64,000 bases of DNA, from positions 310,001-374,000 of the forward strand of contig NZ_FORP01000003.1 in assembly GCF_900114035.1 (NCBI RefSeq). Reading direction: 5' to 3'. The stretch comes from Amycolatopsis sacchari (GTDB taxonomy: Bacteria > Actinomycetota > Actinomycetes > Mycobacteriales > Pseudonocardiaceae). The notes beneath the pieces are model-generated. The model was not told where the DNA came from. It was given only the letters and a program-made list of their open reading frames with translations, and ran no database searches. The position numbers and the translations under genes are program-made. Position 1 is the stretch's first letter. Each line of letters begins with the position of its first letter. Below are positions 1-64,000 of the stretch, one piece after another.

Positions 1-472
1 GATCACGGCCCAGCTCCTCCTCCTGGCCGCCGACGACCCGGAAAAGGACATCAAGTTCTACATCAACTCCCCCGGCGGCTCGGTCACCGCGGGCATGGCC
101 ATCTACGACACGATGTGCCTGGTCAAACCGGACGTCTCCACCGTCGGGCTCGGGTTCGTCGCCTCGATGGGGCAGTTCCTGCTCAGCTCGGGCACCCCCG
201 GCAAACGGTTCCTGCTGCCCAACACCCGCCTCGTCATGCACCAGCCGTCCGCCGGGATCCGCGGCGCCGCCACCGACATCGCCATCCAGGCGGAGGTCTT
301 CGGCAAGATGAAGCGCCGCATCGCGGAGATCACGGCGCGGCAGACCGGGCAGACCGTCGAGCAGATCACGGCCGACGCCGACCGCGACCGCTGGTTCGAC
401 GCCGAAGAAGCCCTCGCCTACGGGTTCGTCGACCGGATCATCGGAGGCGGTGAAACAGCCCTGACCGCGTGA
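1..472 (+). CDS. clpP: ATP-dependent Clp protease proteolytic subunit ClpP (5'-truncated)
   Basis: Serine peptidase subunit that forms the barrel of the Clp protease and degrades unfolded or tagged cytoplasmic proteins with a ClpX/ClpC ATPase. The frame is open from base 2, so the N-terminus lies outside the window. Seen in the sequence: the oxyanion-hole segment [10 protein letters not shown], the nucleophile segment [12 protein letters not shown] with the catalytic Ser, the catalytic His in [11 protein letters not shown], and the Asp-bearing end segment [18 protein letters not shown]. The C-terminal half is therefore intact. The nucleophile region reads GFVASMGQ rather than the commoner GQAASMGA, so this may be one of the divergent extra ClpP paralogues that actinobacteria carry. 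Which paralogue it is cannot be told from this fragment. Confidence 0.93.
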
Positions 473-524
473 AGCACGGCGCCGCAGCGCAACCGGCCGG
501 TTACTCCGTGGTGTAATTCCCGCC

Positions 525-1658
525 ATGGGGAGACTCGCCGTGTTGGTGCTGGTCGCGGTGACCTTGGCGGGCATCGCCCCGCCCGCGCAGGCCGCCACGC
601 GTGAGCGGCTCGCCGTCGGGTCGTACCCCCGCGTCGTGCGGCTCTCGCACGGGCCGTACCAGGGCCGGATCGTCGCCGCCGTGAGCGGGTGGGACGGCGG
701 CGGTCCCGTGGCGCCCGTGTTCGAGAGCACCGACGAGGGCCGCAGCTTCCGGCGGATCGGCGAGATCCGCGACTCCGGCGGCGGCCGCGGCGAGTGCTGC
801 GGCACGCTCTACGAACTGCCCCGCCAGGTCGGCCGCCTCCGCGCCGGCACCCTGCTGTGGGCGGCGAGCTACGGGCAGGACGACGGCCCCGAGCGCCGCA
901 TGTCGCTCCGCGTCTGGGCCAGCCGCGACGGCGGCAGGCACTGGTCGTTCCTCTCCGAAGCCGCGCGCTCCCACAACCACGACGGCATCTGGGAACCGGA
1001 GTTCACCGTCGACGCCGGCGGCACCCTCTGGATGCACTACGCCGACGAGACCGAGGCGCCCCGCTACTCCCAGGTGCTCAACCGCGTCGGCTCCACCGAC
1101 GGCCTCACCTGGGGCACCAAGCAGACCACCCTCGCCATCGGGCCGACCCGCGTCCGCCCCGGCATGCCGATCGTGCGCGAGCTGCCCGGCGGCCGCTACT
1201 ACTTCGCCTACGAGATCTGCAACTACGGCAAGCTGTACTGCAACCCGTACTACAAGATCTCCGCCGACGGCGCGAACTTCGGCGACCCCGCCGACCCCGG
1301 CACCCCGGTCCAGACCGCCGAGGGCAACTACTTCCAGCACGCCCACACCGTCACGCTCTTCCCGGACGGCCGCCTGCTGATGGTGGGCCAGCTCTACACC
1401 GACGCCGGCGGCCACCGCCTCACCGGCAACGGCCAGGTGCTGCTCGCCAACGACGCCCTCGGCGCGGGCGCGTGGTACGAGCTGCCCGCGCCGGTCGCGG
1501 TTCCCGACGCCTTCAACGACTTCTGCCCCAACTACAGCTCGGTGCTGCTGCCGGTCGACGGTGGGCGGAACGTACTGGAAATCGCCGCGGACTACGACAA
1601 CGGCGTCTGCACGACGTACTTCGCGAAGGGGCCGGTCAGTCCTCGAAAGCCTTCGTGA
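525..1658 (+). CDS. secreted sialidase-like (BNR/Asp-box) beta-propeller protein
   Basis: A 377-residue exported protein. The N-terminus MGRLAVLVLVAVTLAG followed by PPAQAA is a Sec signal peptide with a likely cleavage after AQA. Two Asp-box motifs (S-x-D-x-G-x-x-F/W) are visible, STDEGRSF and SRDGGRHWSF, typical of six-bladed sialidase-type propellers. Several Cys pairs (ECCG, EICNYGKLYCN, DFCPNY) suggest disulphides in an extracellular protein. The family includes exo-sialidases and uncharacterised glycan-binding proteins; the catalytic Arg triad and Tyr/Glu pair were not confirmed, so activity is open. No clear ribosome site precedes the ATG. Its 3' end overlaps the convergent oxidoreductase gene by 23 nt. 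Confidence 0.8.
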   Translation: MGRLAVLVLVAVTLAGIAPPAQAATRERLAVGSYPRVVRLSHGPYQGRIVAAVSGWDGGGPVAPVFESTDEGRSFRRIGEIRDSGGGRGECCGTLYELPRQVGRLRAGTLLWAASYGQDDGPERRMSLRVWASRDGGRHWSFLSEAARSHNHDGIWEPEFTVDAGGTLWMHYADETEAPRYSQVLNRVGSTDGLTWGTKQTTLAIGPTRVRPGMPIVRELPGGRYYFAYEICNYGKLYCNPYYKISADGANFGDPADPGTPVQTAEGNYFQHAHTVTLFPDGRLLMVGQLYTDAGGHRLTGNGQVLLANDALGAGAWYELPAPVAVPDAFNDFCPNYSSVLLPVDGGRNVLEIAADYDNGVCTTYFAKGPVSPRKPS

Positions 1659-2268
1659 GGGCGGCCGTGAAGGTCTCGGTGGACTGGGCGCCCGAAACGC
1701 CGTAGCGGCCGTCGAGCACGAAGAACGGCACGCCGTTCGCGCCCAGATCACGGGCTTCGGCGACGTCGGCCCGCACGTCGTCGGCGTACGTGCCGTCCTT
1801 GAGGACGCTCAGCACCTCGTCGCGGTCCAGACCGGCGTCGGCGGCGACGTCCGCCAGCGAGTCGTGGTCGAACAACGAGCGGCGCTCGGTGAAGTAGGCG
1901 CGGAAGAACCGCTCGGTGACCTCGGCCTGCTTCCCGCGCGCCTTCGCCAGGTGCAGGACCCGGTGCGCGTCGAAGGTGTTGCCGACGATGCCGTCGACCA
2001 GGTGGTACTCGAGGCCGTCCGCGGCGGCGAGCTGCTCCAGCCGCGCGTCCATCGCGCGCACCTCGTCCTCGCCGTTGCCGAACTTCGCCGCCAGCAGCGG
2101 TGTCTTCGGCTGCGCCTCGCCGCGCGGGAGCCGCGGGTCCAGCTCGAACGACCGGTACACGACCTCGACCTCGTCCCGCCGGTCGAAGGACGCCAGCGCC
2201 TTCTCGAAACGCCGTTTGCCGAGGTAGCACCAGGGGCACACCACGTCGGACCAGATGTCTACGCGCAC
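1636..2268 (-). CDS. DsbA/FrnE-family thiol oxidoreductase
   Basis: A 210-residue cytoplasmic protein of the DsbA-like thioredoxin superfamily, closest in appearance to FrnE and 2-hydroxychromene-2-carboxylate isomerase relatives. The active-site motif CPWC sits at residues 11-14 of VRVDIWSDVVCPWCYLGKRR, and the cis-Pro loop is GVPFFVLDGRYGVSGAQ near the C-terminus. No signal peptide is present, which is usual for FrnE types. The start is taken as the GTG at 2268, just upstream of the conserved first strand; an open frame continues upstream but runs through non-coding GC-rich sequence. The gene is divergent from rmlA and overlaps the sialidase-like gene tail to tail. The physiological substrate is unknown. 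Confidence 0.88.
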   Translation of the reverse strand: MRVDIWSDVVCPWCYLGKRRFEKALASFDRRDEVEVVYRSFELDPRLPRGEAQPKTPLLAAKFGNGEDEVRAMDARLEQLAAADGLEYHLVDGIVGNTFDAHRVLHLAKARGKQAEVTERFFRAYFTERRSLFDHDSLADVAADAGLDRDEVLSVLKDGTYADDVRADVAEARDLGANGVPFFVLDGRYGVSGAQSTETFTAALTKAFED

Positions 2269-2382
2269 GATCAGGCGAACGTCGCTCCCTCCACCCCTAT
2301 TCCGGCTGCGTGGCACGGTGGCCCGTGGTAACGCCACTAGGGTGGGCCCCGACTGTTCCGGAAGCGACGAGGGGAGCCAGGG

Positions 2383-3264
2383 ATGAAGGGCATCGTGCTG
2401 GCGGGCGGCAGCGGCACCCGCCTGCACCCGATCACCCAGGCCGTGTCGAAGCAGCTGCTGCCGGTCTACGACAAGCCGATGATCTACTACCCGATCTCGG
2501 TGCTCATGCTCGCCGGGATCCGGGAGATCCTGATCATCTCGACCCCCACCGACCTGCCGAACTTCCGGCGCCTGCTCGGTTCGGGCGACCAGTTCGGGCT
2601 GCAGCTGAGCTACGCCGAGCAGCCCGCGCCCAACGGTCTCGCCGAGGCGTTCGTCATCGGCGCGGACTTCATCGGCGACGATTCGGTGGCGCTCGTGCTC
2701 GGGGACAACATCTTCTACGGCCAGGGCTTCGCGGGCCGGATGCAGCAGGAGGTCGCGGCGCTCGACGGGTGCGTGCTGTTCGGCTACCCGGTGAAGGACC
2801 CGCAGCGCTACGGCGTCGGCGAGACCGACGAGACCGGGCAGCTGGTGTCGATCGAGGAGAAGCCCGCGCGGCCGAAGTCGAACCAGGCCATCACGGGCCT
2901 TTACTTCTACGACAACCAGGTGGTGGAGATTTCGCGGCAGCTCAAACCGTCGGCGCGCGGCGAGCTGGAGATCACCGACGTCAACCTCACCTACCTGCGG
3001 CAGGGCAAGGCGAAGCTGGTCGACCTCGGCCGTGGCTTCGCGTGGCTGGACACCGGAACGCACGACTCGCTGCTGGAGGCCGGGCAGTTCGTGCAGGTGC
3101 TGGAACACCGGACGGGCGTGCGGATCGCGTGCCTCGAAGAGGTGGCGCTGCGCATGGGCTACATCGACGCGGACCAGTGCCTGGCGCTGGGGCTGAAGCT
3201 GTCGAAGTCCGGGTACGGGGACTACGTGACCGCCGTGGCCCGCGCCGCGGGGGCGCAGGGGTAG
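2383..3264 (+). CDS. rmlA: glucose-1-phosphate thymidylyltransferase
   Basis: Catalyses dTTP + glucose-1-phosphate to dTDP-glucose + PPi, the entry step to dTDP-deoxysugars such as dTDP-rhamnose. The 293-residue length is normal. The nucleotide-binding signature [13 protein letters not shown] lies at residues 6-18, followed by the substrate segments [23 protein letters not shown], and the YGVGE and EEKP blocks typical of RmlA. The ATG at 2383 is preceded by a GAGGGGAG ribosome site. The remaining dTDP-sugar genes (rmlB, C, D) are not in this window. It stands alone but just upstream of the polysaccharide locus, which could use its product. Assignment is firm. Confidence 0.96.
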
Positions 3265-3269
3265 GCCTG

Positions 3270-3500
3270 GCTCCGGCGACCGGCTCGGGCCGCGCGACCG
3301 GCTGGGGCGGGCGCGGCGAGCGGCTGGTGCAGGCCGCGCGACCGGTTGGCTAGCGCGCGGCGAGCGGCTGGCTGGAGCAGCGCGGCGACCGGCTCGGGCC
3401 GCGCGACCGACTCGCGCGGGCGCGGCGACCGGCTGGCTGGCGCGCCAGCCGCACGGCACAGCCGGTGCGTGCGCGAGCGAGCGGCGGACACGACCGCCGC
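3270..3500. repeat. degenerate GC-rich direct repeats in an intergenic stretch
   Basis: The 240-bp gap between rmlA and htpX contains no convincing gene. It is filled with imperfect direct repeats built on the words GCGCGACCGGCTGG and GCGGCGACCGGCT. The 22-nt stretch starting GCGACCGGCTCGGGCC recurs about 105 bp apart (near 3277 and 3382). Open frames through it on both strands are by-products of the composition. Similar but not identical degenerate repeats occur at 42.2 kb and 49.7 kb. Confidence 0.6.
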
Positions 3501-3506
3501 CAGCCC

Positions 3507-4370
3507 TCACAAGCCCCGGCGCGCCATCTCCTCCAGGCGGGCGATGCGGTCCTCGATCGGGGGGTGCGTGGAGAACAGGCGCGAGAACGACTCCCCGGGG
3601 CGGAACGGGTTCGCGATCATCAGGTGCGACTGCGAGACCAGCTGCGGTTCCGGCACGAGCGGCGCCTGCCGCGTGCCGTACTCCAGCTTCCGCAGCGCCG
3701 ACGCCAGCGCCAGCGGGTCACCGGTCAGCCGCGCCCCGGACGCGTCCGCCTGGTACTCCCGCGAGCGGCTCACCGCGAGCCGGATCACCGCCGCCGCGAT
3801 CGGGCCGACCAGGACCAGCAGCAGCGACACCAGCGGGTTGCCCTCCTCGCGGTCGTCACCGCCGAAAGCGCCCATGAACATCGCCAGGTTGGCCAGCACG
3901 CTGATCATGCTCGCGAGCGCACCGGCGACGCATGAGATGAGGATGTCGCGGTTGTACACGTGCGACAGTTCGTGACCGAGCACCGCCCGCAGCTCACGCT
4001 GGGTGAGCAGTTCCAGGATCCCCGTCGTGCAGCACACCGCCGCGTGGCGCGGGTTGCGGCCCGTGGCGAACGCGTTCGGCGCGACCGTCGGGCTGACGTA
4101 CAGGCTCGGCATCGGCTGCCGCGCGGACGTCGCCAACTCCCGCACGATCCGGTACATCGCGGGCTGCTCCGCCTCCGAAACCGGCCGGGCGCGCATGGCC
4201 CGCAGGGCGAGCTTGTCCGAGTTGAAGTAGGCGTAGGCGTTCATGCCGAGCGCGAGCAGCAGCCCGATGAACAGCGCCCCCCGCCCGAAGATCGAACTGA
4301 TCGCGACGATGAGGGCACTCAGCAGGCCGAGCAGCAGCGCCGTCTTCAACCCGTTGTGATGCCTGTGCAC
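3507..4370 (-). CDS. htpX: membrane zinc metalloprotease HtpX
   Basis: An M48B integral membrane protease for membrane-protein quality control and heat stress. The 287-residue protein has N-terminal membrane helices (residues about 9-27 and 33-50), the zinc motif HELSH at 133-137 with the third ligand expected in SREYQAD (Glu205), and two further helices between. The start is set by the GTG at 4370: GGAAGGAGG lies 5 nt upstream, and the N-terminus [14 protein letters not shown] resembles mycobacterial HtpX; a longer frame upstream lacks such a site. The promoter region carries the palindrome GTTCC-ACC-GGAAC (4420-4432), of unknown role. In Mycobacterium tuberculosis htpX (Rv0563) also neighbours menaquinone genes. 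Confidence 0.95.
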
Positions 4371-4490
4371 CCGCACCTCCTTCCCGGACATCAGGAAAAC
4401 GCTCGGATGAGCCGGGAAAGTTCCACCGGAACGGTGTTCTCGCACCTATGTCACACCTCTCGGCGTTAATGTTTCACCGGGGAGGTGGGG

Positions 4491-5420
4491 ATGTTCGGTA
4501 GACGCACACTTTTCACCTTGATAGCGGGCCTGGGGGCGCTGACCGTCGCTCCCGCGGGGGCCGCGCCGCGGGTCACCGCTGTCCGCGTCGGCCGGGAACC
4601 CGGTGCGGTGGCTGTGAATTCCGCCACGGGATCCGTGTACGTCGGCAGCGGGGACGGGACCGTCTGCCTCGCCGGAGCCCGTTCCGTCGCGGTGGGCGGA
4701 GAGCCGACCGACCTCGCGGTGGACGAGACGTCCGGCCGCGTGTACGTCGCGGCGCGGACGGCCGGCACCCTCACCGTCCTGGACGCCGACGGGACCCTGC
4801 GCAGCGTCGTGCCGTGCGGGCCGGGAGCCGCCGTGGTGGACGTGGACAGCGCGGGCAACCGGGCGTACGTCGGCAGCGGACTCGGTGCGGGCGTCGCCGT
4901 CGTCGACACCGTCGCGTGCGTCGTGGCCGAACAGCTCGGCGGGCCGGGGCAGGGCTTCGGCGGCGTACGCGTGGACGAGGCGCGTCAGCTGGCGTACTTC
5001 GCCAGCGCGCACACGGATTCCGTGGAGGTGCTCGACCTCACCTCGGGCGAGTTCGTGTCCACCATCCCGGTCGGGCGGGCGCCGGCGGGTTTGGCGCTGC
5101 ACGAAGCGAGCAACACCCTGTACGTGGCCAACTCCGCGATCCACCACCTGTCGGTGGTCGACGGCGCGACGCGCGCCGAGCGCACGACGATCCTCCTGCC
5201 CAGCGAGGCCTCGTCGGTCGCGGTGCACCAGGCGAGCCACACCGTCTACGCCAACGGCGGCCCGGACGGCCTCGTGCGGATCGACGGGACGACGGGGTCG
5301 GTCACCGGCACGCTCCCGCTCGGCGTGAACCCCGGCGGGGTCGCCGTCGACCAGCGCACCGGCACGGTGCTGGTCACCGATCCACTGCACGATCAGCTGC
5401 TCCTCGTCCGCGAATTCTGA
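4491..5420 (+). CDS. secreted YVTN/YncE-type beta-propeller protein
   Basis: A 309-residue exported protein. A signal peptide MFGRRTLFTLIAGLGALTVA, followed by PAGAAPR, leads into repeated units of the YVTN propeller type, for example GAVAVNSATGSVYVGS, DLAVDETSGRVYVAA, GLALHEASNTLYVAN and GVAVDQRTGTVLVTD. About seven repeats fit a seven-bladed propeller. Such proteins bind ligands or surfaces; no catalytic residues can be named. The ATG at 4491 is preferred over the GTG at 4485 because GGGGAGG ends 5 nt before it. It is divergent from htpX. Function unknown. Confidence 0.8.
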   Translation: MFGRRTLFTLIAGLGALTVAPAGAAPRVTAVRVGREPGAVAVNSATGSVYVGSGDGTVCLAGARSVAVGGEPTDLAVDETSGRVYVAARTAGTLTVLDADGTLRSVVPCGPGAAVVDVDSAGNRAYVGSGLGAGVAVVDTVACVVAEQLGGPGQGFGGVRVDEARQLAYFASAHTDSVEVLDLTSGEFVSTIPVGRAPAGLALHEASNTLYVANSAIHHLSVVDGATRAERTTILLPSEASSVAVHQASHTVYANGGPDGLVRIDGTTGSVTGTLPLGVNPGGVAVDQRTGTVLVTDPLHDQLLLVREF

Positions 5421-5468
5421 TCCTGGAGCGACTCCGGGTATAGCGTCGGTTGCGGAGGTCGATTTCCC

Positions 5469-6341
5469 ATGAAGCTCGGACTGCAGATCCCTGATTTCAC
5501 CTGGCCCAACGGGCCCGCGAAGCTCGGCGCCGAACTCGCCGGCGTGGCGCGTGCCGCGGACGAGGCCGGGTTCGAATACCTGGCGGTGATGGACCACTTC
5601 TTCCAGATCCCCGCCGTCGGCCCGGTCGAGAACGACATGCTGGAGGCGTACACGACGCTCGGTTACCTCGCCGCGCACACCGAGCGCGTGAAGCTGCTCA
5701 CGGTGATCACGGGCGTGATCTACCGCCTGCCCGGCGTGCTCGGCAAGGCCGTGACCACGCTCGACGTGCTCTCCGGCGGGCGCGCGATGCTCGGCATCGG
5801 CGCGGGCTGGAACGAGGAGGAGTCACGCGGGCTCGGTTTCCCGTTCCCGTCCACAAAGGAACGTTTCGACATGCTCGAAGAAGCGCTGCGTTATCTGCAC
5901 CAGCTCTTCTCCGACGACGACGGCCCGTTTGAAGGCGACTACATTTCCGCCGAGCGCATGATGAACGTGCCGGCCCCGTTGACCAAACCGCGCCCGCCCA
6001 TCATGATCGGCGGTTCCGGGGAGAAGAAAACGCTGCGGTTCGTCGCGAAATACGGCGACGCGTGCAACATCTTCAACAGCCCGGAGCTGGAGCGGAAACT
6101 CGACGTGCTGCGCGGGCACTGCGAGGCCGAGGGCCGGAACTACGACGAGATCACGAAGACCGTGTACCACCGGCTGGACATCGGCTCGAAGGGCGAGAAG
6201 TCGGAGGAGTTCCTCACCGAGCTGCGGCGCCTGTCCGCGCTGGGCGTCGACGCCGTGATCGGTTCCTGCCCGACGGTCCCCGACACGAAACCGTTCGAGA
6301 TCTTCGCGAACGAGATCATTCCCGAGGCCGCGAAGCTGTAG
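5469..6341 (+). CDS. LLM-class F420-dependent oxidoreductase
   Basis: A 290-residue luciferase-like TIM-barrel flavin/F420 enzyme. The family signature is clear: MKLGLQIPDFTW at the N-terminus, EYLAVMDHFFQ, TLDVLSGGRAMLGIGAGWNEEE, the KPRPPIMIGGSGEKKTLRF strand and GDACNIF. Actinobacterial members with this pattern mostly use coenzyme F420, though FMN use cannot be excluded. A GGAGGT ribosome site lies 8 nt before the ATG. It is a single gene with no pathway neighbours, so the substrate is not predictable. Confidence 0.9.
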   Translation: MKLGLQIPDFTWPNGPAKLGAELAGVARAADEAGFEYLAVMDHFFQIPAVGPVENDMLEAYTTLGYLAAHTERVKLLTVITGVIYRLPGVLGKAVTTLDVLSGGRAMLGIGAGWNEEESRGLGFPFPSTKERFDMLEEALRYLHQLFSDDDGPFEGDYISAERMMNVPAPLTKPRPPIMIGGSGEKKTLRFVAKYGDACNIFNSPELERKLDVLRGHCEAEGRNYDEITKTVYHRLDIGSKGEKSEEFLTELRRLSALGVDAVIGSCPTVPDTKPFEIFANEIIPEAAKL

Positions 6342-6371
6342 CGGGAAACCGCTGCACACCGTGTGTTAATT

Positions 6372-6388
6372 CCCGGCCGAAAACCGGG
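6372..6388 (+). terminator. weak candidate terminator hairpin after the LLM oxidoreductase gene
   Basis: CCCGG and CCGGG arms flank a 7-nt A-rich loop 31 nt after the stop codon. The stem is only 5 bp and no T-tract follows, so this is a weak candidate. Confidence 0.25.
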
Positions 6389-6463
6389 CTGTAACGGCAC
6401 CTCCCGTTCCCGCGACCGCATGGACGCATGTCTGGAATCCGGCTCGCGGGAACGGGGAGTGCT

Positions 6464-7486
6464 TTGAGACGCATCGGTCTTGCCGTGATCGGGGCGGGGT
6501 ACTGGGGCCCCAACCTGGTCCGCAACGCGCAGGCGACACCGGAACTGCGACTGGAGTACCTGTGTGACCTCGATGTCGCCAGGGCGCGCCAGGTGCTCGG
6601 CGACTACTCGACGGTCCGGGCGACCGCGTCACTCGACGAGGTGCTCGAAGACCCGGCGGTGCAGGCCGTGGCCATCGCCACGCCTGCCGCCACCCACCTG
6701 AAGGTCGCGACGGCCGCGCTCGAGGCGGGCAAGCACGTGCTCGTCGAAAAGCCGCTCGCGGCGAACCTCGCCGAGGGCAGGCAACTGGTCGAAACGGCCG
6801 AGCAGCGCGGGCTCGTGCTGATGCTGGACCACACCTACTGCTACACGCCTGCCGTGCGCGAACTGCGCCGGATCGTGCGCGGTGGCGAGCTGGGCGACGT
6901 GCAGTACCTGGACTCGGTGCGCATCAACCTCGGCCTGGTGCAGCGTGACGTCGACGTGCTGTGGGACCTCGCGCCGCACGACCTGTCGGTGTTCGACGCG
7001 ATCCTGCCGGCCGGGCTCGAACCGGTCGCGGTGGCCGCGCACGGGTCCGACCCGATCGGCGCGGGCCGGGCGTGCGTGGCGCACCTGAGCATCGAGCTGA
7101 CCGGCGGCGTCCTCGCCCACGTGCACGTGAACTGGCTGTCCCCCACCAAGATCCGCACGATGGTCGTCGGCGGGTCGGCGAAGACAGTGGTGTGGGACGA
7201 CCTCAACCCGAGCCAGCGGCTGTCCGTCTACGACCGGGGCGTGGACCACCAGCGGGAACAGGCGATCGTGTCCTACCGGATCGGCGACATGGTCGCGCCC
7301 GCGCTGCGCGAGCAGGAGGCGCTGCGGGCCGTGATGGCCGAGTTCGCCGAGTCCATCACGCAGCGGCGCGCCCCGCTCACCGACGGCCGGTCCGGCCTCC
7401 GCGTCCTCGCGCTGCTCGAAGCGGCGTCCCGCAGTCTGACCGAAAACGGCGCCTTCGTGGCGGTACGGCAGGAGATCGCAGCATGA
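6464..7486 (+). CDS. Gfo/Idh/MocA-family sugar-nucleotide dehydrogenase
   Basis: A 340-residue NAD(P)-dependent oxidoreductase. The N-terminal Rossmann motif is IGLAVIGAGYWGPNLVRN, the substrate-binding block EKPLA follows KHVLV, and the C-terminal half is the usual alpha/beta substrate domain. Relatives such as WlbA/WbpB oxidise C3 of UDP-GlcNAcA before transamination; the later DegT aminotransferase and WbpD-like acetyltransferase in this locus support a similar 3-keto step (inference). The TTG at 6464 is chosen because GGGGAG lies 4 nt upstream and homologues begin at this RRIG segment; an in-frame ATG at 6428 without a ribosome site is the alternative. It overlaps the epimerase gene by ATGA. 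Confidence 0.88.
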   Translation: MRRIGLAVIGAGYWGPNLVRNAQATPELRLEYLCDLDVARARQVLGDYSTVRATASLDEVLEDPAVQAVAIATPAATHLKVATAALEAGKHVLVEKPLAANLAEGRQLVETAEQRGLVLMLDHTYCYTPAVRELRRIVRGGELGDVQYLDSVRINLGLVQRDVDVLWDLAPHDLSVFDAILPAGLEPVAVAAHGSDPIGAGRACVAHLSIELTGGVLAHVHVNWLSPTKIRTMVVGGSAKTVVWDDLNPSQRLSVYDRGVDHQREQAIVSYRIGDMVAPALREQEALRAVMAEFAESITQRRAPLTDGRSGLRVLALLEAASRSLTENGAFVAVRQEIAA

Positions 7487-8520
7487 GCGAGCTTGCGAGC
7501 GAATCATCGAGCACCATGCCGGCAGACAGCACTGCCGCGGCTCGCCGCGTCGAACAGGGCCGCATGAGCGCGCAACCACTCACCGGACAGCGGTTCCTGG
7601 TCACCGGCGGCGCCGGCACCATCGGTTCCGCCGTCGTGGACCAGCTCGTCGAGGCCGGGGCGGCCGAGATCATCGTGCTGGACAACCTCGCCAGGGGACG
7701 CCGGGAGAACCTCGCGGCGGCCGGGGACAAGGCCACGCTCGTCGTCGGCGACATCAACGACCGGGAGCTCGTCGCGGAGCTGATGAGCGGCATCGACGTC
7801 GTGTTCCACCTGGCGGCGCTGCGCATCACGCAGTGCGCCGAGCAGCCGCGTCTCGCGCTGGAATCCCTCGTCGACGGCACGTTCACGATCCTCGAAGCCG
7901 CGGAGGCCGCGTCGGTCAAGAAGGTCGTCGCGTCCTCGTCGGCCTCGGTGTACGGCCTCGCGGAGACCTTCCCGACCACGGAACGCCACCACCCGTACAA
8001 CAACGACACGTTCTACGGCGCGGCGAAGGCGTTCAACGAGGGCATGCTGCGCAGCTTCCACGCCATGTACGGACTGGACTACGTGGCGCTGCGGTACTTC
8101 AACGTCTACGGCCCCCGCATGGACGTGCACGGGCTGTACACCGAGGTGCTGATCCGCTGGATGGAGCGGATCAGCCGCGGCGTGCCCCCGCTGATCTTCG
8201 GCGACGGCGCCCAGACCATGGACTTCGTCCACGTGCACGACATCGCCAGGGCCAACCTGCTCGCGGCGAAGGCGCCCGTGACGGACAAGGTCTACAACAT
8301 CGCCAGCGGTACCGAGACGAGCCTGCGTGAGCTGGCGCTGGGCCTGCTCACCGCGATGGGCTCCGACCTCGAACCCGAGCACGGTCCGGAACGCGGGACC
8401 AACGGCGTCACGCGGCGGCTGGCCGACATCTCCGCGGCGGCCGAGGACCTGGGCTGGCGACCGCAGATCAAGCTGCCGGACGGCCTGCGGGGGCTTGTTG
8501 AGTGGTGGCGCAACGCATGA
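7483..8520 (+). CDS. NAD-dependent sugar epimerase/dehydratase (extended SDR)
   Basis: A 345-residue nucleotide-sugar enzyme. The Rossmann motif GGAGTIG is at residues 42-48, the catalytic Tyr-x3-Lys is YGAAK at 178-182, and the Ser/Thr site is in VVASSSASVYG. NVYGPRMD and YNIASGTETS are typical of UDP-glucose/UDP-GlcNAc 4-epimerase-like members. The precise sugar is unknown. The ATG at 7483 overlaps the preceding stop (ATGA) but gives a 27-residue, low-complexity leader MSELASESSS absent from most homologues; ATG at 7564 is the alternative start. The leader DNA looks like an inserted repeat (see findings). The gene is coupled by ATGA to the hydroxylase that follows. Confidence 0.9.
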   Translation: MSELASESSSTMPADSTAAARRVEQGRMSAQPLTGQRFLVTGGAGTIGSAVVDQLVEAGAAEIIVLDNLARGRRENLAAAGDKATLVVGDINDRELVAELMSGIDVVFHLAALRITQCAEQPRLALESLVDGTFTILEAAEAASVKKVVASSSASVYGLAETFPTTERHHPYNNDTFYGAAKAFNEGMLRSFHAMYGLDYVALRYFNVYGPRMDVHGLYTEVLIRWMERISRGVPPLIFGDGAQTMDFVHVHDIARANLLAAKAPVTDKVYNIASGTETSLRELALGLLTAMGSDLEPEHGPERGTNGVTRRLADISAAAEDLGWRPQIKLPDGLRGLVEWWRNA

Positions 8521-10022
8521 GCACGATCCGGTACCTCGGGCACGCCGGGTTCGTCGTGGAGCACCGCGGCACCCGGATCCTGATGGATCCCTGGTTCTTC
8601 CCCGCGTTCCTCGGCTCCTGGTTCCCCTACCCCGACAACCGCTTCCTGCTCGACGACGTGGTCTCGGGCGAGTTCGACTACCTCTACGTCTCGCACGCGC
8701 ACGAGGACCACTACGACGAGGAGCTGCTGCGCAAGCTGGACCGCTCGACCAAGGTGATCGTGGCGAAGTACCGGTCGAAGGTGATGGTGCGGCACTTCCG
8801 CGACCTCGGCTTCGAGAACGTGACCGCGCTGGCGCACCGGGAGTCGCTGGAGCTGGGGCCCGGGCTCACCGCGACCATGCTGCTCGACACCAGCCACAAG
8901 GAGGACAGCGGCCTGCTGCTCGACCTCGACGGCTTCCGCTTCCTCGACCTCAACGACTGCAACACCCCGATGTCGGAGCTGCCCGGCGACATCGACCTCC
9001 TGGCGGCGCAGTTCTCGGGCGCGATGTGGTACCCCAACTGCTACGACTACCCGCCCGCCGTGATGGCCGAGAAGGTCGCGGGCGTGCGCGCGGACCTGAT
9101 GGACACCTTGTACCGCAAGGTGAAGCTGACCGGGGCGAAGGCGTACCTGCCCTCGGCGGGGCCGGCGTGCTTCCTCGACCCCGAACTGACGCAGTACAAC
9201 GACCGCGACGCGACGATCTTCCCGGTGTGGGAGCAGGTCGCCGAAGGGTTCGCGCAGGCGTGCCCGGAGACCGACGTGGTGCGGCTGGGGCCCGGCGATT
9301 ACCTCGACGTAGGCAACGGCATCGCGGTGCACGCCGGGGGTCCGCTGGAGGAAGACCTCGACGCCTACCGCGAACGCAGGCGGGACGAGTGGGCGGAGTT
9401 CCACGCGGGACCCGAGCCCGAGGTCTCGCTCCGCGAGATCGAGCAGTACTTCCACACGCTGCAGACGTGGAACAAGCGTTTCCTCGGCGACTTCAGCAAG
9501 GACATCCGGCTCGTCGCGGGCACCGCCGACTGGGACGTGCGGCTGGGCCGGCTGGCCGAGCACTTCGTGATCGAGGGCGAGGAACCCTATGACCCGGAGT
9601 ACACGCTCCTGGTCTCGCCGCGGGTGCTGCGGGCCATTGTGGACGGTCGGACGGGGTGGGAGGAGGCGCTGCTGTCGATGCGCATCGGCCTGCACCGCGA
9701 GCCCGACGTGTTCGACCTGACCTTCATGGGCCTGCTGCGCTACGGCAACCACCCCGCGCAGACCATGCAGATGCTGCGTGAGCGGCAGAACACCGAGACG
9801 ATCGAACGGGACGGCCTGCGCCTGCAGCGGTTCTGCCCGCACGCCGGGGAGGACCTGACGTTCGCCGAGATCTCCGGTGGCCGGATCGAATGCCCGCGGC
9901 ACCACTGGATCTGGGACGCCCGCACCGGCGAGTGCGTCGACAAGGCGTCACTGCCCCTGCGCGTGGAGGTACTGGACGAGCAGGCCCTGCGGAAAACGGA
10001 GAACGCGAGCGGTTCGGAATAA
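8517..10022 (+). CDS. NamH/CMAH-like N-acyl sugar hydroxylase (MBL fold plus C-terminal Rieske)
   Basis: A 501-residue two-domain oxygenase. The N-terminal metallo-beta-lactamase-fold domain carries HAHEDH at residues 60-65 and segments that echo vertebrate CMP-Neu5Ac hydroxylase (ILMDPWF, DTSHKEDSG, LNDCNTP). The C-terminus is an intact Rieske [2Fe-2S] site: C440-P-H442, 16 residues, then C459-P-R-H462. Vertebrate CMAH has the Rieske domain first; mycobacterial NamH, which hydroxylates UDP-MurNAc to the N-glycolyl form, is of similar size and type. Hydroxylation of an N-acetyl group on a nucleotide sugar is the likely reaction (inference from family). Start overlaps the epimerase stop by ATGA, so it belongs to this sugar operon. 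Whether the substrate is UDP-MurNAc or a sugar of this locus is undecided. Confidence 0.85.
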   Translation: MSTIRYLGHAGFVVEHRGTRILMDPWFFPAFLGSWFPYPDNRFLLDDVVSGEFDYLYVSHAHEDHYDEELLRKLDRSTKVIVAKYRSKVMVRHFRDLGFENVTALAHRESLELGPGLTATMLLDTSHKEDSGLLLDLDGFRFLDLNDCNTPMSELPGDIDLLAAQFSGAMWYPNCYDYPPAVMAEKVAGVRADLMDTLYRKVKLTGAKAYLPSAGPACFLDPELTQYNDRDATIFPVWEQVAEGFAQACPETDVVRLGPGDYLDVGNGIAVHAGGPLEEDLDAYRERRRDEWAEFHAGPEPEVSLREIEQYFHTLQTWNKRFLGDFSKDIRLVAGTADWDVRLGRLAEHFVIEGEEPYDPEYTLLVSPRVLRAIVDGRTGWEEALLSMRIGLHREPDVFDLTFMGLLRYGNHPAQTMQMLRERQNTETIERDGLRLQRFCPHAGEDLTFAEISGGRIECPRHHWIWDARTGECVDKASLPLRVEVLDEQALRKTENASGSE

Positions 10023-10184
10023 CCCGCCGAGCCCGCACAACCGTTTGACGGCAACGCTTTTCGCCACCGAAGGTGACGTTTCGAACCGTTCCACCGAAAG
10101 GTGTAACGAGCTGGGGTGACGTCTCGACTCCGCGAGCGACAGCTGGTGTGGCGAAGCCGTGGGGCAGAAACGGAAGGCGCGGGC

Positions 10185-13100
10185 ATGCGAGGAAATTCCG
10201 GACGAAGAACGCGGCGGTCACGCGCACTCGCCGCGCTGCTCGCGCTTTTCGGTGGTGTCGTGCTGGTCCCGCTCACCACCGCACCGGTGGCGCACGCGGC
10301 ACCGTGCGACGCGCCCGTGCTGAACAAGGTCGCGTGCGAGAACACCCTCGCGGGCACGCCCAACTGGATGGTCGAATCGCTGGACGACTCGATCGCCGGC
10401 TTCACCGCCGACATCAGCTCCGCCCCCGGCGGCACCGTGCAGTTCAAGGTGAAGACGAACGCCAGCAACTTCCGCGTCGACATCTTCCGGCTCGGCTACT
10501 ACGGCGGCGTCGGCGCCCGCCAGGTCGACTCGATCCCCGCCACCCCGCACAACCAGCCCGCCTGCAAGACCGACTCCACCGGCCTCTACGACTGCGGCAA
10601 CTGGGCCGTGTCGGCCACCTGGAACGTGCCCCCGACCGCGGTCTCCGGCCTGTACTACGCCGTGTTCCACCGGCTGGACACCGGCGGTGAGAACGAGGCC
10701 GCCTTCGTCATCCGCGACGACACGAGCACCTCGAAGATCCTGTACCAGACCTCGGACGAGACCTGGCAGGCGTACAACACCTACGGCGGCCCCAACGGGG
10801 ACACCGGGAACAGCTTCTACACCGGCACCGGCCCGGGCGCGCAGGGCGCGGCCTACAAGGTGAGCTACAACCGCCCGCTCTACGGGGAGGGCGACGAGAA
10901 CTTCATCTTCAACGCCGAGTACCCGATGCTGCGGTTCCTGGAGGCCAACGGCTACGACCTCAGCTACACGACCAATGTGGACACCGCCAGGCGCGGTCAG
11001 CTGATCAAGAACCACAAGATCTTCATGACGGTCGGGCACGACGAGTACTGGTCGAACGAGCAGCGGGACAACGTCGAGTCCGCGAAGGCCGCCGGGGTGA
11101 ACATGGCGTTCTTCACCGGCAACGAGGTGTTCTGGAAGACCCGCTGGGAACCGAGCATCGACGGCTCGAACACCGCGATGCGCACCGTCGTCTGCTACAA
11201 GGAGACCCTCGCGGACGCACACATCGACCCGACCACGACGTGGACGGGGACCTGGCGGGACGCCCGGTTCAGCCCGCCATCCGACGGCGGCCGGCCGGAG
11301 AACTCCCTGCTGGGCCACATCTTCACGGTCAACGGCTACCGCAGTGACGCGATGTCCGTGCCCGCCGCGTACGGCAAGATGCGGCTGTGGCGCAACACCC
11401 CGCTGGCGAGCCTGCCGACGGGCAACACCTACACGTTCCAGCCCGGCACGCTCGGTTACGAGTGGGACACCGTGGAGGACAACGGGTTCCAGCCGCCGGG
11501 TGTCGCGCAGCTGTCGCGCACGACGGTCAACATCACCGACGGCAACTACGTGCTGAAGAACAACGGTTCCGTCTACGGCACCGGCACGAAGACGCACGCG
11601 CTGACCTACTACCGCGACCAGACCAGCGGCGCCCTCGTGTTCGGCGCCGGCACGGTGCAGTGGGCGTGGGGGCTCGACGACAACCACGCCTTCCAGACGG
11701 AGACACCGACCTCGGACGTGCGGATCAAGCAGGCGACCGTGAACCTGCTCGCCGACATGGGCGCGCAGCCGGCGACCCTGCAGTCCGGGCTCTTCGCGGC
11801 GACGGCGAGCACCGACACGCAGCCCCCGGTCGTCGCGATCACCGGCGCTCCGCCGACCACCGTGGGCACGAGCTACACCGTGTCGGGCACCGCCACCGAC
11901 CTCGCGGGCAAGGTCGCGGGCGTCGAGGTGTCCGTGGACGGCACCACGTGGCACCCAGCCGACTGGACGGCGGGCACCACGAACTGGAGCTACACCTACA
12001 CGCCCGACACCGCGGGCACGCCGACGGTCCGCGTCCGGGCGGTGGATGACTCGGCCAACCTTTCGGCGCCGGTGTCCGCGACCGTCACCGTCTCGGCCCG
12101 CACGTGCCCGTGCAGCATCTGGACCCCGACGACCGTGCCGCCGACCACCACGACGAACGATCCGGGCCCGGTGGAGCTGGGCGTGAAGTTCCAGGCCTCC
12201 TCCGACGGCTACGTGCGCGGGATCAAGTTCTACAAGGGCGCGGGCAACACCGGTACGCACACCGGCTCGCTGTGGACGGCGGACGGGCAGCGGCTCGCGA
12301 CCGGCACGTTCGTCAACGAGACGGCCAGCGGCTGGCAGACACTGACGTTGCCGACGTCGGTGCCGGTCACCGCGGGCACGACGTACATCGCGTCGTACTA
12401 CGCCCCCGTCGGCCACGAGGCCGCGGACAACTACTACTTCACCGGCAAGTCGGCGAAGCTGGATCCGCTCGTCGCCCCGGCGAGCCAGCCCGGCAACGCC
12501 AACGGCGTGTTCCACTCCGGCGGCGCGGGCTTCCCGGCGCAGAGCTTCCAGGACACGAACTACTGGGTGGACGTGGTGTGGGGACCGGATCCCGGGCCCG
12601 ACACGCGTGCCCCGCTGTTGCAGTCCACCGCGCCGGGCAACGGCGAAAGCTCCGTCGCGCTGACGGCGGCGCCGACGGTGACGTACGACGAGAACATCGC
12701 GCCCGGCTCGGTGCAGTTCACCCTGACGTCGTCGGGCGGAGCCGAAGCCGGCACCGTCTCGGTCTCGGGCACGAAGGTCACCTTCACCCCGTCCGCGCCG
12801 CTGGACCCAGCCACCACCTACACGGCCACGGCCAGAGCGGCGGACGCGGCGGGCAACCAGGCGGACGTGGTCACCTGGACCTTCAAGACCGGATCACCAC
12901 GCCCGGCCAACTGCCCGTGCACGTTGTGGGACGACTTCACCCACCCCACCAACGTGACGGACTCCGACCCGACCGCGGTCGAGCTGGGCACGAAGGTGCG
13001 GTTCAGCGGCCGGGGCCAGGTCCTCGGCGTGCGGTTCTACAAGGGCCCCGGCAACACCGGGACGCACACCGGTTCGCTGTGGTCGGCCGACGGGCAGCGG

Positions 13101-14207
13101 CTCGCGACGGGCACCTTCAGCGGTGAGTCGACGACCGGGTGGCAGACGCTGCTGTTCAGCTCGCCCATCACGGTGCAGGCCAACACGACGTACGTGGTCT
13201 CCTACTACGCCCCCAACGGCCATCCGGCGGGCGACAACGGCTACTTCGTCGACCCGGCCTCGTACGGGGCGATCGAAGCGCTGCCGGACGGCTTCGACGG
13301 TGGCAACGGCGTCTACAAGGTGGGGGCCGGGTTCCCGACCTCGACCTACCGGTCCAGCAACTACTGGGTGGACGTCATCTACCAGAACGGCCTGAACGGC
13401 GACACCACCCCGCCGACGATCACCGCCACGACCCCGGCGGCGAACGCGACGAACACGCCGCTCGCGGGCACGGTGAGCACGACGTTCAGCGAGCCCATCG
13501 ACCCGACGAGCGTGCAGTTCTCGCTCACCGATCCCGGCGGGGCGAACCTGACGGGCACGCTGTCGCTGTCCAGCGACCAGAAGACGGTCACGTGGACCCC
13601 GGCGGCGAGGCTCGCGGCGGGCACGACCTACCTCGCGAGCATGCGGGCGGCGGACGTGAACGGCAACCCGATGCCGACGGCGGTGACGTGGAACTTCACG
13701 GTGTCGACGGTGCAGACCTGCCCGTGCTCGCTGTTCAGCTCGGCGACGGTGCCGCTGGTGCTGTCGGCGGACGAGGCGACGTCGCTGGAACTGGGCGTGC
13801 GCTTCAGCTCCTCGGTCGCGGGCTCGATCACCGGCGTGAAGTTCTACAAGGGCGCGGGCAACACCGGCACGCACACGGGTTCACTGTGGACGGCCGGCGG
13901 GCAGCTGCTGGCCACCGGCACGTTCGCGAACGAGACGGCGAGCGGCTGGCAGACGCTGGTGTTCAGCACACCGGTGCCGATACAGGCCGGGACGTTGTAC
14001 GTGGCGTCCTACACGGCACCCAACGGGCACTACTCGGCCAACCCGTACTACTTCGAGCAGACCGGAGCGACGAGCGTGCCGCTGACCGCGGCCCCGACGG
14101 GTTCGGACGCCCCCAACGGCGTGTTCAACGCCGGGCCGGGCTTCCCGACCGCGACCTACCGGGGCGGGAACTACTGGGTCGACGTCGTGTTCCAGCCGAA
14201 CCCGTGA
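10185..14207 (+). CDS. large secreted DMFase-like protein with three DUF4082 modules
   Basis: A 1,340-residue exported multidomain protein. After a signal peptide (arginine-rich n-region, core ALAALLALFGGVVLV, cleavage near AHAA), residues about 50-525 resemble the C-terminal domain of the N,N-dimethylformamidase large subunit (segments RLGYYGG, TVGHDEYWS, FFTGNEVFWK). Then come an Ig-like module (about 544-637) and three DUF4082 modules (about 641-798, 908-1068, 1178-1340), each starting CPCS/CPCT and containing GVKFYKGAGNTGTHTGSLW or a close variant, separated by two Big_5-type Ig modules. The amidase activity is not established for these secreted versions. The ATG at 10185 has GGAAGG 7 nt upstream. 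The stop overlaps the next glycosyltransferase start (GTGA), tying it to glycan assembly. Confidence 0.88.
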   Translation: MRGNSGRRTRRSRALAALLALFGGVVLVPLTTAPVAHAAPCDAPVLNKVACENTLAGTPNWMVESLDDSIAGFTADISSAPGGTVQFKVKTNASNFRVDIFRLGYYGGVGARQVDSIPATPHNQPACKTDSTGLYDCGNWAVSATWNVPPTAVSGLYYAVFHRLDTGGENEAAFVIRDDTSTSKILYQTSDETWQAYNTYGGPNGDTGNSFYTGTGPGAQGAAYKVSYNRPLYGEGDENFIFNAEYPMLRFLEANGYDLSYTTNVDTARRGQLIKNHKIFMTVGHDEYWSNEQRDNVESAKAAGVNMAFFTGNEVFWKTRWEPSIDGSNTAMRTVVCYKETLADAHIDPTTTWTGTWRDARFSPPSDGGRPENSLLGHIFTVNGYRSDAMSVPAAYGKMRLWRNTPLASLPTGNTYTFQPGTLGYEWDTVEDNGFQPPGVAQLSRTTVNITDGNYVLKNNGSVYGTGTKTHALTYYRDQTSGALVFGAGTVQWAWGLDDNHAFQTETPTSDVRIKQATVNLLADMGAQPATLQSGLFAATASTDTQPPVVAITGAPPTTVGTSYTVSGTATDLAGKVAGVEVSVDGTTWHPADWTAGTTNWSYTYTPDTAGTPTVRVRAVDDSANLSAPVSATVTVSARTCPCSIWTPTTVPPTTTTNDPGPVELGVKFQASSDGYVRGIKFYKGAGNTGTHTGSLWTADGQRLATGTFVNETASGWQTLTLPTSVPVTAGTTYIASYYAPVGHEAADNYYFTGKSAKLDPLVAPASQPGNANGVFHSGGAGFPAQSFQDTNYWVDVVWGPDPGPDTRAPLLQSTAPGNGESSVALTAAPTVTYDENIAPGSVQFTLTSSGGAEAGTVSVSGTKVTFTPSAPLDPATTYTATARAADAAGNQADVVTWTFKTGSPRPANCPCTLWDDFTHPTNVTDSDPTAVELGTKVRFSGRGQVLGVRFYKGPGNTGTHTGSLWSADGQRLATGTFSGESTTGWQTLLFSSPITVQANTTYVVSYYAPNGHPAGDNGYFVDPASYGAIEALPDGFDGGNGVYKVGAGFPTSTYRSSNYWVDVIYQNGLNGDTTPPTITATTPAANATNTPLAGTVSTTFSEPIDPTSVQFSLTDPGGANLTGTLSLSSDQKTVTWTPAARLAAGTTYLASMRAADVNGNPMPTAVTWNFTVSTVQTCPCSLFSSATVPLVLSADEATSLELGVRFSSSVAGSITGVKFYKGAGNTGTHTGSLWTAGGQLLATGTFANETASGWQTLVFSTPVPIQAGTLYVASYTAPNGHYSANPYYFEQTGATSVPLTAAPTGSDAPNGVFNAGPGFPTATYRGGNYWVDVVFQPNP

Positions 14208-15409
14208 CGGCGGGACGGGGTGCCCGGGGGCGGCGGCTGCTCGTCGTCGCCTCCGGGGTCAGCTGGGACGGCGTGCGGGGCTCGGAACGCCAGCTCGCGC
14301 AGGCACTGGTCCGGCACGCCGACGTGCTGTGGGTCGACCCGCCGGTTTCCCCCGTCACCGCGCCCCGGTACCGCGGGGTGGCGGCGACGGGACGGCATTG
14401 GCGGCCGACGTTGACCGACGCGGCCGAAGGCATCACCCGCCTGACCCCGTTGGCACCACCGGGGCTGTCCCGTCCCGGCGTCCGTGAGGTCACGTGGCCG
14501 CTGGCCCGCGCGCAGATGCGGTGGGCGTTGCGGCGGCTGGGAAGACGGCCGCACGCGGTCATCTCGTGCTCGGTCGCTGACGTGCTCGGGCATTGGGGCG
14601 CGGGCGTCCGGCAGGTGTTGTACGGCACAGACGACTGGGTCGCCGGGGCGGAGCTGATGCGCCTCGACGCCCGGCGTGTGGCCCGCGACGAGCGGAAGGC
14701 GTTGCGGCACGCGGATGTCGTGCTGGCGGTGGGCCCGGAACTGGCAGACCGGTGGCGGAAGTCGGGTGTGGAGGCGCACGAGTTCCCCAACGGCTGCGAT
14801 CCGGACGCCTACGCGGAACTGGGGGCACCCGCCGAACTGCCCGCGGGATTTCCCACGCCCGTGGCGGGCCTGAGCGGTCAGCTGTCGGACCGCATCGACC
14901 TCGCGCTGCTGGAAGCGGTGGCGGCGACCGGAATGGGCCTGGTGCTCGTCGGTCCCCGGGATCCCGCCTGGCAGCCGGACCGCGTGGACGCCTTGCTGCG
15001 CAAGCAAAACGTGCACCACGTGGGCGCGCTGCCGTTCGAGGAGCTGCGGCCGTGGCTGGCCCGTTTCGACGTGGGCCTTACGCCGTACGCCGACACCCCG
15101 TTCAACCGCGCGTCGTTCCCCCTCAAGACGTTGGAGTACCTGGCGGCGGGACTGCCCGTGGTGAGCACCGACCTGCCGGCGAGCAGGCGGCTGCGGGAGG
15201 AGACCACCGAGGTCCGCCTCGCGACTGGTCCTGAGGAGTTCGCGGCGTTGGCACGGCAAGCCGCAGGCGAAAAGGGCGGGGCGCGACGAGAGGTGGCGCG
15301 GAGGCACTCGTGGGCCGCCCGGGCCGACGAGCTCGCCGGAATTCTCGGGATCCGGGATTCCGTTCCGCTGCAACACAACGGCCCTCCGCCGCGACTCAGC
15401 AGACGATGA
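14204..15409 (+). CDS. GT4/GT1-type glycosyltransferase
   Basis: A 401-residue cytoplasmic GT-B glycosyltransferase. The N-terminal domain begins RRLLVVASGVSWDGVRGSERQ and the C-terminal nucleotide-sugar domain contains FPLKTLEYLAAGLPVVSTDLPASR, with the Glu of the family's E-x7-E region and a retained Pro-Val-Val. VLYGTDDW and EFPNGCDPDAY match TuaH-like polysaccharide transferases. No membrane segment is visible. Donor and acceptor are unknown. The GTG at 14204 overlaps the stop of the DMFase-like gene by 4 nt, so translation is probably coupled. Confidence 0.85.
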   Translation: MTAGRGARGRRLLVVASGVSWDGVRGSERQLAQALVRHADVLWVDPPVSPVTAPRYRGVAATGRHWRPTLTDAAEGITRLTPLAPPGLSRPGVREVTWPLARAQMRWALRRLGRRPHAVISCSVADVLGHWGAGVRQVLYGTDDWVAGAELMRLDARRVARDERKALRHADVVLAVGPELADRWRKSGVEAHEFPNGCDPDAYAELGAPAELPAGFPTPVAGLSGQLSDRIDLALLEAVAATGMGLVLVGPRDPAWQPDRVDALLRKQNVHHVGALPFEELRPWLARFDVGLTPYADTPFNRASFPLKTLEYLAAGLPVVSTDLPASRRLREETTEVRLATGPEEFAALARQAAGEKGGARREVARRHSWAARADELAGILGIRDSVPLQHNGPPPRLSRR

Positions 15410-15428
15410 TGCCTGCGGAGGGAGAACG

Positions 15429-16562
15429 GTGATCCCTGTCATGCGCCCCGTGCTGGGCGACGAAGAGGCCGAAGCGGCCGCCGAGGCGGTGCGCTCCGGC
15501 TGGGTGGCGCAGGGCCCCCGCGTCGCCGCGTTCGAGCGGGCCTTCGCCGAGCGCGTCGGCGCCGGGCACGGGGTGGCGGTGTCCTCGTGCACCACCGCAC
15601 TCCACCTGGCGCTGCACGCACTCGGCACCGGCCCCGGCGACGAGGTCGTGGTGCCGTCGTTCAGCTTCATCGCCACCGCGAACGCGGTGCGCTACTGCGG
15701 CGCGACGCCGGTCTTCGCGGACGTGGACGAGGTGACCGGGAACCTCACCGCAGAGACGGTGGCACCGGTGCTGTCCTCGCGCACCAAGGCGGTGCTGGCG
15801 GTGCACCAGGGCGGGATGCCCGCGGACATCGCGTCGCTGCGCGAAGCGTGCGGCGAGATCCCGGTCCTCGAAGACGCGGCGTGCGCGGCCGGATCGACGC
15901 TCGGCGGCCGTCCGGTGGGTGCGGGCGCGCTGCTGGCGGCGTGGTCGTTCCACCCCCGCAAGCTGCTGACCACCGGCGAAGGCGGCATGATCACGACCGA
16001 CGACGGGGACCTCGCGGCCCGCCTGCGCCGGTTGCGCGAGCACGGGATGAGCGTGTCGGCCGCCGACCGGCACGCGGCGGGCACCGCGGTCGTCGAGCAG
16101 TACCTCGAAACGGGCTTCAACTACCGGATGACCGACATCCAGGCGGCCGTGGGGCTGGTCCAGCTGACCCGGCTCGACGGGATCGTGGCCCAGCGGCGGG
16201 AACTCGCCGCGCGCTACCACGAACTGCTCGACGGTGTGCCCGGCCTGCGTGCGGTGCGCGACCCCGTGCACGGCACCACGAACTACCAGGCGTTCTGGGT
16301 GCTGCTGGACAACGACGTCCCCGTGGCGCGCAACGACCTGCTGACCCTGCTCGCCGCGGAAGGGATCTCCGCCCGGCGCGGGATCATGGCCGCGCACCTC
16401 GAACCGGCCTACGCCGGGCATCCGCACCCGCCGCTGCCGGTCACCGAGAAGCTGTCCACCCGCTCGCTGATCCTGCCGCTGCACCACGAACTCACCGCCG
16501 CCGACCAGGAGCGCATCGTGGGGCTGCTGGCCCGCGCGGTCGCCGCCACCCCGGTCCCGTGA
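15429..16562 (+). CDS. DegT/DnrJ/EryC1/StrS sugar aminotransferase
   Basis: A 377-residue PLP enzyme that transfers an amino group to a keto-sugar nucleotide. Seen: the N-terminal MRPVLGDEE and SGWVAQGPRVAAFE, the cofactor-pocket segments SCTTALHLAL and PSFSFIATANAV, the Asp pair region VLEDAACAAG, and the Schiff-base Lys178 in SFHPRKLLTTGEGG. FNYRMTDIQAAVG is typical of the family. A GGAGGGAG ribosome site precedes the GTG. Its end overlaps the following unassigned gene by GTGA, suggesting that they act on the same sugar. The keto-sugar substrate is not known. Confidence 0.92.
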   Translation: MIPVMRPVLGDEEAEAAAEAVRSGWVAQGPRVAAFERAFAERVGAGHGVAVSSCTTALHLALHALGTGPGDEVVVPSFSFIATANAVRYCGATPVFADVDEVTGNLTAETVAPVLSSRTKAVLAVHQGGMPADIASLREACGEIPVLEDAACAAGSTLGGRPVGAGALLAAWSFHPRKLLTTGEGGMITTDDGDLAARLRRLREHGMSVSAADRHAAGTAVVEQYLETGFNYRMTDIQAAVGLVQLTRLDGIVAQRRELAARYHELLDGVPGLRAVRDPVHGTTNYQAFWVLLDNDVPVARNDLLTLLAAEGISARRGIMAAHLEPAYAGHPHPPLPVTEKLSTRSLILPLHHELTAADQERIVGLLARAVAATPVP

Positions 16563-17533
16563 GCGCACGCCTGCTCGCCCTGTGCGAGGACGCGATCGCC
16601 CGGATGCGGCTCGACCTGCGTGGCCGCGTGGTCGTCACCGAGGCCGCGACCGGTGCGTACGCCGTGACGCCCGTGCTCGCCGCGATGGCGGGCGCGGCCG
16701 AAGTGCGGGCGCTGAGCCGGGACAGCCGGTACGGCACCGCGGCGGAGGCCGAGTCGGCGGTGCTCGCACTCGCCCTCCGGGCCGGTGCCGCCGACCGGCT
16801 GAAGTTCTTCCGCCACAAGGATGCCGAGCTGTTCCGCGGCGCGGACCTCGTGACCAACAGCGGGCACCTGCGGCCGATCGACGCCTCCGTCGTCGCGGCG
16901 CTGCGGCCGGGCGCGGCGGTCAGCCTGATGTACGAGCCGTGGGAACTGCGTCCCGGCGAGGTGGACCTCCTGGCGTGCCGTGCCGCGGGGGTCGCGGTGG
17001 CCGGGCCGAACGAGCACCACCCCGCGGTCGGCGTGTTCGACTACTCCGGGGTGATGGTCATCCGGCAGTTGCTCGACGCCGGGTTCCCCGTCCGCGGGAC
17101 GCGCATCCTCCTGTTGTGTGACAACGTGTTCCGCGCCGAGATCGAGCGTGACCTCACCGCGCTCGGGGCGGAACTGCTCGACACACCGTCCGGCAGGCTC
17201 GACGCGGTACTCGTGGCGCTCACGCCCCGATCCGGTCCCGTGCTCGACGTCGCCGCGCTGCGGGAACTCGCCCGTGAGCACCCGGAGACGACCATCGTGC
17301 AGTTCTGGGGCGACGTGCGGCGTGAGGACTGCGCGGCCGTGGGCCTGCCCGTCTGGCCGGAGGTCGCGCCGCCGCCGGGGCACATGGGCCTGCTGCCGTC
17401 CGCGGTCGGCGTGGACCCGATCGTCGCGCTGCAGACCGCCGGGCTCAAGGTCGGCGAGGTGCTCACCGCACCGGCCGCGGCCCCGGACGACCTCGCGTTC
17501 GTCCTGCCCGTCGAGGAGGAGGTGGCCGTATGA
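16559..17533 (+). CDS. unassigned two-domain Rossmann-like protein of the sugar operon
   Basis: A 324-residue protein I cannot assign. Two alpha/beta segments look Rossmann-like: GRVVVTEAATGAYAVTPVLA near the N-terminus and GTRILLLCDNVFRAEIERDL in the second half. The middle contains LVTNSGHLRPIDASVVAAL and GPNEHHPAVGVFDYSG. The layout recalls 2-hydroxyacid or amino-acid dehydrogenases, but no classical G-x-G-x-x-G is present. It sits between an aminotransferase and a glycosyltransferase, overlapping both by 4 nt (GTGA and ATGA), so a part in sugar-nucleotide modification is likely (inference from context). Start is the GTG at 16559. Confidence 0.75.
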   Translation: MSARLLALCEDAIARMRLDLRGRVVVTEAATGAYAVTPVLAAMAGAAEVRALSRDSRYGTAAEAESAVLALALRAGAADRLKFFRHKDAELFRGADLVTNSGHLRPIDASVVAALRPGAAVSLMYEPWELRPGEVDLLACRAAGVAVAGPNEHHPAVGVFDYSGVMVIRQLLDAGFPVRGTRILLLCDNVFRAEIERDLTALGAELLDTPSGRLDAVLVALTPRSGPVLDVAALRELAREHPETTIVQFWGDVRREDCAAVGLPVWPEVAPPPGHMGLLPSAVGVDPIVALQTAGLKVGEVLTAPAAAPDDLAFVLPVEEEVAV

Positions 17534-18771
17534 GGGTCCTCGTCTACCCGCACGCGATGGAGATCGGCGGTTCCCAGCTCAACGCACTGCAGCTGGCCGC
17601 GGCCGTCCGCGACCTCGGGCACGACGTGACCGTGGTGAGCGAACCGGGCCCGCTGCTGGAGTTCGTCGCGCGCCACGACCTGCCGCACGTCGGCATTCCC
17701 GCGGACCGGCGGCGGCCCTCGGCGGCCGTAGCCCGCACGCTGTCCACTTTGGTCGGTCAGCGGGGCGTCGACGTCGTGCACGGCTACGAGTGGCCGCCCG
17801 TCCTCGAAGCGCTCGCCGCGACCCGTGGCCGCAGCGCGGTCGTGGGCACCGTGCTGTCGATGTCCGTCGTGCCGTTCTTCCCCCGCACCGTGCCCCTCCT
17901 GGTCGGCACGGAGGCGATCCGCGCCGCGGCGCTCGAAGCGGGCCACGAACACGTCGGGCTGCTGGAACCGCCCGTGGACACCGAGACCGACCACCCCGGC
18001 GTGGACGGCAGCGCGTTCCGCGCGGAGCACGGCCTCGCCCCGGACGTGCCGCTGGTCGCGATGGTGTGCCGGCTCGTGCCGGAGCTGAAGCTGGAGGGCC
18101 TGCTCGCCGCGTGCGACGCGGTCGGTGAACTCGCCATGGCCGGGCACAAGGTCCAGCTGGTCATCGTCGGCGACGGGCGCAGCAGGGCCGACGTGGAGCG
18201 GCGCGCCGCCCGCGCGAACGAGCGCGCGGGGGAACGCGTCGTCGTGCTCACCGGCGAGATCGCCGATCCGCGGCCCGCCTACGCCGCCGCCGACGTGCTG
18301 ATCGGCATGGGTGGCTCGGCGTTGCGCGGGATGGCGTTCGGCAAACCCCTCATCGTCTCCGGCGAACGCGGCTTCAGCGAGCTGCTGACGCCGGAGACCG
18401 CGCCGGTCTTCCTCCGCGGCGGCTGGTACGGGCAGGGGCCCGGCTCCCGGGGCAGCGGGCCCGCCGCGTTGCGGGACGCACTCAAGCCGCTCATCGACGC
18501 GCCGGTCCGCCGCGCCGAGCTGGGTGCGTTCGCCCGGCAGCTCGTCGAGACCCGGTTCAGCCTGCGCCACGCCGCGCAGGTGCTCGTGCAGGAGTACGAA
18601 CGGGCCGTCGCCGAGCCCGTTCCCCGTGCCCGGCTCGCCCGGGACGCCGCCCGCAGCGCCGCGGGCCTGCTCGCCTACAAGTTCGCCCGCAGGTACCAGC
18701 GGATCCGGGGCGCGGTCAGCACCGACGACGCCAACGCCACCCCGGTCCTGATCCCCCAGGAGCGCAGATGA
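17530..18771 (+). CDS. GT4-family glycosyltransferase
   Basis: A 413-residue GT-B glycosyltransferase. MRVLVYPHAMEIGGSQLNALQLA is the N-terminal glycine loop typical of GT4, VAMVCRLVPELKLEGLLAA begins the C-terminal Rossmann domain, and VLIGMGGSALRGMAFGKPLIV replaces the usual E-x7-E donor-binding block. That block starts with Gly-Gly-Ser-Ala rather than Glu, an uncommon variant. The C-terminal tail of about 40 residues is basic, ending with KFARRYQRIRG, and might touch the membrane. The gene overlaps both neighbours by ATGA. Confidence 0.85.
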   Translation: MRVLVYPHAMEIGGSQLNALQLAAAVRDLGHDVTVVSEPGPLLEFVARHDLPHVGIPADRRRPSAAVARTLSTLVGQRGVDVVHGYEWPPVLEALAATRGRSAVVGTVLSMSVVPFFPRTVPLLVGTEAIRAAALEAGHEHVGLLEPPVDTETDHPGVDGSAFRAEHGLAPDVPLVAMVCRLVPELKLEGLLAACDAVGELAMAGHKVQLVIVGDGRSRADVERRAARANERAGERVVVLTGEIADPRPAYAAADVLIGMGGSALRGMAFGKPLIVSGERGFSELLTPETAPVFLRGGWYGQGPGSRGSGPAALRDALKPLIDAPVRRAELGAFARQLVETRFSLRHAAQVLVQEYERAVAEPVPRARLARDAARSAAGLLAYKFARRYQRIRGAVSTDDANATPVLIPQERR

Positions 18772-19874
18772 CCCCGATTCCCTTGGTGGACCTCGCCGTC
18801 CAGCACAGACAGGTGGCCGACGAGGTCGCGGCGGGCTGGGCGGAGGTGCTGGCCACGACCGCCTTCGTCGGCGGGCCCGCGGTGAGCGCCTTCGAAGCCG
18901 AGTTCGCCGCGTACGTGGGCGCGAAGCACTGCATCGGGGTCGGCAACGGCACCGATGCGCTCGAACTCGCGTTGCGGGCCGCCGGGGTGGGTGCGGGCGA
19001 TGAATGCGTCCTGCCGGCCAACACGTTCATCGCCACGGCGGAGGCCGTGGTCAGGGCGGGCGCACGGCCGGTGCTCGTGGACTGTGACGAGGACACCGGG
19101 CTGCTCGACGTCGACGCGATCTCCGGGGTGCTGACCGACCGGACCGCGGCGATCCTCCCGGTGCACCTCTACGGCCAGCCCGCGCCCGTCGAGCGGATCC
19201 TGCCGCTGGCGCGGGCCATCGGTGCGGTGGTCGTCGAGGACGCGGCGCAGGCACAGGGCGCGCGGCGGCACGGCGCGGGCGCCGGGACGCTCGGCGACCT
19301 CGCGGGCACGAGCTTCTACCCGGGCAAGAACCTCGGCGCGTACGGCGACGGCGGAGCCGTGCTGACCGGCGACGCCGAGCTGGCCGAACAGGTCCGGCTG
19401 CTCAGCGCTCACGGCTCACCGCGGAAGTACGAGCACGAGATCGTCGGCTTCAACAGCCGCCTCGACACGCTGCAAGCCGTGGTGTTGTCGGCGAAGCTCA
19501 AGCGGCTGGAGGGCTGGAACGAGGCCCGTCGCGCGGCGGCGGCGCGGTACGACGACCTGCTCGCCGGGCTGCCGCAGGTCACGACACCCGTGGTGCTGCC
19601 GGGCAACGAGCCGGTGTGGCACCTCTACGTCGTGCGGGTGCCGGACCGGGACCGCGTGCTGGCGCACCTGCGGGACCACGGCATCGGCGCCGGCGTGCAC
19701 TACCCGACGCCCGTGCACCGCACGGAGGCCTTCGCGTGGCTCGGCTACGCGGAGGGCGACTTCCCTGTGGCCGAGAAGGTCGGGGGCGAGCTGCTGTCAC
19801 TGCCGTTGTACGCCGAGATCACCCCGGAGCAGCAGGAACGCGTGGTCGGGACGCTCGCAGAGGCACTGCGATGA
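18768..19874 (+). CDS. DegT/DnrJ/EryC1/StrS aminotransferase (WlbE/WbpE or FdtB-like)
   Basis: A 368-residue PLP-dependent sugar aminotransferase. IPLVDLAVQH and FVGGPAVSAFEAEFAAYVG are characteristic, with GNGTDALELALRA and PANTFIATAEAV at the cofactor pocket, VVEDAAQAQGA carrying the PLP-pyridine Asp, and the Schiff-base Lys187 in FYPGKNLGAYGDGG. GVHYPTPVHR is typical of the 3-aminotransferases WlbE/WbpE and FdtB. The acetyltransferase gene that follows overlaps by ATGA, which matches the amination-then-acetylation order of UDP-GlcNAc(3NAc)A or dTDP-3-acetamido-hexose synthesis. Exact sugar unproven. Confidence 0.93.
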   Translation: MTPIPLVDLAVQHRQVADEVAAGWAEVLATTAFVGGPAVSAFEAEFAAYVGAKHCIGVGNGTDALELALRAAGVGAGDECVLPANTFIATAEAVVRAGARPVLVDCDEDTGLLDVDAISGVLTDRTAAILPVHLYGQPAPVERILPLARAIGAVVVEDAAQAQGARRHGAGAGTLGDLAGTSFYPGKNLGAYGDGGAVLTGDAELAEQVRLLSAHGSPRKYEHEIVGFNSRLDTLQAVVLSAKLKRLEGWNEARRAAAARYDDLLAGLPQVTTPVVLPGNEPVWHLYVVRVPDRDRVLAHLRDHGIGAGVHYPTPVHRTEAFAWLGYAEGDFPVAEKVGGELLSLPLYAEITPEQQERVVGTLAEALR

Positions 19875-20446
19875 CCGTGGTGGGCAACGGGGTGCGCGTG
19901 CACCCGCAGGGGTTGTGCGAGAGCGAGCACGTCGGGCCGGGCACGCGGGTGTGGGCCTTCGCCCACGTCCTGCCGGGCGCGCGGATCGGCCGGGACTGCA
20001 ACATCTGCGACTGCGCGTTCGTCGAGGACGGCGCGGTGCTGGGCGACCGGGTGACGGTGAAGAACGGGACGCTGGTGTTCGCCGGTGTCACGTGTGAGGA
20101 CGAGGTCTTCCTCGGGCCGAACGTGTTGTTCACCAACGATCTGCGGCCGCGGGCGCACCTCCGCAAGGGGCCGGAGGAGCTGATGCCGACAACCGTCCGT
20201 CGCGGTGCATCCCTCGGCGCGGGTGTCGTGGTGGTCTGTGGCACGGAGATCGGCGAGTACGCCTTCGCGGCCGCCGGAGCCGTCGTGACCAGGGATGTGC
20301 CGGCGCACGCGTTCGTCGCCGGGAACCCCGCCGAGGTCAAGGGCTGGGTGTGCGTGTGCGGGCACCGGCTGGACGAGCCGCTCAAGTGCGGTGAGTGCGG
20401 GACGGCCTTCGCCACAGCGGAGCGCGGGCTGCGGCGGTTGCCGTGA
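19871..20446 (+). CDS. WbpD/WlbB-like sugar N-acetyltransferase (left-handed beta-helix)
   Basis: A 191-residue hexapeptide-repeat acetyltransferase. Repeats run from residues about 14 to 150 (VGPGTRVWAFAHVLPGARIG, DCAFVEDGAVLGDRVTVK, GASLGAGVVVV, EYAFAAAGAVVTRDVPAHAFVAGNPA). LFTNDLRPRA matches the acceptor loop of WbpD/WlbB and FdtC enzymes, which acetylate a 3-amino sugar nucleotide with acetyl-CoA. After the helix a short tail has a C-x-C and a C-x2-C pair (VCVCGH and KCGECG), probably a zinc ribbon. It overlaps the aminotransferase (ATGA) and the Eis-like gene (GTGA). Confidence 0.92.
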   Translation: MTVVGNGVRVHPQGLCESEHVGPGTRVWAFAHVLPGARIGRDCNICDCAFVEDGAVLGDRVTVKNGTLVFAGVTCEDEVFLGPNVLFTNDLRPRAHLRKGPEELMPTTVRRGASLGAGVVVVCGTEIGEYAFAAAGAVVTRDVPAHAFVAGNPAEVKGWVCVCGHRLDEPLKCGECGTAFATAERGLRRLP

Positions 20447-21573
20447 TCATCCGGGACCTGGCACCCGGCGACTTCGACGCCGTCTGGCGCATCCGGCGCC
20501 GCGCGTTCGGCGGTCCCGCCACGCCGGGTCCCTCCTGGCCGGGCGACCCGGCCACCTTCCGCGGTTTCGTGGCGGAGTCCGGCGGTGAGCCGTGCGGGTT
20601 CCTGCGGATCCGGCGGATGGGGCAGTTCTTCGGCGGCCGGGTGGTCCCGATGGGCGGGCTGGCCAGCGTCGCCGTCGATCCCCACGCCAGGGGCCAGGGC
20701 GTCGCGGGCGGTCTCGTCGCGGCGGCGTTGGAGGCGATGCGTGCCGACGGGCAGCCGTTGTCCGCCTTGTTCACGAGCGTGCCCGCGTTGTACCGCGGCC
20801 GGGGCTGGGAACGGTCCGGTGTGGTCGAGCGCGTCGAGCTGGGGATGACGGCGTTTCGAGGCGTCCCCGGCGGTAAGTACACGCTGCGGCCGCTCACCTC
20901 GTCCACTTTGGACGAATTGCGTGCGTGTTACCTCGAGCTGGCTTGCGATCTCGACGGCATGCTGGCCGGACACACCCCCAGCGGAGATCCGGATCTGGGC
21001 AGCGCTGTGGTCGACAGCGAAGGCAAGCTGCGTGGGTACGTGGCTCTCGACCGCCGTGACGGCGAGCTCGACGTGCATGACTTCGTCGCGCTCGACCAGG
21101 AGGCGGCCGCGACCCTGCTGCGGGCGCTCGGGTCGTGGGCCGGGCTCGTGGACAAGGTGCGGCTCCGACTGCCCGAGCCCGACGTCGTGAGCATGCTGCT
21201 GCCCGATGCCGGAGTGCGCACGGTCGAGCCCTGGTACCTGCGGGTGGTCGACTTCCCCGCCGCCGTGGCCGCCCGAGGCTGGCCCGCCGCCCGCTTCCTG
21301 GCCGAAGGCACCCACACGTGCGTCGAGATCGTCGACGAGCACGCCCCTTGGCACGCAGGCACATACCGGCTGGTCGTCCGCGACGGCACTGTCCACTGTG
21401 TCCAGTCCGACGACCGCCCCGACGTACGCCTGCACGCCAGAGCCCTCGGCCCGTGGTACTCCGGCGCCGTCCCCACCACAACCCTGCGCCGCACCGGCCT
21501 CTGCACCGGCGACGCCTCCGTACTCGACGCACTGATCACCAGCACAACCCCCAGGATGCTCGACTCGTTCTGA
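20443..21573 (+). CDS. Eis-family GNAT acetyltransferase
   Basis: A 376-residue protein with the three-part layout of Eis (enhanced intracellular survival): an N-terminal GNAT domain with the acetyl-CoA loop VAVDPHARGQGVAGG (residues 77-90, R83-G-Q-G86), a middle GNAT-like domain, and a C-terminal SCP2-like domain. It ends MLDSF; in mycobacterial Eis the C-terminal Phe carboxylate is the catalytic base, so that feature is kept. Known Eis enzymes acetylate amines at several positions; the native substrate here is unknown. The GTG at 20443 overlaps the sugar acetyltransferase stop by 4 nt. The last about 190 nt are repeated downstream (see pseudogene entry). Confidence 0.88.
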   Translation: MIIRDLAPGDFDAVWRIRRRAFGGPATPGPSWPGDPATFRGFVAESGGEPCGFLRIRRMGQFFGGRVVPMGGLASVAVDPHARGQGVAGGLVAAALEAMRADGQPLSALFTSVPALYRGRGWERSGVVERVELGMTAFRGVPGGKYTLRPLTSSTLDELRACYLELACDLDGMLAGHTPSGDPDLGSAVVDSEGKLRGYVALDRRDGELDVHDFVALDQEAAATLLRALGSWAGLVDKVRLRLPEPDVVSMLLPDAGVRTVEPWYLRVVDFPAAVAARGWPAARFLAEGTHTCVEIVDEHAPWHAGTYRLVVRDGTVHCVQSDDRPDVRLHARALGPWYSGAVPTTTLRRTGLCTGDASVLDALITSTTPRMLDSF

Positions 21574-21577
21574 CCCC

Positions 21578-21610
21578 TCACCCCAGCCGAAGGAACTCCG
21601 CCCGCAGCGG
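21578..21610 (-). pseudogene. remnant copy of the flippase 3' end
   Basis: These 33 nt match the last 33 nt of the real flippase gene (21996-22028) at 29 positions and encode the same terminal peptide with one change (LRAEFLRLG then stop). The remnant lies 4 nt beyond the Eis-like stop codon, in the convergent orientation, as if it marks an older junction of the two genes. Confidence 0.6.
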
Positions 21611-21792
21611 TACTGTCCACTGTGTCCCGCCCCGACGTACGCCTGCACGCCAGAGCCCTCGGCCCGTGGTACTCCGGAGCCGTCCCCACCACAACCCTGC
21701 GCCGCACCGGCCTCTGCACAGGCGACGCCTCCGTACTCGACGCACTGGTCACGAACACAACCCCGAGAATGCTGGACTCGTTCTGACCCCTC
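21608..21792 (+). pseudogene. remnant second copy of the eis-like 3' end
   Basis: This 185-nt block repeats 21384-21579 with an 11-nt deletion and scattered substitutions. Across the 153 nt ending at the stop codon I count eight substitutions, six synonymous and two conservative (Ile to Val, Ser to Asn), and the frame still ends MLDSF and stop. It has no start and no upstream domain. The synonymous bias suggests it descends from a functional homologous gene end rather than from a recent drift-only duplication. Confidence 0.75.
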
Positions 21793-21995
21793 GGTGATCG
21801 GATTCAGAGCGAGCTCCATGACCGCCTCGCTCGTGACGCTGCATGTTCCACGAGGTACCGGGAACAACCGGCCAGAGCCCGGTGATGCACGGGCACGGGC
21901 GCCAAACGGCAAATTCCCTAGCGGGACGAACGCACCTTCCCTCGCGCGAAGGCGCCCGCTGACCACGTGTCAAGCCGATGCCCGCTAGGCCGCCT
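21793..21995. other. intergenic segment separating the duplicated junction from the flippase
   Basis: About 200 nt with no convincing gene on either strand. It lies between the eis-like remnant and the true end of the flippase gene and is the extra DNA that distinguishes the second junction copy from the first. No insertion-sequence ends or target duplication were recognised. Confidence 0.4.
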
Positions 21996-23423
21996 TCACC
22001 CCAGCCTGCGGAACTCCGCCCGCAGTGGCCACACGAAGGGCAGATACGCCAGCGCCCCCAACACCCCCGCGAGCACCAGCAACAGCGGGGACGGCGGCAA
22101 CGCCAGGCGCAGCCCCACCACGACCATCGCCGCCACGACCGCGCCCGCCGCGGGCTTCGCGAGCGCCGAACCCAGCGCCCGCAACGAAACCCCGGTGCGC
22201 ACCAGCGCGAACAGGTACGCCGGCAACACCACGAACACCGCCACCGCGGCGTGTGCCACGGCCACCCCCCGGATGTCCCCGGTGACGGCGCCGACGGGCA
22301 ACGCCACCACGAGCGCCACCAGCCACAACCCCTGCAACCACAGCGTCAGCCGGGACAGGCCCAGCGCGACGAGGAAGTCGTAACACAGCTCGCAGAACAC
22401 GCGGACCGCCCCGAGCACCGCCAGGAACTGCAGCGCCGCGGCCGCCGCCGCCCAGGCGCCGCCGTACACCGTGGTGATCAGCGGCAACGCGAGCAGCCCC
22501 AGCACGAGGCACACGAACAGGGTCGGCACCGCGAGCAGCGTCGTCATCCTGGCCAGCGTCTCCTGCCGGCGCACCGGATCGTCCTGCACCCTGGCGAACG
22601 CCGCCAGCGACACCCGCCGCACGATCGCGGAGAACACGTTCACCGGCCAGCTCGCGAGGTTGAACGCCTGCAGGTACAACCCGAGCGCCACCGCACCCAG
22701 CACCCGCCCCGTCACGACGTAGTCCACGTTCAGCATCGCGAACACCAGCGCGCTCGCCCCGGCCAGCGGCAGCCCGAACCGCAGCAGCTCGGCGGCCTGC
22801 CGCCGGTCGAACCCCGGCCGCGGCCACATCGACGCGAGCCGGCACAACACCAGCGCGGACAGCACGTTCCCGGCGAGCTGCCCCCAGCCGAGGCTCCACG
22901 CGCCGTGCCCGGTCGCCGCGAGCGACACCGTCACCCCGGTCGTCACCACGAGGTTCGCCACGTCCGACAGCAGCCGCACGCCCTGCCGGAACTCGCGGTT
23001 GACCAGCTGGGCCGGTGCCGCCGTCACGCCGTCGATCAGCACCGTGACGCACAGCAGCCGCACCAGCCCGGTCGCGGCCGGGGCACCGAGCGCCTCCGCG
23101 AACGCCGGCGCGCCGAACCAGCACACGGCGTACAGCAGCACGCTCGAACCGATCGAGATCGTGGTCACTGTCGGGGCGATCCGCCGCGGGTCGCCCGGCC
23201 ACCGCACGAGCGCCAGGCTCACCCCGAGTTCGTTCATCGACAGCACCGCGGTCAGCACGACGAGCGCGACCGCGAACACCCCGAAGTCCTCCGGCACCAG
23301 CAGCCGCGCGAGCACGACCCCGGTGAGGAACGAGCCCAGCTTGGCCAGCACGGTGTTGAGCGCGCTGAAGCTCAGCGCCTTCCGGACGGGACCGCGGGTC
23401 TCCTGGACCGCCCTATGCGCCAC
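21996..23423 (-). CDS. Wzx-like polysaccharide flippase (MOP superfamily)
   Basis: A 475-residue integral membrane protein with about 12-14 hydrophobic helices. The N-terminal block ALSFSALNTVLAKLGSFLTGVVLARLL and the following PEDFGVFAVAL are typical of polysaccharide exporters of the RfbX/Wzx type, and RFGLPLAGASALVFAMLNVDYVV recurs mid-protein as the second half-repeat. It likely flips lipid-linked repeat units across the membrane. It overlaps the upstream PMT-like gene by 11 nt and is part of a four-gene minus-strand operon with polymerase-like and chain-length-like proteins, which supports the role. Confidence 0.9.
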   Translation of the reverse strand: MAHRAVQETRGPVRKALSFSALNTVLAKLGSFLTGVVLARLLVPEDFGVFAVALVVLTAVLSMNELGVSLALVRWPGDPRRIAPTVTTISIGSSVLLYAVCWFGAPAFAEALGAPAATGLVRLLCVTVLIDGVTAAPAQLVNREFRQGVRLLSDVANLVVTTGVTVSLAATGHGAWSLGWGQLAGNVLSALVLCRLASMWPRPGFDRRQAAELLRFGLPLAGASALVFAMLNVDYVVTGRVLGAVALGLYLQAFNLASWPVNVFSAIVRRVSLAAFARVQDDPVRRQETLARMTTLLAVPTLFVCLVLGLLALPLITTVYGGAWAAAAAALQFLAVLGAVRVFCELCYDFLVALGLSRLTLWLQGLWLVALVVALPVGAVTGDIRGVAVAHAAVAVFVVLPAYLFALVRTGVSLRALGSALAKPAAGAVVAAMVVVGLRLALPPSPLLLVLAGVLGALAYLPFVWPLRAEFRRLG

Positions 23424-24672
23424 GGCTCCCCCTCGCGAAACGGACCACCACGGACGCGGCGAGCAGCACGGTCAGCCCGTCGAGCGGGACCCGGAACCGC
23501 AGGCGCGTGAAGAAAACGGCCTGCAGCAGGAAGTTCAGCACGACCAGGACGGCCAGCAGGGTCTCCGTCCGCGACAGCGGCCACCGCCGGGCCAGACCGA
23601 CGCGCAACACGGCCAGCAGCAGCACCGGGTAGTAGGTCAGCGCCAGCACCAGGTCCGCGGTCCGGCCGCCCTGCCCCGAGGTGGCCATGTCGCTGGAGAA
23701 CGAGAACGTGTTCGCCAGCTTTTCGCCGTACAGCACCGCGGCGTCCCCCGGGTGCTCCGTGATCCAGTCGACCGCGCTGTCGCTGAAGTAGCGGTTGATG
23801 CCGACCTCGTCGAGGTGGTGGTCCTTCGCGTGCTGCTCGTAGCGCGAAATGTCCACTTCGGTCCCACTGCCCGCGGTGGTGTGCTCGCTGTTGCCCAGCA
23901 GGAGGTTGATCCCGTCGTTGGTGGACACCGGTACAAAAGCGTGTAGCGCCAAGGCGTTCCGCACGCACCACGCCCCGGGCACGGCGACCGCGAGCGCCAG
24001 CACCGCCGCGGCCGCACCCCACGCCCCGCGCCGCTTCCACGCCATCCACACCGGCACCAGCACGACCGAGAGCGCGAAGTTCGGCACCGTGAGCACGAGC
24101 AGCCCACCGGCCAGCCCCGCGATCACGACGTCGGCCACCCGTCGCCCGCCCCGCGTCTCCACCGCGCTCATCCCGCAGTCGATCGTCACCAGGAGCAGGA
24201 ACAACCCCGGCACCTGCGGGTAGAGCGCGGTCGCGGTGTAGGTCAGCAGCGGGTAACACGCGAGCACGACCGCGGCCAGCGCACCGGCGGGCGCGGCGAA
24301 CACGCGGCGCCCCACCCGGTAGCCGAACCACACGCAGCCCGCCAGCGCGAGCACGCCGACGAACCGCATGGCCAGCACGTCGCCGCCGGTCAGCCCGTGC
24401 ACCGGGGTCAGCAGGAACGGGTACCCGGGCGGGCGGTAGGCGGTGGCCTGCACGCCGTCGGCGCTGTACCCGGCACCGGAGGCGAGCGAACCGGCCAGCT
24501 GCACGTACACCCGTTCGTCGAGGTAGCGCAGGGTGTCGCCGAGCACGAGCGCGTAGCCGCCGGCGAGCAGCAGCGACAGCGCGACGGCGGCGAGCGCGAC
24601 CTGCCGGGCGTGCGCGTCCAGCCAGGCGTACGAGCGGACGAGCACGGGTGGCCGCGCGGTGAGGCTCGTCAT
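23413..24672 (-). CDS. multi-spanning ArnT/PMT-like glycosyltransferase
   Basis: A 419-residue polytopic membrane protein. After the first helix the sequence YLDERVYVQLAGSLASG contains the Asp-Glu pair expected in the first extracytoplasmic loop of GT-C enzymes, and AYRPPGYPFLL is the PPGYP signature of the ArnT/PMT-like (GT39/GT83) group. These enzymes take a sugar from a polyprenyl-phosphate donor and add it outside the cytoplasm. About ten helices follow, with one large hydrophilic loop near residues 255-330. Start overlaps the ligase-like stop (ATGA). The sugar is unknown. Confidence 0.85.
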   Translation of the reverse strand: MTSLTARPPVLVRSYAWLDAHARQVALAAVALSLLLAGGYALVLGDTLRYLDERVYVQLAGSLASGAGYSADGVQATAYRPPGYPFLLTPVHGLTGGDVLAMRFVGVLALAGCVWFGYRVGRRVFAAPAGALAAVVLACYPLLTYTATALYPQVPGLFLLLVTIDCGMSAVETRGGRRVADVVIAGLAGGLLVLTVPNFALSVVLVPVWMAWKRRGAWGAAAAVLALAVAVPGAWCVRNALALHAFVPVSTNDGINLLLGNSEHTTAGSGTEVDISRYEQHAKDHHLDEVGINRYFSDSAVDWITEHPGDAAVLYGEKLANTFSFSSDMATSGQGGRTADLVLALTYYPVLLLAVLRVGLARRWPLSRTETLLAVLVVLNFLLQAVFFTRLRFRVPLDGLTVLLAASVVVRFARGSRGA

Positions 24673-26051
24673 GACTTCACGCTCCGGGTTCGCAGCAGGC
24701 CGCTCAGCGCGGCGCGGATCGTCGGCGGGTCGATCCCGTTCGCCGCGTGCTCGGCCCGCACGGCGCGCAACAGCGCCCCGCTCAGGCCGACGAGCACGAA
24801 CGCGAGCGTGGTCGCCATGGAGAACGCCAGCAGGTCGAACGTCGCCGCGCCGAGCGCGAGCACGGACAACGACGCGACGAGCGTCAGCGCGAGGTCGCGG
24901 ACGTGGACGTTGCGGCTCAGGCTGCGGGCGCGCAAGGCGGCGTACGCGCCGACGACGAACAACGCGATCAGCGCGAACAGGCCGATGAACCCGTTCTGCA
25001 CGAGCGTGCCGAGGTACTGGTTGTCCAGCGGGCCGTACTTGCTGGGCAGGTACGTGCCCAGCCCCCGGCCGAGCCACGGGTGCTGGGCGATCACGACGCT
25101 CGTGGTCGCGTAGTCCTGGGTGCGGCCCGAGATGCTGGTGTCGTTGCCGATGTCGGCGAACAAGCCGTACAGGGTGCCGAGCAGCCCAGGGATGAGGAAC
25201 CGCATGAGCACCATGAACGCGGCGCCCACCAGCACGGCCTGGATGCGGCGGCGGCCGGGCCAGCCGATCAGCAGCACCAGCGCGGCGAGTGCGAGGCCCA
25301 GCATCGCCGAGCGGGACAGCGACACCATCGCGCCGACCGCGACGATCGCGAGGCACAGCCACCACCGCCGCGCCGCCCGCTCCCCGCGGTCGCGCGCCGT
25401 GAACGCGTAGTGCGCGGCGAGCGGCATCGCGACCGCGCACACCACACCGAACTCGATGGGGTGCCCGGTGGTCGCGGCGGGACGGCGGAACGCGGCGCGC
25501 TCCAGGATGAACCCGTCCGCCGTCACGGGGTGCAGCCCGGGCAGCACGAGGTAGCGCGTGAGGTCGAAGTCGGCGAGGAACTGCAGGATGCCGATCACCG
25601 CGACCACCGTGGTGGTCACGACGATGCACTTGAGCACCAGCTCGATCCTGGCGAGCGTGCGCACCCCGTCGCAGATCGCCAGCCCGGCGACGACAACGGC
25701 GAGGATCGTGACGAGCGTCCGGTCGGCCGAGTCGAGTTCGTCCGGCGGCAGGTAGTTGCGGGTGGCGTAGCCGTAGGTGGCCAGCTGGGTGACGATGAAG
25801 ACGAACAGGACCGTGCGGGCCGCGTTGCGCCCCTTCGCGGTGCCGAGCGTCGTCGTCAGCTGGCCGCAGAACCACAGCAGCCCCAGCCCGAGCCCGAACA
25901 CCGTGGCCGGGGTGATGGACATCGAGATCCCGGAGATCACGAGCCGGGCGGGCACGATCAGCGCCACCGCCACGTACCAGCACGCGAGCGTCGCCCCGTC
26001 GGCCCGGCGGCGCGGCCCGGTCGTCGTGGTCACGGGTTCAGTGCCGGTCAC
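24669..26051 (-). CDS. O-antigen ligase/Wzy-like polymerase
   Basis: A 460-residue integral membrane protein with about 11-12 helices. The large periplasmic-type loop has the GRTQDYATTS and HPWLGRGLGTYLP pattern followed by DNQYLGTLVQNGFIGL, which is the Wzy_C (O-antigen ligase/polymerase) signature. It probably polymerises or transfers lipid-linked repeat units outside the membrane. The start ATG at 26051 lies inside the end of the Wzz-like gene (14-nt overlap) and the stop overlaps the PMT-like start. Polymerase versus ligase cannot be separated by sequence alone. Confidence 0.88.
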   Translation of the reverse strand: MTGTEPVTTTTGPRRRADGATLACWYVAVALIVPARLVISGISMSITPATVFGLGLGLLWFCGQLTTTLGTAKGRNAARTVLFVFIVTQLATYGYATRNYLPPDELDSADRTLVTILAVVVAGLAICDGVRTLARIELVLKCIVVTTTVVAVIGILQFLADFDLTRYLVLPGLHPVTADGFILERAAFRRPAATTGHPIEFGVVCAVAMPLAAHYAFTARDRGERAARRWWLCLAIVAVGAMVSLSRSAMLGLALAALVLLIGWPGRRRIQAVLVGAAFMVLMRFLIPGLLGTLYGLFADIGNDTSISGRTQDYATTSVVIAQHPWLGRGLGTYLPSKYGPLDNQYLGTLVQNGFIGLFALIALFVVGAYAALRARSLSRNVHVRDLALTLVASLSVLALGAATFDLLAFSMATTLAFVLVGLSGALLRAVRAEHAANGIDPPTIRAALSGLLRTRSVKS

Positions 26052-26820
26052 GCCGCCGGCGCGGCTCGGCGGTGCCGGAAACGGGGGCGATCAGCTTCGT
26101 CAGCTCCTCGCTGAGGTCTTCGTCACCCTCCTCGGGCCAGGACGGCTCCTGCTCCTGTTCCTGCGGCCTTTCCCTGGGCTTTTCCTTGCGCGGCTTGCGC
26201 TTCCGGTGCTGCTGGAAGCTTTCGAAGCCGTAGGCGGCGGTGAGGCCCGCGACGAGCCCGAGCGCGAGCGCGACGGCGGCGTAGCGGACCTTGCCGCCGA
26301 TCTTCGCCTCGGCGGGCGTCGGGTTGATCACCTGGTCCGCGCTGATGTAGGTGGACTGCGGGGCCTGCAGCGCCTGTTGCCGGTCGGCCAGCTGCTTGCG
26401 CGCGAGGTCGAGCACCGCCGCGACCGTCTTCTCCGCGGCCTGCGGGGCCGCGGCGTCGGCCACCACCACGACGAACGGGCCGGACAGCTGCCCGTTGCCC
26501 ACCTCGTAGGTGGTCTTGACGCCGTCCACGTGCTCGAACTGCTTCACCGTCGCCGGGTCCTGCAGCGACTGGATGAGGATCTCGGCGCTGGTGGTGAGGC
26601 TGCCGTCGAACGCCAGCAGCGGGTTGATCTTCTCCGGGGACGGGCCGGCACCCGCCCTGGCCCCCGCGGCCGGGGAGGTCAGCACGATCGTGCCGGTGGA
26701 TTCGTACTGCGTGTCGACGGAGGCGTACACCCCACCGGCCAGGCCCAGCGCGACGAGGAACACCGGGACGGCGACGTACCAGCGCCGTACCAGCACCCTG
26801 ATCGTGGCCCAGAAGTCCAT
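26038..26820 (-). CDS. Wzz/YveK-like chain-length determinant protein
   Basis: A 260-residue membrane protein with the two-helix Wzz layout: the first helix after DFWATIRVLVRRWYVAVPVFL (residues about 17-35) and the second near residues 175-195 (VRYAAVALALGLVAGL), with an external coiled region between, containing PEAKIGGK-like PTPAEAKIGG just before helix two. The cytoplasmic tail is short and highly charged and lacks a Walker kinase domain, so a separate tyrosine kinase would be needed. The ATG at 26820 is chosen for its GGGGAGG site 4 nt upstream. First gene of the minus-strand operon. Confidence 0.85.
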   Translation of the reverse strand: MDFWATIRVLVRRWYVAVPVFLVALGLAGGVYASVDTQYESTGTIVLTSPAAGARAGAGPSPEKINPLLAFDGSLTTSAEILIQSLQDPATVKQFEHVDGVKTTYEVGNGQLSGPFVVVVADAAAPQAAEKTVAAVLDLARKQLADRQQALQAPQSTYISADQVINPTPAEAKIGGKVRYAAVALALGLVAGLTAAYGFESFQQHRKRKPRKEKPRERPQEQEQEPSWPEEGDEDLSEELTKLIAPVSGTAEPRRRRDRH

Positions 26821-26933
26821 TCGCCCTCCCCGCAACTGTTCTCAGCAGGGCAGTCGGGAACGGCCCCGGATTGTTACGGCGCCGGAGCATCGGTGCTGTT
26901 AACGGACGCGCGCGCGTTCCCGACTACGCAGCT

Positions 26934-28181
26934 GTGTACTTGACCTCCCGCTCCACGCCACCCGGCATCGGAGAGCGCACGGAGCGTGGCGGCCGCCTGC
27001 CCGCGACGGTGTTCGCGCTGGGCGCGGTGAGCCTGCTGACCGACGTGTCCGCGGAGATGGTCACCGCCTTCCTGCCCGTTTACCTGCTCTACACGCTGCA
27101 GCTCGGCTACGTCCAATTCGGACTGCTCGACGGCCTGTACAACGGCGCCACCGCGGTGTTGCGGCTCGTCGGCGGTTACGTCGCCGACCGGCTCCGGCGG
27201 CCGAAACTCGTGGCGCTGGCCGGGTACGGCACCTCGGCGCTGACGAAACTGCTCTTCCCGCTGGCGGGCGGTTCGGGGCTCGGTATCGGCGGTGTCCTCG
27301 CGGCGGACCGGGCGGGCAAGGGGCTGCGCACCGCGCCGCGGGACGCGTTGATCTCGCTCGCGACCCCGGCCGACCGGCTGGGCCGCGCGTTCGGGGTGCA
27401 CCGCGCGATGGACACGTTCGGCGCGTTGCTGGGCCCGTTGATCACGTTCTGGATCCTGAGCCAGCTCGGTACCGGTTCCTCCCCGGTGTTCGTGGTGAGT
27501 TTCTGTTTCGCCGCACTGGGGCTCATCGTGTTGGCCGCTTTCGTACGGGACGGCGCCGGTACCGGAAAACCGTTGCCCGCGCAGGATCCCGTCTCGCTCC
27601 GCGCGTGCCTCGGCCTGGTGCGGGACCGGCGGTTGCGGCGCGCGACGCTCGCAGCGGGGCTGCTGGGCCTGGCCACGATCAGCGACGCCTTCGTGTTCGT
27701 GGTCCTGCAGAAGACCACCGCGGTTCCACTGTCGGTGCTGCCGTTGCTGCCGCTGGGCACGGCGCTGGTGTTCCTCCTCGGCGCGATCCCGCTCGGCAGG
27801 CTGGCCGACCGGATCGGCCGCTGGCCGGTGTTCTTCGCCGGGCACGTGCTCCTGCTCGGGCTGTACGCGCTGTTGCTGACCTCCGGCGGCGGTTATCCGA
27901 TCGTGGTCGCCGGGCTCGCGTTGCACGGGCTGTTCTACGCGGCCACGGACGGCGTGCTGATGGCCTACGCCGGGCCGCTCGTGCCCGCGCCGTTGCGGGC
28001 GAGCGGGCTCGCGGTGGTGCAGACCGGGCAGGCGGTCGCGCGGCTGATCTCGTCGTCGTTGTTCGGTGTTCTGCTGGCGAACCTGGCCACCGGGACCTCG
28101 GTGCTCATCACGCTCTCGGTGTTCGTGCCCGCGCTGGTCGGCGCGGGCCTGCTGGTGCGGGGGAAGAGGCGGGAAGCGTGA
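26934..28181 (+). CDS. MFS transporter
   Basis: A 415-residue 12-helix major facilitator protein. The first cytoplasmic loop has GGYVADRLRRPKLVAL, a degenerate MFS motif A (G-x3-D-R-x-R-R), and the equivalent second-half loop is GRLADRIGRWPVFF. ADRAGKGLRTAPRDALI after helix four is typical of a subgroup seen near cell-envelope genes. It may export a polysaccharide-related compound (inference from context only). The start is uncertain: GTG at 26934 is used, TTG at 26871 is possible, and neither has a good ribosome site. It overlaps the next gene by GTGA. Confidence 0.82.
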   Translation: MYLTSRSTPPGIGERTERGGRLPATVFALGAVSLLTDVSAEMVTAFLPVYLLYTLQLGYVQFGLLDGLYNGATAVLRLVGGYVADRLRRPKLVALAGYGTSALTKLLFPLAGGSGLGIGGVLAADRAGKGLRTAPRDALISLATPADRLGRAFGVHRAMDTFGALLGPLITFWILSQLGTGSSPVFVVSFCFAALGLIVLAAFVRDGAGTGKPLPAQDPVSLRACLGLVRDRRLRRATLAAGLLGLATISDAFVFVVLQKTTAVPLSVLPLLPLGTALVFLLGAIPLGRLADRIGRWPVFFAGHVLLLGLYALLLTSGGGYPIVVAGLALHGLFYAATDGVLMAYAGPLVPAPLRASGLAVVQTGQAVARLISSSLFGVLLANLATGTSVLITLSVFVPALVGAGLLVRGKRREA

Positions 28182-29167
28182 AGGAATGGCTGGCGCGGCA
28201 CCGGATCGCGGCCGGGATCGCCGCCATCGTCGTGGTGGTACTGGCAGGCGCCGGATACGTCGTGTACGCGGCGGTCGACGGGCGGAGCGGCACAGCGGCG
28301 GGCACGGCGGCACCGACCGCGGGGAACCTCCTGTTCATCGAACAGGACGACGGGCGCAACCGGGTGGAGCAGGTGCGGGCGAGCGACCCCGGCGGCCCCC
28401 GCACGGCGACTTCCCTGGAGTGCCAGCGGGTCTACTCGGCCGCGGGCACCACGGTGTGCCTGCGGCTGGCCGGGGTCGGCCCCAGCTACGAGGCGGCCGT
28501 GCTGGACGCGGGCGGCAAGGTCGTCCGCACGGTGGGGCTGGCCGGGATCCCCAACCGCGCCAGGGTTTCCGCGTCCGGGCACATCGTCGCCTGGACGACG
28601 TTCGTCACCGGTGACTCCTACAGCGTGCCCGGCGGGTTCTCGACCCGCACGGGCGTGCTGGACCTGCGGTCCGGCGAACTGGTCGAGACGCTGGAGGACT
28701 TCACCGCGACGGTCAACGGGAACGTCTTCACCCCGGCGGACCGCAATTTCTGGGGCGTGACGGTCGCGGCCGACGACCGCACCTTCTACGCGACGATGGC
28801 CGCCCAGAACCGCACCTGGTTGGTGAAAGGCGACCTGGTCACCAAAACCCTGCACGACATCCACCAGGACGCGGAATGCCCGTCGCTTTCCCCGGACGGC
28901 AGCCGGATCGCGTACAAGAAGCGCGTGAGCAGGCTCGGCCCGTGGCAGGTCGCCGTGCTGGACCTGCGCACGAACACCGAGCGGATCCTGCCGGGCACCA
29001 CCGGGATCGACGACCAGTCGGTGTGGCTGGACGACAACACGCTCGCCTACGCGCGAACCCCGCAGAACGGTGAGAAAACTTCCATCCTGTCCGTGCCCGC
29101 CGACGGTTCGGCACCGCCGGTCGTGTTGATTCCCAACGCTTCCTCTCCCGTTCCGTTGCGGCTGTAA
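28178..29167 (+). CDS. membrane-anchored TolB/WD40-like propeller protein
   Basis: A 329-residue protein with one N-terminal helix (AAGIAAIVVVVLAGAGYVVYA) and an extracytoplasmic domain. Motifs such as CPSLSPDGSRIAYKKR and TFYATMAAQNRTWLVKGD resemble TolB/WD40-like propeller blades. Cys residues in LECQRVY and TVCLRL may pair. It is coupled to the MFS gene by GTGA. Function unknown; it may partner the transporter or bind the polysaccharide. Confidence 0.75.
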   Translation: MKEWLARHRIAAGIAAIVVVVLAGAGYVVYAAVDGRSGTAAGTAAPTAGNLLFIEQDDGRNRVEQVRASDPGGPRTATSLECQRVYSAAGTTVCLRLAGVGPSYEAAVLDAGGKVVRTVGLAGIPNRARVSASGHIVAWTTFVTGDSYSVPGGFSTRTGVLDLRSGELVETLEDFTATVNGNVFTPADRNFWGVTVAADDRTFYATMAAQNRTWLVKGDLVTKTLHDIHQDAECPSLSPDGSRIAYKKRVSRLGPWQVAVLDLRTNTERILPGTTGIDDQSVWLDDNTLAYARTPQNGEKTSILSVPADGSAPPVVLIPNASSPVPLRL

Positions 29168-29230
29168 CGTTCTCGCCGCACCGGCGACTCTTCGGGCGCA
29201 TTCGCAACGAGAAACCGAGAGGTGCCCGTG

Positions 29231-30040
29231 ATGGACGCCGAAACCTCCACGGTCCCCGTGGGGGCGGTGAGGATTTCCCCGCTCAGCGAAACCGAAATCG
29301 TCGACGAGGTGATCGGCGGCTGGCAGCGCCGCGCCGGTGGCTGGATCGTCACGGCCAACGTCGACATCGTGCGTGCCACGACGAGGGACCCGCGGCTCGC
29401 CGGACTGGTGGCGCAGGCGGATTTCGTCGTCGCGGACGGGATGCCGGTGGTGTGGACGGCGAAACTGTCGTCGGGCCGCGCATTCGACCGCGTCACCGGC
29501 GCGTCCCTGGTCTTCTCCCTCACCGAGGCCGCCGCGCGGTCGGGCCGCTCGGTTTACCTCCTCGGCGGTGAACCCGGCGTCCCCGAAGCAGCGGCGGAGG
29601 TGCTGTCGTCGCGCTACCCCGGGCTGCGGATCGCGGGCACCGACTCGCCTCCGTTCGGCTTCGAACGTTCGGCCGCCGCCCGCGCCGAAGTCACCGCGAA
29701 GCTCGTCGAAGCGAAGCCGGACCTGGTCCTCGTCGGGCTCGGTTTTCCCAAGCAGGAGGAGCTGATCGCCGGCGTGCGCGCGGACCTGCCCTCGGCGTGG
29801 TACCTCGGCTGCGGCGCCGGCATCCCGATGGCGGCCGGGCAGTTCCGCCGCGCGCCGGAACTGGTGCAGCGGATGGGTGCGGAATGGCTGCACCGCCTGG
29901 CGCTCGAACCCCGCCGGCTGGCCCGGCGCTACCTGCAGGACGACACCCCGTTCGCGGTGCGGCTGCTGACCGGCGCCCTGCTGCGCCGCGCCGCCGCGAA
30001 GGTGGAACCGCGCCCGACCGCACTCCCCGTGGAGCCGTGA
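29231..30040 (+). CDS. GT26 glycosyltransferase (WecG/TagA/CpsF family)
   Basis: A 269-residue GT26 enzyme that transfers an amino sugar, commonly ManNAc or its uronic acid, to a polyprenyl-linked GlcNAc. Characteristic blocks are GWIVTANVDIVRA, ADFVVADGMPVVW with the conserved Asp, SVYLLGGEPGV and LVLVGLGFPKQEELI. A C-terminal extension rich in Arg (RRLARRYLQDD) is likely the membrane-docking tail. The ATG at 29231 has GAGAGG about 8 nt upstream. It is followed directly by the dual glycosyltransferase gene (GTGA overlap). Confidence 0.92.
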   Translation: MDAETSTVPVGAVRISPLSETEIVDEVIGGWQRRAGGWIVTANVDIVRATTRDPRLAGLVAQADFVVADGMPVVWTAKLSSGRAFDRVTGASLVFSLTEAAARSGRSVYLLGGEPGVPEAAAEVLSSRYPGLRIAGTDSPPFGFERSAAARAEVTAKLVEAKPDLVLVGLGFPKQEELIAGVRADLPSAWYLGCGAGIPMAAGQFRRAPELVQRMGAEWLHRLALEPRRLARRYLQDDTPFAVRLLTGALLRRAAAKVEPRPTALPVEP

Positions 30041-32091
30041 CACCCATGCCGCTCGCCGTCGTCATCGTGACCTACCACAGCGCCGGGATCGTCGCCGACT
30101 GCCTCGACTCCGTCACCGAGGCGCTGGAGGGAATCCCCTCGGCGCGGATCATCGTCGTGGACAACGCTTCCACGGACGACACGCTCGACGTGGTGCGCAA
30201 GACCGCTCCGCACGCGGAAATCATCGCCCGCAAGACGAACGACGGTTTCGCGGCGGGCGTGAACGCCGGATTCGCCGTCGCCGGGGACAGCGACGTCCTC
30301 GTGCTCAACCCCGACGTCCGCCTCGAACCTGGCGCGGTGAAGGCCCTGCGCGAGGCGTTGGCGGTACCGGGCACCGGCGTCGCCGTCCCGCTGCTGCTCG
30401 GCCCCGACGGCGAACCACATCCGTCCCTGCGCCGCCGTCCGACGACTCTGCGTGCCCTCGGCGAAGCCGTGCTCGGCGGTACCCGCGCGGGCCGCATCCC
30501 GGCCCTGGGGGAACTCGTCATCGGCGCCAAGGCCTACTCACGCCGGTCCACTGTGGACTGGGCGACAGGCGCGTGCTGGCTCGTCTCCGCCGAGTGCCGC
30601 AAGGCCCTCGGGCCGATGGAGGAGCGGTTCTTCCTGTACTCGGAGGAGACGGAATACCTTCTCCGCGCAGGCGATTCCGGTTACCTGGTCCGCTTCGAAC
30701 CCGACGCCGTGGCCATCCACCTCGGCGGCGAACAGTCCACCTCGCCGGAACTGTGGGCGCTGTCCGCGGCCAACCGCGTCCGCCTGCGCCGCGAGCGGGA
30801 CGGGCACCTCGCCGCTCTCGGCATGCGCCTCGCCGTACTGGCCAACGAAGTCCCGCGAGCGTTGCTGCGTGGTCGCGACGGCGGCGCGAAGCACCGGCGG
30901 GCGGTGCGTGAGCTGCTGTGGCTTCGCCGGTGGCCGGTCGCCGACCGCACCCCCGGCTACGTCTGCTTCTCCGCGCAGGACTGGTGGTACCACAACCAGG
31001 CGCACTCCGACTTCCAGCTGATGCGCTCGGTCGCGGGGCAGCGGCGCGTGCTGATCGTCAACAGCATCGGCATGCGGATGCCCACTCCCGGCCGCAGCAC
31101 CCAGGTGACCCGCCGGATCCTGCGCAAGCTGCGGAGCGTGGCGAAGTTCGTGCGCCGCCCGGAGCCCGGTTTCCACGTCATGTCCCCGCTCCCGCTGCCG
31201 TTCTACGGTTCACCGCTGCTGCGGCGGGTCAACGCCGCGCTCGTGCGCGGTCAGGTGCGGCTGGTGTGTGCCGCGCTGCGGCTGCCGGAACCGGTGATCG
31301 TCGCGACCATCCCGACCGCCTGGGACGTCGTCGCACCCATGCGCCGCCGGGCCCTCGTGTTCAACCGCTCCGACCGGCACTCCGAGTTCCCCGAGGCCGA
31401 CCGCGGCACGATCGAGGAGCTCGAAGGCGCGCTGCTCGACCACGCCGACCACGTCCTCTACGTCAGCCACGCGCTGCTGGAGGACGAGCACGCGCGCACC
31501 GGCGAGCGGGCGTACTTCCTCGACCACGGCGTCGACGTCGAGCACTTCCGGCCGCGCGCGGAACTGCCCGCCGACCTCGCCGCCATCCCCGGTCCGCGCA
31601 TCGGGTTCTTCGGCGCGCTGGACGACTTCCTCGTCGACTTCGACCTGCTCGAACACGTCGCGACCGAACTGCCGGACTGCTCGCTGGTGCTCATCGGCGA
31701 CGCCACCCACGACATGTCCCGCTTCGAACGCCACCCGAACGTGCACTGGCTGGGCTTCCGCCCCTATGCGACGATCCCGTCCTACGGTTCGGGATTCGAC
31801 GTGGCGCTCATGCCCTGGCTCGACAACGAATGGATCCGTCATTCCAACCCCATCAAGCTTAAGGAATACCTCGCTCTGGGACTGCCCGTGGTGAGCACCG
31901 ACTTCGAGGAGCTGGCGGCCTACCGCGACCGCGTACGCGTCGCCCGCGGGCCGGCCGAGTTCGTCGCCGCGATCAGGGAAAGCCTGGCGCACGGCGCGCC
32001 CCAGCCCGCCCAGCGGCTGCGGGAGTCCGTGCTGACCTACTCGTGGCGGTCCCGCGCGGCGGAGCTGGTGCGCCTGGTGGAATCCGGATGA
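30037..32091 (+). CDS. GT2-GT4 fusion glycosyltransferase
   Basis: A 684-residue protein carrying two transferase modules. Residues about 4-270 are a GT2 (GT-A) rhamnosyl-type transferase: VVIVTYHSAGIVADCLDSV, VVDNASTDDT, GFAAGVNAGF and the acceptor-side SEETEYLLRAG. Residues about 330-684 are a GT4-like GT-B domain: CFSAQDWWYHNQ, FFGALDDFLVDFDLL, and HSNPIKLKEYLALGLPVVSTDF near the C-terminus with the family Glu. It could add two sugars in succession. GTG at 30037 overlaps the GT26 stop; ATG at 30046 is an alternative. It couples to the next gene by ATGA. Confidence 0.9.
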   Translation: MTPMPLAVVIVTYHSAGIVADCLDSVTEALEGIPSARIIVVDNASTDDTLDVVRKTAPHAEIIARKTNDGFAAGVNAGFAVAGDSDVLVLNPDVRLEPGAVKALREALAVPGTGVAVPLLLGPDGEPHPSLRRRPTTLRALGEAVLGGTRAGRIPALGELVIGAKAYSRRSTVDWATGACWLVSAECRKALGPMEERFFLYSEETEYLLRAGDSGYLVRFEPDAVAIHLGGEQSTSPELWALSAANRVRLRRERDGHLAALGMRLAVLANEVPRALLRGRDGGAKHRRAVRELLWLRRWPVADRTPGYVCFSAQDWWYHNQAHSDFQLMRSVAGQRRVLIVNSIGMRMPTPGRSTQVTRRILRKLRSVAKFVRRPEPGFHVMSPLPLPFYGSPLLRRVNAALVRGQVRLVCAALRLPEPVIVATIPTAWDVVAPMRRRALVFNRSDRHSEFPEADRGTIEELEGALLDHADHVLYVSHALLEDEHARTGERAYFLDHGVDVEHFRPRAELPADLAAIPGPRIGFFGALDDFLVDFDLLEHVATELPDCSLVLIGDATHDMSRFERHPNVHWLGFRPYATIPSYGSGFDVALMPWLDNEWIRHSNPIKLKEYLALGLPVVSTDFEELAAYRDRVRVARGPAEFVAAIRESLAHGAPQPAQRLRESVLTYSWRSRAAELVRLVESG

Positions 32092-33371
32092 GGCGGCGGG
32101 GCGTGTGGTCCGCCCTCACGCTGGCGATCGCGGTGGCCGTGGTCGGCGGGCTGCTCGCCTACCGCGAAGTGCCCGGCCCGCCCCCGCAACCGGCCGCCGT
32201 CAGCGTGCGCGACCTGCCCCGCGTGCCGTGGGAGGGCGGTCCGGAGTACTACCGCCAGTTCCCCAAGATGGCGGCCTGGACGGATCCCCGGTTCTTCCCC
32301 ATCGGCGTCTGGTACGAGGCCGTCACCTCCCAGCGGGACGTCGACCTCGACAAGGCCGCGGGCATCAACACCTACTTCGAGCTGACGCAGTCCAGCGACC
32401 TCTCACTCGTGCGCGCCAACGGCATGTACGCGATCCCCAGCACCCAGCTGCCCGGGTACGGGGACGAGACGGTCGGCTGGCTGCTCACCGACGAAGTCGA
32501 TCTGTGGGGCCACGAGGGTGACGCGCCGTGGACCGGGAAGTACCCGGGCGAAGGCGAGATCTGCGTCCCGGAATCCGCGTTGTGCGGGTACACCGTCCTC
32601 CAGACGCTGCGCGACCGGCTGCCGCAGCACGACGGCCGCGCCCGCTACGCCAACTTCGGCTACGGCATGGAGTTCTTCATCAAGGACCAGCTGGCCGCGC
32701 GCTTCCTCGACTACACCGACACCGCGTCGATGGACACCTACTGGTACACCGACGACGGCATCTGCGAGCTGACCAAGACGCCCGCGAACGTGTGCCACCT
32801 GTCGGCGTCCTACGGCTTCACGATCGACCGGATGCGGCAGCTCGACGGGATGGACGGCAAGCGGCAGCCGGTCTACGCCTTCGTCGAGGACGGTGCGCCG
32901 TTCGAGAAGTACCGGACCACGATCACCCCGGAGCAGCTCTCCGGCGCCGTCGTGAACTCGCTCATCCACGGGGCCCGCGGCGTCATCTACTTCAACCACA
33001 ACTTCGGTGGCGACTGCCGCACCCAGCACGTCCTGCGGGACGGGTGTGGCGCCGCGATCCGCCCGGCGGTCACCGAGGTCAACCGCCGGATCACCGAGCT
33101 CGCGCCGGTGCTGAACACGCAGTCCCTGGAGTACTCCTTCGCCCCGGACATGGACACGATGCTCAAGGAGTACCAGGGCTCCTACTACGTGTTCGCCATG
33201 ATCGGCCGTGGCGCCGCGCCCGGCAAGAAGACGCTGACGCTGCCCACCGGCCTGTCCGCGGCGAAGGCGGAGGTGCTGTACGAGAACCGGCAGGTCCCGG
33301 TCGAGGGCGGCAAGCTGACCGACGACTTCGGCACCGAGGCGACGTACCACATCTACCGGCTCACGCCGTAG
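32088..33371 (+). CDS. secreted/anchored protein, glycosidase-like TIM barrel
   Basis: A 427-residue exported protein with an N-terminal helix (VWSALTLAIAVAVVGGLLAY). The body contains FFPIGVWYEAVTSQRDVDLD, GWLLTDEVDLWGHEGDAPW, DTASMDTYWYTDD and GARGVIYFNHNFGG, a pattern of strands ending in acidic residues seen in glycoside-hydrolase-like TIM barrels. No family can be named and the catalytic acids are not confirmed. Coupled to the dual glycosyltransferase by ATGA, it may trim or hydrolyse the polymer made by this locus (inference). Confidence 0.7.
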   Translation: MRRRGVWSALTLAIAVAVVGGLLAYREVPGPPPQPAAVSVRDLPRVPWEGGPEYYRQFPKMAAWTDPRFFPIGVWYEAVTSQRDVDLDKAAGINTYFELTQSSDLSLVRANGMYAIPSTQLPGYGDETVGWLLTDEVDLWGHEGDAPWTGKYPGEGEICVPESALCGYTVLQTLRDRLPQHDGRARYANFGYGMEFFIKDQLAARFLDYTDTASMDTYWYTDDGICELTKTPANVCHLSASYGFTIDRMRQLDGMDGKRQPVYAFVEDGAPFEKYRTTITPEQLSGAVVNSLIHGARGVIYFNHNFGGDCRTQHVLRDGCGAAIRPAVTEVNRRITELAPVLNTQSLEYSFAPDMDTMLKEYQGSYYVFAMIGRGAAPGKKTLTLPTGLSAAKAEVLYENRQVPVEGGKLTDDFGTEATYHIYRLTP

Positions 33372-33374
33372 CGC

Positions 33375-34205
33375 CTACTTGCGGATCTCCAGCGTGCAGC
33401 ACTTCGGCCCGCCACCGGCCTTGCGGAGTTCCGAGATGTCTGCGAACACCGGCTCGTAGCCCTGCCCGGCGAGGCGGTCCGCGAGTCCCGTCGCTTCCAC
33501 CGGCAGCACGACGTTGCGCCCGTCCGACACGCCGTTGAGCCCGAAGCACTCCGCGTCCGCGGCGTCGGCGAGCACCGCGTCCGGGAACAGCCGGGCCAGC
33601 ACGCGCCGCGAGCCGGCGGAAAACGCTTCCGGGTAGTACGCGATGTGCGCCGGGCGGGACTCCGTCGCCTCGCTCAGCACGAACAACGCCGTGTCGAGGT
33701 GGTAGTACCGGGGATCGACCAGCCGCAAGGACAGCACCGGCACGCCGAGGATCTCCTGCGCCTCGGCGTGCGCCTCCGGGTCGGTGCGGAACCCGGTGCC
33801 CGCCAGGATCATCCGGCCCGTCCAGGCGAAGTCGCCCTCGGCCTCGTTGATCCGGGACGGCATCACGACGTCGCGGTAGCCGTGCTCCAGGAACCAGCGC
33901 CGGTAGTGGTCCGCCTCGGGCACGCGTTCCTTCGCGCGGAACCGCGCGCCGAGCACCCGCCCGTCGATCACCGTGCCCGAGTTCGCCGCGAACACCATGT
34001 CCGGCAGCCCCGGCTGCGGCTCGATCTCCTCCACCGTGTGCCCGAGCCTGCGGTAGGTGTCCCGCAGCTCGGTCCACTGCGCCATCGCGCGGCCGACGTC
34101 GACCGGCTGTGACGGGTCCATCCAGGGGTTGATGGCGTAGTCCACGGCGAAGTACCGCGGCGGGCACATGAGGTAGCGGCGGGTCAGCGGCACCCGGAGG
34201 TTCAT
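33375..34205 (-). CDS. ddaH: dimethylargininase / arginine deiminase-type amidinohydrolase
   Basis: A 276-residue protein of the amidinotransferase superfamily, most like N(G),N(G)-dimethylarginine dimethylaminohydrolase, which gives citrulline plus dimethylamine. Motifs: MCPPRYFAVDYAINPWM, PDMVFAANSGTVIDG, EGDFAWTG, the catalytic His in RYYHLDTALFVL, and the Cys nucleophile near the end in KCCTLEIRK (Cys269 or Cys270). The ATG at 34205 begins the conserved NLRVPLTRRYLM segment. It is divergent from an Lrp-type regulator 74 bp away, a common pairing with amino-acid catabolism. Ordinary arginine deiminase activity is not excluded. Confidence 0.88.
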   Translation of the reverse strand: MNLRVPLTRRYLMCPPRYFAVDYAINPWMDPSQPVDVGRAMAQWTELRDTYRRLGHTVEEIEPQPGLPDMVFAANSGTVIDGRVLGARFRAKERVPEADHYRRWFLEHGYRDVVMPSRINEAEGDFAWTGRMILAGTGFRTDPEAHAEAQEILGVPVLSLRLVDPRYYHLDTALFVLSEATESRPAHIAYYPEAFSAGSRRVLARLFPDAVLADAADAECFGLNGVSDGRNVVLPVEATGLADRLAGQGYEPVFADISELRKAGGGPKCCTLEIRK

Positions 34206-34279
34206 GCTTCTCAAGGTATGACTCGGTTCAGTGGCGATCAATCACCGCTCCTTGCGCACATACCTGCTAAACATTGCGT

Positions 34280-34726
34280 GTGAACCCGCTGGATCAGCGA
34301 ATCGTTTCGTGCCTGGTGACCAACGCGCGGTCGAGCTACGCCGAGATCGGGAAGGTGGTCGGCCTGTCCGCGCCCGCGGTCAAACGCCGGGTGGACCGCC
34401 TGCTCGAAACCGGGGTGCTGCGCGGCTTCACCGCGGTCGTCGACCCGGAGGCGCTCGGCTGGGGCACCGAGGCCTTCGTCGAGGTGCACTGCCGCGGCAA
34501 CGTGCCACCCGCCCGCATCCGCGCCCGCCTGGAGCCGCTGCCCGAGGTCGTCGCGGCGTACACGGTCACCGGCGCGGCCGACGCGATCGTGCACCTGCGC
34601 GCGGCGAACATCCACCAGCTGGAGACGGCGCTAGAACGCCTGCGGGGCCTGGAGATCATCGACCGCACGGTGTCGACCGTCGTGCTGTCGCGGCTCCTCG
34701 AACGGCCGCCCACACCCGGCGCCTGA
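34280..34726 (+). CDS. Lrp/AsnC-family transcriptional regulator
   Basis: A 148-residue regulator. The N-terminal winged helix-turn-helix spans about residues 17-41 (SYAEIGKVVGLSAPAVKRRV), followed by the RAM ligand-binding domain with GAADAIVHLRA. These proteins sense amino acids and usually regulate a divergent neighbour, here ddaH. GTG at 34280 is preferred to the TTG two codons upstream. The 74-bp intergenic region must hold both promoters; no operator was resolved. Confidence 0.92.
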   Translation: MNPLDQRIVSCLVTNARSSYAEIGKVVGLSAPAVKRRVDRLLETGVLRGFTAVVDPEALGWGTEAFVEVHCRGNVPPARIRARLEPLPEVVAAYTVTGAADAIVHLRAANIHQLETALERLRGLEIIDRTVSTVVLSRLLERPPTPGA

Positions 34727-34888
34727 CCTGCGGGTCTCAGCATGTGAACGCCGGGGGCGAGGTGCCCCAGGTCACACCCCGAGACTCGTGCGAATATCCC
34801 CAGTAAGGTGGAGGTATCGGCGGAGGTGCGCCCGGCGCGAGATGTCACCGAGGACAGGCCAAGTCGGGAGAGAGGGATTCCCTGACCT

Positions 34889-36789
<1,901 letters not shown>

Positions 36790-36793
<4 letters not shown>

Positions 36794-37857
36794 CCGCGAC
36801 CGAGCTGGGCCTGCCGACCGTCGGCGGCTTGGACCTCGTCCCGCACACCGACGAGCCGCAGAAGGCCAAGGACTACAAGTCCGACCAGGAGGTGCGGTGG
36901 TGCCCCGGGTGCGGTGACTACGTCGTCCTCAACACGGTGCAGTCGTTCCTGCCCACGCTGGGGCTCAAGCGCGAGAACATCGTGTTCGTCTCGGGCATCG
37001 GCTGCTCGTCGCGGTTCCCGTACTACCTGAACACGTACGGGATGCACTCGATCCACGGCCGCGCGCCGGCGATCGCGACGGGCCTGGCGACCACGCGCCC
37101 CGACCTGTCGGTGTGGGTCGTGACCGGTGACGGCGACGCGTTGTCGATCGGCGGCAACCACCTCATCCACGCCTTGCGACGCAACGTCAACATCAAGATC
37201 CTGCTGTTCAACAACCGGATCTACGGGCTGACGAAGGGCCAGTACTCGCCGACGTCGGGGCAGGGCATGGTCACCAAGTCGACGCCGATGGGTTCGGTGG
37301 ACACCCCGTTCAACCCGGTGTCGCTCGCCCTCGGTGCGGAGGCCACGTTCGTCGGCCGCGCGCTGGACTCGGACCGCGCCGGGCTCACGGAGGTGCTCAC
37401 CGCGGCCGCCCGGCACCGCGGTTCGGCGGTGGTGGAGATCTACCAGAACTGCCCGATCTTCAACGACGGCGCGTTCGACGTGCTGAAGGACAAGGACGAG
37501 GCGGCCCAGCGGCTGATCCCGCTGCGCGCGGGCGAGCCGATCCGCTTCGGGCCGGAGGCCGAGTACGGCGTCACGGCGACCGGCTGGGGCGGTTTCGAGA
37601 TCGGCAAGGTGTCGGAGATCGGCGAGGACAACCTCGTCGTCCACGACCCGTCGATCTCCGACACGGCGTACGCGTTCGCGCTGTCCCGCCTCGGCGACCA
37701 GAACCTGAACCACACGCCGGTCGGCATCTTCCGCGACGTGGACCGCCCGACGTACGACGACCAGGCGCGGGCCCAGGTGGAGCAGGCCCGTGAGGCGAAG
37801 GCCCCGAACCTGCAGTCCCTGCTCACCGGCAAGGACACCTGGACCGTCGTCGCCTGA
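36790..37857 (+). CDS. korB: 2-oxoglutarate:ferredoxin oxidoreductase, beta subunit
   Basis: A 355-residue TPP- and [4Fe-4S]-binding subunit. Cluster ligands are Cys38 and Cys41 (WCPGCGDY), Cys72 (GIGCSSRFPYY) and a further Cys in IYQNCPIFND. The TPP/Mg motif is VTGDGDALSIGGNHLIHALR to LLFNN. It forms a heterodimer or heterotetramer with KorA. The end is convergent with the SLF-repeat protein gene; both stop codons fall within the palindrome CCTGA-TCG-TCAGG (37853-37865). Confidence 0.95.
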
Positions 37858-37860
37858 TCG

Positions 37861-39000
37861 TCAGGAGAGCGGCCGGAACCCGACCCGCTCGGCGTCGGCC
37901 GCGGAGCGGAACCACACCTCGGCGATCATCCGCGCGAACTGCGGCGATTCCTCGGTGCAGTACCGCAGAGCGGTGACGCTCGCCTTGACCGTGAACTCGT
38001 CCGAAGGCCGTCCGCCGCCGGGCCGCGGCATCGCCGACCCCGGACCGAACGGCCCCGGCGGCACGCTGGCGTCGGACACGGGCGTCCGCGCGGGCGGCGG
38101 GGCCGGCGCGGCGGGTTCGGGTGCCGCGTGCGCTCCCGCGTTCGGCCGCACGGCGGGCTCGAACAGCGAACCGCTGCGCCCGCCTTCGCCGACCGCGGGC
38201 TCGCGCCGCTCGATGGACCGCACCGAAGGCCGCGGCGGCTCGAAGCTGCTCGGCGGAGTCGAGCGCGGCTGGCGGCGGGGCAGCACGGCCGTCGATTCGG
38301 CGGGCGCCTCGTCGTCGGCACGCGCGTCGTCGTCGTTGCCGAAGGCGTAGGCGGGCGGCTCGTCCACGGCCGCGTGCGCGCCGTAGCTCTCCTCGGGCTC
38401 GAACAGGGAGCCGTGCTCGTGCTCGTCCTCCGGCTCCAGGCGGGCGTGGAAACCCGACGGGTGCTCGTCGGCGTACACGTCTTCCCGCTGGTGCGCGAAC
38501 TCGTGCGGCTCGCGCTCCTCCGCGACGGGGTCGAACAGCGAACCGCGGTCCGGCTCACCACCCGGTTCGAAGAGCGAGCCCCGCTCGGCCTCCGCGTCCG
38601 GCGCGAACAGCGAGCCGCGCTCGGCCTCCTGCGGGTACGGCGTGAAGATCGACGTCTTCTCGGCGTCCGACTCGTCGTGCTCGGGCACCCGTCCGCCGAA
38701 GCTGTCCCGCTCGTGCCACACCGGCTCCGGCAGGGGCTCGGGTTCCGGCTCCGGCTCGAAGGCGCGGGTCGGCTGCACCGGTTCCGGGTCGAGCGCGCGC
38801 GTCCCGGTGTCCGGCTCGTCGAGGGTGCGGGTGGGCGCCGCGGACCGACGCTCCGGCGCGGCGTTCTTGGCGTCCAGCAGCTGCCGCTCGAGCGACCGGT
38901 TCCGCGCCTGCGCGGGCCGGACGAGCAGCAACCAGGTCAGCAGCACCCCCAGCACGAACGCCGCCGCGCTCCACAGCCACACCTGCCCGAACAGGGACAT
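37861..39000 (-). CDS. membrane-anchored acidic protein with GSLFEP repeats and sunset-like C-terminus
   Basis: A 379-residue protein I cannot assign to a function. One N-terminal helix (WLWSAAAFVLGVLLTWLLLV) is followed by a long disordered acidic stretch containing five copies of GSLF(E/A/D)P (RGSLFAP, RGSLFEP, RGSLFDP, HGSLFEP, SGSLFEP). The last 45 residues, DEFTVKASVTALRYCTEESP then AEVWFRSAADAERVGFRPL, resemble the short sunset-type module that ends many actinobacterial membrane proteins. The repeats look like linear docking motifs. ATG at 39000 has AAAGGA 8 nt upstream. A copy of this architecture near korAB is the only context. Confidence 0.7.
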   Translation of the reverse strand: MSLFGQVWLWSAAAFVLGVLLTWLLLVRPAQARNRSLERQLLDAKNAAPERRSAAPTRTLDEPDTGTRALDPEPVQPTRAFEPEPEPEPLPEPVWHERDSFGGRVPEHDESDAEKTSIFTPYPQEAERGSLFAPDAEAERGSLFEPGGEPDRGSLFDPVAEEREPHEFAHQREDVYADEHPSGFHARLEPEDEHEHGSLFEPEESYGAHAAVDEPPAYAFGNDDDARADDEAPAESTAVLPRRQPRSTPPSSFEPPRPSVRSIERREPAVGEGGRSGSLFEPAVRPNAGAHAAPEPAAPAPPPARTPVSDASVPPGPFGPGSAMPRPGGGRPSDEFTVKASVTALRYCTEESPQFARMIAEVWFRSAADAERVGFRPLS

Positions 39001-39083
39001 CGAGCTGTCCTTTCTTTCCCCACCGTTCTCGGTACCACTGTCAGTGACACCGCGGTGGCCCACTCATGACGGACGGAGCGGGA

Positions 39084-40103
39084 TCAGCGGGTCCGTGCCA
39101 CCAGGTAGTCGGCGACGGACTCGCACGCGTCGCGCGCCGACGACGCCGGCAACGCGGACAATTCCACCCTCGCTCGCCGAGCGTAGTCGGACAGCGTCGC
39201 CATGGCCTGGTCGAGGCCGCTGGACGCCCGGAGCAGCCCGAGCGCCTCCTCGACCAGCGCGTCGTCGGTGATCGGGGCGGCCAGCAGCTCGACCAGCCGG
39301 GGGTCGGTGGCGGGGTCGGCCAGCGCGAACAGCATCGGCAGGGTGCGCACGCCCTCCCGCAGGTCGGTGCCGGGCGTCTTGCCGGACTCGTGCGAGGGGG
39401 ACGCGATGTCGATGATGTCGTCCGAGATCTGGAACGCGGTGCCGATGATGTCGCCGAACCGCGTGAGCGCCTCGACGTACTCGGGCCGGGCGCCGGAGAT
39501 CATGCCGCCGAACCGGCCGGCGGTCGCGATCAGCGAACCCGTCTTCTGCGCGATCACGCTCAGGTAGTGGGCGATGGGGTCCTCGCCGTCGCCGGGGCCG
39601 ACGGTCTCGCGCATCTGCCCGGTGACCAGCTCGCCGAAGGTCTCGGCGATGATCCGGGCCGCGTCGGTGCCGAGGTAGGAGACGAGCCGCGAGGCGTGCG
39701 CGAACAGGAAGTCGCCGGTGAGGATCGCGACCGTGTTGTCCCAGCGCGCGTTGACGCTCTGGGCGCCCCGGCGCATGGTGGCCTCGTCCATCACGTCGTC
39801 GTGGTACAGCGTCGCCAGGTGCACCAGCTCGACAGCGGCCGCGGCGGTCACGACGCCGTCGTGGTTGCCCTCCCCGAACTGGGCGGCGAGCAGCGTGAAC
39901 AGCGGGCGGAAGCGCTTGCCACCGGCCTCGACGAGGTGCGACGCGGCCTCGTGCACGGCCTTGACGTCGCTGCGGGCGGTCTCCCGCAGCAGGTTCTCGA
40001 CGTCGGTGAGCCCGCCGGCGAGCGTGCGCAGCAGTTGCTCATCGGCGATCCGCAGGCCCACGCTCGCGCGCAGATCCTCGATGGTGCCACTCTGAACCGA
40101 CAC
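39084..40103 (-). CDS. long-chain all-trans polyprenyl diphosphate synthase
   Basis: A 339-residue E-type prenyl synthase (GrcC/HepT-like), making the isoprenoid tail of menaquinone. The first Asp-rich motif DDVMD is at residues 102-106 and the second DDIID at 228-232. Residues just before the first motif are small or polar (LATLYH), not bulky at the -4/-5 positions, which allows long products (C40-C50; inference). GGKRFRPL binds the diphosphate of IPP. In mycobacteria the orthologous region carries grcC1 next to menJ and htpX; here the same genes lie within 60 kb. Confidence 0.92.
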   Translation of the reverse strand: MSVQSGTIEDLRASVGLRIADEQLLRTLAGGLTDVENLLRETARSDVKAVHEAASHLVEAGGKRFRPLFTLLAAQFGEGNHDGVVTAAAAVELVHLATLYHDDVMDEATMRRGAQSVNARWDNTVAILTGDFLFAHASRLVSYLGTDAARIIAETFGELVTGQMRETVGPGDGEDPIAHYLSVIAQKTGSLIATAGRFGGMISGARPEYVEALTRFGDIIGTAFQISDDIIDIASPSHESGKTPGTDLREGVRTLPMLFALADPATDPRLVELLAAPITDDALVEEALGLLRASSGLDQAMATLSDYARRARVELSALPASSARDACESVADYLVARTR

Positions 40104-40273
40104 GTTCCCCTGCCCTTTCGCACTTCACCACGGTCCTCACCAGCGTAATGGCAAGGCAGGACGGCACGGAGGGCCGCCGGGGCAGGGCCTCGGTGACGAA
40201 GGTGACAACCGGGATGAACCCCTTCGGGTGAGCTGCCCACCGGGAAACCGGTTCCGGAACTAGCCTTCGGGCT

Positions 40274-42166
40274 GTGACCAGCAGGAACAGGCAGCACAGC
40301 GTCGTCGCGGCGATCATGCTGGGGATGCTGCTGGCGGCCCTCGACCAGACCATCGTCTCCACCGCGCTCCCGACGATCGTCGCGGACCTCGGCGGCGTGA
40401 ACCACCTGTCGTGGGTCGTCACGGCGTACCTGCTCGCCGAGACGATCATGACGGTGCTGATCGGCAAGTTCGGGGACCTGTTCGGCCGCAAGAAGGCCTT
40501 CCTCGCGAGCGTGCTGTTGTTCCTGGTCGGCTCGTTCTTCTCCGGCTGGGCCGATTCGATGCTGTGGCTGATCGTGTTCCGCGCGGTGCAGGGGCTCGGG
40601 GGCGGCGGCCTGATGGTCACGTCGTCGGCCGTGATCGCGGACGTCGTGCCGCTGCGGGAGCGCGGGAAGTACCAGGGCGTCATCGGCGCGATGTTCGGCG
40701 TGGCGACGGTGGCGGGTCCGCTGCTCGGCGGCCTGTTCGTGGACCACCTCAGCTGGCGGTGGGCGTTCTACGTGAACATCCCGCTCGGCGTCGTGGTGGT
40801 GCTGGTGGCGGCGTTCGCGCTGCCGGCGGTGCGCGGCGCGACCCGGCCGCGGATCGACTACCTGGGGATCCTGCTGATCGCGCTCGCGTCGACGGGCCTG
40901 ACGCTGGTGACGAGCTGGGGCGGCACCGAGTACGCGTGGACGTCGCCGGTGATCCTCGGCATGGCGGCGGGTTCGGTGGTGCTGCTGGTGCTGTTCGTGC
41001 TGGTGGAGCAGCGCGCGGCGGAGCCGATGCTGCCGATGCGCCTGTTCCGCGGCCGGGTGTTCACGGTCGCGAGCGTGCTGAGTTTCGTGGTGGGTTTCGC
41101 GATGCTCGGCGGGATCACGTACCTGCCCACGTTCCTGCAGCGCGTCCAGGGCGCGAGCGCGACGGAGTCGGGGCTGCGGATGCTGCCGCTGGTGGTGGGG
41201 TTGCTGGTCACGTCGCTGGTGAGCGGCATGGTGATCAGCAGGACGGGGCGGTACAAGGTGTTCCCGCTGGCGGGTTCGCTCGTGATGGCGCTTGGCCTGT
41301 TCCTGTTGTCCACTTTGGACGCCGGGACGGGGTTCTGGGTGACGTCGGGGTTCATGGTGGTGCTCGGTCTGGGGCTGGGCTGTTGCATGCAGGTGCCGAC
41401 GATCGTGGTCCAGAACACGAGCGATTACGAGGATCTCGGGGTGGCGACGTCGGGGGTTTCGTTCCTGCGCACGCTCGGCAGTTCGTTCGGGGTGGCGGTG
41501 TTCGGCACGATCTTCAGCAGCCGCCTGCCCGCGACGCCGAGCGTGTCGTCCTATGTGGACGCGATACAGACGATGTTCCTGGTGGCCGCGCCGATCGGCT
41601 TGGTCGCGTTCGTCGTGGCCCTGTTCCTGAAGGAGGTCCCCCTGCGCGATGCGGCTCGTGCCGTGGCAGCGGAGAGCAGCGGTTTTTCCGAACCGGGTTC
41701 GGGGAGTTCGAGGCAGGAGCTGGAGCGCGTGGTGGCGAGCCTGTGGCGGCGCCAGCAGGCGGACCCGGGCCCGGCGATCCTGGCGCGTTCGGGGGTGCGG
41801 TTGAGTTATGCACAGGCCTGGCTGCTGGTGCAGATTTATCGACACAGCGCCGACGACGGTGATGCGACCCTGCAGGAACTCTCCTCGGGGACGGCTGTGC
41901 CGCCGGGCATTTTCGAGCCCACGGCGGCCCAGCTGGTGGATTCAGGCCACCTCTCGGAGGCCGACGGGCATTACCGGTTCACGGGCCTGGGGACGGACAC
42001 GTTCGCCCGCCTGGTCGGTGCGTGGCGGGTGTGGCTGCTGGAGTCGCTGGCGGAGGAGCCGGGAGACCAGGACTTCACAGCCTGCGTGGACGACCTGGCA
42101 GCCCAGCTGATCAGCAACAGCAGGAATTTGCCGACGGCCCGCCACGCGGCGGCGCCAGTGCCGTGA
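40274..42166 (+). CDS. DHA2-family (14-helix) drug exporter with a fused winged-helix-like C-terminal domain
   Basis: A 630-residue protein. The first about 470 residues are an EmrB/QacA-type MFS antiporter: LDQTIVSTALPTIVADLGG (motif D1), GKFGDLFGRKKAF (motif A), VFRAVQGLGGGGLM and the motif C region GVATVAGPLLGGLFVDHLSWRW. After a linker (about 470-485) there are some 140 soluble residues with RRQQADPGPAILARSGVRLS, ATLQELSSGTAVPPGIFEPT and DSGHLSEADGHYRFTGLG, which read like a MarR-type winged helix (helix-turn-helix followed by a beta wing). That would place a DNA-binding-like or sensor domain on an exporter. GTG start at 40274. Substrate unknown. Confidence 0.88.
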   Translation: MTSRNRQHSVVAAIMLGMLLAALDQTIVSTALPTIVADLGGVNHLSWVVTAYLLAETIMTVLIGKFGDLFGRKKAFLASVLLFLVGSFFSGWADSMLWLIVFRAVQGLGGGGLMVTSSAVIADVVPLRERGKYQGVIGAMFGVATVAGPLLGGLFVDHLSWRWAFYVNIPLGVVVVLVAAFALPAVRGATRPRIDYLGILLIALASTGLTLVTSWGGTEYAWTSPVILGMAAGSVVLLVLFVLVEQRAAEPMLPMRLFRGRVFTVASVLSFVVGFAMLGGITYLPTFLQRVQGASATESGLRMLPLVVGLLVTSLVSGMVISRTGRYKVFPLAGSLVMALGLFLLSTLDAGTGFWVTSGFMVVLGLGLGCCMQVPTIVVQNTSDYEDLGVATSGVSFLRTLGSSFGVAVFGTIFSSRLPATPSVSSYVDAIQTMFLVAAPIGLVAFVVALFLKEVPLRDAARAVAAESSGFSEPGSGSSRQELERVVASLWRRQQADPGPAILARSGVRLSYAQAWLLVQIYRHSADDGDATLQELSSGTAVPPGIFEPTAAQLVDSGHLSEADGHYRFTGLGTDTFARLVGAWRVWLLESLAEEPGDQDFTACVDDLAAQLISNSRNLPTARHAAAPVP

Positions 42167-42189
42167 CCGACTAGCCCGGGGCGGCGCGG

Positions 42190-42440
42190 CAGTTGCGGCG
42201 AAGGCGGATGGGCCGCAGAGCCGTTGCGCCGGAGGCGGATGGGCTCCAAGCCGGATGCGCCGCAGAGGCGGTTGGGCCGCGAGGCGGATGGGTCGCAGAG
42301 GCGGTCGGCGCCGCGAGGCGGTTCGGCCTGGCCCGGCGGGGCCTGGCCCGGCCGGGGCGGTTGGACCGCAGAGGCGCCGGAGCCTCGAAGGCGATTGGGC
42401 CTGGTCCGGTTGGGCCACAGAGGCGGTGAGGCCCGCTCCG
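42190..42440. repeat. degenerate 31-bp GC-rich repeats
   Basis: Imperfect repeats built on GGCGGATGGGCCGCAGA; the phrase beginning at 42193 recurs near 42224 and 42255, giving a period of about 31 bp with internal 16-17 bp half units. No gene is supported here, although all frames stay open because of the composition. Confidence 0.65.
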
Positions 42441-42579
42441 TCGAGGCCCCACCAGCAGGTCGAATGGCCCTGATTGAGCGATTACCCCTGGCGCGTCAGG
42501 TCCGATTCTCCCGGCTCCCGGCCGGGGCCCAGGTCCTCCTGGCCCCCGCATACCGGTTCCCGCCCTAGTGCCGTCCCCT

Positions 42580-42960
42580 GCCCTCTCGCCTTAGGCCCCC
42601 CACTCTGGCCTTGCCTCACCCGTTCCCTCTTCCCGGCCCACCCTGCCCCCGGCTCCCCGGCCCACTCCGGCCCAACTCCCCAGCTCACGATTCCCTGCCC
42701 CGCCTACCCCGCCCTTTCCTGACTATTGCCCCCGCTGCCAGGCCACTCCACCCATCCCGCACCCCGCACCCCGCACCCCGCACCCCGCACCCCGCACCCC
42801 GCACCCCGCACCCCAGGACCACCAAACCCAAACCCCACCAGCCACACCAGCCCCAAAAACCTCCCCCACCGTCCCATTCCCAGCATTCCCACCAGCCCCC
42901 TCACCCCCGCCACCCCCTCCCACCCCGAACAATCCACAACCCCTCCCCTCAATCCCCCAC
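42580..42960. other. C-rich, G-poor strand-asymmetric tract
   Basis: About 380 nt in which the plus strand is mostly C with A and T and has very few G, unlike any other non-coding part of the window. It contains the heptamer array at 42756-42810. No coding signal is seen. Such asymmetry is compatible with i-motif/G-quadruplex or triplex structures. Confidence 0.55.
42756..42810. repeat. tandem heptamer array (CCCCGCA x about 8; GGGGTGC on the minus strand)
   Basis: One partial and seven full, perfect copies of CCCCGCA. The minus strand therefore reads GGGGTGC repeated, with eight runs of three to four G separated by TGC, a textbook G-quadruplex-forming pattern. Perfect conservation suggests recent slippage or active maintenance. 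Confidence 0.9.
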
Positions 42961-43060
42961 CTAATCCACAGAATCCCCAGAGTTATCCACAGCCCTCCCA
43001 GTTCTCCACAGCCCAGGGGCACCAAAGCGAAGTTCTCCACAACCCCCTCCCCCATCCACA
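42930..43060 (+). other. cluster of six DnaA-box-like nonamers
   Basis: Six direct nonamers ending TCCACA: CAATCCACA (42930-42938), TAATCCACA (42962-42970), TTATCCACA (42983-42991), TTCTCCACA (43002-43010), TTCTCCACA (43033-43041) and CCATCCACA (43052-43060). The third is the perfect Escherichia coli-type DnaA box and the TTCTCCACA pair is one base from the actinobacterial TTGTCCACA. All point the same way, with start-to-start spacings of 32, 21, 19, 31 and 19 bp, close to whole helical turns. dnaA and dnaN are not nearby, so this is probably not oriC. Confidence 0.6.
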
Positions 43061-43132
43061 GAATCCGATTCTGTTCCCCACCCCGCCCCCACTCCCGGCA
43101 TGCTCGAACCATCTCCCCGGAAAGGAAAAGAG

Positions 43133-43408
43133 ATGGCCGAGCTGAACACCCTCCCGATCCGCACCCGCAGCGCCGCACCCCGTGCCGAAGACGCCTTCCG
43201 CACCGAGCTGGCCGAGGCCCGAACCCGGGGCCTCGCCCGCAGACACCTGGCGAAGCTGCGCCACCTCGGCCTGCTCGGCTGCCATTGCGGCGAGCCGCCC
43301 CGCCAGACGACCGTGCACAAACACACCTGCTCGTACGACGACGTGCTCTCCGCCTTGCGCGCCAACGAAAACGGGGCGCCCGGGCCTCACCGGCCCCAGA
43401 CGCCCCGT
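43133..43408 (+). CDS. small putative ORF without a proximal stop codon
   Basis: From ATG 43133, preceded by GGAAAGGAAAAGAG, about 84 codons have roughly 90 percent G/C third positions and begin MAELNTLPIRTRSAAPRAED. The product would be basic, with a Cys/His group (GCHCGEPP, then HKHTC) that could bind a metal. The frame has no stop here: it runs on antisense to nuoN and nuoM up to 45064, and the other two frames also lack stops through the nuoN end. The end given is the terminator hairpin. It may be a genuine gene that has lost its stop, a non-stop message, or chance; I do not recognise a family. Confidence 0.35.
43371..43408 (-). terminator. intrinsic terminator of the nuo operon
   Basis: A nested hairpin 16 nt after the nuoN stop: outer arms ACGGGGCG and CGCCCCGT (8 bp), inner arms GGGCC and GGCCC around a TCACC loop. 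On the minus strand it is followed by TTTCGTT. It also lies within the small plus-strand frame that enters from the left. Confidence 0.75.
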
Positions 43409-43423
43409 GCTTCGCCTACCGCG

Positions 43424-44986
43424 TCAGAAAGCGAACGTGCCGGCCCCCGCCCAGCCGAGCGCGAACGAAGGCGCCACGCCGAGCAGCAGCGTGACGATCA
43501 CCCCGAGCGTGATCGCGGCGGTGGTGAACGCCCCCGGCACGCTGACGGTCGGCCCCTCGGGCGCGGGCTGCGAGAAGTACATCAGCACCACCACCCGCAG
43601 GTAGAAGAACGCCGCGACGGCGCTGAACACCAGCGCGATCACCACCAGCGGCGCCATCCCGTCCCGCAGCGCGGCCGAGAACACGACGAACTTCCCGACG
43701 AACCCACTCGTCAGCGGGATTCCGGCGAGTGCCAGGAGCAGGAACGTGAACACGCCGGCGAGCACCGGCGAACGTTTCGCCAGCCCTGCCCAGGCGGACA
43801 GATGCGTCGCCTCGCCGGAGGAGTCGCGCACCAGCGACACGACCCCGAAGGCGGCGAGCGTCGTGAAGCCGTAGGCCAGCAGGTAGAACAGCGTGCCCGA
43901 CAGCCCCTGGTCGGTCATCGCGAGCGTGCCCACCAGCAGGAACCCGGCATGGGCGATGGACGAGTACGCGATCATGCGCTTCACGTCCGTCTGCGTCAGG
44001 CCGAGGACCGCGCCGATCACCATCGACACGATCGCGACCGCCCACAGCACGCCACGCCATTCCCAGCTCGTCGACTCGAACCCGACGGTCAGCACCCGCA
44101 GGATCCCGCCGAACGCGGCGACCTTGGTGCACGCGGCCATGAACGCGGTCACCGGGGTCGGCGCGCCCTGGTAGACGTCCGGCGTCCAGGTGTGGAACGG
44201 CCCGACCGACCCCTTGAACAGCAGGCCCACCACGAGCAGGCCCATACCGGCGAACAACATCATGTCCGACCGGTCGGAGCCGGCGGCGGCGTGCGCGATG
44301 TCGGCGAGCTTCACCGAGTTCGCGTAGCCGTAGAGGAGCGCGAGGCCGTACAGGAAGAAGGCCGACGAGAAGGCACCGAGCAGGAAGTACTTGACCGCCG
44401 ATTCCTGGGAGAGGAGACGGCGACGGCGGGCGAGCCCGCACATCAGGTACAGCGGCAGGCTCAGCACCTCGAGCGCGATGAACATCGTCAGCAGGTCGTT
44501 GGCCGCGCAGAAGGTCATCATGCCGCCGAGCGCGAACAGCGTCAGCGGGAAGACCTCGGTCTGCATCCCGGTGGAACCCACCTGGGCCCGGTCCTGGAAC
44601 GTGCCGGGCCGGATGGCCGCCTGGGCGACGAACGCGCCCCCCGGCTCGACCGACCGGTCGGCGATCAACAGCACCGCGCCGAGTGCCAGTGCGAGCAGCG
44701 TGCCCCACAGGAACAGGGCGGGCTTGTCCACCGAGACCGCTCCGGCGAGGGTGGTCAGCCCTGCCACCGGCGAGCCGCTGACGTAGACGGCCAGCGAGAC
44801 ACCGGCCGCGACCAGCGCGGTCAGGCACAACACGACCTGTCCCGGCCAGCGCATGTGCCGCGGCAGGAACGCCTCGAACAGCACACTGACGCAGCCCGCC
44901 GCGAGGATGATCAGCACCGGCAGGATCGCCGCGTACTCGATCTGCGGCGTCGCGATCTGCCCTTGCTGGGCCAGCACGTGGATCAC
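43424..44986 (-). CDS. nuoN: NADH-quinone oxidoreductase subunit N
   Basis: A 520-residue antiporter-like proton-pumping subunit of the complex I membrane arm, last gene of the operon. Broken-helix and lysine features are visible in ESAVKYFLLGAFSSAFFLYG, LLFKGSVGPFHTWTPDVYQGAPTPV and QTDVKRMIAYSSIAHAGFLLVG. About 14 helices are expected. The GTG at 44986 is supported by GGAGGG 8 nt upstream; the longer open frame upstream overlaps nuoM coding sequence. Two nt separate it from the nuoM stop. Confidence 0.96.
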   Translation of the reverse strand: MIHVLAQQGQIATPQIEYAAILPVLIILAAGCVSVLFEAFLPRHMRWPGQVVLCLTALVAAGVSLAVYVSGSPVAGLTTLAGAVSVDKPALFLWGTLLALALGAVLLIADRSVEPGGAFVAQAAIRPGTFQDRAQVGSTGMQTEVFPLTLFALGGMMTFCAANDLLTMFIALEVLSLPLYLMCGLARRRRLLSQESAVKYFLLGAFSSAFFLYGLALLYGYANSVKLADIAHAAAGSDRSDMMLFAGMGLLVVGLLFKGSVGPFHTWTPDVYQGAPTPVTAFMAACTKVAAFGGILRVLTVGFESTSWEWRGVLWAVAIVSMVIGAVLGLTQTDVKRMIAYSSIAHAGFLLVGTLAMTDQGLSGTLFYLLAYGFTTLAAFGVVSLVRDSSGEATHLSAWAGLAKRSPVLAGVFTFLLLALAGIPLTSGFVGKFVVFSAALRDGMAPLVVIALVFSAVAAFFYLRVVVLMYFSQPAPEGPTVSVPGAFTTAAITLGVIVTLLLGVAPSFALGWAGAGTFAF

Positions 44987-44988
44987 TT

Positions 44989-46539
44989 TCAGTGCCCTCC
45001 TTGCACGGCCGAAAGCGTGGCCTGCACCGACGGTCCCACCGTGTCGAGCACGGGTTTCGGGTAGAAGCCGAGTCCGATGATCAGCACGACCAGGGGAACC
45101 AGGATCGCGAGCTCCTTGCCGCCGAGATCCCGGATGCTCTTCCTGGCGCCGAGTTCGGGCGCGATGGCGGTTCCCGGCCCGCCACCCGCACCGACCAGCG
45201 CGTCGCCCCGGACGGGGCCGGTCATGATGCGCTGGTAGAGCCACAGCACGTAAGCGGCGGCGAGCACCATGCCGACGGTCGCGAGGATCGCGTACACCGG
45301 CTGGGTTTCGAACGAGCCCAGCAGCACCAGGAACTCACTGACGAAGGAGTTGGTACCCGGCAAGGACAAAGTGGACAGACCCGCGATGAGCAGCATCCCG
45401 CCCAGCAGAGGAGTCACCTTGTACATCCCGCCGTAGTCCGAGATCCGGGTCGAGCCGCCGCGCGCGATGACCAGGCCCAGCACGACGATGAGCATGCCCG
45501 TCGCCAGGCTGTGGTTGAGCATGTAGGTCACCGAGCCGACGGTCGCCTGCTGGGTGAAGGCGAAGATGCCCAGCGCGATGAACCCGAAGTGCGCGATCGA
45601 CACGTAGGCCACGAAGCGCTTCATGTCCTGCTGCCCCGCGGCGAGGATCGAGCCGTAGAGCACGCCGATCACCGCCAGGATCAGCACGAGCGGCGCGAGG
45701 GTCTTGCTGGCCTCGGGGAACATCGGCAGGTTGTAGCGCAGCAGACCGAACGTGCCGACCTTGTCCAGCACGCCGACGATCAGCACCGCGACGCCGATGG
45801 GCGCCTCGCCCGCCGCGTCGGGCAGCCAGGTGTGGAACGGCACGAGCGGCGCCTTGATCGCGAACGCCAGGAAGAAACCGAGGAACAGCCAGATCTGCGT
45901 GCTCGTCGGGGCGTCCCTGACGACCGTGACCAGGGTGGCCCAGTCGAACGTGCCCTTGCCCAGCTTGTCCGCGGCGAGCGAGTACGCGCCGATCGCCGAG
46001 GCCAGCATGATCAGCCCGCCGAGGAAGGAGTACAGGAAGAACTTGACCGCCGCGTACTGCCGGTTCGCGCCGCCGTAGCCGCCGATGAGGAAGTACATCG
46101 GGATCAGCATGATCTCGAACAGCACGTAGAACAGGAACACGTCGGTGGCGGCGAACACCGCGATCGTCAGCGCCTGCTGGACGAGGATCAGCGCGAGGTA
46201 CCCGCCCGCGCTGCGCCCCTCGGGCAGCTTGTCCGCGGTGCCCAGCGCGCCGATCACGATCGGCACCAGGAACGTGATCACCGCGATCATGATGAGCGCG
46301 ATGCCGTCGACGCCGAACGCGATGTGGATGCCGAAGGTCGGGATCCAGTCCATCGACGTGGTCTGCTGCAGGCGGTCACCGCTGGGGTGGTAGGTCGCCC
46401 ACATCGGGATCATCAGCAGGAACTCGACGATCGAGAACGCCAGCGCCACCGTCACGGCCAGCCGGTCGTTCCTGCGCAGCCCGCACAGGACGAGCGCGCC
46501 GACCAGCGGCAACAGGATGAGGGCCAGTACCCAGGTCAT
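44989..46539 (-). CDS. nuoM: NADH-quinone oxidoreductase subunit M
   Basis: A 516-residue antiporter-like subunit of complex I. Typical segments are [68 protein letters not shown] and [22 protein letters not shown], which include the Glu and Lys residues of the proton channel. ATG at 46539 overlaps the nuoL stop (ATGA). Confidence 0.97.
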
Positions 46540-48431
46540 GAGAACCTCACCAACAGCAGAGCCGCGACCAGTACGAACGAACCGGCCAGCATGGACAGGG
46601 CGTACGAGCGGACGAACCCGGTCTGCAGGCGCCGCAGCCGCCCGGAGCCGCCACCGAGCGCGGCGGCGAGACCGTTGACGGCGCCGTCGACGCCCCGGCT
46701 GTCCAGGTACACCGAGAACCGGGTGAGCCACATGCCCGGAGTGGCGACCAGCGCCTCGTTCAGCGCGTTGCCGTAGAGGTCCTTCCTGGCCGCCCGGACC
46801 AGGCCGGACACGTTCTGCGGCCGCTCGACCGGGGTGTCCCGGCGCCCGACCACCAGCCACGCCACGAGCACGCCCAGTGCGGAGAGGAGGACCGTCAACC
46901 ACGGGATCAACGAGTGCGGGATCGCCGTGTGCTCGGCCTCGCCGAGTTCACCCAGCGCCGGTTCGAGCCAGTCGGACAACCGGGAACCCAGGGAAAGGAA
47001 CGCGCCGGCGCCGACGGAACCGATCGCCAGGATGATCATCGGCACGGTCATCACCTTCGGCGACTCGTGCGGGTGGAACTCGCGGCCGTCGCTGCTCTTG
47101 AGTTCCTTCCAGCGTTCCTTGCCGAAGAAGGTCATCAGCACCAGGCGCGTCATGTAGAAGGCGGTGAGCGCGGCGCCGAGCATCGCGGCGAGGCCGAACA
47201 CCCAGCCGCGCCAGCCCTCCTGGCCGAACGCCGCCTCGATGATCGCGTCCTTGGAGAAGTAGCCCGACAGGAAGGGGAACCCGATGAGTGCGAGGTAACC
47301 GAGGCCGAACGTCACGAAGGTGATCGGCATCCGCTTGTACAGCCCGCCGAACTTGCGCATGTCGACCTCGTCGTTCATGCCGTGCATGACCGAACCGGCA
47401 CCGAGGAACAGCCCGGCCTTGAAGAAGCCGTGCGTCAGCAGGTGCATGATGCCCAGCGCGTAGCCGAACGGCCCGAGCCCGACGGCGAGCATCATGTAGC
47501 CGATCTGGCTCACCGTCGAATAGGCGAGCACCTTCTTGATGTCGTCGTAGGCGCAGCCGATGATGCACCCGATCAGCAGCGTGACCGCGCCGACGAGGGT
47601 GACGATGAGCCGTCCGCTCTCGGTCTCGTTGTAGATCGGGTTGGCGCGGGCGACCAGGTACACCCCCGCGGTGACCATCGTCGCGGCGTGGATCAGCGCC
47701 GACACCGGGGTCGGGCCCTCCATGGCGTCGGGCAACCAGGCCTGCAGCGGGAACTGACCGGACTTGCCGCACGCACCCAGCAGCAGCAGGATCGCGATCG
47801 CGGTGATCACGCCGGCTGGTGCGTCGCCGATGCGGTCGAACACGCCCGCGTAGCTGACCGTCCCGAGGTACTTGTACATCAGGAAGATCGCCAACGCGAG
47901 GCCGACGTCACCGACGCGGTTCATCAGGAAGGCCTTCTTCGCGGCGGTCGCCGCCGACGGCCGGTCCGTGTACCACCCGATGAGCAGGTACGACGCCAGA
48001 CCGACACCCTCCCAGCCGAGGTACAGGGTGATGAAGTTGTTGCCCAGCACCAGAACCAGCATCGAGGCGACGAACAGGTTGAGGTACCCGAAGAACTTCC
48101 GCCGGTTCGCGTCGTCCGCCATGTAACCGATGGAGTAGATGTGGATCAGCGAACCCACACCGGTGATCAGCAGGACGAAGACGAGGGACAGCGCGTCGAT
48201 GCGGAACCCGAAGTCGACCGTGAGGTTGCCGACCGGGAACCACGAGTAGAACGTCGTGTCGGTGGGGTGACCGTCGCTGCCGAAGAACAACGCCAGCCCG
48301 TACGCGAACGACGCGATGACCGTGACACAGCCGAGCAGGTGCCCCCACGCGTCCGTGCGCCGCCCCCCGGCCAGCAGGATCAACGCACCCAGAGCCGGGA
48401 ACGCGACCAGCAGCCACGATGATGCGATCAC
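46536..48431 (-). CDS. nuoL: NADH-quinone oxidoreductase subunit L
   Basis: A 631-residue distal antiporter-like subunit with the long lateral C-terminal helix. Motifs: [91 protein letters not shown] and [21 protein letters not shown] 21-nt gap separates its ATG from the nuoK stop, the largest internal gap in the operon apart from the nuoI-nuoJ insert. Confidence 0.97.
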
Positions 48432-48452
48432 TGTGCAGCTCTCCTAGTGCCT

Positions 48453-48752
48453 CTAGTACTTCAGCAGGTTCGTGTCGTCGACGGAGGCCGAGCGGCGGGT
48501 GCGGAAGATGGCCATGATGATCGCCAGCCCGACCACGACCTCCGCGGCGGCGACGACCATCACGAAGAACGCCATCACCTGTCCGTCGAGGCTGCCGTTG
48601 ATGCGGGAGAACGTGACCAGCGACAGGTTCACCGCGTTGAGCATCAGCTCGATGCACATGAACACGACGATCGCGTTGCGCCGCACCAGCACGCCCACCG
48701 CACCGATGGAGAACAGCAGCGCGGACAGCAGCAGGTAGTAGGTGGGAGTCAC
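48453..48752 (-). CDS. nuoK: NADH-quinone oxidoreductase subunit K
   Basis: A 99-residue, three-helix subunit. The two conserved membrane glutamates of the E-channel are in [14 protein letters not shown] and [19 protein letters not shown] at 48752 has GGAGGAG 5 nt upstream and overlaps the nuoJ stop by 4 nt (GTGA). Confidence 0.96.
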
Positions 48753-49690
48753 TTCTTCTCCTCCGAACCGGTCAGCGCGGGCGCTTCCTCGCGCGCATCC
48801 GACCCGGCGGCACCCGCCGCACCGGCGCCCGCCTCCGCCGAACCCGCGCCCGGACCGGAGCCGGAGCCGGGATCGCCGTGCGTGCCCGCGGTCGAGCCGG
48901 TCAGCGCGTGGGCGTCCGGGTGCGGCTCCTTGCCCTCGACGCGCTTGCGTTCGGCTTCGAGCTGCGCGGTGGGGGTGGACTCGATGATCGCGGACAGGGA
49001 CTCCTGCGCCACCGTGCCGTCCGGCAGCAGCGCCGGGGTCATGACCGAGTGCGAGGTCGCGAAGACACCGGGGCCGGGCTTCGGCGAGATGCGCTCGTAC
49101 TCGCCGCGGAACCGGGCCTCCACGAGTTCCTTCTGCGTGCGACGGCTGCGCTTCTCGTGGAACGCCAGCACCATCGCGCCGAGCGCGGCGGTGATGAGCA
49201 GAGCCGACGTCAGCTCGAACGGGAACAGGTAGTCGGTGAAGATCATCCGGCCGAGCCCGCCGGGTGTGCCGTTGGGCGCGGGTGCCGGGGTCACGTTCGC
49301 CAGCGCGTTGATCAGGCCCGTGACGATCAGCCCGGCGATCCCGATACCGAGGATGCCCGCCCACAGCCGTTGTCCCCGCAAGACCTCGACCACGGAGTCG
49401 GAACTCTCGCGGCCGACGAGCATCAGCACGAACAGGAACAGCATCATGATCGCGCCGGTGTAGACGATGATCTGGGTGAAGCCCAGGAACGGCGCCTGCT
49501 GCACGAGGTACAGCACGCCGAGCGAGAACATCGTCATCGCGAGGAACAGTGCGGAGTGGACGGCGCTGCGCGCGAAGATCAGCCCCAGCGCCCCGAGCAA
49601 GGCGATCGGCCCGAGGATCCAGAACGCGACGGCCTCGCCGGTGGACGTGCTCTGGTCGACCGCCTGCGCCAGCACCAGTGAACTCAGCAT
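48749..49690 (-). CDS. nuoJ: NADH-quinone oxidoreductase subunit J
   Basis: A 313-residue membrane subunit. Five helices lie in the first about 170 residues, including [20 protein letters not shown] and [21 protein letters not shown], with the pi-bulge helix of the quinone-coupled mechanism. The remaining about 140 residues form a hydrophilic tail ending in an Ala/Gly/Ser-rich stretch ([20 protein letters not shown]), much longer than the Escherichia coli protein; such tails are known in actinobacterial NuoJ. ATG at 49690; its first bases overlap the end of the repeat ORF by 7 nt. Confidence 0.94.
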
Positions 49691-50160
49691 GCCGCCGCCT
49701 CCTCCTGCGAGATAGCCCTGCGCGAGGCCGCCCGGGCGGAAACCACCGAGCGCGAGACCGCCTCACCAGCGGGCACCAAGGGCGAGGCCGCCCCCGCCGG
49801 AACCGCCGCACGCGAGGCCGCCCTGGCCGGGACCACCGCGCGCGAGGCCACCGCACGAGAGGCCACCCCACCCGGAGCGACCGAGCACGAGGCCGCCCTG
49901 GCCAGAACCGCCGAACGCAAGACCGCCCCACCCGGAGCCACCGAGCGCGAGGGCGCCGTAGCCGGGACCACCGCACGCGAGACCGCCCTGGCCGGAACCA
50001 CCGCACGCACGACCGCCGCCTGCGAGGCCAACCCGGCCGAAACCACCGAGCGCGAGGCCGCCCCGGCCGAAACCACCAAGCGCGACGCCGCCTCACCGGA
50101 GCTGGCGGCCCGCGCCGGGACCCTCCGCGACACCGCGGCGGCCGGAACCGAGCCGGTCAT
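49684..50160 (-). CDS. decapeptide-repeat ORF inserted between nuoI and nuoJ
   Basis: A 158-codon frame that fits the operon exactly: its ATG (50160) overlaps the nuoI stop by ATGA and its stop overlaps the nuoJ start by 7 nt. Residues about 16-146 are tandem ten-residue repeats with the pattern S-R-x-V-V-P-A-x-A-A (for example [20 protein letters not shown]), plus two five-residue half units; the C-terminus is [13 protein letters not shown]. No signal peptide, membrane helix or known domain is seen. The composition is Ala/Val/Arg/Ser with no acidic residue in most repeats, so the protein would be very basic. Nuo operons usually have nuoI directly next to nuoJ. Real expression is unproven, and the opposite strand also has an open repetitive frame. 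Confidence 0.5.
49724..50113. repeat. tandem 30-bp repeat array (12 full units and two 15-bp half units)
   Basis: A 390-nt array with unit starts at 49724, 49754, 49784, 49814, (half at 49844), 49859, 49889, 49919, 49949, 49979, (half at 50009), 50024, 50054 and 50084. Most units start GAGGCCGCC or GAGACCGCC and end in CGCACGC, CGAGCGC or a close variant. Unit length is a multiple of three, so every frame repeats. There are no unique spacers, so it is not a CRISPR array. Confidence 0.9.
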
Positions 50161-50723
50161 GAGATGACCTCCTCGCGGGCCGTTTCCACCGTCTCGCCCG
50201 AGGGGACGCCGCGGCCGCGGGCCAGCTCCGGGCCGTTGACGTAGTAGTCCTGCTCGTCGTCGCCGAGGCGCATCGGGTGGGGCGGCTGCTCCATGCCCGG
50301 CAGCAGCGGCGCCAGCAGATCCTCCTTGGTGTAGATCAGCCGCTGGCGGTCGTCGTCGGCGAGCTCGTAGAAGTTGATCATCGTCAGGGAGCGCGTCGGG
50401 CAGGCCTCGATGCACAGGCCGCAGCCGATGCACCTGAGGTAGTTGATCTGGTAGTCCTTGCCGTACCGCTCACCGGGCGAGTACCGCGCGTCCTCGGTGT
50501 TGTCGCCGCCCTCGACGAAGATCGCGTCCGCCGGGCACGCCCACGCGCACAGCTCGCAGCCGACGCACTTCTCCAGCCCGTCCGGGTGCCGGTTGAGCTG
50601 GTGCCGCCCGTGGTACCGCGGCGCGGCCGGCGCACCGGCCTCCGGGTACTCCTCCGTCGCCACCTTCTTGAACATCATCCCGAAGGTGACGCCAAAGCCC
50701 TTGATCGGATCAAACAGTCCCAT
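50157..50723 (-). CDS. nuoI: NADH-quinone oxidoreductase subunit I
   Basis: A 188-residue ferredoxin-like subunit carrying clusters N6a and N6b. The two C-x2-C-x2-C-x3-C motifs are [12 protein letters not shown] (Cys53, 56, 59, 63) and [12 protein letters not shown] (Cys98, 101, 104, 108). It passes electrons from NuoG to NuoB. The start overlaps the nuoH end by 14 nt, and the stop overlaps the repeat ORF by ATGA rather than nuoJ. Confidence 0.97.
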
Positions 50724-52026
50724 CGGAACTCCCCACCTGCGCCGGTTCCCCGGCCTCCACAGCCGGACGGCGCCTCGTCTTCGACCGGTCCGGCACCTGC
50801 GGCACCTTCAGGTCCAGCGGCGGCAGCGGATAACCGCCGCCCGTGATCGGCACGCGGTCGTCGTCCGCCGGCGGGCGGCGGTCCGGCATCAGGAACGCGA
50901 TCGCGATCGCGACGACGGCCACGACCACCACGCCGATCACGATCTGCGACGTCGTCAGCCCGCCGTTGTTGCGGATCGCCCTGATCGCGGTCACGACCAC
51001 GATCCACAGCAGGTTCGCCGGGACCAGCACCTTCCAGCCCAGCTTCATGAACTGGTCGTAGCGGAACCGCGGCAGCGTGCCGCGCAGCCAGATGAAGCCG
51101 AACAGCAGCGCGAACAGCTTGATCCCGAACCAGATCAGCGGCAGCCAGCCCCGGTTCAGCGGCGAGTCGAGCCCGACGAACGGGAACATCCAGCCGCCGA
51201 GGAACAACGTCGTCGCGAACGCCGAGACGATCACCATGTTCACGTACTCGGCGAGGAAGAACATCGCGAACTTCATCGACGAGTACTCCGTGTGGAACCC
51301 GCCGACCAGCTCCGACTCCGCCTCCGGCAGGTCGAACGGCGCCCGGTTCGTCTCGCCGACCATCGAGATCAGGTAGATCACGAAACTCGGCAGCAGCAGG
51401 TAGAAGTACCACCCGCCGGCCTGGGCGTGCACGATGTCGCCGGTGGACATCGACTGCGCGTAGAGCACCACGGCCACGATGGACAGGCCCATCGCGATCT
51501 CGTACGAGATCACCTGCGCCGCCGACCGCAGCCCGCCGAGCAGCGGGTACGGCGAGCCCGACGACCAGCCGGCGAGCACGATGCCGTACACGCCGACCGA
51601 CGAGCAGGCCAGGATCACGAGCACCCCGACCGGCAGGTCGACCAGCTGCAGCACGGTCTGCTCACCGAAGATCGACACCTGCGGCCCGAACGGCACCGCC
51701 GACAACGCGATCAACGACGGGACCACCGCGATCACCGGCGCCAGGAAGTACACCTTCCGGTCGGCGGTGTCGGGGATGACCTGCTCCTTGAACGGGAGCT
51801 TCAGCGCGTCCGCCAGCGACTGCAGGTACCCGCCCGGCCCGACGCGGTTCGGTCCCGGCCGGTTCTGCATCCGGCCGACCGCCTTGCGCTCCCACACGAT
51901 CAGGAAGATCGTCATGATCGGCCCGATCAGCAGGATCACGACGGCCTTGATGAGGATGAGCCACCACGGGTCGTCCGCGAGCAGCTCCGCCCTGGTCATC
52001 GGTTCCTGCATGAGGTACGGGTTCAT
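50710..52026 (-). CDS. nuoH: NADH-quinone oxidoreductase subunit H
   Basis: A 438-residue membrane subunit that forms the quinone chamber roof. Characteristic stretches are [58 protein letters not shown] and [17 protein letters not shown]. Eight helices are expected. A hydrophilic C-terminal extension of about 60 residues (after [14 protein letters not shown]) is longer than in Escherichia coli, as in other actinobacteria. ATG at 52026 overlaps the nuoG stop. Confidence 0.97.
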
Positions 52027-54482
52027 CGCGCGCCTCCCGGTTCGAGGGAAACCACAGCTCCGTGCCCGGCGCCGAGCGCCGTCCGCACCCGCGAGCCGTC
52101 GGAGTTCGACGGCAGCCAGACCACGCCCTCGGGCAGGTCCGCCGCTTCGACGGGCAGCGTGACCGAGCCGCGGCCGGTCGACACGGTCACCGTCTCGCCC
52201 AGCTGCTCCGCCGTCGAGGGCGCCACCCGCGCGACGGGCTTGCGCGCCGTCCCCGCCAGGTGGGGCTCGTCGACCTGGAGCGAGCCGTTGTCGATCAGCT
52301 GCCGCCACGTCGACAACCACGCCTCGCCCTTGCCGAGCGGTTCGAGCGACGCCGGCGTCACAGCCGTGAAGGCGGGACGCGCGGTGTACGCGGGCAGACG
52401 CGACAGGTCGCCGTACGCGGCCGCCGGGGTCTGCGTGAACAGGTCGGCGTCCATCTCGACGGCCAGCGTGTCGAGCACCCGGCCGTCCGGCAGGGCGCCG
52501 CTGTTCTCGATCGTGATGTCGAACGCGCGGCGGCGGCCCTCCCAGTTGAGGTAGCTGCCCGCCTTCTCCACGTCCGGCGCGATCGGCAGCACCACGTCCG
52601 CGCGCTCGGTGACCTCGCTCGGCCGCAGCTCCAGGCTGACGACGAACTCGGCGCGGTCCAGCGCGCGGCGCGCCAGCTCCGGGTCGGGCAGGTCGTTCGG
52701 GTCGACACCGCCGACCACCACTCCGCCGAGCACGCCTTCCGCGAGCGCCGCGAGGATGCCGGTGGTGTCGCGTCCGGGTTCGGACGGCACCTGCACGCCC
52801 CACGCCGTCGAGACCTCCGCGCGGGCCGCCTCGTCGGTGACGGGACGGCCGCCGGGCAGCAGCGTCGGCGCCGCACCGGCTTCGAGCGCTCCGCGCTCAC
52901 CGGCCCGCCGCGGGATCCAGGCGACGCGCGCGCCGGTCCGCGAGGACAACGCGTGCACCGCCGAGAACAGGCCCGGCACCTCGGCCGCCCGCTCCCCGAC
53001 CAGGATCACCGCGCCCTCCTGGGCCAGCGCCGCGTCGAGGTCCGGCGCGTGCTCGGCGAGTGCCGCGAGCGCCGCGGGTTCCCCACCCGGCGGGCAGGCG
53101 AGCAGCTCACCGAACGTCTTGCGCACCGACGACGTGGTCCACTGTCCCAAGTGGACGACCTTGGCACGCCGCTTCCTGGCCGCCTTGCGCAGCCGCAGGA
53201 ACACGATCGGCGCCTCGTCCTCGGGCTCGAACGCCACGCACAGCACGGTCGGCGCGTTCTCGATCGCCGCGAAGGTGACACCGTTCTCCGGCGTGGTGCC
53301 GACGACCTGCGAAGCGAGGAACGACAGCTCCTCCGCCGAGTGCGCCCGCGCGCGGAAGTCGATGTCGTTGGTACGCAAGGCGATCCGGGCGAACTTCGAG
53401 TACGCGTACGCGTCCTCCAAGGTCAGTCGCCCGCCGGTCAGCACGCCGACACCGCGCGTGTCACGCGCCTTGGTCAGCCCGTCGGCGGCCGCTCGCAAGG
53501 CCTCGGTCCACGAAGCCTCACGCAGCGTCCCCGACGAGTCCCGCACCAGCGGGCGCCGGATGCGGTCGGCGGTCTGCGCGTACCGGAACGCGAAGCGGCC
53601 CTTGTCGCAGATCCACTCCTCGTTGACCTCCGGGTCGTTGCCGGCGAGCTTGCGCATCACCTTGCCGCGCCGGAAGTCCGTCCGCTCCGCACAGCCGGAC
53701 GAGCAGTGCTCGCAGACGCTGGGCGAGGACACCAGGTCGAACGGCCGCGAGCGGAACCGGTACTGCGCCGACGTCAGCGCGCCGACCGGGCAGATCTGGA
53801 TCGTGTTCCCGGAGAAGTACGACTGGAACGGCTTGCCCGAAGACGTGCGGGACGCCATGTCCAGCACATCCGCCGTCTCGGCCGTCCCGATCTGCTGGTG
53901 CGCCCCGCGCTCCAGCAGGTCGATGAACGGGTCACCGGCGATCTGCGCGGAGAACCGCGTGCACCGCTGGCACAGCACGCACCGCTCGCGGTCGAGCAGC
54001 ACCTGCGTCGAGATCGGCAGCGGCTTCGGGAACGTGCGCTTCTTGTCGTGGAAGCGGGATTCCGCGCGGCCGTGGGCCATCGCCTGGTTCTGCAGCGGGC
54101 ACTCGCCGCCCTTGTCGCACACCGGGCAGTCCAGCGGGTGGTTGATGAGCAGCAGCTCCATCACACCCTGCTGCGCCTTGTCCGCGACCGGCGACGTCAG
54201 CTGCGTCTTCACGACCATGCCGTCGGCGACCGTCATGGTGCACGACGCCTGCGGCTTCGGCATCGGCCGACCGCCCATCTCCACCTCGACGAGGCACTGG
54301 CGGCACGCGCCCGCCGGGTCGAGCAGCGGGTGGTCGCAGAACCGCGGGATCACCGTGCCGAGCCGTTCCGCGGTGCGGATCAGCAGCTCGCCCTTCGGCG
54401 CGATGACCTCCTCGCCGTCGATCGTGAGCCGCACATACCCCTCAGGCACCTCGACCTTGGGTTCCTCTGGCGCCATCGTCAT
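52023..54482 (-). CDS. nuoG: NADH-quinone oxidoreductase subunit G
   Basis: An 819-residue peripheral-arm subunit. The N-terminal [2Fe-2S] N1b ligands are Cys49, Cys60, Cys63 and Cys81; then follow [17 protein letters not shown] (N5, His ligand included), [11 protein letters not shown] with CPVGALTS (N4), and a fourth four-Cys group CEHCSSGC with WICDKGRF in the molybdopterin-enzyme-like domain (N7-type cluster). The C-terminal half retains that fold without evidence for a molybdenum cofactor. ATG at 54482 overlaps the nuoF stop by ATGA. Confidence 0.96.
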
Positions 54483-55759
54483 GCCTGCGCTCCCACCAGC
54501 TCACGCTTGTTGCTCTCGCACAGTGCGAGGAACTCGTCCCGGAAGTACTTGATGCCACTGGTGATCGGGCTGACCGCGCCGTCACCGAGCGCGCAGAACG
54601 ACCGGCCGAGGATGTTGTCGCAGACGTCGAGCAGCGTGTCGATGTCCTCGGGCGTGCCGCGGCCCTCGACCATCCGCTCCAGGATCTGCGCCAGCCAGTA
54701 CGTGCCCTCGCGGCACGGCGTGCACTTGCCGCACGACTCGTGCTCGTAGAACTGCGTCCACTTCATCACGGCCCACGGCACGGACACCGTCTCGTTGAAC
54801 ACCTGGACCGCGGTGGTGCCGAGCATCGAGCCCGCCTCGGCGGCGCCCTCGAAGTCCAGCGGCACGTCCAGGTGCTCGGCGGTGAACAGCGGCGTCGACG
54901 AGCCGCCCGGCGTCCAGAACTTCAGCGGGATGCCGTCCTTCATGCCGCCGCACAGCTCCAGCAGCTGCCGCAGGGTCGTGCCCAGCGGCGCCTCGTACTG
55001 GCCGGGCCGCTCGACGTGGCCGGAGATCGAGTAGATCTTCGGGCCGGGCGACTTCTCGCGCCCCATCTTGCGGAACCAGTCGGACCCGGCGTTGACGATG
55101 TACGGCGCGCTCGCGATCGTCTCGACGTTGTTCACCGTGGTCGGCGCCGCGTAGAGGCCCGCGGCCGCGGGGAACGGCGGCTTGAGCCGGGGCTGCCCGC
55201 GACGGCCTTCGAGCGAGTCGAGCAGTGCCGTCTCCTCGCCGCAGATGTACGCACCCGCGCCCGCGTGGACGGTGATCTTGAGGTCGTAACCCGAGCCGAG
55301 GATGTTCTCGCCCAGGTACCCGGCCGCCTCCGCCTCGCGCACCGCCGCGTTCAGGCGGCGGATGCAGTGCAGCGCCTCACCGCGCACGTAGATGAAGCAG
55401 TGGTGCGAGCGCATCGCGTACGACGCGATGATGCAGCCCTCGATGAGCGAGTGCGGGTCCGCCATCATCAGCGGGATGTCCTTGCACGTCCCGGGTTCGC
55501 CTTCGTCGGCGTTGATCACCAGGTAGTGCGGCTTGTCCTCGTTCGGCGGCATGAAGGACCACTTCACACCGGCCGGGAAACCGGCACCGCCACGACCGCG
55601 CAGGCCCGCGTCCTTGATCAGCTGCACGAGCTGTTCCGGCGTACCGGAAAGCGCTTTCCGGACCGCCGTGTAACCCTCGAGCTGCTCGTAGGTCGACAAC
55701 CGCCACGAGTTCGGCGACAACCAGCGCTTGGTCAGCACCGGGGTCAACGGGTCGCTCAT
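54479..55759 (-). CDS. nuoF: NADH-quinone oxidoreductase subunit F
   Basis: A 426-residue subunit that oxidises NADH through FMN. The NADH-binding loop is [16 protein letters not shown] (residues about 52-67), the FMN site is [13 protein letters not shown], and the [4Fe-4S] N3 ligands are in [12 protein letters not shown] plus a later Cys in [10 protein letters not shown]. Start overlaps the nuoE stop by ATGA. Confidence 0.97.
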
Positions 55760-56460
55760 TTCGCCTCCACCTCCGGCAGCGGAACGTCCTCCATCACGGG
55801 CGCCGTCCAGCCGCGCTCAGCGGCCAGGCTGGCTCCGCGCAAGGTCTCCACCGCCTGCGACGGACCGTCCACCTGGGACCGGAACGTCTCCTCGTCCTCG
55901 GGGAAGAAGCCTGCGAGCTGAAGCTCCGCCCCCTTGAAGTCCGTCAGCGGCGCACCCCGTGTCGGCGCGGGCTTTTCCCCGCGCTGCAACGCTTTCACGA
56001 GTTCGAGCGCCGACTCCGGCGACTGCTTGTCGTAGTACTCGTAGTTGACCTGCAGCACCGGCGCGAGGTCGCATGCCGCCAGGCACTCCGCGTGCTCCAG
56101 CATGATCGAACCGGGCTCGCCCGGCTCCCCGGAAACCTCTTCGTGCCCCACACCCAGGTGCTCGGACAGCTGCTGGTAGATCGCGTCACCGCCGAGCGCC
56201 GCGCACAACGTGTTGGTGCAGACGCTGACCAGGTGCTCGCCGCACGGCCGCCGCTTGTACATGGTGTAGAACGTCGCGACCGCGCTCACCTCGGCCTCGG
56301 TCAGCCCGAGCTGCTCCGCGCAGAACGCGATGCCCTCCTGGCTCACGTAGCCCTGCACCGACTGCACGAGGTGCAGCATCGGCAGCAGCGCCGAGCGGGA
56401 CTGCGGGTACCGCCCGATCAGGTCCTGCGCCTTCGCGACCGTGTCGTCGTCGAAAATCAT
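55756..56460 (-). CDS. nuoE: NADH-quinone oxidoreductase subunit E
   Basis: A 234-residue thioredoxin-like [2Fe-2S] (N1a) subunit. The ligands are Cys81 and Cys86 (SVCTNTLCAALGG) and Cys126 and Cys130 (AECLAACDLAP). About 60 extra residues at the C-terminus, after VKALQRGEKP, are not needed for the cluster and are seen in some actinobacterial homologues. ATG at 56460 forms a TGATG with the nuoD stop. Confidence 0.96.
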   Translation of the reverse strand: MIFDDDTVAKAQDLIGRYPQSRSALLPMLHLVQSVQGYVSQEGIAFCAEQLGLTEAEVSAVATFYTMYKRRPCGEHLVSVCTNTLCAALGGDAIYQQLSEHLGVGHEEVSGEPGEPGSIMLEHAECLAACDLAPVLQVNYEYYDKQSPESALELVKALQRGEKPAPTRGAPLTDFKGAELQLAGFFPEDEETFRSQVDGPSQAVETLRGASLAAERGWTAPVMEDVPLPEVEAK

Positions 56461-57842
56461 CAGCGGTCCACTCCCCCCATCACGGGGTCGATCGAGGCGA
56501 CGGCGGCGATCACGTCAGCCACCAGGCCGCCCTCGGACATCGCGGGCATCGACTGCAGGTTCACGAAACTCGGTTCCCGCACGTGCACCCGCCACGGCCG
56601 CGTGCCGCCGTCGGACACGACGTGGAAACCGAGCTCCCCGCGCGGCGACTCGACCGGCGCGTACACCTGCCCCGGCGGCACCTTGAAGCCCTCGGTGACC
56701 AGCTTGAAGTGGTGGATCAGGGACTCCATCGACTGGCCCATGATCTTGCGGACGTGCTCGAGCGAGTTGCCCATGCCGTCGCTGGAGATCGACAGCTGCG
56801 CAGGCCACGCGATCTTCTTGTCCTCGACCATCACCGGCCCGGGCTCGTCGAGCCGCTTGAGCACCTGCTTGATGATCCGCAGCGACTGGTGCATCTCCTC
56901 GACGCGGCACAGGTACCGCGCCCAGCAGTCGGCCTCGGTGGAGGTCGGGATGTCGAACTCGAACTCGTCGTAGGAGGAGTACGGCTCGACCTTCCGCAGG
57001 TCCCACGGCAGCCCGGCCGAGCGCAGCACCGGGCCGGTGACGCCGAGCGCGAGGCACGCGTCCACGGGCAGGTAGCCGACGCCCTTGAGCCGGTTGCGCC
57101 AGATCGGCTGACCGGTGAACAGCTTGTCGTACAAGGGAAGCCGCTTGTCCATCACCTTGACGAACTCGCTGATCTTCGCGTGCGCGTCCGTCGGCAGGTC
57201 CTGCGCGACCCCGCCGGGCCGGATGAACGCGTGGTTCATCCGCAGGCCGGTCAGGTACTCCAGCAGGTGCAGCACCTCTTCGCGCTCGCGGAAGCCGAGC
57301 GTCATCGCCGTGGTGGCACCGAGTTCCATGCCGCCGGTCGCGATGTACACCAGGTGCGAGCCGATGCGGTTGATCTCGCACAGCAGCACGCGGATCAGCT
57401 GCGCCCGCTTCGGCACCTCGACGCGCAGCAGCTTCTCCACCGCGAGGCAGTACCCGAGCTCGTTGAACAGCGGCGACAGGTAGTCCATGCGCGTCACGAA
57501 CGTGACGCCCTGGGTCCACGTGCGGTACTCGGTGTTCTTCTCGATCCCGGTGTGCAGGTAGCCGATGACCGAGCGCAGCTGGGTGACGGTCTCGCCCTCC
57601 AGCTCCAGCACGAGCCGGAGCACGCCGTGCGTCGACGGGTGCTGCGGCCCCATGTTGATGACCATGCGCTCGTCGTGGTCGGCGTCGGACAGCACGTCGT
57701 CCCAGTCGCCACCGCTGACGTGGTAGACGCGGCCTTCCGTGGTTTCGCGCGACTCCGCGTAGTCCACGTTGTCGGTGCTGTCGGCACCGGGAGCGGTCGT
57801 GTCCGTCCCCGTCGTGACGTCCGAAAGCCGGTCGGTAGTCAT
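56460..57842 (-). CDS. nuoD: NADH-quinone oxidoreductase subunit D
   Basis: A 460-residue 49-kDa-type subunit that lines the quinone site. The quinone-head loop is [15 protein letters not shown], with the conserved His; other landmarks are [22 protein letters not shown] and [16 protein letters not shown] hydrophilic N-terminal extension of about 35 residues precedes the core. ATG at 57842 overlaps the nuoC stop by ATGA. Confidence 0.96.
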
Positions 57843-58588
57843 GAGTACGACCTCCGCTGGTCCGGCGGCGGGATCTCCGCGCCCTTGTACTCCACGGGAA
57901 TTCCGCCGAGCGGGTAGTCCTTGCGCTGCGGGTGCCCGTCCCAGTCGTCGGGCATCAGGATGCGCGTCAGCGACGGGTGTCCGTCGTAGACGATGCCGAA
58001 CATGTCGTAGGCCTCCCGCTCCTGCCAGTCGGCGGTCGGGTACACCTCGACGACCGACGGCACGTGCGGGTCGTCGACCTCCGCCGTGACCTCCAGCCGG
58101 ATGCGGCGGCGGTAGGTCATGGACGTCAGGTGGTACACCGAGTGCAGCCGTTGCGGCACGTCCGGCCCGTAGTCCACACCGGACACCGAGCTGCACAGCT
58201 CGAACCGCAGCCCCGCGTCGTCGCGGAGGATCCGGCAGGCCTGCACGAGGTACCGCTTGTCCAGGTACAGCGTGATCTCGCCGCGGTCGACGGTGATCTG
58301 CTGGACGGCCTCGGCGGGCACGCCGTTTTCGCCCAGTGCGGCGAAGAACTGGTCGGCGAACTCGTCGAACCAGCCGCCGAACGGCCGTTCCGCGGGCGGC
58401 GGTGAGTACGCGGGCAGGCGCAGCCCGCCGTAACCCGACGTGTCACCGCTGTCGTGCACCCCGAACATGCCGCGGCGTTCGCGGCCCGCCACCACCGGCT
58501 GGGCCGGCCGCGCGCCTTCCGGCCGCAGCCCGACCTCGCGCTCGGCGCTCGACTGCTCGTCGCCGGTCTCTGGTTTCTCTTCAGGCAC
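57839..58588 (-). CDS. nuoC: NADH-quinone oxidoreductase subunit C
   Basis: A 249-residue 30-kDa-type subunit. The signature [43 protein letters not shown] (quoted here in pieces: [36 protein letters not shown]) is complete. The N-terminal about 60 residues are an actinobacterial extension. The GTG at 58588 is 6 nt after the nuoB stop, with only a weak ribosome site. Confidence 0.93.
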
Positions 58589-58594
58589 AGGGGA

Positions 58595-59137
58595 TCACTT
58601 CTTTGCGTACTTGACCGACGACGGGATCAGCTCGGTGCGGTGCCCCGCCTTGAGCGCGGCGCGGCGCGGCCCCATCGGCTCGTCCTGGATCTTGGCGTGC
58701 AGCTTGAGGATCGCGTCGAGCAGCATCTCCGGCCGCGGCGGGCAGCCCGGCAGGTACATGTCCACCGGCACGATGTGGTCGACGCCCTGCACGACCGCGT
58801 AGTTGTTGAACATCCCGCCAGACGAGGCGCACACGCCCATCGCGAGCACCCAGCGCGGCTCGGCCATCTGGTCGTAGATCTGCCGCAGCACCGGCGCCAT
58901 CTTCTGCGTGACGCGGCCGGCGACGATCATCAGGTCGGCCTGCCGCGGCGTCGCGCTGAACCGCTCCATGCCGAAGCGCGCGATGTCGTACCGGGAACCG
59001 CCCGTGGTCATCATCTCGATGGCGCAGCAGGCGAGGCCGAACGTCGCGGGCCACAGCGAGTTCTTGCGCGCCCAGTTGACCAGGCCTTCGAGGCTGGCCA
59101 GCAGGATTCCGTTGGGGAGCTTCTCTTCGAGACCCAT
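58595..59137 (-). CDS. nuoB: NADH-quinone oxidoreductase subunit B
   Basis: A 180-residue subunit carrying the terminal [4Fe-4S] cluster N2. Ligands are the tandem Cys37-Cys38 ([10 protein letters not shown]), Cys103 (GVCASSGG) and Cys132 (LPGCPPRPE). ATG at 59137 starts [17 protein letters not shown], 2 nt after the nuoA stop. Confidence 0.97.
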
Positions 59138-59139
59138 CT

Positions 59140-59532
59140 TCAGTTCCAATCCAGCCCGCCGCGCCGCCACACGTAGGCGTAGGCGAAGCCGACCGTCGCG
59201 ATGAACAACACGATCTCCACCAGGCCGAACAGGCCGAGCGAGTCCGCGGAGACCGCGAACGGGTAGAGGAAGACCATCTCGATGTCGAACAGGATGAACA
59301 GCATCGCGGTGATGTAGTAGGCGACGGGCATCCGGCCGCCGCCGACGAGCGGCTGCGGTGAGGGCTCGATGCCGCACTCGTAGGCCTGCAGCTTGGCCTT
59401 GTTGTACCGGCTCGGCCCGACCAGCGGCCCGAGCAGCACGGAGAGCACGGCGAACGCCGCCGCCAGCACGAACAACAGGACCAACGGCACGTACATCGCC
59501 GGACTGGCGGACGCGCCCTGCGCTAACACCAC
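59140..59532 (-). CDS. nuoA: NADH-quinone oxidoreductase subunit A
   Basis: A 130-residue, three-helix subunit. The loop [23 protein letters not shown] has the conserved Cys of the switch loop, and [12 protein letters not shown] is the second-helix signature with its acidic pair. The GTG at 59532 is preferred because GGAAGGAG lies 8 nt upstream; the GTG at 59541 overlaps that site. First gene of the nuo operon, downstream of two Rex-type operators. Confidence 0.93.
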
Positions 59533-59563
59533 GTGTCCCACTCCTTCCGCAGCGTCGCGGAGA

Positions 59564-59581
59564 TTGTGAATTTGTTCACAA
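59564..59581. promoter_or_regulatory. Rex-type operator 1 (nuoA-proximal)
   Basis: TTGTGAATTTGTTCACAA, an 18-bp palindrome with perfect 7-bp arms around a 4-bp spacer. It fits the Streptomyces Rex operator consensus TGTGAAC-N3-TTCACA with one change. It lies 32 nt upstream of the preferred nuoA start codon. Confidence 0.85.
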
Positions 59582-59595
59582 GCCTTCCGTCGAAG

Positions 59596-59613
59596 TTGTG
59601 AACGGGTTCACAA
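59596..59613. promoter_or_regulatory. Rex-type operator 2 (promoter-proximal)
   Basis: TTGTGAACGGGTTCACAA, an 18-bp palindrome with the same perfect arms and an exact match to TGTGAAC-N3-TTCACA. Its centre is 32 bp from operator 1, about three helical turns, so two dimers would sit on the same face. It lies just downstream of the predicted -10 box. Confidence 0.88.
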
Positions 59614-59624
59614 AGCATGGGGGC

Positions 59625-59654
59625 AGTGTAGGACGCGGCTCACATTGTTGTCGC
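59625..59654 (-). promoter_or_regulatory. predicted nuo promoter
   Basis: On the minus strand, GCGACA (59654-59649) and TACACT (59630-59625) form -35 and -10 elements with an 18-nt spacer. The start site would fall near 59618, placing operator 2 at about +5 to +22, a repressing position. Predicted by eye only. Confidence 0.4.
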
Positions 59655-59688
59655 GGGGTCCTTGGTTTAAGGGAGCCCTAACTTCCGG

Positions 59689-59708
59689 GAGGGCCCGCGA
59701 AGGCCCTC
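59689..59708 (-). terminator. candidate terminator hairpin after menJ
   Basis: GAGGGCC and GGCCCTC arms (7 bp) flank a 6-nt loop about 90 nt past the menJ stop. The minus-strand loop is TTCGCG. No T-tract follows, so only a candidate. Confidence 0.35.
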
Positions 59709-59797
59709 AGGCCCCAGACCTGGGAGGAAAGGAACAAGATCAGCTGGGCTGCCCGTTTTCACGGAGAGTCAATGTGACGTAACCCACGCGAGAGGTG

Positions 59798-61069
59798 TCA
59801 CGCGCTCGGCGTAAGCCGGGCCGCGAGCGCGATCATCCGGTCCACGGCGTCCCCGCCGCGGGCGTCGTAACAGCCGGAAAGCCCCTTGTAGATGAGCGGG
59901 ATGAGGGGGTTGACACGCAGCCCGTACTTGGTCGCGGCCCGCATGACCTTCGGGTGCCCGATGGCCTTCGCGAACAGGTTGCCGAGCCGGTAGTACCCGC
60001 CCATCAGCTCCTTCAGTGCCACTGGGTAACCGTGCAGCGCCCGTTCGCGGGACGGACCCTCCGGCCGGGCGAGCGCCTGCGCGACGAACTCCGCGGCCAG
60101 CTGCGCCGACTCCATCGCCGACGAGATGCCCTCGCCGTTGAACGGGCTCACCATGCCGCCGGCGTCGCCGAGCAGCAGCAGCCCGTTCCGGTAGTGCGGG
60201 GTGCGGTTGAAGCCCATCGGGAGCCCCGCGCCGCCGATGCGGCCGATCGCGTTCTCCTCGCGGTAGCCCCACTCCTCGGGCGTCGAGTCGAGCCACGAGC
60301 GCAGCAGCGCGCGGTAGTCGGTGTTGCGGAAGGCCTTGGACGTGGACAGCATGCCGAGCCCGATGTTGACCGTGCCGTCGCCGAGCGGGAACGCCCAGCC
60401 GTAACCGGGCAGCAGCTTCGGGTTCCGCGGGTCGCTGCGGTCCCAGAGCTCCAGGTGCCCCTCGATGAACGGGTCGTCGTGGCGCGGGCTCTTGTAGTAC
60501 CGGCGGACGGCGACACCCATCGGCCTGCGGTCGTCGGAGTCGATGCCGACGGACCGGGCGAGCTTGGCGTTGACGCCGTCGCAGGCCAGCACGAGCGGGG
60601 CGTGGTAGCGGACCGGCGTCTTCTCCGGGCCGACCTTCGCCTCGACGCCGATGACCCGGCCCGTGCGCTCGTCGGTGATCGCGCCGGTGACGTTCGTGCG
60701 CTCCTGCAGCCGCGCCCCCGCCTTGACCGCGGTCTTCGCCAGCAGGTCGTCGAAGTCGAAGCGGGTGCGGGAAACGCCGTAGGGCGGGTAGCTGGTCAGC
60801 TCCGGCCAGTCGAGTTCGAGGGTGAGCTCGCCGGTGAGGATGCGCAGGCCGCGGCTGTGCACCCAGCCCGCCTCGGGGCTGGTGTCGATACCCAGGTCGA
60901 TCAGCTGCTTCACGCCGCGGGGCGTGATGCCGTCACCGCAGACCTTCTCGCGCGGGAACTCCGTCTTCTCCAGCAGGAGCACGTCGAGCCCGGCACGCGC
61001 CAGGTACGTGGCCACGGTCGACCCGGCCGGGCCGGCACCGACGACGATCACCTGGGCATCGAGAGTCAT
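59798..61069 (-). CDS. menJ: geranylgeranyl reductase-family flavoprotein, likely menaquinone reductase MenJ
   Basis: A 423-residue FAD enzyme that probably saturates one isoprene unit of the menaquinone side chain. The FAD-ADP motif [21 protein letters not shown] is at residues 7-27, [12 protein letters not shown] follows, and [19 protein letters not shown] binds the FAD phosphates. In Mycobacterium tuberculosis the homologue MenJ (Rv0561c) lies between menG and grcC1; here the start overlaps the menG stop by ATGA, giving the same pairing. ATG at 61069 is preceded by GGAAG. A role in archaeal-type lipid reduction is not expected. Confidence 0.9.
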
Positions 61070-61770
61070 GCTTCCGAGTTTAGAGGGGGCTTCGAAGCGC
61101 GATGGATGGCGACGACGCCGAACGTGAGGTTCAACCACTCCACCCGATGCCACCCGGCCTCGGCGATCGTCTGCGCGAACGCCCGCTGGTCCGGCCACGC
61201 CAGCATCGACTCCGCGAGGTAGGAGTACGCCTCCGGGTTGCTGGAGCTGAACCGGCCGAACAAGGTCATCACGCGGAGCAGGAACTTGCGGTACAGGAAC
61301 CGGATCGGCGTGAACGGCGGCGTCGAGACCTCGCAGATCACCAGCCGGCCGCCCGGCTTGACCACGCGGGCGATCTCGACGAGCGCGGCCTTGGTGTCGA
61401 CGAAGTTGCGGATGCCGAAGCTGATCGTGGCCGCGTCGAAGCTCTCGTCGGCGAAGGGCAGGTGCAGCGCGTCCGCGGCCACCATCGGCACGCCGCGGTG
61501 CCTACCGTTGCGCAGCATCCCGAGCGAGAAGTCCGCGGCCAGGCACCACGCTCCGCCCCGCGCGTACTCGGCGGTGGAGACACCGGTACCGGCGGCGAGG
61601 TCGAGCACCTTCTCCCCCGGCTTCGCGTCGAGCACGTGCGAGGTGATCGTGCGCCAGCGCCGGTCGAAGCCGAAGGTCATGACGGAGTTCGCGCGGTCGT
61701 AACCGCGCGCGACGCCGTCGAACATGGCGGCGACCTCGTGCGGGTCCTTGTCGAGGTTCGCTCGGGGCAT
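61066..61770 (-). CDS. menG: demethylmenaquinone methyltransferase
   Basis: A 234-residue UbiE/MenG SAM-dependent methyltransferase performing the last ring methylation of menaquinone. The SAM motif [12 protein letters not shown] is at residues about 55-66; [26 protein letters not shown] and [13 protein letters not shown] are characteristic. ATG at 61770 starts [21 protein letters not shown], the standard N-terminus; an open extension upstream is not conserved. First gene of the menG-menJ pair. Confidence 0.95.
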
Positions 61771-61922
61771 GGCTAGAACTTTAGGGGCGGCCCTCGCCAC
61801 CTCGTTCAGGCCACCTGCCACTACTTCCATCGAGCGAACTCCGCCCCAACAGGTGTGAAGTTTCCCCCACCGGGCTACCTGTGTGTTGCGGGTAGCAGGC
61901 GGTGACGGGAGGGGCACGATCC

Positions 61923-62903
61923 GTGGGTGACAAACGGATGAGCGTAGAGACCGGCCGCCGAGGCTTCCTCCTCCTGTCCGCCGCCGGGGTGCTCAGCGCG
62001 TGCGCCGGACCGATGGTCACCGTCGCCGGCCGCCCGAACGCGGCGCCGCCGACCGCTCCCGTACCCGTTCCCGCCCCGCCGCCTCCACCGCCGGTGTCGC
62101 CGGCCACCCCGTCGCCGCTCGCGGTCACCAACGCGGAGCCGACCGGTCCGCTGCGCGTCGGGTTCTGCGGCGGCCCGAACGCCCCCGCCCTGGGCCGCAT
62201 GACCGGCAACCTGGTCGCGGCCGGCGAGGAACTGACCCGGCAGATCTCCGCGTACCGCACCGACGGCCCGATCCAGCCCGTCGTCGAGCTGATCGCCACG
62301 CGCGTCATCTCCACTCCCGGCGCGGACGGGCTCTACCGCAGCCGCGAGAGCGACTCCAGCATCCAGTCCTACTTGGACGAAGCGCGACGGCTGAAAGGCT
62401 TGCTGCTGCTGAACATTCAGCCCGGCCACGCCGATTTCCCCACCGAAGTCAGGGCCTTCGAGCGGTGGCTGACCGAGCCCGACGTCGGCCTCGCACTCGA
62501 CCCGGAGTGGGCGGTGGACCCCGGCGTCCGGCCCGGCCAGAAGTTCGGGCACGTCACCGGCGCGGTGCTCGACCAGGTCGCCACCTACGTGTCAGAGCTC
62601 GTCAGCAGTCACAACCTGCCGCCGAAGATGATGGTGTACCACCAGGTCGCCACGTCCGTCGTGCGCGACGAGGGCGATCTCAAGCCGCACGACGGGGTCG
62701 TGCCGATCAAGGTCGTCGACGGCATCGGCAGCCGCGAAGCCAAGATCACGACCTGGAACCTCGTGATGCGGCAGAAGCCCGCCCACGTCCAGGCGGGGTT
62801 CAAGCTCTTCTACGACGAGGACACGCGCCGCGGTGCCCCGCTGATGAAACCGGAAGAGGTGCTGGCGCTGCGTCCCGCACCGACGTACGTCGTCTACGAG
62901 TGA
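61923..62903 (+). CDS. predicted lipoprotein, possibly Tat-exported, proline-rich linker
   Basis: A 326-residue exported protein. The N-terminus has [17 protein letters not shown]: twin arginines before a hydrophobic core and a lipobox LSAC, so Tat export and lipidation are plausible. A Pro-rich linker (about residues 47-75) leads to a globular domain with [37 protein letters not shown] and [14 protein letters not shown], which may be a TIM-barrel-like fold. I do not recognise its function. GTG at 61923 has GGGAGGGG 8 nt upstream; ATG at 61938 is an alternative. The gene ends 4 nt before the GH43-like gene. Confidence 0.8.
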
Positions 62904-62907
62904 GGTC

Positions 62908-63840
62908 ATGAAGAAGAGCAGGCTGCGGGCGTTGTCCGTGGCGGCGGTGGCCGCCGTGCTCACCACCGGTGCCGCCCGCGTCGACCCCGCCACCCCGAAG
63001 TTGTTGATCAACCAGGATTTCCCGGATCCGGCCGTGCTCCAGTCGGCGAACGGCTACTACGCCTACGCCACGCGGGGTGGCTCGGCGAGGATCCCGTACG
63101 CGGTCGCGTCGTCGGCGGACGGCCCGTGGAAGGTGCAGGGCGACGCCCTCGCCCGGAATCCCGCGTGGGCCAAGCCGGACGGCGCGTTCTGGGCGCCGGA
63201 CGTCGGCCGGATGAACAACGGCCAGTACCGCGTGTACTTCTCCGCCCAGCTGCCGGGCGACAACCGCATGTGCATCGGCACGGCGACCTCGTCGTTGCCC
63301 ACGGGCCCGTTCAACCCGGTGGACAGCGCACCACTGGTCTGCCCGCCCGAGGACGGCGGCGACATCGACCCGCAGTCCTTTGTGGATTCGGACGGGAAGC
63401 ACTACCTGCTGTACAAGAGCAACGCGGGGCCGACGACCATCTGGTTGCAGGAGGTCACGAACGACGGAGGAACTCTGGTTGGCGGCCGCATCCCGTTGCT
63501 CCGCGCCGACCGCCCCGAAGAACGTGGTGACGTGGAAGCGCCTTCACTGGTCAAGATCGGCTCGGGGTACGTGCTCTTCTACTCCGCCGACTCCTTCGAC
63601 AACGTCGACTACCACACGGGATACGCCACTTCCGCGTCGCTGAAAGGCCCGTACACCAAGGCATCCCAGCCACTGCTGACCACCGGCGGCCTCGGCAGCC
63701 AGGTCAACGGTCCCGGCGGAGCCGACGTGACCGCCCAGCGGATCTTCTTCCACGGCTGGCTCTCCCCCGACCACCACAACGGGCGCGGCCTGTACTCGCT
63801 GCCCGTCCGCTTCGAAGGCGGCAAACCGGTGGCGGGCTGA
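62908..63840 (+). CDS. secreted GH43-like glycoside hydrolase
   Basis: A 310-residue exported five-bladed propeller enzyme, GH43-like (arabinanase/xylosidase group). After a signal peptide (SVAAVAAVLTTGAAR) the three expected acids are present: the base Asp40 in QDFPDPAVL, the pKa-modulating Asp154 in GDIDPQSF, and the acid Glu210 in GDVEAPSLV. FWAPDVGRMNNGQYRVYFSA is typical of the first blades. The actinobacterial arabinogalactan or plant arabinan could be substrates (inference). It follows the lipoprotein gene by 4 nt and precedes a hairpin. Confidence 0.87.
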   Translation: MKKSRLRALSVAAVAAVLTTGAARVDPATPKLLINQDFPDPAVLQSANGYYAYATRGGSARIPYAVASSADGPWKVQGDALARNPAWAKPDGAFWAPDVGRMNNGQYRVYFSAQLPGDNRMCIGTATSSLPTGPFNPVDSAPLVCPPEDGGDIDPQSFVDSDGKHYLLYKSNAGPTTIWLQEVTNDGGTLVGGRIPLLRADRPEERGDVEAPSLVKIGSGYVLFYSADSFDNVDYHTGYATSASLKGPYTKASQPLLTTGGLGSQVNGPGGADVTAQRIFFHGWLSPDHHNGRGLYSLPVRFEGGKPVAG

Positions 63841-63850
63841 GCACAAAAAC

Positions 63851-63888
63851 GATGCGGGACCCGGACCTGTAGGTCCGAGCCCCGCATC
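63851..63888 (-). terminator. strong hairpin terminator between convergent genes
   Basis: Outer arms GATGCGGG and CCCGCATC and inner arms CGGACC and GGTCCG around a TGTA loop, about 10 nt after the GH43-like stop. On the minus strand it is followed by CGTTTTTG, so it is an intrinsic terminator for the minus-strand gene and probably stops plus-strand transcription too. Confidence 0.8.
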
Positions 63889-63948
63889 CCTCCACCCACC
63901 GGCAAACCCGAACGGGGAACCTTCGTTCGGCGCAGCCGGGAGCCTCTA

Positions 63949-64000
63949 TCAGTTGTCCTGCGACGTGCCGCCGTCCTCGATGGCACCGGAAGCGCAGTTC
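63949..64000 (-). CDS. 3' end of a minus-strand gene (truncated by the window)
   Basis: The last 52 nt read on the minus strand as NCASGAIEDGGTSQDN followed by TGA. The placement about 60 nt before a hairpin with a minus-strand T-tract supports a genuine gene end. Too short to identify. Confidence 0.4.
   Translation of the reverse strand, partial: NCASGAIEDGGTSQDN

Follow-up and report, generated by a model that had tools for sequence, protein, structure and literature searches.

Why should an open reading frame built largely of decapeptide repeats fit exactly between nuoI and nuoJ, two neighbouring genes of the complex I operon? Such a frame lies on the minus strand of the window, by which we mean the whole stretch of 64,000 nucleotides from Amycolatopsis sacchari that was analysed. 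The reading we favour, with a probability of about 0.78, is that it would be a neutral spacer cistron that relays ribosomes from nuoI to nuoJ, and that it was probably born by duplication of the junction and lengthened by repeat expansion. The features concerned, in the order in which ribosomes would meet them, are listed below.

50157..50723, minus strand: nuoI, an open reading frame (ORF) with two 4Fe-4S motifs
50167..50174, minus strand: Shine-Dalgarno-like GAGGAGGT within the nuoI 3' end, for the spacer ORF start (from the sequence)
50157..50160, minus strand: ATGA, the overlap of the nuoI stop with the spacer ORF start (from the sequence)
49684..50160, minus strand: the spacer cistron (ORFX), 158 codons plus stop (from ORF analysis)
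49720..50089, minus strand: 30-bp tandem repeat array encoding decapeptide units SR(S/A)VVPA(G/R)A(A/V)
49698..49706, minus strand: Shine-Dalgarno-like AGGAGGAGG within the spacer ORF 3' end, before nuoJ (from the sequence)
49684..49690, minus strand: ATGCTGA, the 7-nt overlap of the nuoJ start with the spacer ORF stop (from the sequence)
48749..49690, minus strand: nuoJ, its start shifted downstream relative to the directly overlapping state

The spacer ORF runs from an ATG at 50160-50158 to a TGA at 49686-49684 and encodes 158 aa, with the nuoI TGA at 50159-50157 and the nuoJ ATG at 49690-49688, all on the minus strand. The 477-nt frame is therefore as the sequence-only reading had described it, including its coordinates, its ATGA overlap with the nuoI stop and its 7-nt overlap with the nuoJ start. 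Tandem Repeats Finder reports three 30-bp arrays, at 49720-49849 (4.3 copies), 49848-50017 (5.7) and 50022-50089 (2.3), which total ~12.3 copies with 0% indels in each, as well as overlapping rows for the same array at periods of 15, 45, 60, 105 and 165 (0-4% indels). The in-frame array claimed earlier is borne out, but its 12 full units are not: parsing the ORF, in which the 30-bp repeats are in frame, gives 11 full decapeptide units plus part units.

Several other frames of the G+C-rich repeat are likewise open, and a shuffled insert of the same length is open in the bridging frame with P ~0.45. The window ORF alone is thus no better than chance, and the evidence has to be comparative. The multiple-of-three structure and the half units, from which selection for frame had been argued, are weak as an argument from one genome but become a strong one once relatives are added.

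Some other low-complexity sequence in the window may be recorded here. The C-terminus of NuoJ (48749-48950) is a Gly/Ala/Ser/Glu tail of low complexity, and the matches of relatives mostly end near residue 265. The long gap past the end of the nuo operon contains, at 42192-42358 and 42756-42814, G+C-rich repeats of ragged structure (periods 15-33, 5-10% indels) together with a perfect (CCCGCAC)8.4 array. An imperfect 22-bp array of 8 copies, with 16% indels, occupies 3274-3445 and is intergenic by a crude gene call.

The nuoI-nuoJ junction in Amycolatopsis and its family

The two genes had been said to be usually adjacent, and across the Pseudonocardiaceae they overlap directly in 116 of 120 loci, by the lenient criterion of a nuoJ-frame start between -40 and +2 nt from the nuoI stop. 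These loci comprise 80 named and 40 unnamed ones, with some genomes entered twice and three of them being members of the genus. The four that do not overlap are from A. tucumanensis (a genus member), Qaidamihabitans albus (twice) and G035. Outside the genus, the insert is a mini-ORF of 16 aa in Q. albus and of 14 aa, found by eye, in G035; both overlap their neighbours at both ends and are apparently independent in origin.

The genus set consists of 19 Amycolatopsis genomes, including that of the window (G000) and its sister (G005). nuoI was matched in all 19, with a best match of 93-100% in each, and the nearest named relative of nuoJ is that of A. alkalitolerans, at 92% in the best segment, the window's own record possibly having been left out. 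The nuoI-nuoJ distance is -4 in three genomes (A. alkalitolerans, G004; A. taiwanensis, G013; and G011) and 70-574 nt in the other 16. In the direct overlap state, nuoJ begins at the A of the nuoI-stop ATGA. A tree built from nine further Nuo proteins (4620 columns) places G011 and A. taiwanensis outside the clade that holds all inserts, with A. alkalitolerans nested inside it, which suggests one gain of the insert and one reversal. Since the support for this clade is 73, the insert may also have been gained several times independently. A. alkalitolerans and G002 each have, in addition, another nuoI-nuoJ pair, whose nuoI is ~65% identical and whose two genes overlap directly, by 4 nt.

Comparison of this junction among relatives, as the sequence-only reading had proposed, reveals that every insert is bridged. 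All 16 span the distance from the nuoI stop to the nuoJ start, 13 as a single ORF of 25-194 aa and three (G006, G009 and G015) as two chained ORFs of 41 and 27 aa linked by another ATGA. The single-ORF inserts have 12 distinct lengths, all 1 mod 3, and the two-ORF inserts are 198 nt long, or 0 mod 3, as would follow if each overlap adds 2 mod 3. ATGA is found at the nuoI stop in all 16 genomes, and at the other end the overlap between the last spacer stop and the nuoJ start measures 4 nt in 11 and 7 nt in five. The motif GGAGG precedes the spacer ORF within the nuoI end in 14 of the 16 and stands just before nuoJ in 15, the exception there being G002 with GGGGGTG. The last nuoI codon is TCA, GGA or CAA, A-ending types that make up 2-3% of nuo codons, as counted in four genomes; this ending is partly inherited, and direct overlap requires it too.

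Frameshifted repeats in close relatives, named beforehand as the finding that would speak against frame selection, were seen in none of the 18 relatives checked. The 13 single-ORF inserts contain no stops in the bridging frame, as against 16 and 13 in the two remaining sense frames, a count that leaves out the three two-ORF inserts (one stop per frame). At ~75% G+C, a single insert would be open by chance with P 0.25-0.88, and the product over the 13 is only 10^-3.8. The genomes are related, and the 16 inserts are therefore not 16 independent events.

Bridged inserts at other junctions and in ordinary gaps

A scan of the same contig (C28) found two further junctions of this kind, tsaB-rimI and imuA'-imuB, with TsaB and ImuA' identified by NCBIfam and rimI and imuB named by eye. 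Their inserts in the window genome are as follows.

G000 C28:136416-136770, minus strand: tsaB-rimI insert of 354 nt with two chained ORFs (44 and 76 aa) and a 131-bp tandem duplication (98%)
G000 C28:86912-87288, minus strand: imuA'-imuB insert of 376 nt with a 127-aa bridging ORF that holds decayed copies of the imuA' 3' end

Direct overlap of tsaB and rimI occurs in 15 of 19 genomes, and the four inserts are all bridged, one of them by two ORFs. For imuA'-imuB, a count that leaves out G011 (contig end), five of 18 genomes overlap directly and 13 carry an insert; all 13 are bridged when an end overlap of up to 20 nt is allowed, a limit raised from 10 after the result, as nine spacers overlap by 13 nt. 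nuoG and nuoH overlap in 17 of 19 genomes, and the inserts of 82 nt in G005 and 157 nt in G002 are bridged by ORFs of 29 and 54 aa, though in G002 a GTG at -11 in the nuoH frame would permit another reading. Once the genome of discovery is omitted for each junction, 31 of 31 inserts bridge; the genomes being related, these trials are not independent.

The alternative that survives best is a neutral insertion, in which the open frame merely results from high G+C and from a repeat unit whose length is a multiple of three, with no selection on frame at all. It draws on the rarity of stops at this base composition, as reflected in the single-insert values above, and on repeat periods divisible by 3 being common on the contig. 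Bridged gaps overall are also at the chance level: 9 of 104 gaps of 40-699 nt on C28 are bridged, with 8.0 expected from shuffles, and among gaps of 200-699 nt there are 4 bridged versus ~3.2/30 in shuffles. Bridging as such is not enriched on the contig, and most short bridged gaps there are probably due to chance.

We nevertheless consider a purely neutral insertion unlikely. At nuoI-nuoJ, all 16 inserts bridge with an overlap at both ends even though their other frames carry stops, and in the three inserts whose length falls in another class a second ATGA overlap restores the bridge. Arrays in noncoding parts of the window, moreover, are ragged (22 nt, 16% indels; 31/16/33/17 nt, 5-10% indels). 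Ordinary gaps were compared in two genome pairs, G009/G015 and G000/G005, over 400 kb per pair with gene calls from a crude script, and their length differences are a multiple of 3 in just 35 of 112 cases: in G009/G015, 8 of 34 non-codirectional gaps and, among unbridged codirectional ones, 15 of 41; in G000/G005, 12 of 37 gaps.

Bridged gaps were followed in the same two pairs. In G009/G015, with the imuA'-imuB pair left out, seven of eight are of equal length in both genomes and hence uninformative, and the remaining gap (42/43 nt) is bridged in just one of the two. G000/G005 have eight gaps bridged in both, with length differences that are all multiples of 3 except at tsaB-rimI (two ORFs versus one), and two gaps (61/118 and 99/100) that are bridged in one genome and plainly gapped in the other. 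Pairs that overlap in one of these genomes and are interrupted in the other include nuoG-nuoH and a 19-nt gap, both bridged. A counterexample is the pair of tsaE and an alcohol-dehydrogenase-like gene, with a 4-nt overlap in G000 and 259 unbridged nt in G005. These two genes look functionally unrelated, which would fit the coupling view, but the argument is made after the fact. In the nuo operon itself, nuoK and nuoL are separated by untranslated gaps of 10-91 nt; as these are tolerated, coupling is not needed at every junction.

Peptide evolution and alternative functions

The second alternative is that the peptide matters: the ORF could encode a basic, disordered and very fast-evolving repeat protein, acting as an accessory subunit or regulator of complex I. 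Proteins of low complexity that evolve fast exist, this one is co-encoded with complex I in a frame that is open, and the window ORF has 19 K+R versus 4 D+E, with K+R at least equal to D+E in all 16 genus spacer ORFs. The sequence-only reading had likewise offered, as one of its branches, a new basic repeat protein translated together with complex I, and this branch finds no support. The window ORF has no detectable protein relative in the other 18 genus genomes, including the sister G005, whose nuoI protein is 100% identical, and Pfam returned no family at E <= 1 for the three of 16 spacer ORFs tested. Sister species do not match, lengths range widely as given above, three genomes have two ORFs, the spacer has been lost in A. 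alkalitolerans from within the insert clade, and similar ORFs occur at the unrelated gene pairs tsaB-rimI and imuA'-imuB. The turnover is illustrated by G017, which carries a 406-nt single ORF; its near relatives G009 and G015 have the 198-nt double ORFs, and the nuoI of G017 differs from theirs at 10-12 third positions only.

Substitution patterns are consistent with this. The pN/pS of spacer ORFs is 2.6 and 2.3 for G009/G015, 1.07 and 0.75 for G006/G009, 0.65 and 0.76 for G006/G015, and 5.5 for G008/G018, values that rest on few substitutions (7-24 changes per comparison); nuoI in the same close pairs gives 0-0.15. Over this range of 0.65-5.5, and with these small counts, no purifying selection on amino acids was found in the spacer ORFs. 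Among the 11 repeat units of the window ORF pN/pS is 1.15, and for imuA'-imuB spacers it is 1.18, 0.63, 1.02 and 0.87. Third-position GC is 0.58-0.88 in the spacer ORFs versus 0.82-0.96 in nuoI and nuoJ, and GC by codon position is unlike that of normal genes. We judge a functional protein to be very unlikely. Since all 16 frames are open and pN/pS is near 1, selection appears to keep the reading frame, not the peptide. This agrees with the branch that had been preferred from the start, selection for frame, in that the genus inserts are open and overlap both neighbours and the peptide changes as if it were neutral.

Expression tuning is the third alternative, in which the insert lowers or delays the membrane-arm genes nuoJ-N relative to nuoA-I, or holds a nuoJ promoter or RNA element. 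The nuoI-nuoJ junction is the boundary before the membrane-arm block, and insert length there differs strongly between species. A precedent is the MIRU region of senX3-regX3, reported in the cited part of PMC4213456 to drive senX3-independent regX3 expression. Yet tuning is the least probable of the three, as no sequence is conserved apart from the insert ends, a scan of 49600-50300 (sigma-70-like type only) yielded neither promoter nor terminator, and RNA folding at the two window junctions is nothing unusual (z +1.72 and +0.66).

Other candidates were tried and rejected. A plus-strand gene would be open in the window, but the antisense frame has stops in five of the 16 genomes (G002, G003, G008, G014 and G016). 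An N-terminal extension of nuoJ is contradicted by two stops in the nuoJ frame within the window insert; certain other members of the family do have nuoJ extended in frame. Enrichment of G by codon phase is a weak coding signal, with phase 1 highest in 10 of 16 and phase 3 in six. As for a dispersed repeat family, the window's own genome returns only the query (E <= 0.001; 40 of 248 candidates scored), and among the 19 genomes protein matches occur only in its own.

A candidate origin in junction duplication, and related systems

Several inserts at the other junctions can be recognised from their sequences as tandem duplications of the place where stop and start meet. In G003, the tsaB-rimI spacer consists of a copied rimI 5' end (E 6.5e-30) that passes into a copied tsaB 3' end (E 7e-21); copies of the tsaB 3' end are also present in this spacer in G005 and G000. 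The nuoG-nuoH spacer of G005, a young-looking insert, repeats the final 30 nt of nuoG exactly, just ahead of nuoH. For imuA'-imuB, a match at E <= 0.01 to the imuA' 3' end is seen in 11 of 13 spacers and to the imuB 5' end in one, matches to which shared low complexity may contribute. For nuoI-nuoJ, four of 16 spacers match the junction at E <= 0.01, with a best E of 3e-5, and the window spacer retains no trace of a junction copy at this threshold. The spacer ends (REEVR, REVAGC) resemble the nuoI end (REEVIS), but this may reflect just the Shine-Dalgarno sequence. Local duplication of the junction would explain the better preserved spacers, in which no mobile element ends were seen, and from these other junctions we infer the same origin at nuoI-nuoJ.

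In the spacer-cistron reading, the first step at nuoI-nuoJ would be the one shown at other junctions, a tandem duplication where stop and start overlap, which leaves the order geneA - ATGA - (geneB 5' copy fused to geneA 3' copy) - ATGA - geneB. A copy whose length is 2 mod 3 forms an ORF that bridges the gap, and duplicating the junction once more in this way gives two chained ORFs. The spacer ORF would then drift and grow by in-frame repeat expansion, by 30-bp units in the window, the peptide itself being irrelevant. Any stop or frameshift in the spacer would uncouple nuoJ and the genes behind it, through lost termination-reinitiation and through Rho polarity on untranslated RNA.

We infer that nuoI, the spacer and nuoJ are translationally coupled. 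In the cited part of one study on E. coli and Haloferax, coupling is almost lost across gaps of ~20-38 nt, and it needs no more of the upstream gene than its last 15 nt (PMC10666635); untranslated RNA is described in a passage of another paper as inviting Rho (PMC12548453). On these grounds an untranslated insert of 70-574 nt should harm nuoJ-N, and a bridging ORF would avoid such harm.

If correct, this would be a natural case of translational coupling in which selection acts purely on the reading frame and can be separated from protein function. An arithmetic rule would also apply: each chained overlap adds 2 mod 3, so that a gap of 2 mod 3 goes with no spacer ORF, one of 1 mod 3 with a single spacer ORF and one of 0 mod 3 with two. 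The junctions would provide a concrete route for the birth of orphan ORFs inside operons and a natural series of spacers, 25-194 aa long, for coupling studies, and they would caution against labelling such ORFs complex-I-associated proteins. A wider claim, on which we would take even odds, is that overlapping stop/start junctions generate orphan ORFs. A junction duplication of 2 mod 3 would be a ready-made translated spacer that coupling keeps open as its sequence runs free, and many lineage-specific operon 'genes' of these actinobacteria would serve to relay ribosomes, or as raw material from which new proteins arise, and would not be functional proteins.

Literature searches joining nuoI, nuoJ and Amycolatopsis, or 'mini-cistron' with coupling and Shine-Dalgarno, found nothing. 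Among the matches listed, and in the parts of them considered, the one prior account recognised of junction duplication or spacer ORFs is a passage on MIRUs. According to that passage (PMC12548453, on Supply et al. 1997), MIRUs are mobile repeats that insert at start codons, with an ORF of their own coupled at -4 to the gene, and are thought to keep downstream expression with minimal impact. By analogy, they would be the nearest relatives in function of the nuoI-nuoJ spacers, where an overlap of the -4 type joins the insert ORF to the next gene in all 16 genomes. MIRUs, however, form one short dispersed family said to be mobile, whereas the Amycolatopsis spacers are unrelated between species and, where traceable, local copies. 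Their sizes differ as well, with MIRU units of 77 and 53 bp at senX3-regX3 in the cited part of PMC4213456, against 30-bp units in the window and genus spacers of 70-574 nt.

Three other systems, each described here from parts of the cited papers, share elements of this arrangement. Bicistronic designs place a short cistron upstream of a gene; the 3' end of this cistron holds the Shine-Dalgarno sequence for that gene, and its stop overlaps the start. They are man-made with a fixed 17-aa leader (PMC5995908); the present spacers are natural, 25-194 aa long, hypervariable and mid-operon. ORF-11, ORF-17 and ORF-18 of the integron site attI1 are likewise small ORFs that feed ribosomes to the next gene. 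They are 11-18 aa long, at a fixed site and with no overlap chain (PMC8876359), unlike the putative relay between ancestrally overlapping genes considered here. Finally, ATGA and TGATG overlapping pairs show the signals that the spacer has at each of its ends, and termination-reinitiation is the mechanism presumed in both cases (PMC6728339, PMC10666635). They consist of two functional genes, whereas in the window a cistron without a conserved product lies between two genes, and the overlapping stop/start typical of such pairs is found at both of its ends, as ATGA at nuoI and ATGCTGA at nuoJ.
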